The position numbers and the translations under genes are program-made. From Fidelibacterota bacterium (GTDB lineage Bacteria; Pseudomonadota; Alphaproteobacteria; Rhodospirillales; Rhodospirillaceae), in assembly GCA_947476625.1 (NCBI GenBank), contig CANJRA010000001.1, positions 310,001 through 374,000 of the forward strand: a DNA stretch of 64,000 nt, written 5' to 3'. Under the pieces are notes generated by a model, which was given only the letters and a program-made list of their open reading frames with translations, was not told the origin of the DNA and did no database searches. Each line of letters opens with the position of its first letter. Within the stretch, counting starts at the first letter, position 1. Shown here one piece after another: positions 1 through 64,000 of the stretch.

Positions 1-733
1 TGCGCAGATCGACAATGTAGCCCTTCAGCTTGTCGGGACCGATCTTGGCCTTGAGATCTTTGATCGCCTTATCGAGGCCGGTCTGAGTCTGCTCGGTGAA
101 TTGACCGATACGGATGTAGCCGACGTCGCCTTCGGCGCGCGAGGCGACGGATTGCACGCGGATGACGGCGCGCGCGAGTTTAATGTCGATCGGTTCCGAT
201 ACGCCGATGCGGCGCATGGTCAGCGTGATCGAGCTATTAATCGGCCCGCGCATCTTGTCGACGGCTTCATTGAGTGTGGACGGCGTCGGTTTGCCGTCGA
301 TGGCGATAATGTAGTCACCCGGCAGAACGCCCGCGCGCGAAGCGGGTGTATCGTCGATCGGCGAGACGACCTTTACGATGCCGCCTTCAATGGTGACTTC
401 GATGCCGAGACCGCCGAACTCACCTTTGGTCTGCTCCTGCATTTCCTGGAAGCCCTTGGATGGCATATATCCCGAATGGGGGTCCAGTGCGGTGAGCATG
501 CCGTTGATGGCATTCTCGAGAAGCTGTTGGTCGGAAACTTCTTCGACGTAATCCTTGCGGACGCGTTCGAAGACATCGCCGAACAGCTCGAGATATTTAT
601 AGGTGTCCTCGGAAAATTTGGCGCTGGTCTTGGCGGGTTCGGCGGCCATGACGGGCGCAAAGGTCGCCCCGCTGAACGCGAGCGTCAAAGCAACCCATGC
701 ACTGCCGGCTAAAATTCTCTCGCGCATATTCAT
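1..733 (-). CDS. ctpA: S41 C-terminal processing peptidase CtpA (partial, 3' end outside window)
   Basis: Reading the minus strand from ATG at 733 gives an uninterrupted frame to the left edge, about 244 residues. It opens with a signal peptide (MNMRERILAGSAWVALTLAF, cleavage likely after the VMA near residue 30). A helical region with SGYMPSKGFQEM follows, and then a PDZ domain from about residue 100 (EFGGLGIEVTIEGGIVKVVSP, then SRAGVLPGDYIIAIDG). This is the N-terminal half of a tail-specific periplasmic serine protease; the catalytic Ser/Lys part lies beyond the window. It sits directly downstream of envC on the same strand, the usual alphaproteobacterial order, which suggests joint envelope maintenance. 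A second ATG at 727 is an alternative start. Confidence 0.9.
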   Translation of the reverse strand, partial: MNMRERILAGSAWVALTLAFSGATFAPVMAAEPAKTSAKFSEDTYKYLELFGDVFERVRKDYVEEVSDQQLLENAINGMLTALDPHSGYMPSKGFQEMQEQTKGEFGGLGIEVTIEGGIVKVVSPIDDTPASRAGVLPGDYIIAIDGKPTPSTLNEAVDKMRGPINSSITLTMRRIGVSEPIDIKLARAVIRVQSVASRAEGDVGYIRIGQFTEQTQTGLDKAIKDLKAKIGPDKLKGYIVDLR

Positions 734-775
734 GACACCGTTTCTATAAGGCCTGTGCGACACGCAAATTTCTTA

Positions 776-2131
776 TCAGCTATTCTTTCCTGCGCGGTTC
801 GCGAGCCAGGGAAGAGGATTTATGGGTTGTCCGTTGAGGCGCAGCTCAACATACAGCTCGGGCGCGCCGTCGTTCTCCATTACGCCGACCGGTTCGCCGG
901 CCAGAACACGCTGCCCGACACGGGCGTCGATGTGTCCAAAACCGGCAAGAAGCGTATGATATCCCTCGCTATGTTCGATGATCAAGAGTTGCCCATAGCC
1001 GCGGAAGGGTCCGGAGAAGGCCACCACACCGTCAAAAGGGGCGACAACCTGCGCACCGGCCCGGCTGGTGATGGTGATGCCTTTGGCCATCAAACCGGCC
1101 TCTGCCGTGCTTTGCCCGGCGGCGGCGTACTGGGCGGTCAGGTTGCCGGCCACAGGAAAAGGCATTGTCCCGCGCGCTTTGGAGAAGGAGCGCGTTACAG
1201 CTTCTTCATCGGCAGTGTGTGGCGGCGGCAGCGACGCGAGCTGCTTTTCGGACGGTTTGGGGGGAATCGGCTCGACGCCGGGCGGCGGCTTCAGCACGAT
1301 CCGCGGCGGCTCGATTTTGGCCTTTTCGGCGGCGAGCTTTTGCTCTTTCTCGCGCTGTTCCTGCTCGCGGGCGAGCCGCTCCTCGGTGCGCTTGCGGTCT
1401 TGCTCGTCGCGGCGGGTTTTTTCCTCGGCGAGCTTGGCGAACAGTGCGCGCAAGTCTTCGGCCTCGCGGGCGATTTTTGCCATGCGCTGCGTGACGTCTT
1501 CACCGCGCGCGAGCAGCACTTCGTATTTATCGGCTTTTTCGCGGGCGAGATCGTTGAGGCGTTGATGTTTGGCCACCAGCGCAGCAGCGCCGGCGGCGAC
1601 TTGCTCTTTGCGGTCATTGCTCTCGGCGCGCACGCGGTAGAGCTCTTTCAGCTCGCCCTGCAATGCCGCCGAGGATTGCTTGATGCCGGGCAGAGCCGAG
1701 CGCAGCAAGATGGCGCTACGCACCGCATCGGCCGGCGCCAATGGATTGAGCGTCAGCGCATCGGACGGGCGCAAGGCGAGGCGCTCGATGGCAAGCAGCA
1801 CTTCAACCATCTGCACGTCGCGGCGCCCGAGGGTTTTGGTCAGGCGTTCGCTCGCGCGCTCTAATTCAGCGACGCGCGCTTCGAGCACGGTGAGGGAGTG
1901 TTCCTGATCCTGAATGTCCTGCGCCGTTTGGATCATATCGACGCGGATGGCGTTAAGCGCGCGCTCGGTGTCTTTGGTTTGCGATTCCAGGCGTTCACGT
2001 TCAGCCTGGGATTTTTCGAGATCGCGTTCGAGGGTTTTAAGCTTGGCCGCGTCAGGCGTATCTTGGGCCACTGCCGGATACGATAGCAGCAGCGCCGCGA
2101 TAAAAAGGTGTGCGGGTTTAAGCCGTGGCAC
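776..2131 (-). CDS. envC: Murein hydrolase activator EnvC-like, degenerate M23/LytM protein
   Basis: This is a 451-residue exported protein with a signal peptide ending near residue 22 (YPAVAQ). A long charged coiled coil follows (about residues 25-110 and 165-270, rich in E, R, K and Q), then a C-terminal LytM/M23 fold (VAPFDGVVAFSGPFRGYGQLLIIEH, quoted here only as the start of the domain around residue 360). In active M23 enzymes a HxxxD motif and a HLHFE motif bind zinc; here the second reads ELYVELR, so the zinc ligands are missing. That matches EnvC/NlpD proteins, which activate periplasmic amidases during cell separation rather than cutting peptidoglycan. Its start overlaps the end of gpmI by 14 bases, so the two are probably translationally coupled, with ctpA following. 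Confidence 0.85.
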   Translation of the reverse strand: MPRLKPAHLFIAALLLSYPAVAQDTPDAAKLKTLERDLEKSQAERERLESQTKDTERALNAIRVDMIQTAQDIQDQEHSLTVLEARVAELERASERLTKTLGRRDVQMVEVLLAIERLALRPSDALTLNPLAPADAVRSAILLRSALPGIKQSSAALQGELKELYRVRAESNDRKEQVAAGAAALVAKHQRLNDLAREKADKYEVLLARGEDVTQRMAKIAREAEDLRALFAKLAEEKTRRDEQDRKRTEERLAREQEQREKEQKLAAEKAKIEPPRIVLKPPPGVEPIPPKPSEKQLASLPPPHTADEEAVTRSFSKARGTMPFPVAGNLTAQYAAAGQSTAEAGLMAKGITITSRAGAQVVAPFDGVVAFSGPFRGYGQLLIIEHSEGYHTLLAGFGHIDARVGQRVLAGEPVGVMENDGAPELYVELRLNGQPINPLPWLANRAGKNS

Positions 2132-3692
2132 GGTGCTCGTGTGCGTGCAAAAGCGATTGCCCCGTCATCTCGGCGGGCTGCGGAAGATGGAGTAGTTCCA
2201 GAACCGTCGGCGCAAGATCGGCGAGGCGGCCGTCGGCGAGACGCTTCACACTCGGCGGACCATTTACCAGCACGACCGGGACCACGCCGACGGTGTGCTG
2301 CGTGTGCGGCTCGTTGGTGGCGGCGTCGCGCATCATTTCGAGATTGCCGTGGTCGGCGGAAATCAGCAGCACGCCACCGGACGCTTTTACCGCTGATTCC
2401 AGGCGGTTTAAGCACTGATCGATGGTTTCGGCGGCCTTGACGGCGGCAGACAAAATGCCGGTATGGCCGACCATGTCGCCGTTGGCGTAGTTGACGACGA
2501 TGAGATCGAAGCGGGCGTTTTCAATGGCGTCGACGATGTTGTCGGTGACCTCGCGCGCGCTCATCTCGGGTTGCAGATCGTAAGTGGCGACCTTGGGACT
2601 GGGCGCCATGATGCGACTTTCGCCGGGGAATTCTTTTTCCTGGCCGCCGTTGAAGAAGAAAGTGACGTGCGCGTACTTCTCGGTTTCGGCGATGCGCAGT
2701 TGGGTGAGGCCCGCCTTGCTGACGAGCTCACCGAGCGTGTTGTCGGCCTGCTCGGATTTAAACATCACCGTCATGTAGGCGTTGTGCGCCGAGGAATATT
2801 CCGTGAGACCCGTCACGGCGGCAAATGTGATCGCGCGCGGGCGCGGAAAGCCGGTGAACGCAGGGTCGCACAGCGCCGAGAGAATCTGGCGCGCGCGGTC
2901 GGCGCGGAAGTTGGTCATCAATACGCCGTCGCCGTCTTTCATGCCGGTGTAGCCGTCGATGACAACCGGCAGCATGAACTCGTCGGTCAGCTTGGCATCG
3001 TAGGACGCTTTAATGGCCGACAGCGGATCGGCGGCGTGCGGGCCGTGCGCGTCGGTGATCGGGGTATACGCTTTTTCGACGCGCTCCCAGCGCTTGTCGC
3101 GGTCCATGCCGTAATAGCGTCCGCCGACGGTAGCAATCTTGGTGTCTTTGAGTCCGGCAATGTCCTTGAGGAATTTTTCTACAAAACCCAGTCCGGATGT
3201 TGGCGGCGTATCGCGGCCGTCGAGGAAGGCGTGGATGCGGACCGGTACGCCGGCGCTATCGATGATGCGCGCGAGCGCAGCGACATGATCCTGGTGTGAG
3301 TGCACGCCGCCGGGCGAGATCAGGCCCAGAATGTGCGCAGCGCCGCCGCTCTTTTTCAGCGCGGCGATGAAGGCGGTGAGCGCCGGATTGGCGGCGATGC
3401 TGTTGTCGGCGACGGCGATATCAATGCGCGGCAAATCCTGGCTCATGACCCGGCCGCCGCCGATGTTCATGTGGCCGACTTCCGAGTTACCCATCTGGCC
3501 GTGGGGCAGGCCGACGTCGCGGCCGCTGGTTTCGACCAGGGCGTGCGGGCAGGTGGCCAGCAGGCGATCCCAGGTCGGCAGGCGGGCCTGGGCGATGGCA
3601 TTGTCCTGTTTTTCGACGCGGTGGCCCCAGCCGTCGAGGATGCAAAGCACGACAGGCTTTGGGCGTTTGGCGGGGGCGGGCGACTGGGTCAT
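2118..3692 (-). CDS. gpmI: 2,3-bisphosphoglycerate-independent phosphoglycerate mutase
   Basis: This 524-residue protein has the usual length of the cofactor-independent, manganese-dependent mutase, which interconverts 3- and 2-phosphoglycerate in glycolysis and gluconeogenesis. The N-terminal metal/phosphatase motif CILDGWG (residues 17-23) is followed by GQMGNSEVGHMNIGGGR, whose Ser70 is the catalytic phosphoserine. Later motifs include HSHQDH, DGRDTPP, GRYYGMDRD, NFRADRARQ, YANGDMVGHTG and SADHGNLEMM, all family-defining metal and substrate sites. It is the first gene of a minus-strand run gpmI-envC-ctpA. The roughly 200 bases upstream separate it from the divergent SRP RNA and dnaX. Confidence 0.97.
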   Translation of the reverse strand: MTQSPAPAKRPKPVVLCILDGWGHRVEKQDNAIAQARLPTWDRLLATCPHALVETSGRDVGLPHGQMGNSEVGHMNIGGGRVMSQDLPRIDIAVADNSIAANPALTAFIAALKKSGGAAHILGLISPGGVHSHQDHVAALARIIDSAGVPVRIHAFLDGRDTPPTSGLGFVEKFLKDIAGLKDTKIATVGGRYYGMDRDKRWERVEKAYTPITDAHGPHAADPLSAIKASYDAKLTDEFMLPVVIDGYTGMKDGDGVLMTNFRADRARQILSALCDPAFTGFPRPRAITFAAVTGLTEYSSAHNAYMTVMFKSEQADNTLGELVSKAGLTQLRIAETEKYAHVTFFFNGGQEKEFPGESRIMAPSPKVATYDLQPEMSAREVTDNIVDAIENARFDLIVVNYANGDMVGHTGILSAAVKAAETIDQCLNRLESAVKASGGVLLISADHGNLEMMRDAATNEPHTQHTVGVVPVVLVNGPPSVKRLADGRLADLAPTVLELLHLPQPAEMTGQSLLHAHEHRATA

Positions 3693-3848
3693 GTTCGGCG
3701 CAGTATATGGGGTCGGGGTGCTGGGGCGCTAGAAATGCGAGGCGCCCGCGCGTGCTGGCTTTTTGAGCCCTTCGCCCGCGTCTTGCAACCGCAGAAAAGC
3801 GTTTTACTAGAATATGTTGCGAGGTTCCATTTTGCACGCATCCAGGCC

Positions 3849-3879
3849 TTGCTTCGGCGCGCCTAACATCTGATATAGT
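3849..3879 (+). promoter_or_regulatory. Candidate sigma-70-like promoter of the SRP RNA
   Basis: TTGCTT at 3849-3854 and TATAGT at 3874-3879 lie a few bases before the 5' end of the SRP RNA stem. The 19-base spacer is longer than ideal, so the -35 call is weak; the -10 box is well placed. Confidence 0.4.
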
Positions 3880-3884
3880 GACCC

Positions 3885-3985
3885 TCGAGAGGCTGGCGGT
3901 GGACGTACTCCTCGCCAACCCGGTCAGGTCCGGAAGGAAGCAGCCGTAACGAGTTTCAGTGCGGGTCGCTGTCCAGTCTCTCACC
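3885..3985 (+). ncRNA. ffs: Signal recognition particle 4.5S-type RNA
   Basis: The conserved SRP domain IV core is present, with GGTCAGGTCCGGAAGGAAGC at 3922-3941 followed by AGCCGTAAC, including the GGAA tetraloop and the asymmetric loop that binds Ffh. The ends pair: GAGAGGCTGG at 3887-3896 with CCAGTCTCTC at 3973-3982, including one G-U pair. About 100 nucleotides is the expected size of the small bacterial SRP RNA. It lies just upstream of dnaX, a common alphaproteobacterial position. The exact ends are estimated from the closing stem. Confidence 0.93.
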
Positions 3986-4010
3986 TTTTCCCCGCCCGTC
4001 CCTCGAACGT

Positions 4011-5732
4011 ATGGAAGCGCCCGTGTCAGACCGCTCTTCAGATGACCGGGCTGATGGCGCAGACGCTTACCGCGTCTTAGCGCGCAAATACCGACCCACC
4101 ACTTTCGGACAGCTGATCGGCCAGGACGCCCTGGTCCGCACGCTGACCAATGCCATTAATTCCGGCCGTATCGCGCAAGGCTACATGCTGACGGGCGTGC
4201 GCGGCGTGGGCAAGACGACGACCGCGCGGCTGATTGCGCGTGCGCTGAATTGCATTGGCGTTGATGGAAAAAGCGGCCCGACGCCGGAGCCCTGCGGCGT
4301 GTGCGTGCATTGCAAGGCGATCGCGGAAGATCGCCATGTCGATGTGCTTGAGATGGATGCCGCCAGCCGCACCGGCATCGATGATATTCGCGAATTGCTG
4401 GACGGCGTGCGCTATCGCCCGACCTCGGCGCGCTACAAAATTTATATCGTCGACGAAGTGCACATGCTGTCGGAGAAAGCGTTCAACGCGTTGTTGAAGA
4501 CGCTGGAAGAACCGCCGGAACATGTGAAGTTTATTTTCGCCACCACCGAAATCCGCAAGGTGCCGGTGACGGTATTGTCGCGCTGCCAGCGCTCCGATCT
4601 GCGCCGCATTGAAAGCGGCGAGCTGCACACATTATTCGCCGAGATCAGCAAGCGCGAAGGTGCGAGCGTAGAAGACGCTGCGCTAGCGTTGATCGCGCGC
4701 GCGGCGGATGGTTCTGCGCGCGACGGGTTATCGATTTTAGATCAGGCGATCTCGCAGGCGGGCGGCGCGGGCGACAAGGGCGGCAAAACCGTCACGGAAC
4801 TCGCGGTGCGCGACATGCTGGGTCTGGCCGACCGCGCGCTGGTGTTCGATCTGTTCGAAGCGGTCATGAGTGGCGATGTGAAGACGGCACTCGGTTTGCT
4901 TGGCAATCAATACGCCGCCGGCGCGAGCCCGGTAGTCATGCTGCAAGATCTACTGGAGCTGGTGCACTGGCTGACGCGCATGAAGGTGGCGCCGGATGGC
5001 GCTTCCGATCCGGCACTGGCGGAAACCGAACGCACGCGCGGTGTTGCGATGTCCGAGAAACTCGGTATGCCGATGCTGACGCGCGCCTGGCAGATGCTGT
5101 TGAAGGGTTTGAGCGAAGCGCGCGCCGCGCCGATGTCTTTGCAGGCAGTAGAGATGGTGCTGGTGCGCATGGCTTATGCCGCTGAACTGCCGACACCCGC
5201 CGATGCGATCAAAATGTTGGAAAACGGCGGCAGCGTTGCTGCATCGCCGCGTCCGCAACCTTCACCGAGCGGTGGCGGCGCGCGTGCAATGAGCAGTGTC
5301 GCGGTGGCGACCAGCCAGCCTCATCCGCAGGTGATGCCGCAGCCGACCGCGCAATTGGCGTCGGTGCCGGACGTATCGCCGATGCCGCAAACCTTCGCCG
5401 AAGTGGCTGAGCTTTTTATGGTCAAGCGTGAACCTACACTCGCGACGCATCTGCGGCGCAATGTTCATCTGGTGCGCTTTGAAGCCGGTTTGATTGAATT
5501 CAATCCGAGCAAAAGTGCGGCGTCGGATTTGCACGGTCAGGTCGGCAAGCACTTAACGGCCTGGACGGGACAGCGCTGGATTGTGAGCATTGTTCCTAAA
5601 GGCGGGCAGCCAACGATGCACGATCAGGAGATGGATCACGCGAAAGCCGATCCTCTTGTGAAATCCATTCTCGACGCTTTCCCCGGCGCGACAATTGAAG
5701 CCGTGCGCAAAGCAGACGAAACCAAAGAGTAA
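4011..5732 (+). CDS. dnaX: DNA polymerase III subunits gamma/tau
   Basis: The 573-residue clamp-loader ATPase has YRVLARKYRP (20-29), Walker A GVRGVGKT (62-69), a zinc module with Cys81, Cys95, Cys98 and Cys101, the DEVHMLSEKAFNALLKTLEE sensor/Walker B stretch and the SRC arginine-finger motif. AAA+ domains occupy about the first 380 residues. A Pro/Ala-rich linker (near 405-465) leads to a tau-like C-terminal domain. I see no A-rich slippery heptamer like the one used in E. coli to make gamma, so only the long form is predicted. The start is uncertain: ATG at 4011, or GTG at 4023, which has GGAAG just upstream. ybaB and recR follow closely, forming a recombination/replication operon. Confidence 0.96.
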   Translation: MEAPVSDRSSDDRADGADAYRVLARKYRPTTFGQLIGQDALVRTLTNAINSGRIAQGYMLTGVRGVGKTTTARLIARALNCIGVDGKSGPTPEPCGVCVHCKAIAEDRHVDVLEMDAASRTGIDDIRELLDGVRYRPTSARYKIYIVDEVHMLSEKAFNALLKTLEEPPEHVKFIFATTEIRKVPVTVLSRCQRSDLRRIESGELHTLFAEISKREGASVEDAALALIARAADGSARDGLSILDQAISQAGGAGDKGGKTVTELAVRDMLGLADRALVFDLFEAVMSGDVKTALGLLGNQYAAGASPVVMLQDLLELVHWLTRMKVAPDGASDPALAETERTRGVAMSEKLGMPMLTRAWQMLLKGLSEARAAPMSLQAVEMVLVRMAYAAELPTPADAIKMLENGGSVAASPRPQPSPSGGGARAMSSVAVATSQPHPQVMPQPTAQLASVPDVSPMPQTFAEVAELFMVKREPTLATHLRRNVHLVRFEAGLIEFNPSKSAASDLHGQVGKHLTAWTGQRWIVSIVPKGGQPTMHDQEMDHAKADPLVKSILDAFPGATIEAVRKADETKE

Positions 5733-5750
5733 AGTGAGAGGCGTGCGACG

Positions 5751-6074
5751 ATGAAGAATCTCGGCCAGATGATGAAGCAGGTGCAGCAGATGCAGTCGCG
5801 CATGGGCGAGATGCAAGAGAAGCTGGTCGAGCTGGAAATGATTGGCACGTCGGGCGGCGGCATGGTGCAAGCGACGCTGAACGGTAAGGGCGCGCTGAAG
5901 GCCATCAAGATCGATCCGTCGCTGGTCAATCCTGCCGAGATCGGAATGCTGGAAGATCTGATCGTCGCCGCCATCAACGACGCGAAGACTAAAGTCGACG
6001 ACAAGGTGCAGGCGAAGATGAGCGAGCTCACCGGCGGCCTGCCGCTGCCGCCGGGCTTTAAGCTGCCGTTTTAA
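5751..6074 (+). CDS. ybaB: YbaB/EbfC family nucleoid-associated protein
   Basis: A 107-residue protein starts with [20 protein letters not shown] and a central [24 protein letters not shown] strand region, the tweezer-like DNA-binding fold of YbaB/EbfC dimers. It ends in a [12 protein letters not shown] tail typical of alphaproteobacterial members. The start follows a GAGAGG ribosome site. It lies 18 bases after dnaX and 5 bases before recR, the conserved dnaX-ybaB-recR order, which supports a role tied to replication or recombinational repair, although its biochemical task is poorly defined in the family. Confidence 0.95.
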
Positions 6075-6079
6075 ACCAC

Positions 6080-6673
6080 ATGGCCGGCGTTGAAATTGAA
6101 GCCCTGATTAGACAGCTCTCGAAACTCCCGGGGCTGGGCCCGCGTTCGGCGCGGCGCATAGCGCTGGCGCTGATCAAGCGACGCGAGATATTGCTCGATC
6201 CCTTGGTGCAGACACTGGGCGCCGCTGCCGAAGCCGTGAAGATCTGCACGCGCTGCGGCAACTATGACAGCCAAGACCCGTGTTCGATCTGCGACGATCC
6301 GCGCCGCGATCCGTCGCTCATTTGTGTCGTAGAAGATGTCGCCGATCTGTGGGCCTTGGAGCGCACCGCGCTGTTTCAAGGGCGTTATCATGTGACTGGC
6401 GGATTGTTGTCGCCGTTGGATGGCATCGGACCGTCGGACCTTAAACTCGACCGGCTGATCGCGCGCGCCAATGCGCCCGCGGTGCGCGAGGTTATCATGG
6501 CGCTGAGTGCGACCGTTGATGGCCAAACCACCGCCCATTATATCGCCGAGCGGCTGCAAGATACCGATACGACTGTTTCGGGACTTGCGCATGGCATGCC
6601 GATCGGCGGGGAATTGGATTATCTCGACGACGGCACGATTTCCGCGGCACTCAAGGCGCGAAGGCCGGTTTAA
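6080..6673 (+). CDS. recR: Recombination mediator RecR
   Basis: The 197-residue protein has the helix-hairpin-helix region [19 protein letters not shown] (14-32), a four-cysteine zinc finger (Cys56, Cys59, Cys68, Cys71) and a Toprim domain starting at [14 protein letters not shown]. The Toprim domain continues through [16 protein letters not shown] to the Walker-B-like GQTTAHYI segment and a C-terminal [12 protein letters not shown] motif. Length and motifs match RecR, which with RecO/RecF loads RecA on gapped DNA. It is the last gene of the dnaX operon; about 150 bases follow before the next start. Confidence 0.97.
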
Positions 6674-6827
6674 CGGACGGGGCTCCGGCGGCATTGTGTC
6701 ATTGAACCGCCACAATTGCTTCTTAGTTTAACGTTCGGTAACGGGACATTTCATGTCGCCGCGCGTTATGAATGGATATCGAGCGATGCCCCCTCTTGGG
6801 CTCACCGTAATTCGTGAGGAGGATTAA

Positions 6828-7523
6828 ATGTTTAAGCGTCTCATCGCAGCCGCGGCCGTGCTTCTGGCTGTGTCGGCTTGCGCTAGTCCGAAATACGTCA
6901 CCTCCGATGTGACGCGTTTTAATACCCTTAGCGGTTCGCCGTCTGGGCAAACCTTCGCCATCGTCGCCGTCAGCCCCGAGCAGGAACAAAGCATTGCGTT
7001 CCGTCAGTTCGGCGATCAGATCAACCAGCGGCTGAGCGGACTCGGATTGCGCCAGTTCACCGGTACCACAGGACCAAATAACGCCGACTATGTCGTGACG
7101 CTGGATTATGACGTGCTCGGCCCGACTCCCGATGTGCGCAGCCGCAACAACCCAAGCTTCTCGATGGGCTTCGGCTACAGCAACTTCCATCGTCCGTGGG
7201 GCTATGGCTTCGCCTACGATCCGTTCATGGATAACTACCCCACGACCGAGACGCGCCAGCTGTTCACGCGTCGCGTCGAGTTGAATCTGTACAAGGGTTC
7301 GACCTACGCCTCGACCTCAAAACAGCGCGTGTTTGAAGGCCGCGCCATCAGCATGGGCCTCAACGGTCAAATCGAGCCGGTGATGCCGTACATGCTCGAT
7401 GCGATCATTAAAGACTTCCCGGGCCGTTCAGGTCAGACCAAGACCGTCACCGTGCAAGTGCCCGAGGATGTGGAAGAAGCGCGCGAACGCGCCGCGCGTC
7501 CGAGTTCGCGCTCGAGCTACTAA
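6828..7523 (+). CDS. DUF4136-like outer-membrane lipoprotein
   Basis: The 231-residue protein begins with a lipoprotein signal peptide whose lipobox VSAC puts the lipidated Cys at residue 18. The body has alternating strands (TFAIVAVSPEQEQSIAFRQF, YVVTLDYDVLG) and an aromatic, Gly-rich middle (FSMGFGYSNFHRPWGYGFAY) like other DUF4136 proteins. A basic, Glu/Arg-rich tail ends in SSRSSY. Function is unknown; members are envelope lipoproteins. An AGGAGG ribosome site lies 6 bases before the ATG. The gene stands alone with its own terminator, so it is probably a monocistronic, well-translated envelope protein. Confidence 0.75.
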   Translation: MFKRLIAAAAVLLAVSACASPKYVTSDVTRFNTLSGSPSGQTFAIVAVSPEQEQSIAFRQFGDQINQRLSGLGLRQFTGTTGPNNADYVVTLDYDVLGPTPDVRSRNNPSFSMGFGYSNFHRPWGYGFAYDPFMDNYPTTETRQLFTRRVELNLYKGSTYASTSKQRVFEGRAISMGLNGQIEPVMPYMLDAIIKDFPGRSGQTKTVTVQVPEDVEEARERAARPSSRSSY

Positions 7524-7546
7524 CCGTTCTTTCATCTAAAGATTAG

Positions 7547-7579
7547 CCCCGCGGTCGCAAGATCGCGGGGTTTCTTTTT
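7547..7579 (+). terminator. Rho-independent terminator after the DUF4136 gene
   Basis: CCCCGCG at 7547-7553 pairs with CGCGGGG at 7564-7570, and TTTCTTTTT follows. It lies 24 bases past the stop codon and just beyond the convergent gene's end at 7583, so it ends the plus-strand transcript. Confidence 0.85.
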
Positions 7580-7582
7580 GGC

Positions 7583-8044
7583 CTATTTAAAGCGGGGCGC
7601 GCGGTAAATGACGGCCTTGCAGGTAAGCGCGGTGTCGCCGGCGCGCTTTCGCTCATCGCATGTTTTAAGCGCGGCGACGGCGTCCAGGATGGGCTTGAGT
7701 TTATCGCCGACCTCCACGCAGTTCTCACCTGTGACGGCGAATTGATCTTTGTGTCCGAGGGAATAACTAATTTCGTCGTCGGCAACGCTTTGACCATGCG
7801 CGCGGGCGTCTTGGGCTTTGAGATACAGCATGAGGCCTTCGGCAAAACCAACGGCCTCTTTTTGCGCGGTCGTCCATCCGCATTGGCTCATGAGCTTGCG
7901 GGCGCGCCGCCATTCTTTGGCGAAATCGGCGATGAGCTGATCCGAGGGAGACGCCTCTAATGCAAGAGCGTCGGCGTTGTCGTCGGCATGTGCATCGTGG
8001 GACGCAAACAGAAGCGCCAGCACCAAGTAAAGACGTTTTCTCAT
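7583..8044 (-). CDS. Exported cysteine-containing protein of unknown function
   Basis: I do not recognise a family. The 153-residue protein has a clear signal peptide (RKRLYLVLALLFASHDAHA, cleavage near residue 20) and a mostly helical mature part. Four cysteines (in SQCGW, ENCVE, KTCDE and LTCKA) could form two disulfides in the periplasm. Its ATG overlaps the stop of rmuC by 4 bases, so it is translated from the rmuC transcript. Nothing links it functionally to RmuC beyond that arrangement. Confidence 0.7.
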   Translation of the reverse strand: MRKRLYLVLALLFASHDAHADDNADALALEASPSDQLIADFAKEWRRARKLMSQCGWTTAQKEAVGFAEGLMLYLKAQDARAHGQSVADDEISYSLGHKDQFAVTGENCVEVGDKLKPILDAVAALKTCDERKRAGDTALTCKAVIYRAPRFK

Positions 8045-9237
8045 TGCAGGCGGGGCGTTGGGGTTTCCTCCTCGGCGAGGAGAAGGTCAATCTTGCTTTC
8101 AACGGCACTTTCAAGAGCGGGTGTTTCGAGTTGGATATTCTCGATGGCGACGCCGCGCTTGATGATCTTGCTGGTCGAGGTGCGGATTTCGCTGACGTCT
8201 TTTTGCGTCTGTTCAAAATGCGTGGCGAGCGCGCCGACGCGTTTGTCGAGGCGCACGACGTCTTCCATCATTTTCCCGATTTCGGCTTGGATGATATGCG
8301 TTTGCTCGCGCATTCGGGCATCTTTGAGAATGGCGCGCACGGTATTGAGCGTGGCCATCAGCGTGGTCGGTGAAACGATATAGACGCGGCGCTTGAAGCC
8401 TTCCTCGACAATGCCCGGAAAGCGGTCGTGCAGTTCCGCGAAGACAGATTCGGCGGGTACGAACATGATCGCGGAATCGGCGGTCTCGCCGGGGATGATG
8501 TATTTCTCGGCGATGTCCTTGATGTGTTTCATGACATCGGACCGGAATGCCTGTTCGGCGATGGTCCGGCTGCGTTCGTCGGTGGCTGCGCGGAGCAGCA
8601 TGAAAGCTTCGTGCGGATACTTTGAATCGACCGCGATCACGCCGGGCGGGTTGGGTAACCGGATGATGCAGTCGGCGCGTTTGCCGTTGGTCAGCGTGTA
8701 CTGGAATTCGAAGGCGCCCGGCGGCAGCATGTTGCGCACGAGGTCTTCCATCTGCGTCTGACCGATGGCGCCGCGGGTTTGCTTGTTGGAAAGAATGTCC
8801 TGCAAGCTGACGACTTCGGCGGACAGTTCGGAGATGTTTTTCTGGGCGGCGTCGATCACGGCCAAGCGCTCTTGCAGAAGGCCCATGGTCTCCGCACTTT
8901 TGTCGCTGGTCTTTTGCAGGTTCTCGCCGATGCGGCGGGTGACTTCGGCCAGGCGTTCGTCGAGCATTTTGGTGACGGAGCGCTCCTGGATGTGAAGCTG
9001 CTCGGCCATGCGGGCCTGTGATGCCGTCTGGCTCTCGGCCATTTGGCTGAGGCGGCCGGTCAATAAAGCCTGAGTCTCAGCTAATTTGGCGGCGGTCTCT
9101 GCAACTTGCGTGAGGCGCGGATCGTTCTGACTTTGACCGCCTGCGCGCAAAGCCAACACCAAGGCGATAACCGCGACGGCCACGGCCGCAAAAATAACCA
9201 CCCATTCTCCGACGCTCATATGCTCTAACCCGCTCAC
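8041..9237 (-). CDS. rmuC: DNA recombination protein RmuC
   Basis: The 398-residue protein has an N-terminal membrane anchor (VVIFAAVAVAVIALVLAL, about 13-30). A long coiled coil follows (about 40-165, rich in Q, A, E and R), then the RmuC nuclease-like domain with LPPGAFEFQYTLTNGKRADC, IAVDSKYPHEAF, YIIPGETADSAIMFVPAE and VSPTTLMATLNTVRAILKD. RmuC limits recombination between inverted repeats in E. coli and is predicted to be a PD-(D/E)XK-type nuclease; the AVDSK motif fits that. It is divergent from the DUF4139 gene and leads a two-gene run with the exported protein downstream. Confidence 0.95.
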   Translation of the reverse strand: MSGLEHMSVGEWVVIFAAVAVAVIALVLALRAGGQSQNDPRLTQVAETAAKLAETQALLTGRLSQMAESQTASQARMAEQLHIQERSVTKMLDERLAEVTRRIGENLQKTSDKSAETMGLLQERLAVIDAAQKNISELSAEVVSLQDILSNKQTRGAIGQTQMEDLVRNMLPPGAFEFQYTLTNGKRADCIIRLPNPPGVIAVDSKYPHEAFMLLRAATDERSRTIAEQAFRSDVMKHIKDIAEKYIIPGETADSAIMFVPAESVFAELHDRFPGIVEEGFKRRVYIVSPTTLMATLNTVRAILKDARMREQTHIIQAEIGKMMEDVVRLDKRVGALATHFEQTQKDVSEIRTSTSKIIKRGVAIENIQLETPALESAVESKIDLLLAEEETPTPRLQ

Positions 9238-9342
9238 TTAAAAGGCTTTCATCACGGCGCTTGCGGCTTGCACACCGCCTCAACCCTGCCATGATCGCGA
9301 GCGTAAATGAAAAGCCACCTCACCGCTATTTCGGAATGAATC

Positions 9343-10773
9343 ATGCGTCAGCTCCTGCTCTCCACTATCGCTTTAACCTTTGCCGCGTTGCCGGCGCTCG
9401 CCGCTGAAGTCAGTGTGTCCGCTGCCACGGGCGGCGCGGATGTGACGGTCTACAATAGCGATATTGCCATGGTGCGTGAGCGCCGCAGCTTCCGCCTGCC
9501 GTCGTCACCCGCGCAGCTTGCTTTTGCCGGTGTCAGCCGCAGCATGCAGCCGGAAACGGCGCTGCTGGAGGTGACGAAGGGTGATCCTATCAAGGTGACC
9601 GAGCAGGCTTTCAGCTTCGGCGTGATCTCGCCGCAAAGCCTTTTGCAGCAATCGGTCGGTCAGGAAGTGACCGTGATCTCGACCAACACCGCGACCGGTA
9701 AAGACCTCGCCCAGCGCGCGCGTGTCTTGAGCGTCGAGCAGGGCGTGGTGCTGGATATCGGCGGGAAGATTCATACAAGCGTCCCCGGACGCATTGTTTA
9801 TGACAGCCTGCCCGCCGGATTGCGGGCTACGCCGACGCTGGTGATGAGCGTCACCGGCCCGGCCAACAAAGACACCGATGCCGAGTTCAGCTATCTCACC
9901 AGCGGCCTGACGTGGCGCGCGGATTATGTGATGCAGTACGATCCCGATGCATCGCGCATGGACCTTGCGGCTTGGGCAACCATCACCAATACGACGGGCG
10001 TGGATTTCAAGGACGCGAAAGTGAAACTGGTCGCGGGCGATGTGAACCGCGTCGCGCGCCCTGAACCACCGACGCCGCCGCGCCCGATGATGATGCGCGA
10101 CCAGGAAATGGCCATGAGCGCTAAGACCATGGCCGATGACGTCGGCACGCAGACGCTCGACGCCAATCATATGTACACGATCGCGCGGCCGGTGACGCTG
10201 GCGGATAAGGAATCCCGGCAGCTGGCGTTGCTTACCGGCCAGGGAATCGCTGTGCGCCGCGAGCTGATTGTGCGCAACGAGCAGCCTTATATTTATCATA
10301 GCGCGATGCAGGGTCAGCCGCAGGAAACCCGCGCCGAGGCCGAGCTGATTTTCAAGAACGACGCCGCCGCCAAACTGGGTACGGCGCTGCCGGCGGGTAC
10401 GGTGCGGGTCTACGGCCCCGACGATCAGGGCGCGCCGCAGTTTCTGGGTGAAGCCAATATCGATCACGTGGCGTCGGGCAGTGAGGTGCGGGTGAAGCTG
10501 GGTCGTGAGTTCGACGTGCCGGTGACGCGCGAGCAGACCAATTTTGTCCATGCCTCGGACACCATCAACATCAGTGTCTGGAAAATTACCGTCAGGAACG
10601 CCAAGGCCAAGCCGATCAAGGTACGGGTGATAGAGCCGATGCCCGACACCTGGGAAATCACTAAGGAATCAAGCCCGCACAAGAACCCCACCTCCGGGAC
10701 GGTGGAGTGGCTGGTGGACGTGCCCGCCAAGGGCCAGACGGTCCTGGAATATAATGTGAAGTCGCACCTTTAA
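9343..10773 (+). CDS. DUF4139 domain exported protein
   Basis: The 476-residue protein has a signal peptide ending at PALAAEV (about residue 20). It continues with the DUF4139 beta-rich body: VTVYNSDIAMVRERRSFRLP, a central TSGLTWRADYVMQYDPDASR and LVAGDVNRVARPEPPTPPRP, a low-complexity Pro/Met hinge, and C-terminal repeats ending TVEWLVDVPAKGQTVLEYNV. Proteins of this group are exported and of unknown function. The ATG follows a short gap after the divergent rmuC, so the roughly 105 bases between them must hold both promoters. It is followed by def on the same strand. Confidence 0.8.
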   Translation: MRQLLLSTIALTFAALPALAAEVSVSAATGGADVTVYNSDIAMVRERRSFRLPSSPAQLAFAGVSRSMQPETALLEVTKGDPIKVTEQAFSFGVISPQSLLQQSVGQEVTVISTNTATGKDLAQRARVLSVEQGVVLDIGGKIHTSVPGRIVYDSLPAGLRATPTLVMSVTGPANKDTDAEFSYLTSGLTWRADYVMQYDPDASRMDLAAWATITNTTGVDFKDAKVKLVAGDVNRVARPEPPTPPRPMMMRDQEMAMSAKTMADDVGTQTLDANHMYTIARPVTLADKESRQLALLTGQGIAVRRELIVRNEQPYIYHSAMQGQPQETRAEAELIFKNDAAAKLGTALPAGTVRVYGPDDQGAPQFLGEANIDHVASGSEVRVKLGREFDVPVTREQTNFVHASDTINISVWKITVRNAKAKPIKVRVIEPMPDTWEITKESSPHKNPTSGTVEWLVDVPAKGQTVLEYNVKSHL

Positions 10774-10839
10774 GGCCAGGTATAGTCGCGTGTCAGTCGG
10801 GCGTTGACCTCCGCGTGCGGGGGCCTTATTTCAAGACTT

Positions 10840-11382
10840 ATGGCGCTGTTAGACATCATTGTTGCTCCCGATCCCCGCCTCAAGAAGAAGGCGGCGGCGG
10901 TGGCGCGTGTCGACGGCGACATCGTCAAACTGATGAACAATATGCTCGAGACCATGTACGACGCGCCCGGCGTCGGCTTGGCTGCGCCGCAGGCGGGCGT
11001 GCTCAAGCGTATTATCGTGGTTGACCCCGCGCGCGAGGGTGCGCCGCCGGCGCCCTTGAAAATGGTCAACCCGGAAATCATCTGGGCCTCGGAAGAAACC
11101 AAGCCGCACGACGAAGGCTGCCTGTCGCTGCCCGACGAATACGAGCCGGTGATCCGTCCCGACAAAATCAAAGTGCGCTACGTCGACGAAAACAACGAAT
11201 TGCGGACGGTTGAGGCCGAAGGCCTGCTGTCGGTCATCATTCAGCACGAGATGGATCATTTGGACGGCGTGCTATTCGTCGATCACATCTCCTCGTTGAA
11301 GCGCAACATGATCATCAAGCGTCTCACCAAGCAGAAAAAAGTCGAAAGCGGCAATAAGCGTCACGCGCTCGAAAACGCGTAA
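10840..11382 (+). CDS. def: Peptide deformylase
   Basis: The 180-residue enzyme removes the formyl group from new proteins. All three metal-site motifs are present: GVGLAAPQ (44-51), EGCLS (92-96, Cys ligand) and HEMDH (136-140, two His ligands and the catalytic Glu). I chose ATG 10840 (MALLDIIVAPDPRLKKK), which matches the family N-terminus, over an upstream in-frame start at 10804 that adds an unrelated segment. fmt follows 16 bases later, so formylation and deformylation enzymes are co-transcribed. Confidence 0.97.
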   Translation: MALLDIIVAPDPRLKKKAAAVARVDGDIVKLMNNMLETMYDAPGVGLAAPQAGVLKRIIVVDPAREGAPPAPLKMVNPEIIWASEETKPHDEGCLSLPDEYEPVIRPDKIKVRYVDENNELRTVEAEGLLSVIIQHEMDHLDGVLFVDHISSLKRNMIIKRLTKQKKVESGNKRHALENA

Positions 11383-11398
11383 AGGCGGGGTGCGGGAC

Positions 11399-12310
11399 AT
11401 GCGCATCGTCTTTATGGGAACGCCAGCGTTCGCGGTTACCGCACTGGCGCGGCTGCAGTCGGTTCACGAAATCATCTGCGTCTATACCCAGCCGCCGCGC
11501 CCGGCAGGACGCGGGCAGCAGGAGCGCACCAGCGATGTGCAGATATTCGCAGAGAAACATCATATCCCGGTACGTTCGCCGAAAAGTCTGAAGCAGGCCA
11601 ATGTGCAGGAGGCGTTCGCTGCGTTGAAGGCCGATGTGGCGGTGGTCGCGGCCTATGGTTTGATCCTGCCGCAAGCGGTATTGGATGCGCCGCGGTTGGG
11701 CTGCCTCAATATTCATGCGTCGCTTTTGCCGCGCTGGCGCGGGGCGGCGCCGATTCAGCGTGCGATCATGGCCGGAGACCGGGCGAGCGGTGTGACGATC
11801 ATGCAGATGGATGCAGGTCTTGATACCGGTGCGATGCTTGTCAAAGGCGAGGTGCCGATCTCCGACAGCACCACGGCGGAGGAATTGCATGATGCGCTGG
11901 CGGTGCTGGGCGGCGCGCTGATTGTCGAGGCCTTGAACGGCTTGGCGCAAGGCACGCTTAAAGCCGTGCCGCAACCTGCCGACGGTATTGTCATGGCCGC
12001 CAAGATCGACAAGGCCGAGGCGCATATCGATTTCGATCGCCCGGCCCAGGACGTGCTGCGCCATATCCATGGGCTATCGCCTTTTCCCGGTGCGTGGTTT
12101 GCCCGTGGCGCGGACCGCATCAAGGTGCTGAAAGCCGAGATCGCCGTGGGGAGCGGGGCGGCCGGTGTCCTTATTGACGGCTTGCTGACCGTGGCGTGCC
12201 GGGAAGGTGCGGTGCGCCTGGTCACAGTACAACGCGCGGGCAAGGGGCCCATGAGTGCCGATGTCTTCCTGCGCGGCTATGCGTTGCCCAAAGGGGCGAC
12301 GCTCGCTTAG
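11399..12310 (+). CDS. fmt: Methionyl-tRNA formyltransferase
   Basis: The product formylates initiator Met-tRNA using 10-formyl-tetrahydrofolate. MRIVFMGTPAFAVTAL opens the Rossmann-like domain, and the active-site signature HASLLPRWRGAAPIQ lies at 106-120 with the conserved His and surrounding Asn (CLNIHAS). The C-terminal OB-like domain includes GLSPFPGAWF. The ATG at 11399 fits the family; a GTG at 11390 in the same frame is possible but less likely. It is part of the def-fmt-rimJ-like-truA run. Confidence 0.96.
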   Translation: MRIVFMGTPAFAVTALARLQSVHEIICVYTQPPRPAGRGQQERTSDVQIFAEKHHIPVRSPKSLKQANVQEAFAALKADVAVVAAYGLILPQAVLDAPRLGCLNIHASLLPRWRGAAPIQRAIMAGDRASGVTIMQMDAGLDTGAMLVKGEVPISDSTTAEELHDALAVLGGALIVEALNGLAQGTLKAVPQPADGIVMAAKIDKAEAHIDFDRPAQDVLRHIHGLSPFPGAWFARGADRIKVLKAEIAVGSGAAGVLIDGLLTVACREGAVRLVTVQRAGKGPMSADVFLRGYALPKGATLA

Positions 12311-12319
12311 TATCATTCC

Positions 12320-12916
12320 ATGTTCGGACGGCGGCGAAAAATCATCTCGCGCGGCGAAGCGGTCTACCTGTTTGCTCCCAGCAAAGAGGTGGGCGAGGAA
12401 TTCCTGGCGCTGACCAACGGCAGCCGAAACTTCCATAACCCATGGGTCTATCCCGCTACCGATACACAGTATTTCAAAGCCTATCTCGAGCGGCTTGAGA
12501 ACGGCTACGCGCATGGTTTTTTCCTGGCGCGGTGTGAGGACGACACCATGATCGGCGTGGTGAATATCAACAATCCGATCATGGGCGGTTTCCGGTCGGC
12601 CTCGCTGGGCTATTACGCGGCGGCGGCTTACAGCGGGCGCGGGTATATGACCGAGGGGCTGGCGCTGGTTTTAGATCAGGCGTTCACGGTGTTCGGCCTC
12701 AATCGGCTTGAGGCCAACATCCAGCCGGAGAATGATGCGTCATTGGCCTTGGTGCGTAGGCTTGGGTTTCGCAAAGAAGGGTTCTCGCCGGCTTTTCTGA
12801 AGGTCGGCGGTGTGTGGCGCGACCATGAGCGGTGGGCGATGCTGGCCGAGGAATGGCTGGCGGCGCACGGCGATGCGCCGGAACGCGTTAAATCGCACGT
12901 CAGTCAGGTCGTATAG
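12320..12916 (+). CDS. RimJ/RimL-like GNAT N-acetyltransferase
   Basis: This 198-residue GNAT protein resembles ribosomal-protein-alanine acetyltransferases. An N-terminal ISRGEAVYLFAPSKEVGEEF segment is followed by WVYPATDTQYFKAYLERLE, the acetyl-CoA-binding core (LGYYAAAAYSGRGYMTEGL, with the R/Q-x-x-G-x-G/A type loop) and NRLEANIQPENDASLALVRRLG. It is placed between fmt and truA, 9 bases after fmt and overlapping truA's start, so it belongs to the translation-related operon. The substrate cannot be read from sequence, and rimJ itself is only the nearest relative I recognise. Confidence 0.85.
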   Translation: MFGRRRKIISRGEAVYLFAPSKEVGEEFLALTNGSRNFHNPWVYPATDTQYFKAYLERLENGYAHGFFLARCEDDTMIGVVNINNPIMGGFRSASLGYYAAAAYSGRGYMTEGLALVLDQAFTVFGLNRLEANIQPENDASLALVRRLGFRKEGFSPAFLKVGGVWRDHERWAMLAEEWLAAHGDAPERVKSHVSQVV

Positions 12917-13659
12917 TGCCGCGCTTCAAGCTTACCATCGAGTATGACGGCAGCGGGTTTGTCGGCTGGCAACGCCAGGACAATGGCCCGTCCATTCAAG
13001 GGGCGTTGGAAGCCGCCGCGCGCAGCTATTGTCAGGTAGATGCGTTGGTGCAAGGTGCGGGGCGCACCGATGCCGGCGTTCATGCGTTAGCGCAAGTGGC
13101 GCATGTCGATTTGCCGCGCGACGACCGGCCCGAGGTTGTCGCCAACGCACTCAACGCTCATTTAAGGCCTCACCCGATTGCGGTTTTGAGCGCCGAGAAA
13201 GTTACTGAGGATTTTCACGCGCGTTTTTCCGCCATCGAGCGCGGCTATATTTATCGCATCGTCAACCGGCGCGCGCCGGCTGTTCTGGAAATCAACAAGG
13301 TCTGGTGGGTCTCCGCACCGTTGAACGCGGCGGCCATGCATGAGGCCGCGCAAGTGCTGGTGGGCCGACATGACTTTTCATCTTTCCGCGCGGCTGAGTG
13401 TCAGGCGGAATCGCCGGTAAAGACTTTGGATGAGATCGAGGTCGTGCAGCACGACGCGAATATTTTTGTGCGTGTGCGCGCGCGGTCGTTTTTGCATCAT
13501 CAGGTGCGCAATATCCTCGGCACGCTGAAGTTTGTCGGCGAAGGCAAATGGACGAAAGCAGATGTGCAGCGTGTGCTGGAAGCGCGCGACCGTTCGGCCG
13601 CCGGACCGACGGCGCCGCCGGATGGGCTTTATCTCACGCATGTCCGGTATCCGGACTAA
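12916..13659 (+). CDS. truA: tRNA pseudouridine(38-40) synthase
   Basis: The 247-residue enzyme modifies uridines 38-40 in the tRNA anticodon stem. The N-terminal FKLTIEYDGSGFVGWQRQ and catalytic GAGRTDAGVHAL (Asp52) are typical, as are DFHARFSAIERGYIYRI, FLHHQVRNILGTL and the end AAGPTAPPDGLYLTHV. It starts at GTG 12916, whose first base is the last base of the preceding stop (TAGTG), indicating translational coupling to the acetyltransferase gene. It converges on a membrane-protein gene with a 4-base overlap. Confidence 0.97.
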   Translation: MPRFKLTIEYDGSGFVGWQRQDNGPSIQGALEAAARSYCQVDALVQGAGRTDAGVHALAQVAHVDLPRDDRPEVVANALNAHLRPHPIAVLSAEKVTEDFHARFSAIERGYIYRIVNRRAPAVLEINKVWWVSAPLNAAAMHEAAQVLVGRHDFSSFRAAECQAESPVKTLDEIEVVQHDANIFVRVRARSFLHHQVRNILGTLKFVGEGKWTKADVQRVLEARDRSAAGPTAPPDGLYLTHVRYPD

Positions 13660-14219
13660 ATTTTATCGATCAGGCCGCCCACGAGAAGGCCAAGCACGAA
13701 GTCGAGGATGACCAAGCCCAGCGCGGTGATGGTGGCGACTTGCAGACCTATGCCGGCGACAAAGGTTCCGTAGACCACGGACGCGATCAGTACCAGCGGC
13801 GACAGGAGCGCCAGCACTTCGACAGGCAGGATCTGCAGATCGACGAGGATCTGCGCGCTGTAAAGCGGCACCGCTAACGGCAGCTGCATCCAGATATAAG
13901 GCACCATGTGCCAGAGATAACGCTGCGCGCGGCCCAGCATGGGGCCGATATACAGCATGGCGAAGGGAAATAAAGTCCACGTCACGACGTAGGATAGCGC
14001 CTGGACAATCACATAGGGCGCCAGCGCGAGTTTGCTGTTTTCCGGATCGTATTGCAGAACGAGGTGCGCGATCTCGATGGGCGCCAGCAGGACGGCGATA
14101 ACATAAGAGCTCCAAAAACCGCGCGCGGTTTTATCGAAGTAATCCCATGCGGTCGTGTCGAACTTGTATAGCAACCATGTGCCGTAAAGGCTGCTCGCCA
14201 TCTCGCGCACTGACGTCAT
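13656..14219 (-). CDS. Multi-pass membrane protein of unknown function
   Basis: The 187-residue protein is very hydrophobic, with about four membrane segments (near 36-56, 70-95, 110-130 and 135-180) and few charged residues outside the N-terminus. The C-terminus [18 protein letters not shown] is glycine-rich. I do not recognise the family, although its shape is like Yip1-type small membrane proteins. Its ATG overlaps the dapE stop by 4 bases (ATGA), so it is the third gene of a dapD-dapE transcript. Confidence 0.7.
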
Positions 14220-15366
14220 ATGGCGAAATAACGTGTGAGAATCTGGTGGTAAATGGCCGTCAGATTTTCAAGATCAGCAACGGCGCAGCGTTCGTCGGCC
14301 TTGTGCATGCTGAGGCCGACCATGCCGAATTCGCAGACCGGGCAGGCGTCTTTGATAAAGCGCGCGTCCGAGGTGCCGCCGGTGGTGGACAGCTCGGGCG
14401 TTAAACCGGTGACGGCTTTCACCGCTTCCGAGACGATGCTGCTGAGCGGTCCCGGCGGCGTCAGGAAGGATTCACCGGAGATGCGCGCGTTAAGCTCGTA
14501 GTGATCCTTGGCGACGGCGTCGAAGGTTTTGCGCAGCCAGGCGATGAGGCCTGCGCCCGTGTGCAGATCGTTGAAGCGGATGTTGAGGGCGGCCTTGGCG
14601 CTGCCGGGAATGACGTTGGACGCGGCGTTGCCAACATCAATCGTCGTGACGGCGACCGTCGAGGCCTGGAAATGAGCGGAGCCTGTGTCGAGCGGCGCAT
14701 CGGTAATGGCCGCCAGCATTTTCATCAGACGCATGATCGGATTGTCGGCGAGGTGCGGGTAAGCGGAGTGGCCTTGCGTGCCGTAGACCGTGAGCTTGGC
14801 GGTGAGGCTGCCGCGCCGGCCGATCTTGATCATCTCGCCGAGCTTGGTGGGATTGGTAGGTTCGCCGACAACGCAGACGTCGAGCGTCTCGCCGCGTGCG
14901 CGCAGCTTCTCGAGCATCTTGACGGTGCCGTTGATGGCGTCGCCTTCTTCATCGCCGGTGATGAGGAAGCTGATGGAGCCTTTCGGCTTGCCATGAGTGT
15001 TGAGGAATTTCGACACGGCGGCGGTGAAGGCGGCGATGCCGCCTTTCATGTCGGCGGCGCCGCGGCCGTAGAGCTGGCCGTCGATGACTTCGCCGTCAAA
15101 AGGTTGCGTCGTCCAGCCGTCGCCGACGGGCACGACGTCGGTGTGGCCGGCGAAGCAGAAGTTCGGCGCGGCGGTGCCGAGGCGGGCATAGAGATTGTCG
15201 ACGCGCGGCGCGTCTTTGTCGTCGAAGGGCATGCGTTCGGTGGTGAAGCCGAGCGATTTGAGCGCGGCTTCCAGCACGTCGAGTGCGCCTTCATCGCGCG
15301 GCGTCACGCTCGGGCGGCGGATCAGCGCCTGCGCGAGCTGCAGCGCATCGATGTTCGGTGCGGTAC

Positions 15367-15370
<4 letters not shown>
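14216..15370 (-). CDS. dapE: Succinyl-diaminopimelate desuccinylase
   Basis: The 384-residue M20 metallopeptidase-family enzyme releases L,L-diaminopimelate in lysine and cell-wall synthesis. Seen motifs are [16 protein letters not shown], the metal-ligand [29 protein letters not shown], the catalytic-base [12 protein letters not shown] and [33 protein letters not shown] and a late His ligand region ([10 protein letters not shown]) complete the site. It overlaps dapD by 4 bases and the following membrane-protein gene by 4 bases, forming a tight operon. Confidence 0.97.
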
Positions 15371-16206
<836 letters not shown>

Positions 16207-16454
16207 AAATAATTCCACAATCTGAACGATAAAAGCAACGCCTTGGACCCGAACATAGCCGCTGGTGGGGGCGAGTCAACGCGCGTTCGAGCAGACACCG
16301 CTCGCGCCAAAAGTGCGTAACGGAATGGCTAAAGCGCCGACGGCGCGCTACCATCTATTTTACTCGAAACCGGTTGCGGCATTGCGCCGTTCCGGGATGT
16401 CTATTGGCCCGGTTTCCAGAAGGGAATCTGGGCGTTAAAATCGGGGGAATACAC

Positions 16455-17951
16455 ATGGCGCTGGATCGCGTCGGCTTATCGCCGTCATCGCAATCGCCGG
16501 CACCAGACTTACAGATGGCTGAAGCCGCACCAACACGCATGCCGCTCAATGTGTCCACAGCCGCTCTCCAGCGCTATGAAGAAGCGGTTTTCCGCGTCAC
16601 CGCCGAAGGAAAATTCGAACCGGCCAATCCGGTGGCGACGGAGTTCGCCGCACGGCTTTCTGCCGAAGATGTGGCGCGGCTATCGACCGCCGCCGCTAAA
16701 TCCGCCAGCGCCAATCGGGCGCTGGTCGACAGCCGCCGCCGCTATAAAGATTTCATCGATATCTCCACCGACTTCGCTTGGGAGATCGGCCCCGACCAGC
16801 GGTTCAGCTTCGTGCCGCCGCGCGGAACGCTGGGTTATTCTGCCGATGCCTTGATGGTGCTGGAGCCTACCGCCCTCATGGTCAACGGTTCCGGCGCCAG
16901 TGAGATTCCGTTTTTGACGCGCCGGCGAATCGAAAACGAAGAAGCGTGGCTGCGCCGCAGCGACGGCCGTTCGGCTTGCATGGTGGTTTCGGCCATGCCG
17001 CTGATCTCGAAGGACGGCACATGGCTGGGCGCGCGCGGCGTTTGCCGCGACGTCACAGAAACCCGCGACCGCGAAGCGACGTTGACGCGCGTCAGGAACA
17101 GAGAGCGCGTGCTGACGCGCATTGTGCGCGCCTTCCGTGACGAAGTTGATCCCGAGGCCATGCTCAGTGTTGCTGCTTAAGCGCTGGCCAAGGGGTTGGG
17201 CGCTGAGAATTGCCACATCTTCCGCACGACCGAAACCGAACCCGGTACAGTGCCGACCGGCGAAACGCCGGGCTTTCATCTGCTGGCGCGTTACGGCGAG
17301 ATGAGTGCAACGCAAGCGGTGCCGATTCTGAAAACCATCGCGGCCGGTGCGGGCGCTGTGGAACTTCTGCTCGGCGATATCGCCAATCAGGTGGGCATCA
17401 CCATCGAGCAATTCACACATCATGAACATGTGCTGCAGATTTCGCGCACCGATGCGTTGACGGGCTTGCTCAATCGCGGCGCTTTCTGTCGCGGCTTAAG
17501 CGCGACGGCGGAAATGCGGTGCTGCTCTATGTCGATCTCGACAACTTCAAAGCCGTCAACGATATGCGCGGCCACCAAGCCGGCGACGACATGCTGATGA
17601 AAATCCGCGAAATCCTGCAGCAACATACGCGCCCCACCGATGTGATCGCGCGCTTAGGCGGTGACGAATTCGCGGTCTGGCTCAACGGCGCGGATCTGAC
17701 CATCGCTAAAACCCGCGCGTCGCAATTCCTCGAGCGCATCAAGGCTCTGGCGCATCTATCGGGCAGTCCCGACAAAACCCGTCGGCATGTCGATTGGTAT
17801 CGCCGTGTGGGAACCGCACGAAGATCTCGATGGTCTGTTGGCGCGCGCCGACAGCGCCATGTATCAGGCCAAACGCGGCGGCAAAGGGTCGTTTACGATT
17901 GCTGCGCCCGCTGCGCCGCTGGAATCGTCTAAAACACCAGTTGGTGCGTGA
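16455..17951 (+). pseudogene. PAS-GGDEF diguanylate cyclase gene with one nonsense and two frameshift lesions
   Basis: A full-length gene of about 499 codons can be reconstructed but is broken three times. ATG 16455 (GGGGGA ribosome site) begins a regulatory part with a PAS fold (YKDFIDISTDFAWEIGPDQR; RSDGRSACMVVSAMPLISKD). An in-frame TAA lies at 17178-17180, after MLSVAA, probably from GAA. The same frame continues through a GAF-like stretch to DALTGLLNRG. One base is then lost near 17476-17482, and the frame shifts to VLLYVDLDNFKAVNDMRGHQ and an intact RLGGDEFAVWL. Near 17774-17777 an extra A in AAAA restores the first frame for VGMSIGIAVWEPHEDLDGLL and MYQAKRGGKG, stopping at TGA 17949. 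The DUF2336 gene starts one base later. Cyclic-di-GMP synthase activity is not expected. Confidence 0.88.
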
Positions 17952-17952
17952 C

Positions 17953-19296
17953 ATGACGGAGGCCATGACTCCCACCAAGGACCGTCTGGTGCATATGCTT
18001 GGCCTTCCGGGCCAAAAGGTGACCTATGAGCAGGCGCGCGCACTGCTTGATCATCCCGACGCGTCGGTGCGTTTGACGTTGACACAGCGTGACGATCTTG
18101 AGCCGGAGATCCTGTATTTTCTCGCGCGCGATCCCGACACTGCTGTGCGGCGCGCCATCGCGGTCAACCAAGCCGCCCCGGTCAAAGCCGCGCTCATTCT
18201 GGCCGAGGACACCGACAGCGATGTGCGTTTCAACCTCGCCGATCGCCTTGGACGATTGGTGCCGGGTCTGACGCCGGAACAGCAGGCGAAGGCTTGGCGC
18301 ACCATTCATCAAGTTTTAGGCCTCTTGGCGCGTGACCAATTGCCGCGCGTGCGCCGCGCCTTGGCTGAAGCGCTGAAATCCTTCCCCGACGCGCCGCATG
18401 ACATTGTCTTGATGCTGGCGATGGATACCCAAGCAACCGTATCGACGCCGGTGCTGGAATTTTCTCCGGTGTTGTCGGACGAGGATTTGCAGGCGGTCAT
18501 CCAGGCGAGCCCCATGACGGCTCAACTTGCCGCGATCTCGCGCCGCCTCAATGTCGGCGAAGAGGTTTCCAACGCCATTGTCGGAACCGGCAATGTCGAC
18601 GCCATCACCGCTCTTTTGAAAAACCCCAGCGCGCAGATTCGTGAAGAAACCCTCGATGCCATTATCGACGCCGCGCCGCCTCAGGCGTCCTGGCATGAGC
18701 CCCTGGTGCACCGACCCAATCTCAATGCGCGCGCGGCCTTGCGTATCGCTGAATTTGTAGCTGAGTCGCTCATTCAGAAACTGGCGGCGCGCACGGATAT
18801 CGATTCCGACACCGCGAACATGCTGGGCAAAATCGTCCACGACAAGCTGGGTAAGGATTCGGACAAAGGCGGTCTTGCGCCTGACGATCCCAACGCCGTG
18901 CTGACACCCGATGCGCTGAAGATCGCTACGCGCCAAGCCGAGACGCTGGCCAGCAACGGCAAGCTGACGACGGATTATATTTTGGCGGCCGCTAATGCCG
19001 ACGGCGTCACGCCGCTGGTCGTGGCCGGTCTCGCGCGCCTTGCCGATTTGCCGGTGAGTGCGGTGGTTGAGGTTGTGCGGACTACCAGCGCTAAAGGCAT
19101 GCTGGCAGTGGCGTGGGCGGCGGACTTCTCTGCTGACGACGCAGTTCAGTTGCAGCTCAAAGTGGCGCGCGTGCCGCCTGATGAAGTCATCAATGCCCGC
19201 GCCGGCGGCGGCTTCGATTCCACCGAGGTCGAGCTGGAATGGCAGCTGGATATGTTCAAGGACTTGGCCGAAGGCAAACTTGTGCCGTCAGTTTAA
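17953..19296 (+). CDS. DUF2336 protein of HEAT-like helices
   Basis: The 447-residue protein is built of helical pairs such as ARALLDHPDASVRLTLTQRD, FLARDPDTAVRRAIAVNQ, LAEDTDSDVRFNLADRLG and VSNAIVGTGNVDAITALLKN. This HEAT-like pattern defines the alphaproteobacterial DUF2336 family, whose function is unknown. ATG 17953 lies one base after the stop of the broken GGDEF gene, so the two were an operon; frames upstream of 17953 belong to that gene. Loss of translation upstream may lower expression here. Its 3' end overlaps the convergent HAD gene by 9 bases inside a short duplication. Confidence 0.8.
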   Translation: MTEAMTPTKDRLVHMLGLPGQKVTYEQARALLDHPDASVRLTLTQRDDLEPEILYFLARDPDTAVRRAIAVNQAAPVKAALILAEDTDSDVRFNLADRLGRLVPGLTPEQQAKAWRTIHQVLGLLARDQLPRVRRALAEALKSFPDAPHDIVLMLAMDTQATVSTPVLEFSPVLSDEDLQAVIQASPMTAQLAAISRRLNVGEEVSNAIVGTGNVDAITALLKNPSAQIREETLDAIIDAAPPQASWHEPLVHRPNLNARAALRIAEFVAESLIQKLAARTDIDSDTANMLGKIVHDKLGKDSDKGGLAPDDPNAVLTPDALKIATRQAETLASNGKLTTDYILAAANADGVTPLVVAGLARLADLPVSAVVEVVRTTSAKGMLAVAWAADFSADDAVQLQLKVARVPPDEVINARAGGGFDSTEVELEWQLDMFKDLAEGKLVPSV

Positions 19297-19312
19297 GGGC
19301 GTCAGTTTAAGG
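19287..19312. repeat. Short direct duplication at the DUF2336/HAD convergent ends
   Basis: GTCAGTTTAAGG occurs at 19287-19298 and again at 19301-19312, separated by GC. The first copy holds both the plus-strand TAA stop and the minus-strand TGA stop, and the second lies inside the C-terminal codons of the HAD gene. Confidence 0.7.
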
Positions 19313-19980
19313 CTGGCGGTCGATGGCTTTCGCGGCAGGGCTGTTTGCAGCCAGTAGATCAAATCATCCGTAATGAAACGGCAGTGGCTTAAGTCCTCGC
19401 CCGGGGCGGCGGGGTTTTCGGGATGACTGACCCAAACGGTCGACATGCCTAATGCCGCCGCAGGTTTAAGATTACGATGGATATCCTCGAACATGATGGC
19501 GCGGGTCGCGTCGATGCCGTGGCGCGCGACGAGGTCGCGGTAAGGCGCCGGCTCAGGCTTCGGGATATAATTGCTGGCGCGGATATCGAAGATGCCGTCG
19601 AAGAGATGCGAGATGCCGAGACGGTCGGCGACATTGATCGCGTGGCGCTCGGAGCCGTTGGTGTAGATGAACTTCCGACCCGGCAACGTTTGGAGTACGG
19701 CGCCGAGCTGGCGGTTGGGTTTAAGCACGGAATGATCGATATCGTGGACGTAGGCGAGGAATTCGTCGGGCTCGACTTTATGATTGAGCATAAGTCCGCG
19801 CAGAGTCGTGCCGTATTTCCAGTAGTATTCTTTTTGCAGTTTGAACGCGTCGTCGGGTGAAAGCTGCAGCAGATTGGAGATAAACGCCTTCATGCGTTTG
19901 TCGATCTGCGGGAACAGATTAGCGCTCGCCGGATAAAGCGTGTTGTCGAGATCGAAGATCCAGGTGTCGATATTGTCCAA
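19288..19980 (-). CDS. HAD-family pyrimidine 5'-nucleotidase-like phosphatase
   Basis: The 230-residue protein has HAD motif I FDLDNTLYP (Asp10 nucleophile, Asp12 acid/base), motif II YTNGSERHA, motif III KPEPAPY and motif IV MFEDIHRNLKPAAALG. A helical cap between motifs I and II includes WKYGTTLRGLM, characteristic of the SDT1/Phm8-like pyrimidine nucleotidase group found next to argB in many alphaproteobacteria. The likely substrate is UMP/CMP-type nucleotides, but that is family inference. argB lies 10 bases upstream on the same strand. Confidence 0.85.
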   Translation of the reverse strand: MDNIDTWIFDLDNTLYPASANLFPQIDKRMKAFISNLLQLSPDDAFKLQKEYYWKYGTTLRGLMLNHKVEPDEFLAYVHDIDHSVLKPNRQLGAVLQTLPGRKFIYTNGSERHAINVADRLGISHLFDGIFDIRASNYIPKPEPAPYRDLVARHGIDATRAIMFEDIHRNLKPAAALGMSTVWVSHPENPAAPGEDLSHCRFITDDLIYWLQTALPRKPSTASLKLTPLN

Positions 19981-19990
19981 GGGAGACCGC

Positions 19991-20923
19991 TTAGCGCGCG
20001 CGGATCAGTGTGCCCGCACCACCCGGTGTGAACAGCTCGAGCAGCACGGCATGCGGCACGCGGCCATCGAGGATGACGGCGCCTTCGACGCCCAGCTCGA
20101 CCGCTTCGAGGCAGGTCTCAACCTTGGGGATCATGCCGCCTGAAATGGTTCCGGCCTGGATCAGGGTCTTGGCGCGTTCGATGGTCATTTCCTTGATGAG
20201 GCGACCGGTATCGTCGAGTACGCCCGCGACATCGGTGAGCATCAAGAGGCGCGCAGCACCCGCCGCGCCTGCGATGGCGCCGGCCGCGGTGTCGGCGTTG
20301 ATATTGTAGGTTTCGCCGTCCGGACCGATGCCGATGGGCGCGATCACGGGAATAATGTCGGACTCTTCAAATGTATCGAGAATGTGCGGATTGATTTCCG
20401 CGGGCTCGCCGACGAAACCGAGATCGAGGATGCGTTCGATATTCGAGCCCGGATCTTTTTTCGAGCGGCGCAGTTTGCGCGCTTTGATCAAATTGCCGTC
20501 TTTGCCCGACATGCCGACCGCGAAACCGCCGGCCTTGTTGATGGCGCTGACGATCTGTTTGTTGATGGAGCCGCACAGCACCATCTCGACAATTTCAACG
20601 GTCGCGGCATCGGTGACGCGCAGACCGTCGATGAATTCGCTTTTGATTTTGAGACGGTCGAGCATGGCCCCGATCTGGGGGCCGCCGCCGTGCACGACGA
20701 TGGGATTAATGCCGACTTGTTTGAGCAAGACGATGTCGCGCGCGAAGCTTTCCGCCGCCGCCGTGTCGCCCATGGCGTGACCGCCGTATTTCACGCAAAT
20801 GGTCTCGCCGGAATGCTCGCGCATGAACGGCAACGCTTCGGCCAGGATGCCAGCTTTCTCGAGCCAAATGTCGTGGTCGTTGCTGTTGTCGGCGGACTTA
20901 TCTACGGGCATGGGACGGATCAA
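19991..20923 (-). CDS. argB: Acetylglutamate kinase
   Basis: The 310-residue amino-acid kinase phosphorylates N-acetylglutamate in arginine synthesis. Motifs include [10 protein letters not shown] (near 42-51), the phosphate-binding [13 protein letters not shown], the substrate region [20 protein letters not shown] and [20 protein letters not shown], and the C-terminal [19 protein letters not shown] that often mediates arginine feedback. The length fits arginine-sensitive enzymes with an N-terminal helix. It is flanked by the HAD phosphatase and engB on the same strand. Confidence 0.97.
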
Positions 20924-20955
20924 TTCCTTCGTGAGCGCCTCTACCGGCGCACTTC

Positions 20956-21612
20956 CTACTCTGGCTTGGCCAGTTCTGACAAGGCGGCACGCAAGTCGGC
21001 GATGCCGAAACCGTCGTCTGAGCTGGTGACATAAATCTCCGGATGGGCCGCGACGTGCTCGGATAGTTCCTTGGCGATGGCGTCCCGCGCGTCCGACAGC
21101 GGGCCGGGCTTCACCTTATCGGCTTTGGTCATGACAATTTGGTAATTCACGGCGGAGTCGTCCATCAGCTTCATGATCTGGCGGTCGACATCCTTAAGTC
21201 CGTGGCGGCTGTCGATCAGGACCAGGGCGCGGCGCAGAGTTGGGCGGCCCTTGAGGTACTTTTTGATGAAGTCGGTCCAGACTTCGACCTTATCCTTGGG
21301 GGCTTGGGCGAAGCCGTAGCCGGGCAAGTCGGACAGAATCAGCCGTGCGCCCAGGTCGAAGAAGTTGATCTCCTGGGTGCGGCCCGGCGTGACCGAGGTG
21401 CGCGCCAAAGACTTGCGGCCGGTCAGCACGTTGATCAGGCTCGATTTGCCGACATTGGAACGGCCGGCGAAGGTGATTTCCGGCAGATCGGCGTGCGGCA
21501 TGTCGTCGAGTTTCAATACCCCGCGCAGAAATTCGCACTGCTGGGTAAAAAGACGGCGGCCCGCTTCCAGTACGTCCGGCTTGAATTCGGGATTGAGGGC
21601 GACGTCAGCCAT
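20956..21612 (-). CDS. engB: YihA/EngB ribosome-biogenesis GTPase
   Basis: With start ATG 21612 the protein is 218 residues. G1 is GRSNVGKSS (50-58), G2 Thr lies in TSVTPGRT, G3 is DLPGYG (95-100), G4 is TKAD and G5 SSDDGFG, all intact. EngB is an essential GTPase in large-subunit assembly. An open frame extends upstream to 21846, but that segment overlaps yidC's coding end and has no family similarity. The start overlaps the yidC stop (TAATG), which supports this choice and indicates translational coupling. Confidence 0.96.
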
Positions 21613-23360
21613 TAGGGTGTGGTCTTGACCTCGGCCGCCTGCGACCGCTTCAGCAGAACCCATTGCTGCAGAATGCCGAGGGTGTTGCTCCACGCCCAGT
21701 AAATCACCAAGCCGGCGGCGTAAGGCGCCAGAACGAAGGTGATGATGATCGGCATGAACATCAGAATGCGGCCCTGCATCGGATCGGCCGGCGCCGGGCT
21801 CAATTTCTGCTGCAGGAACATGGTAACGCCCATGATTATCGGCCACGCGCCGATGCTGACGAAGCTGAGGAAGGTCGGAATGCTGTAAGGCAAGAGACCG
21901 AAGAGGTTGAGTATGCTGGTCGGGTCGGCGGCCGAAAGATTGTGAATCCAGCCGTAGAACGGCGCATGGCGCATTTCGATAGTAACCGACAGCACCTTAT
22001 ACAGTGCGTAGAAGACCGGGATCTGGATCAGGATCGGCAGGCAGCCGCCGAGCGGGTTTACCTTCTCGCGCTTATAGAGCTCCATCAGCTCCTGGTTCAT
22101 TTTGGTTTTGTCGCTGGCATGGCGCTCCTGCAGCCGCTTCATTTCCGGCTGCACGCGCTTCATGTTGTTCATCATCTTGTATTGCCGGTTGGCGATGGGG
22201 AACATCAGCAGACGTACGCAGGTGGAGAACGCAATGATGGCCAGGCCGAAGTTGCCGAGGATGCCGTGCAGCCAACGCAACGCCAGGAAGAACGGTTTGG
22301 TGAGGAAATAATACCAGCCGAAATCGATGGCGAGATCGAAGCGCGGGAATCCGGGATCGACCGAGTAGTCGTCGAGCAGCTTCAGTTCTTTCGCGCCGGC
22401 GAACATATAGCCTTTGACTGTCTTGCTCTCGCCGACCGCAACGGTGATGGGATCGGCGCGCAAATCGGTTTGGAAGCGGTCGCGTCCTGCAGCGTCGGCA
22501 TAATTGTAGCTGCCGGAAATTTTCAAGGCGGGATCGAAGCTGACAGCCGTCAGCCAGTATTGATCGGAGAAGCCGATCCAAGCGCCGACCGAGGTCAGAG
22601 TCTCGCGGCCTTTTTTCTTGAGGTCGGCGTATTTGATTTCTTTGAGGGTGCGTTCGAAGACGCCGAGCGGGCCGGCAAACGACATGCCGAGGCCCGATTT
22701 GGCTTGCTCATCAAAGCGCGCCACCAGCGTATAGGGATAAAGCGTTACGGGTTTGTCGCTGTTGTTCTGAATGGTCTGCTCGATGGTGAACAAATACTCG
22801 CGGTCGGCGCGGATGGTGCGCGTGAAGACGAGGCCTTGGCCGTTATCCCACGTCAGAACGATCGGTGTTGTTTCGGTCAGTGCGGCATCGGGGTTGGCGG
22901 ACGTCCAGACAGTCGCCGGACCCGGCACCGTGACGCCGGTGTCGCCGGTGACCCAGCCCCATTCGGAATAATAGGGTTTTGGCGCATTGCTTGGGGCGAG
23001 CAGTTCGATCGCCGGGCTTTGGGCGTCCAGGGTCTCGCGATAATCGACCAGCGTGATGTCGTCGAATCGGCTGCCGGTCAGCGACAGCGAGCCGAGGACA
23101 TTGGCTGTCTTGATGACGATGCGCTTGTCGGTCGTGGCGGCGTCGGCCACGAGCGATGTGGTCGTTGCAGGCGCGGCTACCGGAGGTGCGCCGGAATCGG
23201 GCGCAGGTACGCTGCCGGGCGTGGCGGGCGGTGTCTGGCCGGCGGCGATAGGCGCATCGGCGGGCGGTGCCGGCGGCGCTTTCGGCGAAAAGAAAACTTC
23301 CCAGCCCAGCAAAATGGCGAGCGAAACAATGATGGCGATGATGGTGTTGCGATTGTCCAT
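21612..23360 (-). CDS. yidC: Membrane protein insertase YidC
   Basis: From ATG 23360 the protein is 582 residues, beginning MDNRNTIIAIIVSLAILLGW with the first membrane helix. An Ala/Pro linker and a large periplasmic beta-sandwich domain (about 75-340) follow. The conserved C-terminal insertase helices include FLALRWLHGILGNFGLAIIA, the cytoplasmic hairpin MKRVQPEMKRLQERHA and GGCLPILIQIPVFYALYKVL. It inserts inner-membrane proteins alone or with SecYEG. An upstream in-frame ATG at 23423 would add 21 residues with no family match. yidD and rnpA precede it and engB follows. Confidence 0.97.
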   Translation of the reverse strand: MDNRNTIIAIIVSLAILLGWEVFFSPKAPPAPPADAPIAAGQTPPATPGSVPAPDSGAPPVAAPATTTSLVADAATTDKRIVIKTANVLGSLSLTGSRFDDITLVDYRETLDAQSPAIELLAPSNAPKPYYSEWGWVTGDTGVTVPGPATVWTSANPDAALTETTPIVLTWDNGQGLVFTRTIRADREYLFTIEQTIQNNSDKPVTLYPYTLVARFDEQAKSGLGMSFAGPLGVFERTLKEIKYADLKKKGRETLTSVGAWIGFSDQYWLTAVSFDPALKISGSYNYADAAGRDRFQTDLRADPITVAVGESKTVKGYMFAGAKELKLLDDYSVDPGFPRFDLAIDFGWYYFLTKPFFLALRWLHGILGNFGLAIIAFSTCVRLLMFPIANRQYKMMNNMKRVQPEMKRLQERHASDKTKMNQELMELYKREKVNPLGGCLPILIQIPVFYALYKVLSVTIEMRHAPFYGWIHNLSAADPTSILNLFGLLPYSIPTFLSFVSIGAWPIIMGVTMFLQQKLSPAPADPMQGRILMFMPIIITFVLAPYAAGLVIYWAWSNTLGILQQWVLLKRSQAAEVKTTP

Positions 23361-23383
23361 AAACTTTATAAGTGCTGGGTGTT

Positions 23384-23704
23384 CTAGGGAACGTGCCGAG
23401 ATGAGGCGTGGGATGGGCAGCAAGACCTATGGGCCTTATCCGCTGTCGTCAAGCGAGCGCCGGTTAAAGTATCGGGAACGGGGTCGAAGCCGCCGTCATT
23501 CCAGGGATGACAGCGCAGAATACGACGCAGCGCAAGCCAACTGCCGGCCACTGCGCCGTGCCGGGTGAGCGCCTCAGCGGCGTAGTGCGAGCAGCTGGGA
23601 TGGAAGCGGCAGCGCGGGCCCAAGACCGGCGCGATAAAAATCTGATACAGGCGGATGGCCATGCGCAAAATCAGCGCCGGAAGCTGCACAACAAACCGTA
23701 TCAT
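23384..23704 (-). CDS. yidD: Membrane protein insertion efficiency factor YidD
   Basis: The 106-residue protein has an N-terminal amphipathic helix ([20 protein letters not shown]) and the family core [18 protein letters not shown] with its cysteines, followed by [17 protein letters not shown]. It helps YidC-dependent insertion. Its ATG overlaps the end of rnpA by 4 bases, as in the widespread rpmH-rnpA-yidD-yidC order. The tail after the PVP motif is Ser/His-rich and variable. Confidence 0.95.
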
Positions 23705-24132
23705 TTAGCGCCTGCCAGCTTCTTTAAGGCGTAACGCAGATCCTGCTCCATGGCGACGAACTTGCGCTTTAATGTTTCGGTGCGGCCGATGAAGACATAG
23801 TCGTGGGCGGGATTGGCGGCCTCGGGCATGATTTTGTCGGCCAACGCGCGCAAGCGGCGCTTCACGCGATTGCGCGCGACGGCGTTGCCGACTTTGCGGC
23901 TGGCGGTAAAGCCGACACGCAAGGGGGGTGCCATTTCATCGACGTTAGGCGCGCATTGGAGAATGAAGCCGGGTGTGACACGGCGGACGCCACCAGCGGC
24001 GATCCGCAAGAAGTCCGCACGTTTGGGCAGAGAATTCCAGACGCGGCCCTTTTGGATGCAAGCGTGCGGGTTCTCCCCGCGGACCTTGAGGGGGCGAAGC
24101 TGTTGTGTGGCTTGCTCCGTGTCCCAGGCCAT
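23701..24132 (-). CDS. rnpA: Ribonuclease P protein component
   Basis: The 143-residue basic protein binds the RNase P RNA for tRNA 5' maturation. The core begins [15 protein letters not shown] and continues to the RNR signature [16 protein letters not shown], with [11 protein letters not shown] near the end. The first 33 residues ([20 protein letters not shown]...) are an extension beyond the usual start; no closer ATG or good GTG is visible, so this start is kept. It lies 77 bases downstream of rpmH. Confidence 0.92.
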
Positions 24133-24209
24133 TGGTGATCCATCCGACGGCGACTTAGCCCTGTGCGTACGCCGACACCTTAAAGAAGGCGCGGTCTGTA
24201 GCAGGGCTT

Positions 24210-24344
24210 TTAGGCTGAAAGGCGCTTACGGCCCTTAGCGCGACGGTTAGCAATCACTTTGCGGCCGCCGACGGTCGCCATACGGGCGCGGAAGCCATGA
24301 CGACGTGCGCGGACGAGTTTGCTCGGTTGATAGGTGCGTTTCAC
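24210..24344 (-). CDS. rpmH: 50S ribosomal protein L34
   Basis: Translating the minus strand from GTG 24344 gives 44 residues beginning [18 protein letters not shown] and ending GRKRLSA, the universally conserved L34 sequence rich in Arg and Lys. GTG is the start; an extension is not possible without losing the family N-terminus. It is the promoter-proximal gene of the rpmH-rnpA-yidD-yidC-engB run, with a recognisable promoter about 75 bases upstream. Confidence 0.97.
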
Positions 24345-24417
24345 GTCACCAACTCCAGTCTATCTAAAAGGAAAACACCCGGTGCCGGGGCACGGGCGTT
24401 TAAAGCGTGCGGGGCGG

Positions 24418-24446
24418 TGTATAAGGGCGAGGGGGGGCAAAGTCAA
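24418..24446 (-). promoter_or_regulatory. rpmH: Sigma-70-type promoter of rpmH
   Basis: On the minus strand TTGACT (24446-24441) and TATACA (24423-24418) are separated by 17 bases. This is a near-consensus housekeeping promoter, about 75 bases before the rpmH start, with a short leader. Confidence 0.75.
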
Positions 24447-24627
24447 CGCTGGCACCTCCGGACCCCGCAAAAGTCGTCGCTTTTCAGGTATTTAGCCCGA
24501 TTTTCTCCGGCCGGGTCTTGCCCGGGCGACAAGCCCTTGAGAATCCTGCGATTCGGGGGGCTGGCCGGGGCCGGTCTCACGGCCCTGTGTGGTGCCGAGC
24601 CGGTCCGGAAGGGTACACTCCGCCCTC

Positions 24628-26022
24628 ATGACCGAAAAAACCCCGCTCGTGGTATTGAGAAAATTACGGACATTCGCCTCCGGCCTGTCGGCGCGTCTGC
24701 TGTTTATCACCATCGGCTTCCTGATGCTGGTCGAGCTTGGGCTGCTTATCCCGACCATGACGCGGTTTCGCGTCGATTATCTCAACGACAAACTGGCGAC
24801 GGCCCATTTGATCGCCACGGCGCTGGATGTGTATCCGGCGCAGCTTGATCCCATGCTGCGCAATAACCTGCTGTCGCAAGGGCGTATGTTGGGCATGACA
24901 GTCAAGCGGCCCAATATGCCGACGCGGGAGTTGGAGTCGGGCATTTCGTCGTCCGATCTCTATGTCTACGACGTGCACATGGAAAACGTCGGGAATCTAA
25001 CGATCGATACCCTGCGCACCATGTTTCGCAGCGGCATTCCCGCGATTGTCGTGATCGGAAAAAGTCCCGCCAATCCGACGGTGCAAGTCGAGGCGGTGAT
25101 CGCCGAGTGGCCGTTGCGTGAGGACATGTGGGCCCACGCCAGGCGGTTTTTGCTCATCAGCCTGTTCATCTCGATCATGACCGCCATTCCACTTTATGCG
25201 TCGCTGCAGTGGCTGGCGGTGCGGCCCCTCAAGCGCATCACCGCGAGCATGACCGGATTCCAGAGCGATCCGGAAGACCCGCGCAATATCATCGCGCCGT
25301 CGACGCGCAGCGATGAGGTGGGCGTGGCCGAGCAAACGCTGGCGACAATGCAACATGAGTTGCGCTCGGCGTTGCTGCAGAAAGAAAGGCTGGCCGGCGT
25401 CGGCACGGCGGTCACGAAGATCTCTCACGACCTTAAAAACATTCTCGCTACCGCCATGCTGGAATCCGAACGCCTCGAACAGTCACCCGACCCGGAAGTC
25501 AGGCGTCTGACCGCAGGGATGGTACGTTCGGTCCATCGGGCGGTGCAGCTTTCGGCTTCGACACTACGCTTTGCCAAGGATGGTTTGCCGGAGGTCAATA
25601 AACAACCGCTACAGGTCGCGGCGGTGTTGGCCGACATCAGGCAATCGATCGCGCCCGATATAAAGTGCGACATAGAAATTAGGTGCGATGAGGATTTTTC
25701 CTTCTCGGGCGATAGCGAGCTGTTGCGCCGGGCCTTCGATAATTTGCTGCGCAACGCCTGTGAAGCCGGGGCCACGACCGCCGTGATGCGTGCGGCGGAA
25801 GAGGACGGCTACCAAACCATTCGCATCGACGACAACGGCCGCGGGCTCATGCCCAAAGCGCGCGATAATCTGTTCGTGCCGTTCGCGGGTTCGACCCGTG
25901 CCGGGGGCTTCGGGTTGGGACTGCCGATCGCGCGGGAATTATTGCGGGTTCAGGGCGGCGACATCACCTTATTGTCGACGTCCGCGCAAGGAACGTGCTT
26001 TGTCGTGCGGCTTCCGCTATGA
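24628..26022 (+). CDS. Membrane sensor histidine kinase
   Basis: The 464-residue protein from ATG 24628 has two membrane helices (about 22-44 and 173-195) flanking a periplasmic sensor of some 125 residues. A HAMP segment (VRPLKRITASMTGFQ) follows, then a dimerisation helix with phospho-acceptor His267 in SHDLKN. The ATPase domain has the N-box DNLLRNACEAG, G1 DDNGRGL and G2 GFGLGLPIARELL. It is a complete kinase, but no response-regulator gene lies next to it, so it is an orphan here. A possible distant partner is the receiver protein at 38.4 kb, but that lacks its phospho-acceptor Asp. Confidence 0.93.
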   Translation: MTEKTPLVVLRKLRTFASGLSARLLFITIGFLMLVELGLLIPTMTRFRVDYLNDKLATAHLIATALDVYPAQLDPMLRNNLLSQGRMLGMTVKRPNMPTRELESGISSSDLYVYDVHMENVGNLTIDTLRTMFRSGIPAIVVIGKSPANPTVQVEAVIAEWPLREDMWAHARRFLLISLFISIMTAIPLYASLQWLAVRPLKRITASMTGFQSDPEDPRNIIAPSTRSDEVGVAEQTLATMQHELRSALLQKERLAGVGTAVTKISHDLKNILATAMLESERLEQSPDPEVRRLTAGMVRSVHRAVQLSASTLRFAKDGLPEVNKQPLQVAAVLADIRQSIAPDIKCDIEIRCDEDFSFSGDSELLRRAFDNLLRNACEAGATTAVMRAAEEDGYQTIRIDDNGRGLMPKARDNLFVPFAGSTRAGGFGLGLPIARELLRVQGGDITLLSTSAQGTCFVVRLPL

Positions 26023-26066
26023 CGGTACTCTATATATTGCGGTATCAATAAAGAAGCTGATCGCCC

Positions 26067-26147
26067 TTGAGCCTGTCGGAGATCTTCGGCCTGATTGTTT
26101 TACTGGCGGCGATAGCCGCCGTGCTGTGGTATTACCGCGCCCGCTAA
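26067..26147 (+). CDS. Possible 26-residue membrane peptide
   Basis: A TTG-started frame reads MSLSEIFGLIVLLAAIAAV and ends in WYYRAR, a single hydrophobic helix with a positive C-terminus. It lies between the kinase gene and panB on the same strand. There is only a weak AAGAAG site upstream and the only start is TTG. The composition is typical of real small membrane proteins, but this could be chance. Confidence 0.35.
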   Translation: MSLSEIFGLIVLLAAIAAVLWYYRAR

Positions 26148-26164
26148 TATTATAGGTCACGCCC

Positions 26165-27067
26165 ATGAGCACTGTCCCGCAACCGCCCCGCCGTCATGGT
26201 GGAACGCCCGCGATGCAACGCGTGTCGCCGCGCGATCTAACCGCGCGCAAAGGCGGCGAGCCCATCGTCTGCATCACTGCGTATACCGCGCCTATGGCGG
26301 GGTTCATGGATCCGCATGTGGACCTGTTGCTGGTAGGCGATACGCTGGGCATGGTGATTTACGGCATGAACACGACGCTGGGTGTCACGCTTGAGATGTC
26401 GATCGCGCATGGACAGGCGGTCATGCGCGGCTCGCAAAAGGCTTGTGTGATTGTCGATATGCCGTTTGGCTCCTATCAGGCTTCCCCGGTGGATGCGTTT
26501 AAATCCTGCGCGCGCGTGATGGCAGAAACCGGCTGTGCCGGTATTAAGCTAGAGGGCGGTGTGGAAATGGCGCGCACGATTGAATATCTCGTGCAGCGCG
26601 GGATTCCGGTGATGGCGCATGTGGGCTTGAAGCCGCAGTCGGTCAATGTTGTCGGCGGCTTCCGCGTGCAAGGCCGCGGTAAAGAAGAAGCCAAAGCCGT
26701 GCTGGCCGATGCCAAAGCAGTCGAAAACGCGGGCGCTTTTTCGATTGTTGTCGAAGGCACGGTGGAATCGCTGGCGCGCAAAATCACCGAAGTCGTCAAA
26801 GTGCCGACCGTCGGCATCGGCGCTTCGCCGGCCTGCGATGGTCAGATTATTGTCGCCGAAGATATTCTGGGGCTCTACAGCGCGTTCACGCCGAAGTTCG
26901 TCAAGCGGTATGCCGAACTGGGCGTCGCGGTTTCGAATGCTGTGGAGAATTATGCATCCGATGTGCGCGCGCGGCGGTATCCGGCGCGCGAGCATCTGTA
27001 TGGCGCGGTCGAGCCGGCCAAAAAGAAAAAAGCACCCTCTCGGTCGCGCGCGAAAGTGCGGACATAA
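26165..27067 (+). CDS. panB: 3-methyl-2-oxobutanoate hydroxymethyltransferase
   Basis: The 300-residue enzyme makes ketopantoate from 2-oxoisovalerate and methylene-tetrahydrofolate in pantothenate/CoA synthesis. Motifs are [73 protein letters not shown] and [16 protein letters not shown], covering the metal Asp residues and catalytic Glu. The C-terminus carries a Lys-rich extension ([16 protein letters not shown]) beyond the usual end. panC follows after 18 bases, forming a panBC operon. Confidence 0.97.
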
Positions 27068-27085
27068 AAGCGGCAGACCTTTTCT

Positions 27086-27952
27086 ATGAATACGTACGTT
27101 TCCAATCTTGTCGCCGTGCGCGACGTTGAAAGTTTGCGCAGCCGCATTCAGGCGTGGCGCCGCGAGGGATTGTCGGTTGCGTTAGTGCCGACCATGGGGG
27201 CTTTGCATAAAGGCCACCTGACGCTTATGGGGCGGGCGCAGAAAATGGCCGACCGTGTTGTCGCGACGATTTTCGTCAATCCAAAACAGTTCGGTCCAAA
27301 CGAAGACTTCGCCGCTTATCCGCGCTGCGAGAGTGAAGACTTTGAAATGCTGAATGGCGCGGGCGTGCATTTGTTGTTCGCGCCCGACGCGGCGGTGATG
27401 TATCCACCAGGGTTCGCGACGACCGTGAGCGTCGCCGGCCTGACAGATGTTTTAGACGGCGCGCACCGCGCAGGGCACTTTGACGGTGTTGCTACAGTGG
27501 TTTCTAAGCTGCTGCTGCAGGCACTGCCCGATATCGCGTTGTTCGGCGAAAAGGATTTCCAGCAACTCGCCGTGATCAAGCGCGTGGTTGCCGATCTCAA
27601 CATTCCGGTGGATATCATCGGCGTGCCGACGGTGCGCGACGCGGACGGCTTGGCGATGTCGTCGCGCAACGCTTACCTCACGCCCGACGAACGTGCGTTA
27701 GCGCCGAAGCTGTTTGCGGCCATCACGCAAGCGGCGGCGGCAATTTCTGAAGGCGGCGACATTCAAGAATGTATCGACACGGCGCGCGCCGGAATTCTGA
27801 AAGCTGGTTTTCGCAGCGTCGATTATGTCGAGGCGCGCCATGCCGAGACGCTCGCGACGCTGGAGACTGCACGCGAACCCGGCCGCGTGTTGGCGGCGGC
27901 GCACTTAGGACGCGCGCGTCTTATCGACAACGTCGCGATTCCACAGCGTTAA
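27086..27952 (+). CDS. panC: Pantothenate synthetase
   Basis: The 288-residue ATP-dependent ligase joins pantoate and beta-alanine. The nucleotide-binding PTMGALHKGH (35-44, HIGH-like) is followed by VVATIFVNPKQFGPNEDFAA, the substrate motif VSKLLLQALPDIALFGEKDFQQL, and TVRDADGLAMSSRNAYL containing the KMSKS-like loop. Length and order match the family. No terminator is obvious in the 50 bases before the convergent gene end at 28007. Confidence 0.97.
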   Translation: MNTYVSNLVAVRDVESLRSRIQAWRREGLSVALVPTMGALHKGHLTLMGRAQKMADRVVATIFVNPKQFGPNEDFAAYPRCESEDFEMLNGAGVHLLFAPDAAVMYPPGFATTVSVAGLTDVLDGAHRAGHFDGVATVVSKLLLQALPDIALFGEKDFQQLAVIKRVVADLNIPVDIIGVPTVRDADGLAMSSRNAYLTPDERALAPKLFAAITQAAAAISEGGDIQECIDTARAGILKAGFRSVDYVEARHAETLATLETAREPGRVLAAAHLGRARLIDNVAIPQR

Positions 27953-28006
27953 GATTCTACAGCCTTAAATAGTCAGAAAAGCCAAATCCACTTAGGACGC
28001 AGCGGT

Positions 28007-28318
28007 CTAGTGCACGTAGATGTGCACTTCCGACGTGCCGGCACTGGTGCTGTTGGTGGCGATCATGGCAACGCGTTCGGCCGGCAGGCCCATGTTGGTC
28101 ATGGACTTAAAGACGGTATCGGCGTCGCGGTGCGCCGCAGCCGGATTGCCGTCTTTTGGTGTGACGGCCACCAGATCGAAGGTCGCGTCGGGACGGCGTT
28201 CCAGAGCATTGCTCAGGGCCTGATACAGCGCGGGTTCGTAGGCGACATCGGGTTTGTCGAATTTGATGACAACCAGCGGCTTCTTGTTCGCCAACGATTC
28301 CGCTGAAACCGGCATCAT
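28007..28318 (-). CDS. Likely C-terminal half of a split lipoprotein
   Basis: The 103-residue frame contains KPLVVIKFDKPDVAYEPALY and ends NSTSAGTSEVHIYVH. It looks like a compact alpha/beta domain that I associate with the C-terminus of longer alphaproteobacterial coiled-coil lipoproteins. It overlaps the upstream frame by 4 bases (ATGA) in a different reading frame. A one-base change in the GC-rich run near 28320-28335 would join the two into a single chain, so I favour a frameshift over two genuine genes. If translated alone it would start at ATG 28318 and be cytoplasmic. Confidence 0.55.
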   Translation of the reverse strand: MMPVSAESLANKKPLVVIKFDKPDVAYEPALYQALSNALERRPDATFDLVAVTPKDGNPAAAHRDADTVFKSMTNMGLPAERVAMIATNSTSAGTSEVHIYVH

Positions 28319-29052
28319 GCTGCGCGGCGGCCGCTGGCGGTATAAGATTGGCCGGCGTTGATGTCGGCGGCAAGCTGCACCAGGGAGGTGCGCTCGGTGG
28401 TGACATACTGCTGCTGGCGCGTGAGTTCGTTGTTCAGGCTGAGCAGCGCGCGATCGATGACGATGGCGTTCTGGTTAACTTCGTCTTCCAGCAGGCGAAG
28501 CTGGCGATGATCTTCTTCCAGCGCGCCCGACAAGGCGTAGGCGGCGCGGATATTTTCCAACAGATACGACGATGTGCCGGTGTCGCCCGACACTTGCGCC
28601 GAGAGCTGGTTCAAGGTCGCGATATCAGCATCGATCTGTGTGATCTGTGTTTGTGCTTGGCTCCATTGCGCCAGCAGTTCAGGGTTGCCCGGCGTCGAGC
28701 CCATTTGCAGGCGCGAACGGATGCCGCCGACGAGCGTGTGATACGAGTTCACATTCGCCACGGTCTGGGCGCGGATGGTTTCTAGTTGTGCGCTGCGGGT
28801 GGCGGTGCTGTTTTTGAGTTTTTCGAAATCGGCGCGGAACTGCGCGGCTTTCTGGCCGACGACGGTCGGGCCGAATTTGCTGGATGTCGACGCTAAGGGC
28901 GCGCTTTGCACGCTACTTTCCGCAGCAGCGAGCTGAATATTTTCAGAGGCATTGGCCGAGGACATTGCGCCCGGACTGCTTGTCGAGCACGCACTTAAGC
29001 CCTATAGCAGCGCGGCTAACGATAATTTACCTAACACGCCGCAGCCCACCAT
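28315..29052 (-). pseudogene. Coiled-coil lipoprotein gene with an amber stop in its signal peptide
   Basis: From ATG 29052 (GGGGAC ribosome site nearby) the frame reads MVGCGVLGKLSLAALL, then TAG at 29004-29002, then GLSACSTSSPGAMSSANASE without a break. The stop sits inside the hydrophobic core and the lipobox LSAC (Cys22) follows directly, so this is a lipoprotein signal peptide cut by a nonsense codon. The remaining open part (28315-28965 from an internal ATG, 216 residues) is helical and Gln/Ala-rich, with heptad character (EEDHRQLRLLEDEVNQNAIV). It would lack any export signal. The adjoining downstream frame is probably the rest of the same protein. Confidence 0.75.
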
Positions 29053-29454
29053 TTTCTGAGTCCCCACGATATCACGTTGCCCCTGATGTCGGTTGGACAG
29101 CCCCTGTACCTGCATCCTTGCACTCATTCCCACTACCGGTCAGGTCTAAGCCGTGGTCCCGGTCTGCCCCGAAAACAATCCTTAGAAACCGCCCCCAAAG
29201 GCTTGGCGATGCTCCAGAATTTAGCAACACCCGAGTCGTGAGGCGACTTTAATCAAAGGTTTCCCCCAGAACAAGTCGCCAGACGACTCCAAGCCGAGGA
29301 ATAACCAAGGTTTTCCAATTGTTTTCCTTGCATCGTCCGGCCGATCTTAGTATCTCAGGCCTCCCCACGGACCGGGAAATGGCGGTTTCAGGCCGCTTTT
29401 GCCGATTTGTGGCGCTTCAGCGGCGTTTTTCGCCGTTCGGCCTCACGGCCATGC
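29053..29454. other. Non-coding stretch of about 400 bases
   Basis: No frame on either strand looks like a protein here. The stretch lies between the broken lipoprotein gene and tRNA-Arg. Its only structure is the long hairpin listed separately. The first bases must include the lipoprotein promoter on the minus strand, which I could not pick out. Confidence 0.6.
29233..29289. repeat. Long imperfect inverted repeat (hairpin)
   Basis: GAGTCGT-GA-GGCGACTT (29233-29249) pairs with AAGTCGCC-AG-ACGACTC (29273-29289): 15 base pairs around a two-base GA/AG internal mismatch, with a 23-base loop. There is no T-run on either side, so it is not a simple terminator. Confidence 0.75.
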
Positions 29455-29531
29455 GCGCCCGTAGCTCAATTGGATAGAGCATCTGACTACGAATCAGAAG
29501 GTTGGAAGTTCGAGTCTTTCCGGGCGCGCCA
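29455..29531 (+). tRNA. tRNA-Arg (anticodon ACG)
   Basis: A complete cloverleaf is visible: acceptor GCGCCCG pairs with CGGGCGC (29521-29527), the D arm is GCTC-AGAGC, the anticodon stem TCTGA/TCAGA holds loop CTACGAA, and the T arm contains TTCGAGT. The 3' CCA is encoded. Anticodon ACG (A34 normally becomes inosine) reads CGU/CGC/CGA arginine codons. Confidence 0.97.
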
Positions 29532-29698
29532 TTCTCTCCCTCGTTTCACGGATATGGATTTAAGAGCCGCAAGGCCGGTTTGGGTCTGCGCCGCCACCGC
29601 ATCTGGGCGGCGTTCCGCAGTGCAAAATCCTGTTCTTCACAAAAGCTTGATTCGATACCGCCTGTACAGTCCCATTTTTTGGTGCCATCAATGCGCCG

Positions 29699-29734
29699 CC
29701 CAACATAAGACCCAACATAAGACCCAACATAAGA
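29699..29734. repeat. Three perfect 12-base tandem repeats upstream of the CHRD gene
   Basis: CCCAACATAAGA occurs three times in a row at 29699-29710, 29711-29722 and 29723-29734. The last copy runs into a small inverted repeat TAAGA-ACGG-TCTTA. The array ends 29 bases before the CHRD start codon, so it lies in the promoter or leader region. Confidence 0.85.
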
Positions 29735-29763
29735 ACGGTCTTATCCATCCCAGGGAGAGTTTC

Positions 29764-30195
29764 ATGAAATTCGTTCGTATCGCTGCCGGCGCTTTGATTG
29801 CTGCCGGACTGGCCACCAGTGCCAGCGCCGCCGACCATAAATTGAAGGCCACGCTGAACGGCGCTTCGGAAGTTCCTGCCAACACGACTGCCGGCAAAGG
29901 CATGGCCGAATTCACGCTGAACGACACAACCAAAGAAATCAGCTGGAAGATCACCTTCGAAGGTCTGACCGGCGATGCGCTCGCGGCTCACATCCATGGT
30001 CCGGCTGAAGCCGGCGCCAATGGCGGCGTGCTCGTAGGTCTCGCCGCGGCCGGCGCGCCGATCAAGAGCCCGCTGGAAGGCAAAGCCACCGTGACCGATG
30101 AGCAGATCGCTGCGATCACCGGCGGCAAAGCCTATGTCAACGTCCATACCGTTGCCAACAAGGGCGGCGAAATTCGCGGCCAGATCGGCAAATAA
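29764..30195 (+). CDS. Exported CHRD-domain protein
   Basis: The 143-residue protein from ATG 29764 (GGGAGAG ribosome site) has a signal peptide ending ATSASAAD (about residue 22). A single CHRD domain follows: KLKATLNGASEVPANTTAGK, WKITFEGLTGDALAAHIHGP and AYVNVHTVANKGGEIRGQIG, with the conserved His residues. CHRD domains occur in chordin and in many small bacterial exported proteins; the bacterial role is unknown. The upstream open frame to 29407 covers the tRNA and is not coding. The gene has its own terminator and an unusual repeat array in front. Confidence 0.9.
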   Translation: MKFVRIAAGALIAAGLATSASAADHKLKATLNGASEVPANTTAGKGMAEFTLNDTTKEISWKITFEGLTGDALAAHIHGPAEAGANGGVLVGLAAAGAPIKSPLEGKATVTDEQIAAITGGKAYVNVHTVANKGGEIRGQIGK

Positions 30196-30222
30196 TAAAA
30201 GCAGTCACACGGATTGCGGTCG

Positions 30223-30257
30223 AAGGCCGGACGGTAAGTCCGGCCTTTTGCTTTTTT
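30223..30257 (+). terminator. Strong rho-independent terminator after the CHRD gene
   Basis: AAGGCCGGAC (30223-30232) pairs perfectly with GTCCGGCCTT (30238-30247) around a GGTAA loop. A T-rich tail, TTGCTTTTTT, follows. It lies 28 bases past the stop codon. Confidence 0.93.
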
Positions 30258-30322
30258 AGCGTGCGCGACTTTGGCCTAAGCGCTTTGGGTCTAAGTGGGT
30301 ACTCGTGTAGAATCGCCAGCAC

Positions 30323-32179
30323 ATGCCCGACGACTCTTCGCATAAAACCGTCACTGCACAGCATATCGCGGCGGTACCTTTCGTGCCCACCGCCGACCGC
30401 GCCGCAATCAAACCCTTCGCCTTCATCTGGCATTATGCCCGCCGTCATGGCCGCGCGCGCCTGAGCGGTATTCTCACGCTGGCGTTCGTGGGGGCCATAG
30501 TCGACAACTTGCAGCCCTATGCCTTGGGCGCACTGGTCAATGCGCTCGCGGTGATTTCCGGCGCGGCGTTGCCTGTCGGCGATAGCAGCGGCGCGCATCA
30601 GGCGACATTGTGGTTCGCGGTGCTGTGCGCGATCTGGATTGTCGGCCCGATCCTTTCGCGCGTGCATACCCTGGCCAGCACCACGAATATGCTGGCGCTC
30701 AAGAGCTGCATTCAGGACGACTTATTCGTCTACGTGCACGGTCATGCGCCGCGCTTCTTTCTCGATCAGCTTTCGGGCGCGTTGTCATCGAAGGTGCGCA
30801 GCGCCGCCTCTGCGGCGACAGTGGTTATAGAATTCGTCTTCTCGACCGCGCCGCGTCTCGCGGTGCTGTTCGTGGTGTCGGCGGTTTTAGTGGCGCGGCA
30901 GGCACCGCAGTTTCTCCCACTGTTCGCGGCTTTTGCGCTGGTGTTCGCTATCGTTGCGGGCGGACTTGCGCAGGGCTGCCGCAGATACGCCAAGGCGACG
31001 TCCAAAGCCGGCACCGCCTATGCCGGGCGGCTGGTGGATTCGCTCAATAACTGGGATTTAGTGCGCGCCTTCGCGCGCCGCACACTGGAGCGCGACACAC
31101 TGCATCCTTTGAATCTGCGTGAATACGACACGGGCGTGGAATTACGTCTGGTGTTGTTCCGTATGCGCCTGGCTTTGCATGCGATCAGCGTCGGATTTTT
31201 GATTGTCGTGGTGTGGTGGAGTTTCGATCGGGCCCTTGAAGGCCGGGTCTCCGTCGGCACATTCACAATGCTGATGTCGCTCAGCCTGATGATCTCGGCC
31301 AACGTCAACGCGCTGGGCGATAACCTGCTCGCGTTCTTTGAACATCTCGGCACGCTTACCGAAAGTCTGGAGACGGTGACGCAGCCGCACGAGATTGTTG
31401 ATCCGCCGGGGGCGCCCGCGCTGAAGGCCAAGGGCGGCGCGATCGATGTGCGCGATGTGTCTTTCAGCTATCCCGACGGAACTGCGGTCTTTGCGCATCT
31501 CAACCTCACGATAGCCGCCGGTGAGAAGGTCGGTCTGGTGGGGCCGTCGGGTGCGGGGAAGAGCACGCTGCTGCGGATTCTGCGCCGTCAATTTTTGCTT
31601 CAAGGCGGCGGCATTTTTGTCGACGGGCAGGATATCGCGGATGTGAGCTGGGATTCGCTGCATGAAGCTTTTGCCGAAGTGCCGCAGACGCCCAGCGTGT
31701 TCCACCGCACGGTGCGCGACAACATCCTCTACGGCAGATCGAACGCCAGCGAAGCAGAGATGATCGAAGCCGCCAAGCTCGCGCACTGTCATGACTTCAT
31801 CGCGGTGCGCCCGGGCGGCTACGATGCCGTCGTCGGCGAGAAAGGCATGAAACTTTCCGGCGGGGAACGTCAGCGTGTCGCCATCGCGCGGGCGTTTTTG
31901 AAGAACGCGCCGATTCTGCTGCTCGATGAAGCGACCTCATCGCTGGACAGCGAGGCCGAGCATCTGATTCAAGACGGTCTGCTCAAGCTCATGCAAGGCC
32001 GCACGGTGATTGCTATCGCGCACCGCCTGTCGACGATCATGCACCTCGATCGCATCATTGTGCTGGAAAAGGGTTGCGTCGCCGAGCAGGGTACACATGC
32101 GGCACTGCTGGCCGAGGGTGGCATCTATGCGCGGCTATGGCACCGCCAGGCCGGCGGATTTATTGGAAACGATTTATGA
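30323..32179 (+). CDS. ABC exporter, fused membrane and ATPase domains
   Basis: The 618-residue half-transporter has about six membrane helices in the first 330 residues and then an ATPase: Walker A GPSGAGKST (about 407-415), Q-loop region EVPQTPSVFHRTVRDNILYG, signature LSGGERQRVAIARAF, Walker B ILLLDEATSSLD and H-loop AHRLST. This is the type IV exporter (MsbA/ATM1-like) architecture and would work as a homodimer. The substrate is unknown. The last bases of the gene overlap the ATG of the GST-like gene (ATGA), so the two are translated together. Confidence 0.94.
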   Translation: MPDDSSHKTVTAQHIAAVPFVPTADRAAIKPFAFIWHYARRHGRARLSGILTLAFVGAIVDNLQPYALGALVNALAVISGAALPVGDSSGAHQATLWFAVLCAIWIVGPILSRVHTLASTTNMLALKSCIQDDLFVYVHGHAPRFFLDQLSGALSSKVRSAASAATVVIEFVFSTAPRLAVLFVVSAVLVARQAPQFLPLFAAFALVFAIVAGGLAQGCRRYAKATSKAGTAYAGRLVDSLNNWDLVRAFARRTLERDTLHPLNLREYDTGVELRLVLFRMRLALHAISVGFLIVVVWWSFDRALEGRVSVGTFTMLMSLSLMISANVNALGDNLLAFFEHLGTLTESLETVTQPHEIVDPPGAPALKAKGGAIDVRDVSFSYPDGTAVFAHLNLTIAAGEKVGLVGPSGAGKSTLLRILRRQFLLQGGGIFVDGQDIADVSWDSLHEAFAEVPQTPSVFHRTVRDNILYGRSNASEAEMIEAAKLAHCHDFIAVRPGGYDAVVGEKGMKLSGGERQRVAIARAFLKNAPILLLDEATSSLDSEAEHLIQDGLLKLMQGRTVIAIAHRLSTIMHLDRIIVLEKGCVAEQGTHAALLAEGGIYARLWHRQAGGFIGNDL

Positions 32180-32910
32180 GCATCACACTCTTTCAATTCA
32201 AACCGATGTTTGGTTTGCCGAACCTCAGTCCGTTCTGCATGAAACTCGAGACCTATTTGCGTATGGCGGAGATCGAACACAGCGTTGTAGCGATAAAGAA
32301 TTTGAAGGCCTCGCCGACGGGCAAGGCGCCTTATGTCGACATCGACGGCCAAGTGATCACAGACTCGGGTCTGATCATCCAGCATCTTGAACGCACTCAC
32401 GGTCATCGCGTTGACGGCAAGCTGACGTTGGCCCAGCGCGCGGAATCACTGGCCTTGCAGCGCATGATGGAAGAACACCTTTATTGGGTGATGGTCTATA
32501 TGCGCTGGGTCGATCCGCAGACGCGCGGCGCGTGGCGTCCCTATTTAAAAGAGTTTCTGGGGCTGCCGGGATTCTTAACGCCGTTTATCGCGCGCGCCAG
32601 CGAGAAGGGCATCATGAAAGGCTTGCGCAGTCAGGGCGTCGGGCGTCATCCGCCGGAGGTGATTTGGCAGGCGGGTATCGCTGATGTCCAGGCGCTGGCG
32701 CATTGGCTCGGCAATCGCGAATGGGGATGCAACGACGCGCCGTCGAGCTTCGATGCCTGTCTCTCGGCTTTCGTCGGTAATATTCTGATGACGCCGTGGG
32801 ATAATCCGCTGAGAGCGGCGACGCGCAAACACACCAATTTGGTGGCGCACTTCGTGCGCGTGATGACGCGGTATTTTCCCGAACTCGGGCTAACGCAAGA
32901 AGCCGGTTAG
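32176..32910 (+). CDS. GST-like protein of the FAX/metaxin type
   Basis: The 244-residue protein starts MSITLFQFKPMFGLPNLSPF, a thioredoxin-like N-terminus with a CMKLETYLR helix and KAPYVDIDGQVITDSGLIIQ, the cis-Pro and glutathione-gamma-Glu binding signature. A helical C-terminal GST domain includes WGCNDAPSSFDACLSAFVGN. It resembles the failed-axon-connections/metaxin group rather than classical detoxifying GSTs. It is coupled to the ABC exporter upstream, suggesting that it conjugates or prepares the exported molecule, or responds to it; that is inference. Confidence 0.85.
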   Translation: MSITLFQFKPMFGLPNLSPFCMKLETYLRMAEIEHSVVAIKNLKASPTGKAPYVDIDGQVITDSGLIIQHLERTHGHRVDGKLTLAQRAESLALQRMMEEHLYWVMVYMRWVDPQTRGAWRPYLKEFLGLPGFLTPFIARASEKGIMKGLRSQGVGRHPPEVIWQAGIADVQALAHWLGNREWGCNDAPSSFDACLSAFVGNILMTPWDNPLRAATRKHTNLVAHFVRVMTRYFPELGLTQEAG

Positions 32911-35186
32911 CTATTCCACCGCGGCGAGATGTCCTCGGGTGCAAAGTCGTCGACGGCGATGACTTTGCGGGTGAGGTCGGCGGCGCGGTCGACGATCTCT
33001 TTCTCTTGCGGCGTAATCACATGTTCGGTCAGGGCTTCCTTGGCGTTCTTCACACCGAGGCGGCGCTGTCTGGTGGCAATGGTATCGGCGTCGATGACGG
33101 CGCCGAGGGCTTCGTCCAGTTGGCCGACGGGTTGATCGGTGCCGCCGATGTAGATGCCTTGTGTCAGGCGGTCGCGTGTCGCGGAGGGTACGAGCAGCAG
33201 TTCGGCGACGCGGCTCATTAATTTATCCTTGGGCGGATGGCGGCGGCGGCCCAAGGGGAAGATCACAAAACGCATGAGCCAGCCGAGCGGCGGATAGGGG
33301 AAGTTGGCGAGCACACCGTCGAGTGCTTGTTGGATTTCATAAAGGCTGTGACGCGCGCCCCATTGCAGGAGCGGCAAATCGGCATCGGGGCGGCCATCGT
33401 CTTCGAAGCGCTTCAAGGCCGCGCTTAAGATCACCATGTGCGACAGCGCGTCGCCCAGGCGGGCCGACAGACTTTCGCGGCGCTTCAAGGCGCCGCCCAA
33501 AAGCACCATGGCGACTTCGGCGACAAAAGCGAACGAGGCGCTGGCGCGCGAAAGCTGGCGATAGACGCCGGTCGCTTTGCCCGCTTTCGGTGCAGATGCA
33601 AAGAAGCCGCCGGTAAGATTGTGGATAAACGCGCGGGCTTTGGTGGCGAACATGTGCCCAAGGTGGCGCCAGATCAGCGCATCGAAATCGTTGAGGCTCT
33701 TTTCCTTGTCGGGATCGCGGGCGGCGACCATCTCTTTATAGAGATAGGGATGACAGCGAATTGCGCCTTGGCCAAAGATGATGAGGCTGCGGGTCAGAAT
33801 GTTGGCGCCCTCGACTGTGATGGCGACGGGCACGGCGTGATAGACGTTGCCTAAGTAATTGCGCGGGCCGCCGATGATGCCTTTGCCGCCGTGAATATCC
33901 ATGGCGTCGTTGATGGCTTTGCGGAGCATTTCGGTGGCGTGGAATTTGGCGATGGCCGACATCACCGCGGGCTTCTCGCCCATGTCGAGGGCGACGGTCG
34001 TCAGGCGGCGTAAGGATTCCATCAGGTAGGCGAAACCACCGATGCGGGCGAGCGCTTCCTGCACGCCTTCGAATTTTCCAACGGGCACGTTGAACTGTTT
34101 GCGCACGCGGCTGTAAGCGCCTGTGGTGCGCGCCGCGAATTTAATGCCGCCCGCCGAAAGGGCCGGCAATGAAATGCCGCGCCCTGCAGCCAGACATTCC
34201 ATCAACATGCGCCAGCCCTGGCCGATGTAGGCTTCGCCGCCGATGAGGTAGTCCATGGGAATGAACACATCGGTGCCGCGCGTCGGCCCGTTCATAAAGG
34301 CTTGATGCACCGGCAAGTGGCGGCGGCCGATTTCGACGCCGGGTGTGTTAGTGGGAATGAGCGCGCAGGTAATGCCGAGTTCTTCGGTGTCGTCCAGCAG
34401 ATGATCGGGATCGCGGGCGCGGAAGGCGAGGCCCATCACCGTCGCCACGGGGCCAAGTGTAATGTAGCGCTTGTCCCAGGTGATGCGCAGGCCCAGAACC
34501 TCTTTGCCCTCGAACGTGCCGCGGCAGATGATGCCGATGTCGGGCATGCCCGAAGCATCGGATCCGGCTTCCGGTCCGGTGAGTGCGAAGCAAGGGATGT
34601 CCTCGCCGCGCGCAAGACGCGGCAGGTAATGATTTTTCTGCGCGTCGGTGCCGTAATGCAGCAGCAGTTCAGCGGGACCGAGAGAGTTGGGCACCATGAC
34701 GGTGACGGCAGCGGTAATGCTGCGCGTGGAAATTTTGGTGACGATGGCCGAGTGCGCCTGGGCAGAGAAGCCGAGACCGCCGTGCGATTTGGGGATAATC
34801 ATGCCGAGAAAGCGATTGGCCTTGATGAAGGCCCAGGCTTCCGGCGGCAGATCGTGCCATTCGTGATTGATGCGCCAGTCGTCGAGCAGGGCGCAAAGTT
34901 CTTCGGTTGGTCCGTTGAGGAAGGCTTCTTCCTCGTCCGATAGGCCGGCTTTGGGCGCGTTCAGCAAAATCGGCCAGTCGGGCTTGCCGGTGAACAAGGC
35001 CGCGTCCCACCAGACCGTGCCGGCCTCGATGGCTTCGCGCTCGGTATCGGACATCGGCGGAATACGCTTGCGGTACCACGCGAGTAAAGGGCGCGTGACG
35101 AACTTGCGACGCCAGCCTTGCCAGTCTGGGCGTTGCCAGTCCGGGCGTTTTGGTTGGGTGCTTGGCGTGTCAGACGTGTCGCTCAT
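32907..35186 (-). CDS. fadE: FadE-type acyl-CoA dehydrogenase
   Basis: The 759-residue protein is close to the large FadE family (about 800 in E. coli). Flavin-binding segments are FALTGPEAGSDASGMPDIGI and the following LRITWDKRYITLGPVATV; helical acyl-CoA dehydrogenase repeats follow (MDIHGGKGIIGGPRNYLGN, GANILTRSLIIFGQGAIRCH). A long C-terminal domain (about 480-759) matches the FadE-specific extension. It catalyses the first step of fatty-acid beta-oxidation. The malonyl-CoA synthetase-like gene lies 37 bases upstream on the same strand, so they are probably one operon. Confidence 0.93.
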   Translation of the reverse strand: MSDTSDTPSTQPKRPDWQRPDWQGWRRKFVTRPLLAWYRKRIPPMSDTEREAIEAGTVWWDAALFTGKPDWPILLNAPKAGLSDEEEAFLNGPTEELCALLDDWRINHEWHDLPPEAWAFIKANRFLGMIIPKSHGGLGFSAQAHSAIVTKISTRSITAAVTVMVPNSLGPAELLLHYGTDAQKNHYLPRLARGEDIPCFALTGPEAGSDASGMPDIGIICRGTFEGKEVLGLRITWDKRYITLGPVATVMGLAFRARDPDHLLDDTEELGITCALIPTNTPGVEIGRRHLPVHQAFMNGPTRGTDVFIPMDYLIGGEAYIGQGWRMLMECLAAGRGISLPALSAGGIKFAARTTGAYSRVRKQFNVPVGKFEGVQEALARIGGFAYLMESLRRLTTVALDMGEKPAVMSAIAKFHATEMLRKAINDAMDIHGGKGIIGGPRNYLGNVYHAVPVAITVEGANILTRSLIIFGQGAIRCHPYLYKEMVAARDPDKEKSLNDFDALIWRHLGHMFATKARAFIHNLTGGFFASAPKAGKATGVYRQLSRASASFAFVAEVAMVLLGGALKRRESLSARLGDALSHMVILSAALKRFEDDGRPDADLPLLQWGARHSLYEIQQALDGVLANFPYPPLGWLMRFVIFPLGRRRHPPKDKLMSRVAELLLVPSATRDRLTQGIYIGGTDQPVGQLDEALGAVIDADTIATRQRRLGVKNAKEALTEHVITPQEKEIVDRAADLTRKVIAVDDFAPEDISPRWNS

Positions 35187-35223
35187 GTGCGCCTCCCGTG
35201 TGAGCCGCAGTCTAGCGCGTTCG

Positions 35224-36753
35224 TTAGGTGTTTGCCTTTATATATCCGTCCCACTGCGCGCGGTATTCCGCCCGCAGCAGGTTTTTCTGCACCTTGCCCA
35301 TGGCGTTGCGCGGCAGCGCGTAGGCCACGACCATCATCTTTGGGATTTTGTAGTTGGCGAGGGAGTCTTTGAGGGACTGGAGTGCGGCTATCGTATCCAA
35401 GGGCGCGGCGCCCGCGTTCATGGTGACGACGGCAAGGCCCGCTTCGCCAAAATCCGGGTGCGGCATGCCGACCACAGCGGACTCGGCAACGCCCGGCATG
35501 GCGTCGATCACGGTTTCGATTTCCTTGGGATACACGTTGAAGCCGCCGGAGATCATCATGTCCTTGGCGCGGCCGACGATGTTCACCATGCCGTCGGGCG
35601 CGAAATGCGCGAGGTCGCCGGTTTTGAAAAAGCCGTCGGCGGTGAAGTCCTCGGCGGTCTTCTCGGGTTTGTGCCAGTAGCCTTGGAAGAGATTGGGCCC
35701 TTTGATCTGAATCTCGCCGGTGTCTCCGCGCGGCACGTCGTTGTTGTCGCCGTCGACGATGCGTAAAGATACGCCGGGCAAGGGCCAGCCGACTGAGCCT
35801 GCCTGGCGCGGTTTGTTGACGTCGGCACTGGTGATAATGCCGGCTTCGGTCATGCCGTAGCGTTCGACGATTTCCTTGCCGGTACATGCGGCGAAGCTTT
35901 TGAAGGTTTCATCAAGCAGCGGCGCCGAGCCGGAGAGGAAGAGGCGGATATTGCGGCAGACCTCGGGCGTAAGCTTCGGATGCATGCTGAGGCGTACATA
36001 ATATGTCGGCACACCCATGAAGACGGTGGCGCGCGGCAGATCGTTCAGCACGTCATCGGCGCTGTACTTGGTGTGGAAGATCATGCCGGTGCCGTTCAGA
36101 AGAACGGTGTTGAGGGCGACGAACAAGCCGTGCGTATGAAAAATCGGCAGCGCGTGCAGCAGGACGTCGTGCGGGCCAAAGCCCCATATCTCGTGCAGCG
36201 CGCGGGCATTGGCGGCAAGGTTGGCGTGACTCAGCATGACGCCCTTAGGCTTGCCGGTCGTGCCCGAGGAATACAAAATCGCGCCGAGGTCGGTCTCGGC
36301 GCGCGGGGTTGTGCTCCAGTCGTCGCGTTTGGTCTGGCTTTGCGTGATGAGCGTGCCTTCGCCCGCGGCATCCAACGTCAGGACATGCGCCACCTTGTGT
36401 TGCGCGCATAATTCTATCAGCGCCGTGTTGGCGGGATCGGTCACGACGACGTGCGGCTCGGCGTCGGCGAGGAAGTAGGCAAGCTCGTCGGCGCGGTAGG
36501 CGGTATTGAGCGGCAGGAACACCGCACCGGCCCGCAGACACGCGAGATAAAGGAACACGGTCTGGGGCGATTTCTCGACTTGCATCAGAACGCGGTCGCC
36601 CGGCGATGTGCCGAGTGATGCGAGCAGATGGGCCATGCGGCTGGAGCCAGCATCGAGATCGACGTAGGTGAAAACCCGACCGTCCGGCAGCGTCATGAAC
36701 GGCGCCGATAGGTCGTCCGGAAAACGGGCGCGGAAAATATCGAATAGATTCAT
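35224..36753 (-). CDS. matB: Malonyl-CoA/acyl-CoA synthetase (MatB-like)
   Basis: The 509-residue adenylating enzyme has the AMP-binding P-loop ILYSSGTTGKPKGVMLSHANLA, the HALPIFHTHGLFV motif, the ERYGMTEAGI motif, FFKTGDLAHFAPDGMV and the catalytic Lys region (LPRNAMGKVQKNLLR). The short length and HTHGLFVALN pattern fit malonate-CoA ligase, although another short acyl chain is possible. Its ATG directly follows a terminator hairpin whose 3' arm contains the only visible ribosome site. fadE follows 37 bases downstream. Confidence 0.85.
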   Translation of the reverse strand: MNLFDIFRARFPDDLSAPFMTLPDGRVFTYVDLDAGSSRMAHLLASLGTSPGDRVLMQVEKSPQTVFLYLACLRAGAVFLPLNTAYRADELAYFLADAEPHVVVTDPANTALIELCAQHKVAHVLTLDAAGEGTLITQSQTKRDDWSTTPRAETDLGAILYSSGTTGKPKGVMLSHANLAANARALHEIWGFGPHDVLLHALPIFHTHGLFVALNTVLLNGTGMIFHTKYSADDVLNDLPRATVFMGVPTYYVRLSMHPKLTPEVCRNIRLFLSGSAPLLDETFKSFAACTGKEIVERYGMTEAGIITSADVNKPRQAGSVGWPLPGVSLRIVDGDNNDVPRGDTGEIQIKGPNLFQGYWHKPEKTAEDFTADGFFKTGDLAHFAPDGMVNIVGRAKDMMISGGFNVYPKEIETVIDAMPGVAESAVVGMPHPDFGEAGLAVVTMNAGAAPLDTIAALQSLKDSLANYKIPKMMVVAYALPRNAMGKVQKNLLRAEYRAQWDGYIKANT

Positions 36754-36785
36754 AAAAAAGAGTCCCTCGCGGTGCGGGGACTCTT
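36754..36785 (-). terminator. Terminator hairpin directly against the matB start codon
   Basis: On the minus strand AAGAGTCCC (36785-36777) pairs with GGGACTCTT (36766-36758), and six T run straight into ATG at 36753. The hairpin ends the transcript of the small gene at 36820-37005. Its 3' arm also carries GAGGG (36768-36764), the likely matB ribosome site, so folding would both end transcription and hide that site. Confidence 0.8.
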
Positions 36786-36819
36786 CATAGCCAATCGCGG
36801 CAGCCGCGCAAGTGGCGGC

Positions 36820-37005
36820 TTATGCCACGCGATTGATCTGCTGGCCGCGCTGGGGGTGCGGGCTGGGCGCGTCCTGTTCGGATCTCGTCGCGCGCACGAC
36901 CTTCGGCGGCGGCGGCGGATTGGCGTTTTGCTCAGGACCTGGGTCTTTAACCCGGGTGCTTTGCGTCTGCTGAAAGCCAGCAGGTTCGTTGTTAATGCGG
37001 TCCAT
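36820..37005 (-). CDS. Small Pro-rich hydrophilic protein
   Basis: This 61-residue protein of unknown function begins MDRINNEPAGFQQTQSTRVK and contains a PPPPP run, with many Gln, Asn and Arg. It is probably disordered. An AGGAGA ribosome site lies 6 bases before the ATG and a terminator follows about 35 bases after the stop. That pattern supports a genuine small gene despite the unusual composition. Confidence 0.6.
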   Translation of the reverse strand: MDRINNEPAGFQQTQSTRVKDPGPEQNANPPPPPKVVRATRSEQDAPSPHPQRGQQINRVA

Positions 37006-37121
37006 GACGTTCTCCTGGCGCTTTTAAGGCGGCGCTCTAGATAAACAAACTGGCCCTAGTGGCGGTTGCTTTCAACCCTCAAATCTTTGGGGATTCCAAT
37101 CTCGCCGTAAGTATATGTAAT

Positions 37122-38345
37122 TCATATATCTTTTAAGGAAATGTCCGAATCGGCGAGCTTGGCGAGATCGGGTTTATGGCGGGCGGCGATGAGTTTTTTG
37201 GATTGGAGGAAGTCTTTGGCCATGTTGACGGACTGGCAGGCGACGAAAACGCCCTCACGAATGTAGGAGATCGAGAACTTGCGGTCGGTTATGGAACCGC
37301 GAATCACGGTCTGGTCGCCGGGTTTCGGCAGGCCGGTCATTTGCAGTTTGAGGTCGTACTGGTCGGACCAGAACCACGGCACCTCGGTGACAGGCTCCGG
37401 CTTGCCCATGATGGCGAGGGCGACGGCCTTACCTTGCCCGAGGGCATTGGGCACCGACTCCAGTCGCCGACGCTCGCCGACGGCGACGTTGAAATGATTG
37501 GTGCAGTCACCGGCGGCGAAGATGTCGGGATCGGCAGTGCGGGCGCATTCATCGACCACGATGCCGTTGTCGATGGCCAGCCCTGCGGCCTCGGCTAACT
37601 CGACGTTCGGAATAATGCCGATGCCGACGATCACGAGGTCGGCGTCGATGGGGCCGTGATTGGTGATGACGCGCTCAACTTTGCCAGCACCTTCGAAAGC
37701 CGAGACGGTGGTGGAGGTGCGGATATCAACACCGGCAGAGCGATGCACGTCGGTATAGAACGCCGACATCTCGGGTGCGGTCACGCGATTGAGGATAAGC
37801 GGCAGCGCTTCCAGCAATGTCACTTCGCAACCACGTTTAACGGCGACGGCGGCGACCTCAAGGCCGATAAATCCACCGCCGACGATCACGAGTTTCAAAC
37901 CAGACGTGAGGCGCGCGCGGAAACCGTGCACGTCATCGATGTTGCGCAAGTAGTGAATGCCGGGAAGATCGGCGCCGGGACATGTCATCTTGCGCACGCG
38001 CCCGCCGGTGGCGAACACGAGTTTGCCATAAGGCAGCGGCTGTCCTTCGGCCAGGTGAACCTGTTTGGTTTGGCGGTCAACGCGGACGACGGTTGTGCTC
38101 TTCAGCCATGCGATGTTCTTTTCGTCATACATCTCAGCGGGGCGCATAAACATGCGCTCTTCGGGCACATCTCCGGCGAGAAAGCTTTTCGAGAGCGGCG
38201 GCCTTTCGTAAGGCACATAACGCTCGTCGCCGATGAGTGTGATTTTGCCGTCAAAGCCCAATTGCCGCAGCGACAGCGCAGCTTGTCCGCCGGCTTGTCC
38301 GGCGCCGATAATGACAACGTCATCCATCCTCGGTCGGTCTTTCAT
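37122..38345 (-). CDS. FAD-dependent ferredoxin/rubredoxin reductase-like oxidoreductase
   Basis: The 407-residue two-dinucleotide-binding flavoprotein has an FAD motif VIIGAGQAGGQAALSL, ERPPLSKSFL, a second Rossmann motif LVIVGGGFIGLEVAAVAVKR for NAD(P)H, and DIFAAGDCTNH followed by SVPNALGQGKAVA. The C-terminal part fits putidaredoxin-reductase-type enzymes that pass electrons to a ferredoxin for a P450 or dioxygenase. No ferredoxin, P450 or oxygenase gene is nearby, so the partner is unknown. A perfect inverted repeat TATATG-TAATT-CATATA (37112-37128) overlaps its stop. Confidence 0.88.
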   Translation of the reverse strand: MKDRPRMDDVVIIGAGQAGGQAALSLRQLGFDGKITLIGDERYVPYERPPLSKSFLAGDVPEERMFMRPAEMYDEKNIAWLKSTTVVRVDRQTKQVHLAEGQPLPYGKLVFATGGRVRKMTCPGADLPGIHYLRNIDDVHGFRARLTSGLKLVIVGGGFIGLEVAAVAVKRGCEVTLLEALPLILNRVTAPEMSAFYTDVHRSAGVDIRTSTTVSAFEGAGKVERVITNHGPIDADLVIVGIGIIPNVELAEAAGLAIDNGIVVDECARTADPDIFAAGDCTNHFNVAVGERRRLESVPNALGQGKAVALAIMGKPEPVTEVPWFWSDQYDLKLQMTGLPKPGDQTVIRGSITDRKFSISYIREGVFVACQSVNMAKDFLQSKKLIAARHKPDLAKLADSDISLKDI

Positions 38346-38372
38346 GGCAAGAATGGAATAGGTCGCGCGAGA

Positions 38373-38960
38373 TCAATCGCGGATCGAATCGCCGGCGACA
38401 AGTTTGTCGATCTGGTCCTGGGTAAGACCTTCTCTGGGGTCTTCCTTGGCCGTCGAGCGCGGTCCGCCCTTGCCGCGTTTTTCCTCGCCCTCGGACATGA
38501 CTTCCGAACGGCGACGGCGGTCGGGGCCGAAGTAACCGCCGACATCGACGAACGGCCGCGGCCGTTCGATGACTTCACGGATCCGCAAGATCAGGCTCTT
38601 AGCGTTGAAAGGCTTGGCGACATATTCGGTGACGCCGGCGTTGCGCGCGGAGACGACGCGCTCGCGCCGGGTCTCGGAGGTGATCATGATGATCGGCGTG
38701 AACTTGAGGCTGCTCTTGTCGGCGCGTACCGTCTTCAGCAGTTCGACACCGCTCATCGGTTGCAGCAAAGCCTCGGTCAGCACGATATCGGGCGGCCAAC
38801 TGCGCATGATCGATAGCGCTTCGCCGCCGTGATGGGCTTCGTCGATGCGCTTGCAGCCCAGAGTCTCAAGAATGCTTTTGATCACGCGGCGCATGTAGGC
38901 GCGGTCATCCACGACCAGAAAGCTGATCGGTTTCAGGTAATCTGAAGTGGCTGATACCAT
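38373..38960 (-). CDS. CheY-like receiver protein with Glu at the phosphorylation site
   Basis: The 195-residue protein has a receiver domain (about 12-130) with acidic pair Asp18-Asp19, Thr94 and Lys116 (EYVAKPF). The tail carries YFGPDRRRRSE, a mark of a small alphaproteobacterial family. The phospho-acceptor position reads LTEALLQPMSG, so Glu63 replaces the Asp that relatives have in TDWxMEPMDG. Glu often mimics a phosphorylated Asp, so the protein may be locked on or phosphorylation-independent. The C-terminal part is charged and probably disordered. No DNA-binding domain is present. Confidence 0.88.
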   Translation of the reverse strand: MVSATSDYLKPISFLVVDDRAYMRRVIKSILETLGCKRIDEAHHGGEALSIMRSWPPDIVLTEALLQPMSGVELLKTVRADKSSLKFTPIIMITSETRRERVVSARNAGVTEYVAKPFNAKSLILRIREVIERPRPFVDVGGYFGPDRRRRSEVMSEGEEKRGKGGPRSTAKEDPREGLTQDQIDKLVAGDSIRD

Positions 38961-39120
38961 ATCGCCGCGCTCGTGCTTCCGCCGTGAGCCCGCGCCCCTT
39001 TTTTAAGGCATCTCGGCTCACCCCAACTTCGGGAAGGATATCCCCTAAAACTTAAGGTATTCTTTCCGTTGTGAAATTTATACCCGTTACAAACTACCTG
39101 CCTCAAGTAAGGACTCTGCG

Positions 39121-39786
39121 GTGAAAGCTGCCAAACCTGCTGCGAAACCCGCAGTTTCAAGCGTTTCGGGCAAATTACAGGCCCATGCGCCGCGGACCTG
39201 GCAGCGGATGCTGTCGGGACGGCGGTTGAATCTGATAGATCCGTCGCCGCTGGACATTGAGATCGCGGACATTGCCTTAGGCCTCTCGCGTAACACGCGC
39301 TGGAACGGCCAAACCCAGGGTTCTCACGGCTGGAGCGTGGCGCAGCATTCGGATCTGGTGGTGGATATCGTGCGCCGGCTGAAACCACGGGCCACGGCGC
39401 GCCTTTTGATGGCGGCCAAGCTGCACGACGCCTCGGAATATGTCACTCACGACCTGATAACGCCCTTCAAGGCCGTGATCGGCGATGTGTTCAAGGAAGT
39501 TGAGAACCGCCTGACCCGCGCGATTTATGTGCGTTTTGGCTTAGCGCCGGTGCTGGCGCCGGCCGACAAAGCCCTCATTAAAAAAGCCGACCTGATCGCC
39601 GCCGCGACCGAAGCAGTGCAATTGGCGGGCTTTACCGCCGCCGAGTGCCGGACGGTGCTCGACTTCACCGAAAAGCCGCTCAAGGATGTGACGCTGGTAC
39701 CGCTGCCGGTGGTGGAGGCCGAGAAGCGGTTTCTGGAAGGATTCCGCCAGCTCGAAAAAGCTATCGCGCTACAGGAACAGAAGTAG
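39121..39786 (+). CDS. HD-domain hydrolase (YfbR-like)
   Basis: The 221-residue protein has an HD metal-site arrangement: GWSVAQHSDLVVDIV with a His, KLHDASEYVTHDLITPFKAV with the HD pair and a second HD, and KKADLIAAATEA with a late Asp. The pattern fits YfbR/YedP-like 5'-nucleotidases or related phosphohydrolases. It starts at GTG 39121 after AAGGA. An N-terminal Lys/Ala-rich segment of about 20 residues is outside the family core. The DUF423 gene follows after 10 bases. Confidence 0.82.
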   Translation: MKAAKPAAKPAVSSVSGKLQAHAPRTWQRMLSGRRLNLIDPSPLDIEIADIALGLSRNTRWNGQTQGSHGWSVAQHSDLVVDIVRRLKPRATARLLMAAKLHDASEYVTHDLITPFKAVIGDVFKEVENRLTRAIYVRFGLAPVLAPADKALIKKADLIAAATEAVQLAGFTAAECRTVLDFTEKPLKDVTLVPLPVVEAEKRFLEGFRQLEKAIALQEQK

Positions 39787-39796
39787 GGAGATCGAT

Positions 39797-40210
39797 GTGA
39801 ATCCAAGCCGTTTTGCAATTGCGATGTATGCCTTCGGCGGCGTATCGGGGCTGATATCGGTGGCGCTGGCGGCGTTCACCTCGCACGGGCTGCTGCAGAT
39901 GGCGCCGACCGGAGATCAGGCGGTCACCTGGTTCAAAATCGGCACCGGTTTTCAGATGGATCATGTGCTCGGGCTGATCGCGATAACGGCAATCTCCGAG
40001 CACTTAGCCTTTGGACGGCCGCGTCAGTTGATGCGTATCGCGGCGGGGTTACTTGCTGCCGGATCGCTTTTGTTTCCGGCGGCGCTGTATTCGCTATCGT
40101 TTCACGGACCGTCGTTCTTCGCGCCGTGGGGCGGTTTTGCCGCCATGGGCGGATGGCTGCTGTTCGCCATCGGTGCGTTTATGACGTTGAAGAATAGAGC
40201 GGCGACGTAG
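39797..40210 (+). CDS. DUF423 membrane protein
   Basis: The 137-residue protein has four predicted membrane segments and family features such as GVSGLISVALAAFTSHGL, FQMDHVLGLIAI and PWGGFAAMGGWLLFAIGA. DUF423/YgdD proteins are small inner-membrane proteins with no settled function. GTG 39797 follows AGGGAGA. It shares a transcript with the HD gene and converges with the gene at 40214. Confidence 0.88.
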   Translation: MNPSRFAIAMYAFGGVSGLISVALAAFTSHGLLQMAPTGDQAVTWFKIGTGFQMDHVLGLIAITAISEHLAFGRPRQLMRIAAGLLAAGSLLFPAALYSLSFHGPSFFAPWGGFAAMGGWLLFAIGAFMTLKNRAAT

Positions 40211-40213
40211 CCG

Positions 40214-40855
40214 CTATTTCTTTACGCGCGGAATGATTTTTTTTGCGAGCGTTTCTTCCATCGTGCGCTGGATGGGCTTTTTCACAGGGTCTTGCAAGAA
40301 GACCGAAACGCCGACGCTGGTGGAATTTTGGCGTACGGCAGTGCCGTCGCCCCACCACACGGCCTGCTGACCAAGACCTTCCACAGCAATCGGTGCGGCG
40401 GGAATGATTTGGTGTTCGAAGGCTTCCTGGAAGCCATCGATGAATCTCTTGGCATCGTCAGGTGTCGGCCACGCCATCGCTTGAAGAATCACAAAGCGCA
40501 TGCCGCCCATGGGCAGGCTGCGATCGGGTGTTTTGTCGACGTCGGCCTTAAAGCGCCAGAAGCATGTGGAGGAATAGGTTCCCACCGGTGCCCGTGTGCC
40601 GTCGCCGACTTCGCCATCATCGCGGCGCTCGCCGGCCACGACTTCGGCGCCGGCAACTTCCGCGACTTCGCTGTCTTTCAACAAGGCGCAGGCATTGATG
40701 GGCGCATCTTTGGGCGCGGCAGCCATCTGCACGCCAGCATGCGGATTGGCCGCAGCCGCGTGGGCTGAATTATGTGCCTGGTCATAAGAGACGACCGCGA
40801 TACCCGCCAAGGCCACAACGGCTACAGCGCTCCAAGCTTTAATCGCGATCGACAT
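40214..40855 (-). CDS. Membrane-anchored or exported protein of unknown function
   Basis: The 213-residue protein has an N-terminal hydrophobic segment (AWSAVAVVALAGIAVVSY) and an Ala-rich linker. A globular part follows with two cysteines (INACALLKDSEVAEVAG; STCFWRF) and QEAFEHQIIPAAPIAVEGLG. The ACALLKDSEVAEV segment resembles the start of domains seen in periplasmic proteins with Cys-Leu-Leu motifs, but I cannot name a family. It converges with DUF423 and is divergent from the MazG-like gene. Confidence 0.7.
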   Translation of the reverse strand: MSIAIKAWSAVAVVALAGIAVVSYDQAHNSAHAAAANPHAGVQMAAAPKDAPINACALLKDSEVAEVAGAEVVAGERRDDGEVGDGTRAPVGTYSSTCFWRFKADVDKTPDRSLPMGGMRFVILQAMAWPTPDDAKRFIDGFQEAFEHQIIPAAPIAVEGLGQQAVWWGDGTAVRQNSTSVGVSVFLQDPVKKPIQRTMEETLAKKIIPRVKK

Positions 40856-40950
40856 ATTTCGTTTCTCCGAGGAAATCCCATTGTGTGTTTATGGTATAGG
40901 GCTAAACCGGCTTTGGATAAAGGCGGCTTTTGTAGCCATAAGAGGGAAAA

Positions 40951-41259
40951 GTGGGCATGACACTCGACGAATTCGGCGCCTGGGCAGAGACCATACAAAG
41001 CAAGGCGACGACGGGAGATCGCGACCGGATGTTGTCTTATCTCGGCACCGGTATCGCCAGCGAAGCCGGTGAAGTGGCCGCCGAAATCAAGAAGCTCTTG
41101 CGCGACGGAACGCTGGATGAAGACCGCCTCGCCGAAGAATTGGGCGACGTGATGTATCACTGGATTCGTTTGGTCACAACGCTGGGCCGCAAGCCCGAGG
41201 ACGTTCTTGCTGCAGCGCACACCAAGATCGATGCCAAGGTGAAAGCGCACCGCGGTTAA
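40951..41259 (+). CDS. MazG-like nucleotide pyrophosphohydrolase
   Basis: The 102-residue protein is a single MazG/all-alpha NTP pyrophosphatase domain: GIASEAGEVAAEIKKLL with the ExxE pair and LAEELGDVMYHWIRLV with the second ExxD pair, together binding magnesium. Enzymes of this size clean non-canonical or excess nucleotides. GTG 40951 has GAGGG 5 bases upstream; an ATG at 40957 is the alternative. It is a separate gene, converging with the MFS transporter. Confidence 0.88.
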   Translation: MGMTLDEFGAWAETIQSKATTGDRDRMLSYLGTGIASEAGEVAAEIKKLLRDGTLDEDRLAEELGDVMYHWIRLVTTLGRKPEDVLAAAHTKIDAKVKAHRG

Positions 41260-41268
41260 TAATGGCGG

Positions 41269-42561
41269 CTAATGATGTTCGGGCGCCGCCGCGTGCTGGC
41301 CGCGCCAGTTTATCGAGGCAATCGCGGCGGCCAAAAGACCGGCGGCCAATAACGGTCCGGTGAAACCGAAGATCGATGCCAGCGATCCAAGTCCAAGCGC
41401 GCCGAGCGCCGGACCAACGCGCGTGAGCGTGAACCAGATACTGAGCGTGCGGCCGCGCATGTGTTCCGCGGCCTCGGACTGCACAACGGTCTGCGAGCCC
41501 GCGCCTCCCATGACAAGCAGCATGCCATTGGCGGCAAGTATGATGAGCGCCAACCAAAAGATCTTGGTGACCGCAAAGGCCGCGAGCGATAGGCCGTTGA
41601 GCAAAACCGCCCATGCGACCAATATTGCTGTGCCAGAGCTACCTTTGCGTTGCGCGAGGAAGATGCTGCCGCAGACTGCACCGATGCCTTGCGCCGATGC
41701 AAGCGCGGCGAGCCCGCCGACACCGCGCGCGAATTCGTGATCGGCGATGCCCGCCAGAAAATCGGTCACCGGCCATGTCAGGACGCCGCTGACGGTGATC
41801 ATGAAGATCACCCAGCGCAGGCCGGGATGCCCAAAGGTGTAGCGCAGGCCCTCGGAGAAGTCCGTCCAGATGCCGCCGAATAATGATGCGTGCGCACTCG
41901 GCACGGCTTGATGCGGCGGCAGATTGAGTTTGACGAGCGCGGTAATCACAAAAAAATATGAAACGCCGTTCAGCAGAAAGGCATAGCCCGCGCCGAAAGC
42001 TGCAATCAACGCGCCCGCGACCGCTGGACCGATGATGCGCGAAAGGTTGAAGGTGAATGATGTCACCGCGATTGCGTGCCCGAGGTTTTCGCGCGGCACC
42101 AATGTCGGAACCAGCACCAAGCGTGCGGTTTGCATCATCGGTTGCAGCACGCCCGAAAATATTTGCAGGGCCAAAATGATCGCGGCTGTGATGTGACCGG
42201 AGATCGTGAGTCCGGCAAGCAACAACGCTTGGACCATCGCCAGCATCTGCCCGATCACCGCGATGCGACGGCGATCGAAGCGGTCGGCCATGACGCCGAT
42301 GATGGGCGCTAGAAAAACCGAGGGAATAAATTCGGCCATCGACACGGTGCCCAGCCACAGCGCCGAATGGGTCAGCTCCCACGTCAGCCAGCCCACAGCC
42401 ACCCGCTGCACCCAGGTGCCGACCATCGACAGGCTGTTCCCGGCAGTGAAGACGGCGAAGTTGCGGATACCCAGCGTTGCGCGCAGGGCTGAATGATCTA
42501 ACGTGATCGGCATGATGCCGCGCAGAATAGCCATCTCGCGCGGTCCCGCCAGAGTTTTCAT
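41269..42561 (-). CDS. MFS transporter
   Basis: The 430-residue protein has twelve hydrophobic segments and the MFS loop motif GVMADRFDRRRIAVIGQ between helices 2 and 3, then RIIGPAVAGALIAAFG and WAVLLNGLSLAAFAV. It belongs to the drug/metabolite exporter group often called enterobactin-exporter-like, but the substrate is unknown. The start may be internal: MPITLDHSALRATLGIRNF at ATG 42513 is the usual kind of beginning, and no clear ribosome site distinguishes the options. Confidence 0.88.
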   Translation of the reverse strand: MKTLAGPREMAILRGIMPITLDHSALRATLGIRNFAVFTAGNSLSMVGTWVQRVAVGWLTWELTHSALWLGTVSMAEFIPSVFLAPIIGVMADRFDRRRIAVIGQMLAMVQALLLAGLTISGHITAAIILALQIFSGVLQPMMQTARLVLVPTLVPRENLGHAIAVTSFTFNLSRIIGPAVAGALIAAFGAGYAFLLNGVSYFFVITALVKLNLPPHQAVPSAHASLFGGIWTDFSEGLRYTFGHPGLRWVIFMITVSGVLTWPVTDFLAGIADHEFARGVGGLAALASAQGIGAVCGSIFLAQRKGSSGTAILVAWAVLLNGLSLAAFAVTKIFWLALIILAANGMLLVMGGAGSQTVVQSEAAEHMRGRTLSIWFTLTRVGPALGALGLGSLASIFGFTGPLLAAGLLAAAIASINWRGQHAAAPEHH

Positions 42562-42650
42562 AAGCGGACGATTTGGCGCACGCAGGTAGTTGGTAAGCGG
42601 CAGATTTCCGGTTACAAGACGGGGGCAAGATTTAAGCGTGGACGGATTGC

Positions 42651-43043
42651 GTGGCTGACGTATTATTTCCCGATTATGTAATTGAACAATTGGCCGGTTT
42701 TGGCGGCGTCACGCTGCGGCGCATGTTCGGCGTCAGCGGGTTGTTCCGCGCCGGATTAATTTTCGGCCTGATCAGTGACGGCGAGCTTTATTTCAAGGCC
42801 GCCGACAGCAACCGTGCCGACTTCGAGGCCAAGAAATCGCAGCCCTTCACATACGAAACGCGTGGCCGCAAAATCGCCACGTCCTACTGGCGCGTGCCGG
42901 AAGATGTAATCGAGGATGCTGGTGAGCTAACGTCATGGGCCACTAAGTCCTACGACGTCGCCCTGAAAAGCCGCAAAGCTGAAAGCACCAAACCCCAGCG
43001 CCGCCGGCGTGGACCGGTGCCGACCGCACGGCATAGACGGTAG
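42651..43043 (+). CDS. TfoX/Sxy N-terminal domain protein
   Basis: The 130-residue protein has the TfoX N-domain: QLAGFGGVTLRRMFGVSGLF, LIFGLISDGELYFKAADSNR and SYWRVPEDVIEDAGELTSWA. Full Sxy/TfoX regulates competence in gammaproteobacteria; stand-alone N-domain proteins have no proven role. The C-terminus is very basic (KAESTKPQRRRRGPVPTARH). GTG 42651 is the start in this frame. Confidence 0.85.
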   Translation: MADVLFPDYVIEQLAGFGGVTLRRMFGVSGLFRAGLIFGLISDGELYFKAADSNRADFEAKKSQPFTYETRGRKIATSYWRVPEDVIEDAGELTSWATKSYDVALKSRKAESTKPQRRRRGPVPTARHRR

Positions 43044-43044
43044 T

Positions 43045-43284
43045 CTACTTACTATCTTCGTTGATCAGGTCGCGCATGGCGCGCACGATTTGTTCGCGCA
43101 TCTGCGGGTCGTCCATGGCGGCGGAGAGCTTGGCGCGGATCTTGTCGACGTTGCGCGCGGCGCGTTTCTCAAAGACGGTTTCAACTGAAATCACGGTCGC
43201 GGGGCTTTTTGAAGCCGGCGTTTTTTTGCCGTCTTTGGCTTTGTTCTTGCCTTTGTCTTTTCCGGATTTCACGGCTCGGGCCAC
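43045..43284 (-). CDS. Small Lys-rich protein
   Basis: The 79-residue protein has a Lys/Ser/Ala-rich N-terminal half (KSGKDKGKNKAKDGKK) and a helical C-terminal half (DKIRAKLSAAMDDPQMREQI). The family is not recognised. Its start overlaps the small membrane-protein gene by 16 bases, so it depends on that transcript. The charge bias suggests nucleic-acid or membrane-surface contact, but nothing more specific can be said. Confidence 0.5.
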   Translation of the reverse strand: MARAVKSGKDKGKNKAKDGKKTPASKSPATVISVETVFEKRAARNVDKIRAKLSAAMDDPQMREQIVRAMRDLINEDSK

Positions 43285-43532
43285 TCCGCGGCGTTGCGCT
43301 CTGCCATGGGTTCACGGTAGGGCCCGCGATAAGGCTTCACGCGCGTGACGACAATGCAAAATATCAAATGGCTGATGCCGAAGCATAACAGCACCGGCCA
43401 CGGCGGAATGCCGTGAAAGAACAAGGTCGCGATCACCGTCAGGATGGTAAAGACGCCCACGGTCATCCACACAATGACCCGCGCACGGTTCATCACGCTG
43501 CCTTGAAGGTGGGGCCGGTAAGGTCTGGGCAT
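43269..43532 (-). CDS. Small membrane protein
   Basis: The protein has 87 residues, or 74 if it starts at the internal ATG 43493 (MNRARVIVWMTVGVFTIL), which has AAGG in front. Two hydrophobic helices (about 18-38 and 45-65) and a charged tail (VKPYRGPYREPMAERN) are seen. The family is not recognised. The region between the start and the isochorismatase gene is about 80 bases, so its promoter is close. Confidence 0.55.
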   Translation of the reverse strand: MPRPYRPHLQGSVMNRARVIVWMTVGVFTILTVIATLFFHGIPPWPVLLCFGISHLIFCIVVTRVKPYRGPYREPMAERNAAEWPEP

Positions 43533-43612
43533 GGATGTTACTGTACCCGCCTGTTGTGATGATGCAACGACGAGGTTAAGGTTTAGGCCGCTAAATAGTC
43601 TGGGAAGCCGCC

Positions 43613-44164
43613 ATGCTCTTAAAAGCCGAAACGAGTCAGGTGCTTGTGATCGATGTGCAGGAGCGGCTGGTACCCGCCATGCATGAGGGCGAGCGTATGG
43701 TGGAAAAATGCGCCGTGCTGATGCAGGCCGCGCACCGGTTATCGATTCCGGTGACGGTGTCGGAGCAGTACCGCAAAGGCCTCGGCGCCACTGTTACGCG
43801 GCTTGACAATGTCAAAGGCGATGCGCCGGTGATGGAGAAAATGCATTTCTCCTGTGCCGCCGATCCGGCGATGGGCGCGCATGTGCGCGGTCTTGCACAG
43901 AGCGGCAAGAATCAGTTGTTGATCTGCGGCATCGAAGCGCATGTCTGCGTCGGGCAAAGCGCGCTAGAATTCAAAGGTATGGGCTTGGATGTCTTTGTTA
44001 GCATTGATGCCGTGACCGCGCGCGCGCCTGAAAGCGTTGCCGTCGCCACCGAGCGCATGCGCGCGGCAGGCATCTCGATTGTGACGACGGAAGCGGCGCT
44101 GTTCGAATGGCTCCATATCGCGGGCACGCCCGCGTTCAAGGACCTCTCGAAGCTTATAAAATAG
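43613..44164 (+). CDS. Isochorismatase-family cysteine hydrolase
   Basis: The 183-residue hydrolase has the catalytic triad Asp14 (VLVIDVQERL), Lys76 (VMEKMHFS) and Cys112 (CGIEAHVCVGQSA), with the non-prolyl cis-peptide region before the Cys. The fold is like YcaC or nicotinamidase; the real substrate is unknown. ATG 43613 follows GGGAAG. It converges with the threonine dehydratase gene, 3 bases apart. Confidence 0.9.
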   Translation: MLLKAETSQVLVIDVQERLVPAMHEGERMVEKCAVLMQAAHRLSIPVTVSEQYRKGLGATVTRLDNVKGDAPVMEKMHFSCAADPAMGAHVRGLAQSGKNQLLICGIEAHVCVGQSALEFKGMGLDVFVSIDAVTARAPESVAVATERMRAAGISIVTTEAALFEWLHIAGTPAFKDLSKLIK

Positions 44165-44167
44165 GAA

Positions 44168-45397
44168 TCACGTCTCGTTCGGATCGCGGATCACGAGCGT
44201 AAAACCTGCATCGCGAATTTGGTCCATGACTTGACGGGCATGCGCCTGATCACGCGTTTCGATGGTGATGGCGAGGCGCGCGGCATTGGCCGACAAATCC
44301 AGAGCGAAGCGGCCGTGATTGATCTCAAGCACGTTGGCGCCCAATTCGGCGCAGATACCGGCGATGGTGTGCAACGAGCCGGGCTTATCGGGCATTTCGA
44401 TGGCCAGCGTTAACACCTGACCGCCGCGTACGAGATCGCGCATCAATACAGACGACAGCATGCGTGCATCGATGTTGCCGCCACACAACACCAACCCGAC
44501 TTTGCGGCCTTTAAATTTCTCGGGATGTTCCAACACAGCCGCGAGCGGCGCGGCGCCCGCACCTTCGGCGACGGTTTTCACCGACGTAGCATAGATGCTG
44601 ATGGCACGCTCGAGACTGGTTTCGGTGACTGTCAAAGTTTCTTTCACCAGTTCCTTGACGATCGGGATAGAGATTTGACCGACGTCGCGCACGGCGATGC
44701 CTTCGGCGATGGTGGCGCCGGCGCAAGGGCGATTGCCGCCCGTCTGCGCGTTGATCATGGACGGATAAAGCTCAGATTCGACACCGATGAGTTCGACGCT
44801 GGGCTTTAGGGCTTTCGCGGCAAGGGAGATGCCGGCGATGAGGCCGCCGCCGCCGACGGGCACGACGATGACATCAAGCTCGGGCACCTGTTCCAGGATC
44901 TCAAAACCGATGACACCCTGGCCGGAGATCACTTCCGCGTCGTCATAGGGATGGATCAGCGTATAGCCGTGTTCCTTTGCCATCTGTTGCGTCACGGCGG
45001 AGCATTCGGTGAAGTTCTCGCCGGCCAGCACGACCTTGGCGCCGTATTCGGCGGTCTTGCGGCTTTTATTGAAGGGCGTGCCTTTCGGCATAACAATAAT
45101 CGCCGGGATGCCGAGGCGCTTGGCGTGGAATGCAACACCTTGCGCGTGATTGCCCGCTGACATGGCGATGACGCCGGCTTTTTTCTGCTCTTCGGTCAGC
45201 GTCGTCAGCTTGGCAATGGCGCCGCGCGATTTGAACGAACCGGTGTGCTGCATGTTCTCGTATTTGACGAAAGCTTCGCAGCCCAGCATTTGCGAAAGCG
45301 CGGGACGATTGAGCGTCGGTGTGACGATGAATTGACCTTGGGTGCGTTCGCGTGCGGCGCGGACGGTATCGGCGGTCAGGGTGGGTGTGGACGTCAT
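44168..45397 (-). CDS. ilvA: PLP-dependent threonine ammonia-lyase with C-terminal ACT domain
   Basis: The 409-residue enzyme has PLP Lys56 in HTGSFKSRGAIAKL, the phosphate-binding VPVGGGGLIAGISLAAKA and a C-terminal ACT-like domain (VLTLAIEMPDKPGSLHTIAG). It deaminates threonine to 2-oxobutanoate, either for isoleucine synthesis or catabolism; the single ACT domain and the about 400-residue length fit the shorter ilvA/tdcB-like group. A stem-loop (45451-45473) with no T-run lies in the upstream region. Confidence 0.92.
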   Translation of the reverse strand: MTSTPTLTADTVRAARERTQGQFIVTPTLNRPALSQMLGCEAFVKYENMQHTGSFKSRGAIAKLTTLTEEQKKAGVIAMSAGNHAQGVAFHAKRLGIPAIIVMPKGTPFNKSRKTAEYGAKVVLAGENFTECSAVTQQMAKEHGYTLIHPYDDAEVISGQGVIGFEILEQVPELDVIVVPVGGGGLIAGISLAAKALKPSVELIGVESELYPSMINAQTGGNRPCAGATIAEGIAVRDVGQISIPIVKELVKETLTVTETSLERAISIYATSVKTVAEGAGAAPLAAVLEHPEKFKGRKVGLVLCGGNIDARMLSSVLMRDLVRGGQVLTLAIEMPDKPGSLHTIAGICAELGANVLEINHGRFALDLSANAARLAITIETRDQAHARQVMDQIRDAGFTLVIRDPNET

Positions 45398-45593
45398 GAT
45401 GGTCGGATCCTCAGAAGAGTGTAAGCAAACGAATGACGAAAGGCAGATATCCCGGACTCTTTAGAGAGCCGGGGCCATAATTCGTTCGCTGATGATCCGC
45501 TGTGTCGTCATGCCCGGCTGCATATCAGGTCCGGCGGGCCCGGGCAAGACGCCGGGCAAGATGTTGAGGTGGAAAACCCAGGAAATCCGCTGT

Positions 45594-45725
45594 TTACTTG
45601 CCGTTAAGTTCCAGCATCACAGCGCGCGGATCGGGCGGCGGCGCGGGGGCTTCGACGGGTACGGCAAGGACGACGACGCCGAGGAAAACCAGCGCGATAA
45701 AGAAATAAATCAGGATCATTTGCAT
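45594..45725 (-). CDS. Possible 43-residue single-span membrane protein
   Basis: From ATG 45725 the frame reads MQMILIYFFIALVFLGVVVL and then a Pro/Ala-rich segment ending MLELNGK. One transmembrane helix followed by a PAPPP motif is typical of genuine small membrane proteins. It begins 5 bases after the stop of the glycosyltransferase remnant, so it would have been translated with that gene. If its promoter lay upstream of the deleted part, it may now be unexpressed. Confidence 0.5.
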   Translation of the reverse strand: MQMILIYFFIALVFLGVVVLAVPVEAPAPPPDPRAVMLELNGK

Positions 45726-45730
45726 CGTCG

Positions 45731-45880
45731 TTACTCTGGTTTATTCAGCATCGCCGACAGCACGCGCATGGCGGTGGGCTTCGGTGCGTAATGCTGCACG
45801 GCCCAGGCACGGCCTTGTTCGGCGATGGCGGGCCATTCTTTTTCACGGTCGAGCATTTCCTCGACCGCGCCGGTGCATCT
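45731..45880 (-). pseudogene. Remnant of a glycosyltransferase C-terminus
   Basis: About 47 residues remain, including EEMLDREKEWPAIAEQGRAW and then AVQHYAPKPTAMRVLSAML, ending at TAA 45733. The run of acidic/basic helix, HYAPK and C-terminal helix is the usual end of a GT4-type enzyme. No start, catalytic motif or sugar-donor site is left. The upstream edge joins directly to the plus-strand remnant at about 45881. Confidence 0.6.
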
Positions 45881-46164
45881 GTGTCGATCCCCGCCATTCG
45901 GATCGCGTCGCCGTGGCGGTATCGTGCGGCGGCGTTACGCTCAGCGAAGACGGCGGCAAGACGTTTGATGTTTTGCGCAAAGGGTTGCCGCAAGAAAATG
46001 CATTTGACCTGATCTATCGCCACGCGCTGGTGGTCGATGAAACCGGCCAGCGCCTTGCCATGGGATCGACGACGGGTTCGGTGTGGACGTCGGATGATAG
46101 CGGCGAGGCGTGGACACTGCTATCGGCACACCTGCCGCCGGTGGCGGCGCTGCGGCTGGCTTAG
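45881..46164 (+). pseudogene. Remnant of a BNR/sialidase-repeat protein C-terminus
   Basis: The plus frame from 45883 reads VDPRHSDRVAVAVSCGGVTL, then [46 protein letters not shown] and [13 protein letters not shown] before TAG at 46162. SxDGGxTW/SxDxGxxW boxes and the YRHALVVD region mark the last blades of a BNR-type beta-propeller, as in exo-alpha-sialidase-annotated proteins. The N-terminal blades are missing. The remnant is fused, with nothing between, to a divergent glycosyltransferase tail. Confidence 0.65.
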
Positions 46165-46805
46165 GCAGCGGTGAACGCCGGGCAAACGACGTCGGTGCCG
46201 CCGTGGCCGCAATAGCCGCCGGGGTTCTTGGCGAGATATTGCTGGTGATAGTCCTCGGCGTAATAGAACGGCGGCGCATCAATGACTTCAGTGGTGATGG
46301 CGCCGTAACCTTCTTTGCCCAAGGCTTTTTCATAAGCGGCCTTTGAGGCGAGCGCGGCTTTGCGTTGGGCGTCGCTGTAAACATAAATGCCGGAGCGGTA
46401 CTGCGTGCCGACGTCGTTGCCTTGGCGCGTGCCTTGCGTGGGGTCGTGGCCTTCCCAGAATTTTTTTAGCAATGTTTCAAAGCTGACCTGTTTCGGATCG
46501 AAGTGCACGCGTACGACTTCGTTATGACCGGTCATGCCGCTGCAGACTTCGCGGTACGTGGCGTTGGGTGTCAGGCCACCCGCATAACCCGCCTGCGTCG
46601 AATAGACCCCGGGAATCTGCCAGAACAATTTCTCTACGCCCCAGAAGCAGCCGAGGCCGAACATCGCGGTTTCCAGACCGTCGGGGAATGGCCCCTTCAA
46701 GCGGTTGCCGTTGACGAAATGCGTCTCCGGCACCGGCATGGCATCGGCGCGGCCGGGGAGGGCTTCGGCGGCGGTGGGCATTTTGGCTTTGGAGAAGAAC
46801 AACAT
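46161..46805 (-). CDS. msrA: Peptide-methionine (S)-S-oxide reductase MsrA
   Basis: The 214-residue enzyme repairs oxidised methionine. The active-site motif GLGCFWGVE gives catalytic Cys53. [32 protein letters not shown] and [15 protein letters not shown] follow in order. The C-terminus includes GYCGHGG with a possible resolving Cys. There is no signal peptide, so it is cytoplasmic. Its stop overlaps the plus-strand remnant by 4 bases. Confidence 0.96.
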
Positions 46806-46830
46806 CGTGATTTTCCCCTGCTAAGAAGAT

Positions 46831-48255
46831 CTAATTATACAGCACATCATTTGCGGGCGCATCGGGCATTGCGCCATCCCAGCCGCCGCCGAGGGCCTGG
46901 ACAAGCCCAACCACAGCGGTAAAGCGGGTCAGCGAGCTTTGCACGACCGACTCTTGCGCCTGGAAAGCGGTATTTTGGGCGTTAAGGACTGTCTGGAAGT
47001 CGATCGCGCCGGCGCGGTAGCGCAGCTCCGCGAGGCGGTAGGCAAGGTCAGCCTCGCTGCGGGCGGTTTGGATGAGCGCGTATTGCTGGGTGTTCTGATC
47101 CACCGCCGTCAGCGCATCCTCGACATCGCTAAAGGCCGCGATCACCGCTTGCTGATAGTTCTCGGCGACTTCGATGTATCTGGCGCGAGACGACTGTTCT
47201 TGTGCTTGCAGACGCCCGCCGGAGAACAGCGTTTCGGCGACGGACGCCCCAAAGCCATAGGCAAATGTGCCGGTGGTGAAGAGACTGGCCAGCGCGCCGC
47301 TGGAGCTGCCACCGCTGGCGGTCAACTGAATGCTGGGAAAGCGCGCGGCACGGGCGGCGCCGACATCGAAGTTGGCGGCGCGCAAAGAGGATTCGGCGCT
47401 GCGCAAATCGGGTCGGCGCACCATCAATGTCGACGGAATCCCCGCGCCGACGACCGGCAAGGCGACGTCGGCCAGACCGCGCGCCGCGATATCGAAGCCT
47501 TGCGGATTGCGTCCTACCAGCTCGGCAAGGGCGTCGAGGGATTGACGTTCGGCGAGACGTAGCGCCGGGATTGTCGCGCGTTGGCTGGCCAAAGCCGCGC
47601 GCTGTTGCGCGAGTTCAAGTTCAGACAGCGTGCCGACGCGGCGCTGGGTCTCGAGCAGGCGCAAGATCTCCTCGGCGTTTTTCAAGCGCTCACCCGCGAA
47701 GTACTGACGTTCGCGCGCCGATAAAACTTGGAGATAGGTGGTGATGACATTGGAAACCAAAGTGATTGCGACGGTTTCGCGGTCGTAGAGACTGGACTCA
47801 AGACGCTTGCCGGCCGACGCCGCCGAACTACGGACTGCGCCGAAGAGATCGAGCTGGTACGAAGCCTGCAATGAGCCTTGATAGCTGGTGGCGGTAACGT
47901 CGGGCCCAACGACCTGCCTGACGCTGCGGCTCGCGCTGCCGCCGGCTGAGACGGTTGGAAAAAACGCGGCGCCGGCGATCTTCGCCGAGGCTTCAGTTTG
48001 CAGGATGCGCGCGACAGCGGCTTTGAGCGAGTGGTTGTTGGTTTGCGCTTCCGCGATCAACTGATTGAGTTCATCGCTCTTGAAGCTTTGCCACCATGTC
48101 GCGTCCGGTGGAATCGGCATGACCGTGGTGTCCGACACCCGTACCGCGCTGTCCCATGCAGCAGGCGCTGCGATCTTGGGCGCATTCATCGACGCGCATG
48201 CCGACAATAAAAATACGGCGGATGTCAGAGCGGTCGAAGCAAAAAGGCGGCGCAT
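46831..48255 (-). CDS. Outer-membrane efflux lipoprotein (NodT/OprM family)
   Basis: From ATG 48255 the protein has a lipoprotein signal with LLSAC, making Cys20 the lipidated residue, then two TolC-type repeats with long helices and beta strands (QLDLFGAVRSSAASAG; LRAANFDVGAARAARFPSIQ). It forms the outer-membrane channel of a tripartite pump. The macB stop precedes this start by one base, so it is co-transcribed with macAB. An earlier start would overlap macB's end and is not supported. Confidence 0.92.
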   Translation of the reverse strand: MRRLFASTALTSAVFLLSACASMNAPKIAAPAAWDSAVRVSDTTVMPIPPDATWWQSFKSDELNQLIAEAQTNNHSLKAAVARILQTEASAKIAGAAFFPTVSAGGSASRSVRQVVGPDVTATSYQGSLQASYQLDLFGAVRSSAASAGKRLESSLYDRETVAITLVSNVITTYLQVLSARERQYFAGERLKNAEEILRLLETQRRVGTLSELELAQQRAALASQRATIPALRLAERQSLDALAELVGRNPQGFDIAARGLADVALPVVGAGIPSTLMVRRPDLRSAESSLRAANFDVGAARAARFPSIQLTASGGSSSGALASLFTTGTFAYGFGASVAETLFSGGRLQAQEQSSRARYIEVAENYQQAVIAAFSDVEDALTAVDQNTQQYALIQTARSEADLAYRLAELRYRAGAIDFQTVLNAQNTAFQAQESVVQSSLTRFTAVVGLVQALGGGWDGAMPDAPANDVLYN

Positions 48256-48256
48256 C

Positions 48257-50278
48257 TTACTCGGCTCCGAGTGCAACGACGGGATCGAGGTTGGCGGCCT
48301 TGCGCGCCGGCAAGTAGCCGAACAACACGCCGGTCGCAAAAGCACACGAGAAGGCCAGCAACACGGGCGCGAAAGAATATTCGACCGGCTTGCCGAAGTA
48401 AGCGAACGCAGCCGCGGTGCCGAGGCCGATGATAACGCCGATTATGCCGCCGAGCGAGCAGACCACCAGCGCCTCGGTGTTGAACTGCAGCAAGATATTG
48501 AGTTTCCGCGCGCCGGTGGCCATGCGAATGCCGATCTCGCGTGTGCGCTCGGTGACGCTGACCAGCATAATGTTCATGACGCCAATACCGCCGACCAGAA
48601 GCGAAATGGCGGCGACCGCGCCCAAGAGAATGGTGAGTGTGTTCTGGGTTTCGGTGGCGGTTTCCAGCACCGAGACCATGTTGCGGATTTGGAAGTCTTC
48701 GTTTTTGTGGCGTGCAATCAGTAACTGCGTAATGGCGGCCTGGGTTGCGTCGATCTTGGCGACGTCGGCGACGGCGACGGTAATCGTGCGCGCATAGCGT
48801 TGGCCGTAGATGCGCTGCGAGCCGGTCGTAATGGGAACGAAAATCTGATCGTCCATGTCGTTGCCATTGCTGCCGGCGCCCTTGGCTTCAAGAACGCCGA
48901 TGACAAGAAACGGATTGTTGTTGATGGCGATGTATTTACCGAGCGGGTCTTCGCCTTCGGTGAAGACGGCTTTCACGACGGTCTGGCCCATCACAACGAC
49001 CGGTGCGTAGGACTTTACATCCTCGTCGGTGAAGAAGGCGCCGTAAGCCACGGGCCAGTCGCGCGCGATGGTATAATCCGCCGTCGTTCCGTCGATCTGG
49101 GTTTGATAGTCATTCTTTTCGTAACGCACAGTGACGCCGGTAGGAAATTCGGGCACGGCAGCATCGACATTGGGCAGCTCGGCGATGGCTTCGGCGTCGG
49201 CGGGAACCAGTGTGGCGCGGAAACCGCCGGTGAAACGCTGATTAGGCGCGCCGGGACGAATCAGCAGTAGATCGGTGCCCATGGCCGAGATGCGGTCGAG
49301 CACCTGTTGCTTGGCGCCGTTGCCGATGGCGAGCATGGCGACGACCGACGCGACGCCGATAATAATGCCGAGCAGCGTCAGCATGGTGCGCATGAGATTG
49401 TTGCTGAGCGAGTGCATCGCCATTTTCCCGGCTTCCACGACATCGGGCACGCTGGCCCAGTTAGGCGCGGGGCCAAGGCCCTCGGGTTTGATGGCTTGCG
49501 CGGCGCGCGCGGCGTCGGGTTTGAGGGCGCCCGTGTCCGACGTGATCGTCCCGTCTTTTATTTCGATAACGCGTTTGGCTTGATGCGCGACGTTAGCGTC
49601 GTGAGTAATGATCAGGATGGTGTGGCCTGCGTCATTGAGCTCGTGCAGCAGCTTCATGACGTCGGTGCCGCTTTTGCTGTCGAGCGCGCCGGTGGGTTCG
49701 TCGGCGAGGATCACGGCGCCGCCATTCATAAGGGCGCGCGCGATCGACACACGCTGCTGCTGGCCGCCGGATAATTGGTTGGGACGGTGATCGAGGCGTT
49801 CACCGAGGCCGAGTGAGCTTAATAATTTTTGTGCGCGTTCGATGCGCTGGGCGTGCGAGAGGCCGGCGTAAACCGCCGGCACTTCGACGTTCTGTGTCGC
49901 GGAAGCTGCGGCGAGCAGATTGTACTGCTGAAAAATGAAACCGAACGCCCCGCGGCGCAGCAGCGCACGCTGATCGGCGTCTAAGCCGGAGACTTCATGA
50001 CCGGCGAAAAGATAGCTGCCCGACGACGGCCGGTCGAGGCAGCCCAGGATGTTCATCAGTGTGGTTTTACCCGAGCCCGATGCGCCCATGATGGCTACCA
50101 TCTCGCCGGGATAGATATCGAGCGACACGCCGTGCAGGACTTGCACGGCCAATTCGCCGTTGTTGTAGGTCTTGGTGATGTCCTTGAGCGCGATGATCGG
50201 TTGCGCGTCCGATTGCGGCGATTGGGTGTCGTCGCTGCGGTTATGCGCGTCGCGCTTGGGATTGGTGAGATTGGTCAT
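48257..50278 (-). CDS. macB: MacB-type ABC efflux ATPase/permease
   Basis: The 673-residue protein has an N-terminal ATPase with Walker A GASGSGKT (about 65-72), signature [15 protein letters not shown] and Walker [13 protein letters not shown]. Its C-terminal FtsX-like permease has one early membrane helix and three late ones ([40 protein letters not shown]). MacB proteins move peptides, macrolides or other molecules from the periplasm through a TolC channel, using mechanotransmission. Its start overlaps the end of macA by 4 bases. Confidence 0.95.
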
Positions 50279-51666
50279 ATGCGCGGACCGCCGCCGAAGC
50301 CGCCGGGCCCACCACCGCCTTGGCGACGGCCGTTTGCCGGCTGCGTGCCGCCATCAAGCACGACTTCGTCGCCGACTTTGAGACCGGATTTTACTTCCGC
50401 CGAAAGCCGGTTCATGACGCCGATTTCCACTTCGCGCGTTACCACGTCTCCATCCTCTATGACGTGCACGGTATAGCGTGTGGGCTGCACAGTGCTGGGA
50501 CGTTCGCGGCGGCGCGGGCGATCAGTTGCGGTCGGCGGTGCGCCGGGCGTGACTTCGGTTGTGGCGGGAGCCGTGTTCGGTGTTGCGGGTGGGGTGTCGG
50601 TCGCGCGGCTGCGCCGTTCGCCGCCGTCCGCCGGATTGTCTGCGCGTGCTGTACGGATAGGATGCAATGCCGTCACGGGAACGACCGGTACTTGGCGCGC
50701 GGAGGCTACAACGAAAAACACTTGCGCGCTCATTTGCGTGAGGAGATCGCGGTCGGGATTCTCGACATCGAAAAGGCTGTTATAGAGCACGACGTTGTTG
50801 ACGACGTCGGGCGTCGGAATGATTTGACGCAGTTTGCCGTAACGCCGCTTGTCGGATGTGCCGAGCGTCGTGAAATAGGCCTCCATGCCGATTTTCAACT
50901 TCGGCACGTCGGCTTCCGACACTTGCGCCCACACCGTCATGGTATCCAAGTCGGCGATGCGTAATACGATTGGCGCGGTCTGGTTCGCGTTCAGGGTCTG
51001 ACCTTCTTTGGCGATGAGATTCACCACCGTGCCTTCCATGGGCGCATAGATTTTGGTGTAGCCGAGATTGGCAAGGTCGCCGCTCAAAGTAGATTCGGTC
51101 TGCTTGATCTGTGCTTCGAGTTGAGCGATCTGCGCGACGTTGACTTTCAGGTTTGAATCCGATGTGTCGTAATCGTTCTGGCTGGTAGCGTTTTCTTTCA
51201 GCAATTCCTTCTGACGCGTGAACTGCAGGTTGGCGAGCGTGCGTTGGGCCTGACGTTGCGCAAGTTGTGCCTTGAGATTGAGAAGCTGGGCTTCGTCGGC
51301 ATTGACGCGCGACTGGTAAATAGTCGGATCGATTTCGGCCAAGAGATCGCCCTTCTTGACCATAGCGCCGTAGTCCACATGCAGGACTTTAAGCTGGCCG
51401 GACACCTGCGTGCCGACATCGACGTATTGCAGCGGTTGCAGTGTGCCAAGCGCCGTCACCGTATCTTCGATAGTGCCGATGGCGACTTTTTGTGTGAGGT
51501 GGGCAGTCTCGGAGCCGCTACGCCCCCAGATCGCCCAGGCGCCAAGTCCGATAACCAGCACAACGGCTGCGGCCAGGGCGGGCAGCATCCAACGCGGGCG
51601 GCTCTTTCCGACGAAGGTGGCGGACGCCATTTTAAGGGGAGAGATTTTGGACGGTTCAAACATCAT
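50275..51666 (-). CDS. macA: MacA-type periplasmic adaptor
   Basis: The 463-residue protein has one N-terminal membrane helix (about 28-48, [20 protein letters not shown]). It continues with the lipoyl half [20 protein letters not shown], a long coiled-coil hairpin (about 110-205), the second lipoyl half [20 protein letters not shown] and beta-barrel/MP domains. The C-terminal region contains a Pro/Thr/Ala-rich stretch ([17 protein letters not shown]) and a Gly-rich end. It bridges MacB and the outer-membrane protein. No regulator gene is next to the operon. Confidence 0.93.
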
Positions 51667-51919
51667 TATCTCGTGCTCGGGATGTCGTGCCTGGGGGACT
51701 CATGATCGGGAGTGTACTGGTAACGTCTCGACCGGTGCTTTGATGCAAGCCGGGGCTGCTCCTGTAACGCTCCCCAGCGCCGGGTGATGCACGCAAGGAG
51801 CGTAAAATACCCTAAGTCGTTATTCACCCCTGATATTTATATCTTTATTGTCATGACTCGGCCCTATAAGTCGGTCTTCACGTGGGCCGGTCTTCAGCTG
51901 GAATGATGTAAGGCAAGGC

Positions 51920-52690
51920 ATGAGGCTAGTTTCCTCCATCGGACACGCGTGGGCGCTGACCTACGTGACATTGGTGATCGTGCTGTTGGGCGCGCTCGGC
52001 CTGGCTGTCCTGGTCGCGGCGGCCGTCAGTTTCGGGCCTTTTGATGCGTGGTTTGTGTTCGGTGCCGTGGCGACCTATGCCGGCGGCGCGCTGATCATGG
52101 TGGCGCGGATCGGCGGTTATCATCCATTCCCCCGTTTTGGCGCGGCCAATACCGTGACCCTGGTCCGGTTCGCGTTAACCTGCGTTATTGCCGGTTTGGT
52201 CCTGCAGACCTTGGTGTCGTCGATTTCGCTTTCGCCGGCCATGGGATGGGCTTCTTTCGGTCTGGTCGCTGTCGCCATGGTGTTCGATGGGATCGATGGC
52301 TATTGCGCCCGCCGTCAGGGCTTGTCGTCCCGTTTTGGTGCGCGCTTCGATATGGAGACGGACGCACTCCTGATTTTCCTGCTGTCGATTACAGCTCTGA
52401 CACTCGAAAAGGCAGGTTGGTGGGTGCTGGTGGGGGGGCTGCTACGCTATATATATGTGGCCGCAGGCTGCGTGTGGCCGATATTGAACGAACCCTTACG
52501 GCCCTCGATGCGGCGCAAGGCCATTTCCGCGATCCAGGGCGGCGTGCTGGCGACACTGCTGGTCCCGATCATTACACCGCCTTTCAGCACCACGATTGCG
52601 GCTATCGCTATGGTTCTTCTGGTGTATTCCTTCGGGCAGGATGTGTTTTGGATTCTGCGCCGCCCCACAGCCAAACACGCGCACCGATGA
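51920..52690 (+). CDS. CDP-alcohol phosphatidyltransferase family membrane enzyme
   Basis: The 256-residue protein has about six membrane segments and the family motif DGxDGxxARxxGxxxxxGxxxDxxxD, seen here as FDGIDGYCARRQGLSSRFGA then RFDMETDA. These enzymes transfer a phosphoalcohol from CDP-linked donors to another alcohol in phospholipid synthesis. The exact pair cannot be read. It is followed 13 bases later by the LtaS-like gene, so the two are probably an operon that handles a phosphoglycerol or similar head group. Confidence 0.9.
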   Translation: MRLVSSIGHAWALTYVTLVIVLLGALGLAVLVAAAVSFGPFDAWFVFGAVATYAGGALIMVARIGGYHPFPRFGAANTVTLVRFALTCVIAGLVLQTLVSSISLSPAMGWASFGLVAVAMVFDGIDGYCARRQGLSSRFGARFDMETDALLIFLLSITALTLEKAGWWVLVGGLLRYIYVAAGCVWPILNEPLRPSMRRKAISAIQGGVLATLLVPIITPPFSTTIAAIAMVLLVYSFGQDVFWILRRPTAKHAHR

Positions 52691-52703
52691 GAAGCATTGC
52701 TTT

Positions 52704-54374
52704 ATGACTAGCCGCAAGTTCGCGCGCCGCGAAGAACGCTCCATTCTTGGACAAGGCCTCGGCTGGATTCTGGCGCTCGGCGTCCTCTATTTCATTCTGG
52801 TGCTGCCGGACCGGCTTGGTGCGCTGCGCGCCGTGGAGACGTGGTGGCTGCCGCTGGAACTGCCGCTCATCGTGTTTGTGCTGGTGGCGGCGCCGGGGGT
52901 GCTGCGCGCGCTCGTGCGTGTCGTCATTGCCTTCTCGCTTGCGGTGGTGTTGCTTTTTAAAATTGCCAACATGGCGGCGTACTTCGGTTTTGCACGGCCC
53001 TTTAGCCCGCTGGTCGATGCGCTGATGGTCCCGACGTTGCTTGATACGTTGAGCAAGGCTGCGGGTAAGGGTGCTGCGATAGGCGCGCTCGCGGGTGTGG
53101 CCGTGATCGTGTTGCTGTTGCTGACGCTGCTGGCATGGGTGACAGGCACGGTCGGCAGCGGTGTGCACCAACGTAATCGCGCAGGCGTGGCGCTGGTGGC
53201 GCTCGCGGTCGTGGGGCTCGGGTTCACCCAATACGCAAGTTTCAACGCCAGCCGTTTCGTGCGCGCGCAAACGGTGATGATCGCGCAAAGTCTGCGCGAC
53301 GCCGAGCAGTTCCGCGTGCAGTTGCTCGAAAACCCCTTTGCTGATTTGCCTGTAGACCAAAAACTCGCGGGCCTTAAAAACGTCGACGTGCTGCTGATTT
53401 TTGTTGAGGCTTACGGCCGCGCGGCTTTGGACAATCCCGCCTATGCGCCGAAATTGCGCGCAACGTTGCAGCAGTTTGGCGCGGAGCTTCAGGAAAAAGG
53501 ATTTGCCGCGCGCAGCGGCTGGATGGTCTCGCCGACGTTCGGCGGCGAAAGTTATCTGGCACACAGTACGGCTGTGTCGGGACTTTTGGTCAACGATCAA
53601 CAGCGCTATGTGCAGCTTCTGCGCAGCCAGCGGCGCACGCTGGTTCATGATTTTAATGATGCCGGTTGGCGCACAGTGGCGGTGATGCCCGAAATCACGA
53701 TGCCCTGGCCCGAGGCCGATTACTTTACCTTCGGCAAAATCTATACGGCGCAGAATTTGGAATATAAGGGCAAGTCGTTCGAGTACATGACCATGCCCGA
53801 CCAGTACACGCTGTCGGCCTTTCAGACGCGCGAGCTGGCACCAACGGACCGCAAACCGGTGATGGCGGAAATTGCGCTGGTCTCGAGTCATATTCCCTGG
53901 GCGCCGATTCCGAAGCCGGTGCCGTGGGAGAATGTGGGAGACGGCAGCATATTTACGACAGAGCGTACGCCGGAGACCGCCGATGACGTGTGGCGCACGC
54001 CGTCGCGCGTGCCGGAGTTTTATGCGCTCTCGATCGACTATACGTTGCAAACGCTTAAGTCGTTCGTCACGACCTATGGCAACGAGCGCACTTTATTTAT
54101 CATCATCGGCGATCACCAGCCGATGACCTTCATCGCCGGAGAGGGCGCGCCACATGATGTGCCGGTCCATATGATTGCTAAAGATCCAGCGATTCTGGCG
54201 GCTTTGGATGAAGGCGCTTGGGCCGCCGGCATGGAGCCGGATGCCGCCAGTGCGCCGTGGCCGATGGACAGTCTGCGCGCGCGTATCCTTCAGGCTTTCA
54301 CGCGCGTAGCGAATGCGCCATTGTCGGCGGAATCTGAGGCCCCTCCTCAAACAGCACCGCAGGCGAAGCCGTAA
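52704..54374 (+). CDS. LtaS/sulfatase-type phosphoglycerol transferase-like membrane enzyme
   Basis: From ATG 52704 the protein is 556 residues. Four or five N-terminal membrane helices (about 16-35, 50-90, 125-147, 158-175) precede an extracytoplasmic alkaline-phosphatase/sulfatase-fold domain. Metal site features are the Glu of FVEAYGR (235), SPTFGGES (276-283) where LtaS has its nucleophilic Thr, GDHQP and HDVPVHMIA. LtaS-like enzymes move phosphoglycerol groups; exact chemistry here is unknown. An upstream open frame to 52596 overlaps the preceding gene and is not supported. The start is 13 bases after the CDP-alcohol enzyme, and the stop overlaps the next ATG by one base. Confidence 0.85.
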   Translation: MTSRKFARREERSILGQGLGWILALGVLYFILVLPDRLGALRAVETWWLPLELPLIVFVLVAAPGVLRALVRVVIAFSLAVVLLFKIANMAAYFGFARPFSPLVDALMVPTLLDTLSKAAGKGAAIGALAGVAVIVLLLLTLLAWVTGTVGSGVHQRNRAGVALVALAVVGLGFTQYASFNASRFVRAQTVMIAQSLRDAEQFRVQLLENPFADLPVDQKLAGLKNVDVLLIFVEAYGRAALDNPAYAPKLRATLQQFGAELQEKGFAARSGWMVSPTFGGESYLAHSTAVSGLLVNDQQRYVQLLRSQRRTLVHDFNDAGWRTVAVMPEITMPWPEADYFTFGKIYTAQNLEYKGKSFEYMTMPDQYTLSAFQTRELAPTDRKPVMAEIALVSSHIPWAPIPKPVPWENVGDGSIFTTERTPETADDVWRTPSRVPEFYALSIDYTLQTLKSFVTTYGNERTLFIIIGDHQPMTFIAGEGAPHDVPVHMIAKDPAILAALDEGAWAAGMEPDAASAPWPMDSLRARILQAFTRVANAPLSAESEAPPQTAPQAKP

Positions 54375-55141
54375 TGTTCGTACCTTTCGTTCAGCAAACA
54401 CAGACCGCCGTTTGGCCAAGCGACAGTGTCGCTATTTTGCCGCTGGCGGCGGTTGAAGCGCATGGACCGCATCTGCCGTTAGGCACCGATGGTTTCATCG
54501 CTGAAGCGATCCTCGATCATGCCGCGCAGCGCGACGGGGGTACGGCTTCATTTGTACGCTTGCCGCTGTTGTGGCTGGGTGCCTCGGCGGAACACAGCGA
54601 CCGCGCGGGAACCTTGAGCCAGGAACCAGAGCGGCTGATCGCGCAGATTGTCGATATCGGTGCGGGACTTGCGCGGTGCGGTCTTCGCCGCGTGATATTG
54701 TTCAACGGTCACGGCGGCAACATCGCGGCCGGCAGCATCGCGGCGCTGAAGCTGCGCACGCAGTTCAATATGCTGGCGGCCAGTGCGCATTGGCTCGACT
54801 TCGGCGTGCCCGAAACTATCACGCCGCCTACGCCAGTTGTGAATGATGTGCACGGCGGCTGGGTGGAGACGTCAGTGTTGCTGCATCTGGCGCCGCATTT
54901 AGTCGTGATGGATAAGGCCGCCGCACGCCCCGCCGAACCGCCGGCAAAGAGTTTGTTTCCTACCGGGCCGATTACCTGGGGCTGGAAGCTTGACGATCTA
55001 TCGGCTGAAAGCATGGGCGGTTGGATCGGCGCGCCCAACCTCGCAACGGCGGAACTCGGCAAGGCCTTGATCGATCATGCTGCCGAAAAACTTCTTCAGA
55101 CGCTCAGGGAAATTGCCGCAGCGCCTTGGTCAGTTAAGTAG
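54374..55141 (+). CDS. Creatininase-family amidohydrolase
   Basis: The 255-residue protein has the metal motifs of the family: LAAVEAHGPHLPLGTDGFIA, FNGHGGNIAAG and DVHGGWVETS. Family members include creatininase, the archaeal ArfB deformylase that acts on a formylaminopyrimidine in riboflavin/F420 synthesis, and MftE peptidase in mycofactocin synthesis. No mycofactocin gene is present here, and the neighbouring GTP cyclohydrolase II makes an ArfB-like pterin/flavin-type role attractive, but this is inference. The ATG overlaps the upstream stop by one base. Confidence 0.88.
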   Translation: MFVPFVQQTQTAVWPSDSVAILPLAAVEAHGPHLPLGTDGFIAEAILDHAAQRDGGTASFVRLPLLWLGASAEHSDRAGTLSQEPERLIAQIVDIGAGLARCGLRRVILFNGHGGNIAAGSIAALKLRTQFNMLAASAHWLDFGVPETITPPTPVVNDVHGGWVETSVLLHLAPHLVVMDKAAARPAEPPAKSLFPTGPITWGWKLDDLSAESMGGWIGAPNLATAELGKALIDHAAEKLLQTLREIAAAPWSVK

Positions 55142-55144
55142 CGC

Positions 55145-56284
55145 TTATTTCCGAACGACCTTGCGCACGATGCTCTCGAGCATGTGCCCGGCGCGTTCGG
55201 CTTTGGTTGTCAGGTAATAATGATTGTGCGGATTGACGTCGCCGACGATGCGTTGATGGCCGACGACATTGACGCCGAAGTTCTCCAGCGCTGAAATCTT
55301 TTCCGGGTTGTTGGTCATTAACGTGATGCGGCGGTATCCCAGCAGCGAGAGCATGGCGCCGGCGACTGCGTAACGGCGCTCGTCGGGCTCGTAGCCCAGC
55401 ACCGCGTCGGCATCCAACGTGTCGTGGCCCAAGGCTTGCAAACCGTAAGCGCGCATTTTGTTAAGCAGGCCGATGCCGCGGCCTTCCTGGTCGAGATACA
55501 GCAACGCACCGCTGCCCGCCGCCGCGATTTCATCAACGGCCCGGCGCAATTGATCGCCGCAGTCGCACTTGAGGCTGGCAAACAAATCGCCGGTCAAACA
55601 TGCAGAGTGCAGGCGCGTCAGTACCGGCTGATGAGAATTAGGCTTGCCGATAACAATGGCGATTTGGTCGTGCAAACCGTCGCCGCCGCGAAAGATCACA
55701 AACTCGGCGTCGGGGGCTTCGGCTAAAGGCACGCCCGCCCGCGCGGCGATGGTGAGATCGCGCGCCGATTGTTCGTGGAAGTTAGTGATGGCGGCCGCAT
55801 CGACTTCCAACAAGGATGTTTGGTAGCTTGCTTCCGCGGGCAGCACGACGGCGGCGGGCAGAAGGTAGGCGCGCTTCACAAGATCCAGCGCCGCGACTTC
55901 AAGCGTATCGGCCGGGCGATGTTCGATCGTGGGTATGCGCGGCTGTACGGCGATGAGGATGGTTTCAATCTCCTCGCCGGTCAGGCCGTCGAGCGAGAGA
56001 TGCGACGGGGTCGCGGTGTCGATACCAAGGTGGCCCAAACGCGGGGCCGGAAGAATCAGGCCCGGCGCGCCGCCGGTGGCGCGGTGCCAGGCGGCAATAC
56101 GCTCGCCGCCGAGCATTTCCGCCGCGGCGACAGTCAGGCTCGCGCCGCCCGCACCTGTGACCTTCACGGGCCGTCCGGCGCGCAGTTCGCTCCGGGCGCG
56201 TTGGACGGTCAGGCGCTCGGGGTTACCGAACCACCTTGCCAAGTCGCCATCTACCGTACCAATCTTCACGTCTTCGTTGGGCAC
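55145..56284 (-). CDS. ribA: GTP cyclohydrolase II with N-terminal extension
   Basis: The 379-residue protein has a C-terminal GTP cyclohydrolase II domain: LTRLHSACLTGDLFASLKCD gives the zinc cysteines with the following CG, YLDQEGRGIGLLNKMRAYGL the catalytic region and LMTNNPEKISALENFGVNVV the GTP-binding end. Its reaction opens the imidazole ring of GTP, giving diaminohydroxy-ribosylaminopyrimidine phosphate. The first about 170 residues (RARSELRAGRPVKVTGAGGA) look like a degenerate relative of the DHBP synthase half of RibBA fusions. It is convergent with the creatininase gene and divergent from the RibD-domain gene. Confidence 0.93.
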   Translation of the reverse strand: MPNEDVKIGTVDGDLARWFGNPERLTVQRARSELRAGRPVKVTGAGGASLTVAAAEMLGGERIAAWHRATGGAPGLILPAPRLGHLGIDTATPSHLSLDGLTGEEIETILIAVQPRIPTIEHRPADTLEVAALDLVKRAYLLPAAVVLPAEASYQTSLLEVDAAAITNFHEQSARDLTIAARAGVPLAEAPDAEFVIFRGGDGLHDQIAIVIGKPNSHQPVLTRLHSACLTGDLFASLKCDCGDQLRRAVDEIAAAGSGALLYLDQEGRGIGLLNKMRAYGLQALGHDTLDADAVLGYEPDERRYAVAGAMLSLLGYRRITLMTNNPEKISALENFGVNVVGHQRIVGDVNPHNHYYLTTKAERAGHMLESIVRKVVRK

Positions 56285-56313
56285 ACAGAACCTATTCGTT
56301 TAACAAAATCATC

Positions 56314-57093
56314 ATGGACGCCATTGTGGACTGGGACAGGGACACTCCGCAATGGTTGGCGGTATTGGCCGCAGCCGGTGGTTGTGGGTCTGTACCAGCA
56401 CCTTTGCATAACGCCCTATGGCCCCTGTATGGCCCACTGACCCCGGCGAAATCGGGAGAAGACTTTATTATCGGGCAATTGGGGCAATCCTTGGACGGTC
56501 GCATTGCCACCCCCACCGGGCATTCCCACTATATAAACGGCAAGGCCGCCATTGTGCATCTCCACCGCCTGCGCGCGCTGGTGGACGCGGTTGTGGTGGG
56601 GATCGGCACAGTGGTGGCGGACGACCCGCAGCTAAATGTGCGCCACGCCGCGATGAATAAAGGCACATTGCCTCCGGCGCGGGTGGTGATCGATCCTTCC
56701 GGCCGCCTTGCGTCCACCGCCAAATGTTTGACCGAAGACGGCGCGCGGCGAATCGTGCTGCGCGGTATGGGTGCCGATCACGTTAGCGTGAGCGGCGTCG
56801 AGACACTGCATGTGCCGAGCGCAGGGGGCATGAAGCCGGCGGATATTCTGGCGGCCTTGCGGGGCATCGGGTTGCGCCGGATTCTGGTGGAAGGCGGCGC
56901 GCATACGCTCTCGCGGTTTTTGCAGGCCGGATGTTTGAACCGTCTGCACATTATGACCGCGCCGATGATTATCGGCTCGGGGCCCATCGGTCTTCACCTG
57001 GCCGACATAGATAATTTAAGCGCGGCGCTGCGACCGCGCGTTGCATCCTTCGCATTGCCGGAAGGCGACATACTTTTCGACTGCGCGTTCTAA
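56314..57093 (+). CDS. RibD C-terminal/dihydrofolate reductase-like protein
   Basis: The 259-residue protein is a stand-alone RibD reductase-type domain: IIGQLGQSLDGRIATPTGHS, VDAVVVGIGTVVADDPQLNV, PARVVIDPSGRL, ILVEGGAHTLSRFLQAGCLN and GSGPIGLHLADI. In riboflavin synthesis this domain uses NADPH to reduce the ribosyl group of a deaminated pyrimidine. The deaminase half is missing. ATG 56314 begins MDAIVDWDRDTPQW; an upstream frame to 56236 overlaps ribA. The two starts are 29 bases apart, so promoters would have to overlap. Confidence 0.88.
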   Translation: MDAIVDWDRDTPQWLAVLAAAGGCGSVPAPLHNALWPLYGPLTPAKSGEDFIIGQLGQSLDGRIATPTGHSHYINGKAAIVHLHRLRALVDAVVVGIGTVVADDPQLNVRHAAMNKGTLPPARVVIDPSGRLASTAKCLTEDGARRIVLRGMGADHVSVSGVETLHVPSAGGMKPADILAALRGIGLRRILVEGGAHTLSRFLQAGCLNRLHIMTAPMIIGSGPIGLHLADIDNLSAALRPRVASFALPEGDILFDCAF

Positions 57094-57096
57094 ACG

Positions 57097-57933
57097 CTAT
57101 TGCGCGATGTGAGCGAAGACGTCGCGGTGGCCGACGGTCATTTTTTGTACACGCGCATCTTTGTTCCAGGCCGCTAAATCCGCAGTAGCGATTGCGCCGG
57201 TCTCTCCGACGGCTTGTAAGATTCCATCTACCGTCGCCGTGAGCAAGGGACCGTCCGACGCGCGCAGTTGCCACGGACTATCGCCGATGGTGAGGCGGTA
57301 ACCCGCGTCGCGCAAAGTGTCTTCCAGCACGCGCGCGGCATCGGCGCCGGCGGCGGGGCCAAAACCTTTATCGCGGCTTTGGTGGCTGCGAAAGCTCGCG
57401 GCAATTTTTTCATCGAGCGCATGAGTCGGGGTCGCGGTGAGAATGCCGTCGGTGGTGAGCGTCGAGAGTAATGGTGTGCGCCGCGCGGCGAGGGCCGCGA
57501 CAAAGCGCGCGATCCACGGCGCCGACGTTAAATCAAAAAGCGCCGTCGCCGTGACCAGATCGGTCTCGGCTGGCCAGCACGCGGCGTCGTTCGCGAAATC
57601 ATGCACGTGTGTACGGATATGAATCTCGCGCGTGCCATGGCGCAGGCGCAACGTGTCACCTTCGGAAGCAGCGCTGTCTGCCCAAACCGCGAGCGCGGTC
57701 TTCGCCGCGGCGAGATTGTCGGCGTCGTTGTCGACGAGTGTCCAGTGTTGGCGTACCGGCAGTAAATTGGAAAATGCGCGCACAGCAGCGCCGGTGCCGC
57801 TGCCGAGATCGCAGACGGAAATAGACTCGCGTGTCATGAACGCGTCGCGGCAGGCCGCTAATACCGTGCGATCGCGCGCGGCCGCGTCGGCAGGTTCGCG
57901 CAACGCCAACCAGTCCGGTGAAAAACCACTCAC
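57097..57933 (-). CDS. Class I SAM-dependent methyltransferase
   Basis: With GTG 57933 (MSGFSPDWLALREPADAAAR) the protein has 278 residues, with a SAM motif VCDLGSGTGAAVRAF, VDNDADNLAAAK and TATALFDLTSAPWI. The start overlaps the glycosyltransferase stop (GTGA), which supports it; a frame extends to 57948 with a less likely start. The acceptor is unknown. It is the last gene of the ADH-PTPS-GT4-methyltransferase run. Confidence 0.87.
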   Translation of the reverse strand: MSGFSPDWLALREPADAAARDRTVLAACRDAFMTRESISVCDLGSGTGAAVRAFSNLLPVRQHWTLVDNDADNLAAAKTALAVWADSAASEGDTLRLRHGTREIHIRTHVHDFANDAACWPAETDLVTATALFDLTSAPWIARFVAALAARRTPLLSTLTTDGILTATPTHALDEKIAASFRSHQSRDKGFGPAAGADAARVLEDTLRDAGYRLTIGDSPWQLRASDGPLLTATVDGILQAVGETGAIATADLAAWNKDARVQKMTVGHRDVFAHIAQ

Positions 57934-58976
57934 GCTGCACCCGCCCACAAAGCCTCGGCCACCTGCGCGGCGGTGTCATTCCAATCTTGCAGGGCTTGAC
58001 CGTGTTTCCACGACGCATCACCGAGATTTTTGCGCAGGTTCCGATCAGTCAGAACCTGACGCAGCGCCGTCGCCAGCGCGGCAGGATTTTCCGCAGGGAC
58101 AAGAATGCCTGCATCTGCAGGCACGGTATCGGTGACGGCACCGGCAGCGCACGCGACGATCGGCAATCCCCGCGCCAGTGCTTCGGCGAAAACCATGCCG
58201 TAGCCTTCATGACGTGACGGCAGCACGAAGATATCAGCCTCAGCGTAGGCGGCGGCGAGGGCTTCGTCCTGCAGTTCACCACGCAGTGCGATGCGATCAC
58301 GCAAGTGATGTTGTGTGATCAAATCGTGTACGCGCTGGGTTACTGCGGGATCGCGTTCCTGACTGCCGACGACGGCGCTTGTCCAGGGTATATCAGTGAT
58401 TTCTGCGAGGGCGTTGATGAGAATGTCATGGCCCTTGCGGTGCGTGAGTGTCGCCACGGTCAAAAGTTTGGGAACCGCATTGGCGGGTTGCGCACGTGGC
58501 GCGGGGTCGGTTCCGGGCAATGCGAGATGCATGTACGCCGGCGGTACGCCGTAATCGCGGACAAGACATTGCGCGGTATGCGGACTGGTGGCGATGACGG
58601 TCTGAGCGAGCGCCAGCGCCGCGCGCTCCGATGTCTTGACGCGGTGCACGTCGGCTTCGGACAAGCCGGTTTCATCGGCCAGCGGATGATGCACCAAAGC
58701 AATGAGCGTGAGGTCGAGTTCCGCGAGAAGGTCCGGCGGCATGACGCCGAAGGCCAGTCCATCTATCAACACCGGTGTGCCGGACGGCAGTTGCATCAGG
58801 ATGTCGCGAGTCAGCGCCAGTTCCTCGGTCGACGGGTTCGGAAACCCGCCGGGCAACGGTACATGATGCGGTGTCCATCCGGCGGCAGGCAGCGCGGCCA
58901 TCAAACGGCGCGCGTAGCCGTAGCCGCCCGTCAGCGCGTTTAAATCTCCCGGAATTGCGAACCAGACATCAGGCAC
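57930..58976 (-). CDS. GT4-family glycosyltransferase
   Basis: The 348-residue protein has the GT-B fold: IPGDLNALTGGYGYARRLMA at the N-terminus, LTVATLTHRKGHDILINALA in the middle, and the C-terminal donor-binding SRHEGYGMVFAEALARGLPI with the E-x7-E motif, then ILVPAENPAALATAL. It would transfer a nucleotide sugar to an acceptor that cannot be read. It is encoded between the PTPS-like protein and the methyltransferase on the same strand. Confidence 0.93.
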   Translation of the reverse strand: MPDVWFAIPGDLNALTGGYGYARRLMAALPAAGWTPHHVPLPGGFPNPSTEELALTRDILMQLPSGTPVLIDGLAFGVMPPDLLAELDLTLIALVHHPLADETGLSEADVHRVKTSERAALALAQTVIATSPHTAQCLVRDYGVPPAYMHLALPGTDPAPRAQPANAVPKLLTVATLTHRKGHDILINALAEITDIPWTSAVVGSQERDPAVTQRVHDLITQHHLRDRIALRGELQDEALAAAYAEADIFVLPSRHEGYGMVFAEALARGLPIVACAAGAVTDTVPADAGILVPAENPAALATALRQVLTDRNLRKNLGDASWKHGQALQDWNDTAAQVAEALWAGAA

Positions 58977-58990
58977 CGGCCGATCTCACA

Positions 58991-59389
58991 TCAGATATCT
59001 GATTCGTATGACGCCAGCGCGTTGTGGGATTCGTGCAGCGTGATTTTCATACGGGCGAGGCCGCTGGCCGAGGGGCCGAGCTTGCCCGCGGCGATGGCGG
59101 CTTTCATTTTGTCGAACACCCACTTGGCGACGGTTTCGGTGGTCGAGCGGCGGCCTTTGAAGTCGGGATGTTCGTCGAGATTGCTGTAGTTGATGCTGGC
59201 GAGCGTGGCCTTCACCGTGTCGATGGCGAGGCCGATATCGACGACGATGTCGTTTTCGTCGAGTTCCTTACGCATGAGGCACACATCAATAACGTAGGTG
59301 GCGCCGTGTAACTTCTGGGCCGGACCAAAGACCTCGCCTTTGATACTGTGGGCGATCATGACGTGGTCACGGACTTCTACGGCGTACAT
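58991..59389 (-). CDS. PTPS/QueD-like protein with altered catalytic residues
   Basis: The 132-residue protein has the T-fold of 6-pyruvoyl-tetrahydropterin synthase and QueD: EVRDHVMIAHSIKGEVFGPA, KLHGATYVIDVCLMRKEL, the middle VVDIGLAIDTVKATL, LDEHPDFKGRRSTTETVAKW and LHESHNALASYE at the end. In QueD three His bind zinc and a Cys is catalytic. Here His14 and His28 remain, but the second His of HGH is Ala30 and the Cys position is Ala24. So the usual QueD reaction is not expected to be unchanged. It is next to a dehydrogenase and a GT4 gene. Confidence 0.88.
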   Translation of the reverse strand: MYAVEVRDHVMIAHSIKGEVFGPAQKLHGATYVIDVCLMRKELDENDIVVDIGLAIDTVKATLASINYSNLDEHPDFKGRRSTTETVAKWVFDKMKAAIAAGKLGPSASGLARMKITLHESHNALASYESDI

Positions 59390-59407
59390 GCTGCGTGTTC
59401 CTTATTT

Positions 59408-60388
59408 CTACGTGTAACGAATGACGGTCATCAAACCGGTGCTGGCATTGACGAGCACGCCCGGCAATTGCGCCGGAGCATCGGTAAAGGCGATTTCGCC
59501 GGTGATCAAGACATCGAAGCGGTCGTCGCGCAATAAATCGAGGGCGGCGGCCATGCGCCTGGCATAGGTCCAGCGCGCGCGGTGCGAGGCGGGCACAGCG
59601 CCGACTTGCGAGGAAATCAATTGCAGGCGTCGCGAATGAAAGGCTTCTCCCAAAGAGAGTGCGACGGTCTTGTCGCCATACCAACTGGCTTCGACGACAC
59701 GCGCTTCCGTCCCGGCACATGACAAGGCCACGGCAAGGCCCGCCGGGTTGCTGCTGGTGTGGATGACGATGTCCTGGTCTTGCGGCGCGGCGTCGGGTTG
59801 CACAAAACGCGCACCGAGTTTTTGTGCGACGGAAGCGCGCGTGGGATCGATATCGGCCACCGTGACGTCAGTGCCCGGAATGCGTGCGACGATGCCGGCA
59901 ATAAGAAGGCCTAGTACGCCGCCGCCGATAATGAGAATGCGGTCGCCGGGTGCGGCCTGCGCATCCCAGGTGATGTTGAGCGCGGTTTCCATATTGGCAG
60001 CGAGGCAGGCGCGGCGCGGCGGCAGATCCTTGGGCAGCGTGTTCACCGCCGTCAGCGACACGTTGAGCTGGCGTTGATGTGGGTGCAGCACAAAGACGTG
60101 TTCACCGATGCGCGCTTTCGGGCCGTCTTCAATGACGCCGACCAGCGCGTAGCCGTATTTTACCGGAAAGGAGAAGTCGCCCTCTTGGTTCGGGCATCGC
60201 ATGCGCTGGTGTTCGGAAACCGGCACGCGGCCGTGGCAGACCAGGCGTTCGGTGCCGCGGCTGACGCCGGAATATAGCGCCGCGACGCGCACGTCATCGG
60301 CGCCAAGTGTTGCGAGCGTTGAGGAGCGGATCTCGGCCCGCCCTTTGCTCACGTACCAAACTGCTTCGGTTTGCAAAATACCCCCCAC
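59408..60388 (-). CDS. MDR-family dehydrogenase, BchC-like
   Basis: The 326-residue protein has the medium-chain dehydrogenase fold: ALYSGVSRGTERLVCHGRVP at the N-terminus, KYGYALVGVIEDG, a Rossmann motif DRILIIGGGVLGLLIAGIVA with the acidic VADIDPTRASVAQ, and HSRRLQLISSQVGAVPASHR. The GVSRGTE site replaces the usual GICGTD Cys, and no structural-zinc cysteine cluster is seen, as in BchC-type enzymes. It is the first gene of a minus-strand run and starts opposite the TonB receptor gene. Confidence 0.85.
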   Translation of the reverse strand: MGGILQTEAVWYVSKGRAEIRSSTLATLGADDVRVAALYSGVSRGTERLVCHGRVPVSEHQRMRCPNQEGDFSFPVKYGYALVGVIEDGPKARIGEHVFVLHPHQRQLNVSLTAVNTLPKDLPPRRACLAANMETALNITWDAQAAPGDRILIIGGGVLGLLIAGIVARIPGTDVTVADIDPTRASVAQKLGARFVQPDAAPQDQDIVIHTSSNPAGLAVALSCAGTEARVVEASWYGDKTVALSLGEAFHSRRLQLISSQVGAVPASHRARWTYARRMAAALDLLRDDRFDVLITGEIAFTDAPAQLPGVLVNASTGLMTVIRYT

Positions 60389-60525
60389 ATAAAACGCGCC
60401 CGAAGTTAGACCATCTCTCCGCCTTCTTGCGAGGCTCTCAGGCTTGATAGGCTGTTCGCGGGCTGGCGGGGCGCCTTAGATGCTGCGGCGACGCGAGACT
60501 TTGTGGCGCAAAGATCACCTAACAC

Positions 60526-60571
60526 TCTCTTATCAAAAGAGAATATTCTATTAATCGCAGCAATGCATTGC
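60526..60571. promoter_or_regulatory. Inverted repeats between the dehydrogenase and TonB receptor genes
   Basis: TCTCTT-ATCAA-AAGAGA (60526-60542), AGAATATTCT (60540-60549) and the perfect 12-base palindrome GCAATGCATTGC (60560-60571) lie 70-115 bases before the receptor start. They are candidate operators; no factor can be named. Confidence 0.35.
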
Positions 60572-60640
60572 ACCGCAATATTACCATGCCGTAACCTTCA
60601 CACAACGGAAATAAAGCAGCCCACAACCAGGGGAGACTCC

Positions 60641-62991
60641 ATGCGCCCATCGATCAACCGATTCACGAAGACCCTTCTCGCGTCCACGGCTCTTAGCGTT
60701 ACGGCCGGTATTCCCGTCCACGCCGCCAAGCCGTCCCTGGTCATCGATGAGATTGTGGTCACGGCCTCGAAGCGCGAGGAGACAATATATATTAGACGCC
60801 CATCAACATCAGCGCGCTGGCATCCGCCGACATTGAAAAGCATCGCCTCACCAATATCAGCGATTTAGCGCGGTGGACGCCCGGTCTGACGCTGGTGGAT
60901 CAAGGCTCGCGCGCCGCCAGTCAGTTGATTGTACGCGGATTGAGCGTGGCGTCGTTGGCCGCGTCGGAATTTCTGGGCAACACGAACGGCGAGACGGTCG
61001 CGACGTATATCGGCGACGTTCCCTATTATATCGATCTCAAGCTTTACGATATTCAGCGCGTCGAAGTGTTGATGGGTCCGCAAGGCACGCTGTACGGCGC
61101 AGGCACTCTGGGCGGCGCGGTGCGTTATATTCCAAACCGGCCCGATCCCACGAAGTTCACCGCCGACGTGCACCTCAAAGCCTACGCCATGTCGCATAGC
61201 GGCGATCAAGGTGCTGAAGGCGATGTCGTCGTCAATATCCCTATCGTCGACGATAAACTCGCGATCCGCGCTTTGTTTGGTTACGTCAGCGATCCGGGAT
61301 TTGTCGATTACAACTATCTTGTGCGCACGCCGGGCGTCTCGAACCCTCAGCCGAACTTTGCTAACCCCGCTGATGTCGCGGCGAATCTGACGCAGAAGAA
61401 AGACGCCAACAACGAAAATTCAGCCTCGGCCCGCGTTGCGCTGTTTGGTCAGATCAGCGACGCCTTCGATGCGACGCTGACGTATTACTATCAAGACGTA
61501 AAATCCGGTGGACGCCAGGCCACGCATCGCGCGCTTGGCACGGGACCCTATGAGTCCGCTTACCGCTATCTTGAGCCCAATCGCCGCACCAATCAGTTTG
61601 CGACTCTGGAACTCAACTACGATTTTGAGTGGGCGAAGCTGACGTCGGCGTCGAGTTACGGCAGGTATGTAGAGGACGGTCAGCGCGATCAGACTGATCT
61701 ATTGCTCAATTTCGAATACGGCTACGAATTGTTCCCGTCCTTTGCGGCCTTCACGCGCGACGTGCAAAAGGATGAGCGGATCAACGAAGAAATCCGTTTG
61801 GTTTCCAACACTGAAGGCCGCTTGAACTGGATTGTCGGCGGCTTCTTCAATCACCTGAAATCGCGCTTGGTTAGCAATGAGTATGTGCCCGGATACCCCG
61901 AGTTCATCGGCGTCGTGAGGCCCGACAATCTGGAATATGTTCAGGATGCGACCGAGAAAGTGGAAGAGAAGGCGGCCTTCGGCGAAGTTGGCCTCAAGCT
62001 GACAGACTGGTGGCAAGTCACCGGCGGTGGGAGCTACTACAGTTACACCACCAAGCAGGACAGCGGCTTCGCTACACCGCTATTAGACGGTGATACCACG
62101 GCTATCAATTTGATTACCTCGTACAATGCCGTGAAAGTGGACGGCTTCCTTTACAAAGTGAATACCTCGGTCAATCTCGCGACCGACCTTCTGCTTTACG
62201 CCACACTGAGCCAAGGCTATCGCTTGGGGGGCATCAACCCCGTGCCGCCGTGTCTTAATCCGTTGCCGCCGGGGCAAAATGTTTGCGCGCTGCCTAACGA
62301 GCAACTCATCAAGCTGGACAAAACACTGAATAAGGAAATCGGCTTCAAGGGTTCACTGCTTGACGGACGCGTCGCATTCTCGACCGCCTTCTTCCACATC
62401 AAATGGAAAGATATTCAGACAGCGGGAACGACGGTCAACGGTGCGCAGCCCATTACCGTCAACGGCGGCAAGGCAGTCAGCAAGGGGCTTGAACTTGCGG
62501 GCCGGGGCGTGATTACGGAAAATTGGTCGGCGATGGCATCGTATTCTTATACCGATGCGTACTTGACCGCGAATGCGCCGGGTCTTGTTGATGGCACCGA
62601 TGCCTTTGCCGGCGACCGCGTCGCCGGCTCGCCCAAACATAAGGTCAGCTTCTCGTTGGATTATACGCGGCCCTTGAGCGATGGATATGTAATCGGCGCA
62701 AGTTACGGTGTGACCTATCAAAGCAATGTCTTCACCAAAGTCGGCTTGCGCAATAACGGCGAGGCCTTGCCGGGCTTCGCGCTGCACAGCGCATCGGTGA
62801 AGCTGTCTAGAGATGTGTGGGAGTTGTCGCTGTATGCCGACAACGTGTTCGACAAATATGCAGTAACTAGCGTGCGTCAGGATAGGTCGTTTATCCGCAG
62901 CGTAGGGCTCTTCGATCTGCGACGCTTTCATGAAGATATCAACCGGCCACGCGTGGTCGGGCTGGAGATGCGCTACAAATTCGGAGCTTAA
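60641..62991 (+). pseudogene. TonB-dependent receptor with a frameshift in the N-terminus
   Basis: ATG 60641 (AGGGGAGA ribosome site) begins a signal peptide and IDEIVVTASKREET, the TonB-box/plug start. The frame is then wrong from about 60783: the first frame ends at 60868, while the receptor continues in another frame from about 60796 (PINISALASADIEKHRLTNI) to TAA 62991. In the downstream frame a TAG lies at 60793-60795, so the shift is real. The rest is a full plug and 22-strand-type barrel (VEVLMGPQGTLYGAGTLGGA; YATLSQGYRLGGINPVPPC; AGDRVAGSPKHKVSFSLDYT) ending LEMRYKFGA. A GTG at 60895 could start a protein lacking signal peptide and TonB box. Confidence 0.8.
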
Positions 62992-64000
62992 GGCTCTTCC
63001 GCGACAGCGACGCCGTTGTCGCGGAAAAAATCTTTCAGTGGTGCGAGGTGGATTGCGTAACGCCGCCAGCGGCCCATGGCGCCCTTGTAGACCGGCTGAC
63101 GCACCTGCGCAGCGCTGGGTGTCGCCACGGCTGTGTCATTTTCGTGAAAGCGCAGGCAGGCATCTGACCACGGCAGGTCTAGGTACGCCATCATTTGCCG
63201 CGCCTGGCCTTCGAGGTCGACGACAATGTCTTCATATTGCACTTCAAGAACGCGGCCGGGATATATCTGTGCCCAGTGCTTCATCAAGGCATCGAACTGC
63301 AGGTAATAAGCGGCAGTGTCCAAGAGATCGTAAGAGTAGTTGTAATACGAAAAGCCTGTCGCAAAGAGATGTTTGAAGTTGCTCCAACAGGTGTCCATGG
63401 GATTGCGGCGCAGACACACAATCTTGGCGTTGGGCAGAGCTTCGGCGATGAAGCCGACATAAAGGAAGTTGAGCGGCATTTTATCGACAAAGCGCAGTGC
63501 GTCTGCGCGGTGCGCTTTAGATTCGTCGATATAGAGTTTGCCGAGCAAGGCGGGATCGATGACCCGGCTGGCGGCGATGGTGTCGGCGTCCAGCACGACG
63601 CGCGAGGGCGTACCTGTTAGCCGCTTCACAAGCAGCGGTAAGGTTTGAAGCTCGCCCGCAGATACCACATCCGGATGCGACGAAATAATGCGATCGACGA
63701 GCGTCGTGCCGGTACGCGGCATGCCGACGATAAAGATCGGCGCGGCGCTGTCGTGGTCGGATGCGGCGGGCGCTGTCTGAAAACGCGCGCGCACGGCTTG
63801 GAAAAGACTCTCATCGCTTGCGATGCTGTAACCTAGGGCGCGTTTTCGCGCGTCGCCCGCGGTCTTGAGATGTGTGAAAGCGGCGTCATAGTCGCCTATA
63901 TCCTCTAGTTCCTTTGCCAAGGCGTAGTGGATATGCAGGTGGCTATTGGCTGGTGCCGTCGCTAACACGTCGCGAAGCCGGGCGATGTGATTGCGCGCAG
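62988..64000 (-). CDS. TPR-linked sulfotransferase (partial, 5' end outside window)
   Basis: The minus frame is open to the right edge (ARNHIARLRDV...), so the start lies outside. A TPR-like helical part (HIHYALAKELEDIGDYDAAF) precedes a sulfotransferase domain: FIVGMPRTGTTLVDRIISSH is the PAPS 5'-phosphosulfate loop and RRNPMDTCWSNFKHL the 3'-phosphate site. VDKMPLNFLYVGFIAEALPN and YEDIVVDLEGQARQMMAYLD follow. The enzyme would sulfate an unknown substrate. TonB receptor and TPR-sulfotransferase pairs are common in related bacteria. The end overlaps the receptor gene by 4 bases. Confidence 0.9.
   Translation of the reverse strand, partial: ARNHIARLRDVLATAPANSHLHIHYALAKELEDIGDYDAAFTHLKTAGDARKRALGYSIASDESLFQAVRARFQTAPAASDHDSAAPIFIVGMPRTGTTLVDRIISSHPDVVSAGELQTLPLLVKRLTGTPSRVVLDADTIAASRVIDPALLGKLYIDESKAHRADALRFVDKMPLNFLYVGFIAEALPNAKIVCLRRNPMDTCWSNFKHLFATGFSYYNYSYDLLDTAAYYLQFDALMKHWAQIYPGRVLEVQYEDIVVDLEGQARQMMAYLDLPWSDACLRFHENDTAVATPSAAQVRQPVYKGAMGRWRRYAIHLAPLKDFFRDNGVAVAEEP

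Follow-up and report, generated by a model that had tools for sequence, protein, structure and literature searches.

The nine genes described here form part of a real but uncharacterised pathway, which is found in hundreds of bacterial genomes and, in related form, in haloarchaea. The probable role of this cluster is to open GTP and to make from it a methylated ring compound that bears a sugar; enzymes that could attach the compound to a membrane phospholipid are often included. That the block acts as one dedicated pathway of biosynthesis and attachment is given roughly even chances. The genes lie in the window, the whole stretch of 64,000 nucleotides that was analysed, and are listed below with their Pfam scores.

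51920–52690, plus strand: CAPT, a CDP-alcohol phosphatidyltransferase, membrane protein of 256 residues (PF01066, CDP-OH_P_transf, 67.7 bits)
52704–54374, plus strand: LTAS, an LtaS-like phospho-alcohol transferase of 556 residues (Sulfatase family at the cut-off, 25.4 bits against 25)
54374–55141, plus strand: CREA, a creatininase-family amidohydrolase of 255 residues (PF02633, Creatininase, 199 bits)
55145–56284, minus strand: RIBA, a GTP cyclohydrolase II of 379 residues (PF00925, GTP_cyclohydro2, 170 bits)
56314–57093, plus strand: RIBDr, a stand-alone RibD reductase domain of 259 residues (PF01872, RibD_C, 127 bits)
57097–57948, minus strand: MT, a class I SAM-dependent methyltransferase of 283 residues (predicted fold; 22.7 bits)
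57930–58976, minus strand: GT4, a GT4-family glycosyltransferase of 348 residues (PF00534, Glycos_transf_1, 107 bits)
58991–59389, minus strand: PTPS, a PTPS-like protein of the FGPAQ (PTPS-IV) subfamily, 132 residues (PF01242, PTPS, 78 bits)
59408–60388, minus strand: ADH, a BchC-like MDR-type dehydrogenase of 326 residues (24.6 bits; weak NCBIfam match to BchC)

The scores of MT and ADH lie under the Pfam cut-offs, and both families are evident from their relatives. The start codons chosen for LTAS and RIBDr are the ATGs at 52704 and 56314, and ADH opens the minus-strand unit. The compact arrangement of nine genes with tiny gaps or overlaps described in the first-pass annotation was found in full at these positions, with spacings from −19 to +29 bp.

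Conservation of the gene block

The same annotation had raised the possibility that these neighbours are grouped beyond chance, and their joint conservation in relatives bears this out. Carriers, defined here as PTPS-positive genomes, number 27 among 398 sampled Pseudomonadota genomes; MT is found in 26 of the 398, and both genes coincide in 25 (Fisher p = 3e-36, a value that ignores phylogeny). The cluster is carried by approximately 7% of these genomes. The order ADH-PTPS-GT4-MT is kept in 23 of the 24 cluster regions from other Pseudomonadota genomes, the same gene order extends across proteobacterial classes, and a scan of GTDB retrieved at least 584 relatives. The core extends to Actinomycetota and also to haloarchaea, the homologues in the latter being more distant. 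Two near relatives (L064 and L065) have no MT at the site. Many of the ORF families among the neighbours were wrong-strand shadows and were left out. At the level of sequence comparison, these data establish the block as an evolutionarily conserved unit. In their sequences, RIBA, RIBDr, CAPT and LTAS retain the hallmarks of GTP cyclohydrolase II, RibD-type reductases, CDP-alcohol phosphotransferases and LtaS-type phospho-alcohol transferases, respectively.

ADH shares 46–55% identity with 19 relatives, and its best NCBIfam match, BchC, scores far under the cut-off. The MT model (pLDDT 95.6) adopts a small-molecule methyltransferase fold (best Z 19.8), and the fold search returned only generic small-molecule enzymes, with no acceptor indicated. 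In some Gammaproteobacteria GT4 and MT are fused in frames of approximately 650 residues, which suggests that both act on a common substrate.

Opening of GTP by RIBA, and the roles of RIBDr and CREA

Entry of the pathway from GTP is well supported. RIBA holds an N-terminal extension of approximately 190 residues without a Pfam match, and in the alignment it retains the three zinc cysteines, the EGRG loop and the tyrosine of the RAY motif, so that it is predicted to be a GTP cyclohydrolase II with the tyrosine of the complete enzyme. RAY is present in every proteobacterial row that aligns there. Many carriers without a clustered RIBA have another PF00925 gene, as expected if the product of RIBA can be borrowed. 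Haloarchaeal versions of the cluster hold GTP cyclohydrolase III, which is not homologous to cyclohydrolase II, beside ADH, and this replacement argues for the opening of the GTP ring as the entry point.

RIBDr, in which Pfam detects no deaminase domain, keeps its conserved motifs in a 22-row alignment and is predicted to be a RibD-type reductase. An orthologue is present in 24 of the 27 carriers and missing from the other three.

CREA exhibits five residues (E28, H30, D39, H113, and E165) that are invariant in 16 relatives. The analogy with ArfB that the first-pass annotation had drawn for this protein is suggestive only: CREA scores 25.4 bits with the curated ArfB model, whose cut-off is 180, and it scores higher with the MftE and creatininase models, yet below their cut-offs. 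Moreover, the proteobacterial cyclohydrolases look complete, and 7 of the 27 carriers lack a strong CREA match. A RIBA that halts at a formylated product and needs CREA is unsupported in Proteobacteria, where RAY is kept in the aligned rows. A cyclohydrolase copy from Streptomyces fungicidicus holds RAM instead of RAY and is encoded next to a creatininase, and from its sequence it is plausible that this enzyme goes no further than the formylated stage and depends on the creatininase. The effect of the RAY/RAM residue on the cyclohydrolase is reportedly known from work on SCO6655.

Envelope-associated genes and alternative targets

CAPT carries the motif DGxxARx8GxxxDxxxD, invariant in 20 relatives, which places it in the CDP-alcohol phosphotransferase family. 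LTAS comprises an N-terminal helical (membrane) part and an alkaline-phosphatase-superfamily domain with six invariant residues (E235, S283, H396, D470, H471, and H489), and the nearest folds to its model (pLDDT 88.9) are those of LtaS, LtaP, GacH, and EptC (Z 20–22). The membrane helices, the alkaline-phosphatase-type domain and the metal-site residues point to an enzyme of the LtaS/EptA type. LTAS resembles the LtaS/GacH/EptC/OpgB-type transferases in its fold, its metal-site residues and its CDP-alcohol phosphotransferase partner; unlike them, it is tied to a GTP-heterocycle cluster, and a sequence search of the PDB found no relative of it at E 0.01.

Orthologues of CAPT and LTAS occur in an identical set of 15 of the 27 carriers, even where the two genes are unlinked. 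This strict co-occurrence, together with the LtaS/GacH/EptC-like fold of LTAS, makes attachment of the product to the membrane plausible. However, the remaining 12 carriers lack both genes, which indicates that attachment is not universal. The same 12 core carriers favour a possible, if somewhat doubtful, alternative, according to which two independent modules share one address: one makes the GTP heterocycle (RIBA-RIBDr-ADH-PTPS-GT4-MT), and the other handles a phospho-alcohol at the envelope (CAPT-LTAS, joined by a flippase in relatives). What CAPT and LTAS add to glycans or lipids would then be an ordinary alcohol, and the shared address would reflect a common role in the envelope or in stress. 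In some genomes CAPT and LTAS are encoded on a different contig or replicon, and plasmids without PTPS can bear CAPT-LTAS pairs; both facts point in the same direction. On the other hand, a CAPT homologue is a direct or close neighbour of ADH in Alpha- and Gammaproteobacteria as well as in Streptomyces and Microbacterium, and on one haloarchaeal plasmid it is two genes from ADH. Actinomycetes, in addition, have no periplasmic glucan to be decorated. A flippase-like gene adjoins CAPT in many loci of the relatives.

It is unlikely that the cluster product is a substituent of the osmoregulated periplasmic glucan made by OpgGH, even though OpgH is encoded in 54 loci, mainly adjoining ADH, and OpgG is present in 21 of the 27 carriers against 87 of the 371 other genomes. 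Plasmid pDSHI05 from Dinoroseobacter also joins opgG-mdoH-b561-CAPT-LTAS-flippase to a cluster-type GT4. Nevertheless, the genome of the window has no OpgG (no PF04349 match), which, for this genome, rules out the glucan as a universal target, and one further carrier (G265) holds CAPT and LTAS but no OpgG. The presence of the core in actinomycetes and haloarchaea also speaks against such a target. Carriers without CAPT and LTAS usually have OpgH as the neighbour of ADH, and among the regions retrieved it is only in those from such genomes that OpgH directly adjoins ADH.

The PTPS-IV protein, known pathways and a proposed route

The PTPS protein of the window matches PDB entry 3d7j, SCO6650 from S. 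coelicolor (E 3.5e-42). SCO6650 is said to hold no zinc and to lack PTPS activity. Among 100 sequences, the motif FGPAQ..HGAT is nearly invariant, the position of the catalytic cysteine is occupied by Ala or Gly, and that of the third zinc histidine by Ala in all of them. The CxxxHGH, CxxxxxHGH, and ExxHGH motifs of QueD/PTPS-I, -II, and -III are absent, with FGPAQ..HGAT in their place, and the FGPAQ signature assigns the protein, by its sequence, to the PTPS-IV subfamily (PMC5445326). In the parts of that paper dealing with the PTPS-IV network, the subfamily forms AGeNNT cluster-node 62, with 561 sequences; this node, like SCO6650, shares with the block the FGPAQ motif and the neighbours PF00925 and PF01872. 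Those parts give the node just these two neighbours and no function, and leave unmentioned GT4, MT, ADH, CAPT, LTAS, the flippase, OpgH, and the replacement by GTP cyclohydrolase III. A literature search on the gene set found no description of it: in the relevant passages, the published record is limited to PTPS-IV beside RibA and RibD (PMC5445326) and an attribution to F420 synthesis, for which Zallot et al. cite unpublished evidence (PMC5041015). A 2026 review of bacterial pterins mentions none of riboflavin, cyclohydrolase II, glycosyltransferase, or pyruvoyl.

The canonical riboflavin genes, whose presence elsewhere the first-pass annotation had left to be checked, form a ribD-ribE-ribBA-ribH operon on contig C8 of the same genome, so the block is not its sole riboflavin set. 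The genome also holds a further RibA and another PTPS-family (PF01242) protein. Thus, the block is not the riboflavin or queuosine supply of this genome, queuosine being ruled out by the loss of the QueD/PTPS motif as well as by the second PF01242 protein. RIBA and RIBDr, with their residues kept, resemble the first two steps of riboflavin synthesis in the archaeal/fungal order, where reduction occurs without prior deamination, but by Pfam the block holds just RibA and RibD_C, without deaminase, lumazine synthase or riboflavin synthase. F420 synthesis is disfavoured, since a search that was positive in archaeal controls detected CofD in none of 25 carriers. Hence, it is very improbable that the block is a redundant locus for riboflavin supply, pterin, queuosine, or F420 whose neighbours are unrelated, despite the GTP cyclohydrolase II, RibD reductase, and PTPS-family protein that this would explain and the F420 role cited above.

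Toxoflavin-like clusters re-employ RibA- and RibD-like enzymes alongside a methyltransferase and can be likened by description to the block, but none is known to have PTPS, GT4, or CAPT genes. In cyanobacteria and Chlorobium, the route to pterin glycosides begins with GTP cyclohydrolase I and biopterin. By description, the block is set apart from this route by cyclohydrolase II or III, RibD_C, CAPT, and LTAS. What the two would have in common is the idea of a pterin that receives its sugar from a dedicated glycosyltransferase (PMC5683033, PMC13259868).

In the preferred reading of a dedicated pathway, GTP cyclohydrolase II (clustered or housekeeping, or III in haloarchaea) would open GTP to a diamino-ribosylamino-pyrimidinone phosphate, and RIBDr would convert its ribosyl into a ribityl group on the undeaminated ring, so that a pterin-like 2-amino-4-oxo ring remains. 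ADH would oxidise an alcohol of the RIBDr-derived compound. The T-fold protein of the PTPS-IV type, in which the metal site is altered and the ring-binding Glu kept, would rearrange or close this compound into a pterin-like product, which GT4 would glycosylate and MT would methylate. CREA may remove a formyl group or another amide, most likely where the cyclohydrolase halts at a formylated intermediate. In approximately half of the carriers, including the genome of the window, CAPT would couple the polyol to a phospholipid, the flippase-like protein of many relatives would carry the conjugate across the membrane, and LTAS would transfer the phospho-conjugate to an acceptor on the outer side, which in genomes with OpgGH could be the periplasmic glucan.

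The first-pass annotation had envisaged a GTP-derived heterocycle that is glycosylated, methylated and attached to the membrane; its entry from GTP is well supported and its attachment is plausible, while the product is unproven and so is the order of the steps, which is a guess. Tentatively, the product may represent a new class of membrane-anchored metabolites in bacteria and haloarchaea. It would be the glycoside of a pterin- or pyrimidine-polyol that derives from GTP by way of riboflavin-type intermediates; CAPT would link it to phospholipid, and once flipped it would be transferred by LTAS to an outer glycan or other acceptor. The block points to GTP ring-opening chemistry that branches off from riboflavin synthesis ahead of deamination, and perhaps to a head group of lipids or glycans that is new. 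It also provides a concrete enzyme set for the unexplained PTPS-IV subfamily, whose solved structure 3d7j is still labelled "uncharacterized protein", and the strict pairing of CAPT with LTAS and the exchange of GTP cyclohydrolase II for III make individual steps testable. A cytochrome b561 gene is present in 37 loci, on account of which the envelope component could be redox- or UV-active.

The nine-gene block and its conservation

All nine genes that the first-pass annotation had placed at 51920-60388 were confirmed in the sequence, start sites being the only changes:

CAPT-LTAS-CREA, + strand: CDP-alcohol phosphatidyltransferase, LtaS-like transferase (start refined to ATG 52704) and creatininase-family amidohydrolase
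55145-56284, - strand: RIBA, GTP cyclohydrolase II
Start refined to ATG 56314, + strand: RIBDr, stand-alone RibD reductase domain
ADH-PTPS-GT4-MT, - strand: MDR-type dehydrogenase, PTPS-like protein, glycosyltransferase and methyltransferase

This block is almost certainly a conserved functional unit. Among 398 Pseudomonadota genomes, MT (searched with the methyltransferase) was found in 26 and PTPS in 27 (the carriers), both being common to 25 (Fisher p 3e-36, phylogeny ignored). In the 24 cluster-holding regions fetched around these matches, which exclude the window's own genome, ADH always adjoins PTPS (24/24) and the order ADH-PTPS-GT4-MT is kept in 23, so the joint conservation on which the earlier proposal depended is borne out. 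A GTDB-wide scan with the ADH alignment returned at least 584 relatives, the best 80 of which come chiefly from Alphaproteobacteria (Hyphomicrobiales, Rhodobacterales, Acetobacterales), and also from Gammaproteobacteria and Burkholderiales. Pairwise divergences are correlated beyond 200 permutations for nearly all gene pairs, the exceptions being PTPS-RIBA, RIBA-LTAS and LTAS-CREA.

GT4 and MT form a single frame of ~650 aa in some Gammaproteobacteria, MT has moved to the other side of OpgH in two Burkholderiales (L119, L142), and none was found at the site in two close relatives (L064, L065). MacA-MacB-TolC-type export genes, which may be product exporters or old synteny, occupy 46831-51666, immediately left of CAPT; MacA/MacB or TolC relatives also lie past CAPT in the four closest relatives (L064-L067).

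Probable entry by GTP ring opening

The pathway very probably begins with the opening of the GTP ring. GTP cyclohydrolase III, which also opens this ring, is unrelated by descent to GTP cyclohydrolase II, and is encoded directly 5' of ADH in Natrarchaeobaculum (Pfam 293 bits) and in Haloarcula halophila (272 bits); this non-homologous replacement is the best single argument for such an entry. The ADH homologues of haloarchaeal plasmids are more remote (219–257 bits against the family model); three of the four plasmids also hold genes for a PTPS-family protein and a methyltransferase, two hold CAPT, and one a creatininase gene. The PTPS of two haloarchaeal loci (L180, L181) keeps an HSH motif and lacks FGPAQ, and therefore represents a sister type; on Haloarcula marismortui pNG700 (9997-10461), the PTPS frame next to ADH is broken in the record and unannotated. 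In actinomycetes, plasmids carry CAPT-ADH-PTPS-GT4-MT with creatininase and RibA (Streptomyces fungicidicus) or followed by flippase-RibD (Microbacterium). A Streptomyces anthocyanicus plasmid holds a solitary FGPAQ-type PTPS (here FGSAQ; L147 9001-9426) next to MEKHLA and cupin genes, the cluster being absent.

RIBA has kept what marks a complete GTP cyclohydrolase II (the cysteines, the EGRG loop and the Tyr) in all proteobacterial rows aligning there, and catalytic motifs are kept in CREA. The clustered RIBA is missing from many genomes possessing other PF00925 genes, which argues that its product can be borrowed. RIBA (55145-56284; L060 5677-6867) has an N-terminal extension of ~190 aa without a Pfam match. 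RIBDr, present in 24 of the 27 carriers, lacks the deaminase domain. The window PTPS, which matches the structure of the uncharacterised SCO6650 (3d7j), belongs to the FGPAQ subfamily; the catalytic Cys and third zinc His are missing in 100/100 sequences, while two His are kept, plus a Glu whose expected role is to bind a pterin-like ring. This subfamily is called PTPS-IV in PMC5445326, which had already put its association with RibA- and RibD-family neighbours in print. No description of the cluster at its larger extent, of CAPT paired with LTAS, of OpgH as an alternative or of GTP cyclohydrolase III as a replacement was found in the literature searched, whose coverage leaves out most subscription journals.

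The product is probably GTP-derived, glycosylated and methylated, its structure and the order of steps being inferred. An unpublished statement places PTPS-IV in F420 synthesis (PMC5041015); contrary to it, CofD was not found in 25 carriers. Against queuosine stands a second PF01242 protein, probably QueD, on contig C2 of the window's genome. Riboflavin supply is ruled out by a separate nrdR-ribD-ribE-ribBA-ribH-nusB operon on contig C8 (names from translations and two Pfam searches) and a further long RibA on contig C1, the canonical genes that the first-pass annotation had proposed to look for elsewhere. A second cyclohydrolase, at C1:103751, aligns with RIBA over residues 26-369, including the N-terminal extension.

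Possible membrane attachment and a possible periplasmic glucan link

The GTP-to-lipid idea of the first-pass annotation is well supported for its entry by the kept RIBA residues and the GTP cyclohydrolase III stand-in, membrane attachment being plausible from the CAPT/LTAS pairing and the LTAS fold. Both proteins keep their catalytic motifs, and their orthologues occupy an identical set of 15/27 carriers (chance under random placement 6e-8, relatedness ignored), where they lie several times on separate contigs or far apart. In the LTAS model (pLDDT 88.9), the N-terminal part is helical and is joined by a domain whose fold is nearest LtaS, LtaP, GacH, EptC and EptA (Z 19–22, ~260–280 residues, rmsd 3.4–4.1), which transfer phospho-alcohols off phospholipids. 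From this fold and the shared genomes, the natural reading is that CAPT would make a phosphatidyl-alcohol whose head group LTAS would then move; the chances are even that the two attach the GTP-derived product. Many loci hold a flippase-like LPG_synthase_TM gene together with CAPT.

OpgH occurs in 54 loci, mostly divergent to ADH. In the fetched regions, it adjoins ADH in 8/10 genomes without CAPT and LTAS versus 0/15 with them, and there are likely two alternative wirings of one core (OpgH or CAPT/LTAS). OpgG is enriched among carriers (21/27 versus 87/371 other genomes) and absent from the window's genome; several Gammaproteobacteria have OpgG or OpgGH placed between LTAS and CREA.

No cytochrome b561 gene was found in the window's block; one is present in 37 loci, often between MT and RIBDr or close by (e.g., L074 13305-13883), which hints at a redox link. 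Dinoroseobacter plasmid pDSHI05 carries opgG-mdoH-b561-CAPT-LTAS-flippase and a cluster-type GT4, with an ABC transporter (binding protein, ATPase, permease; L182 9133-12498) between the flippase and GT4.
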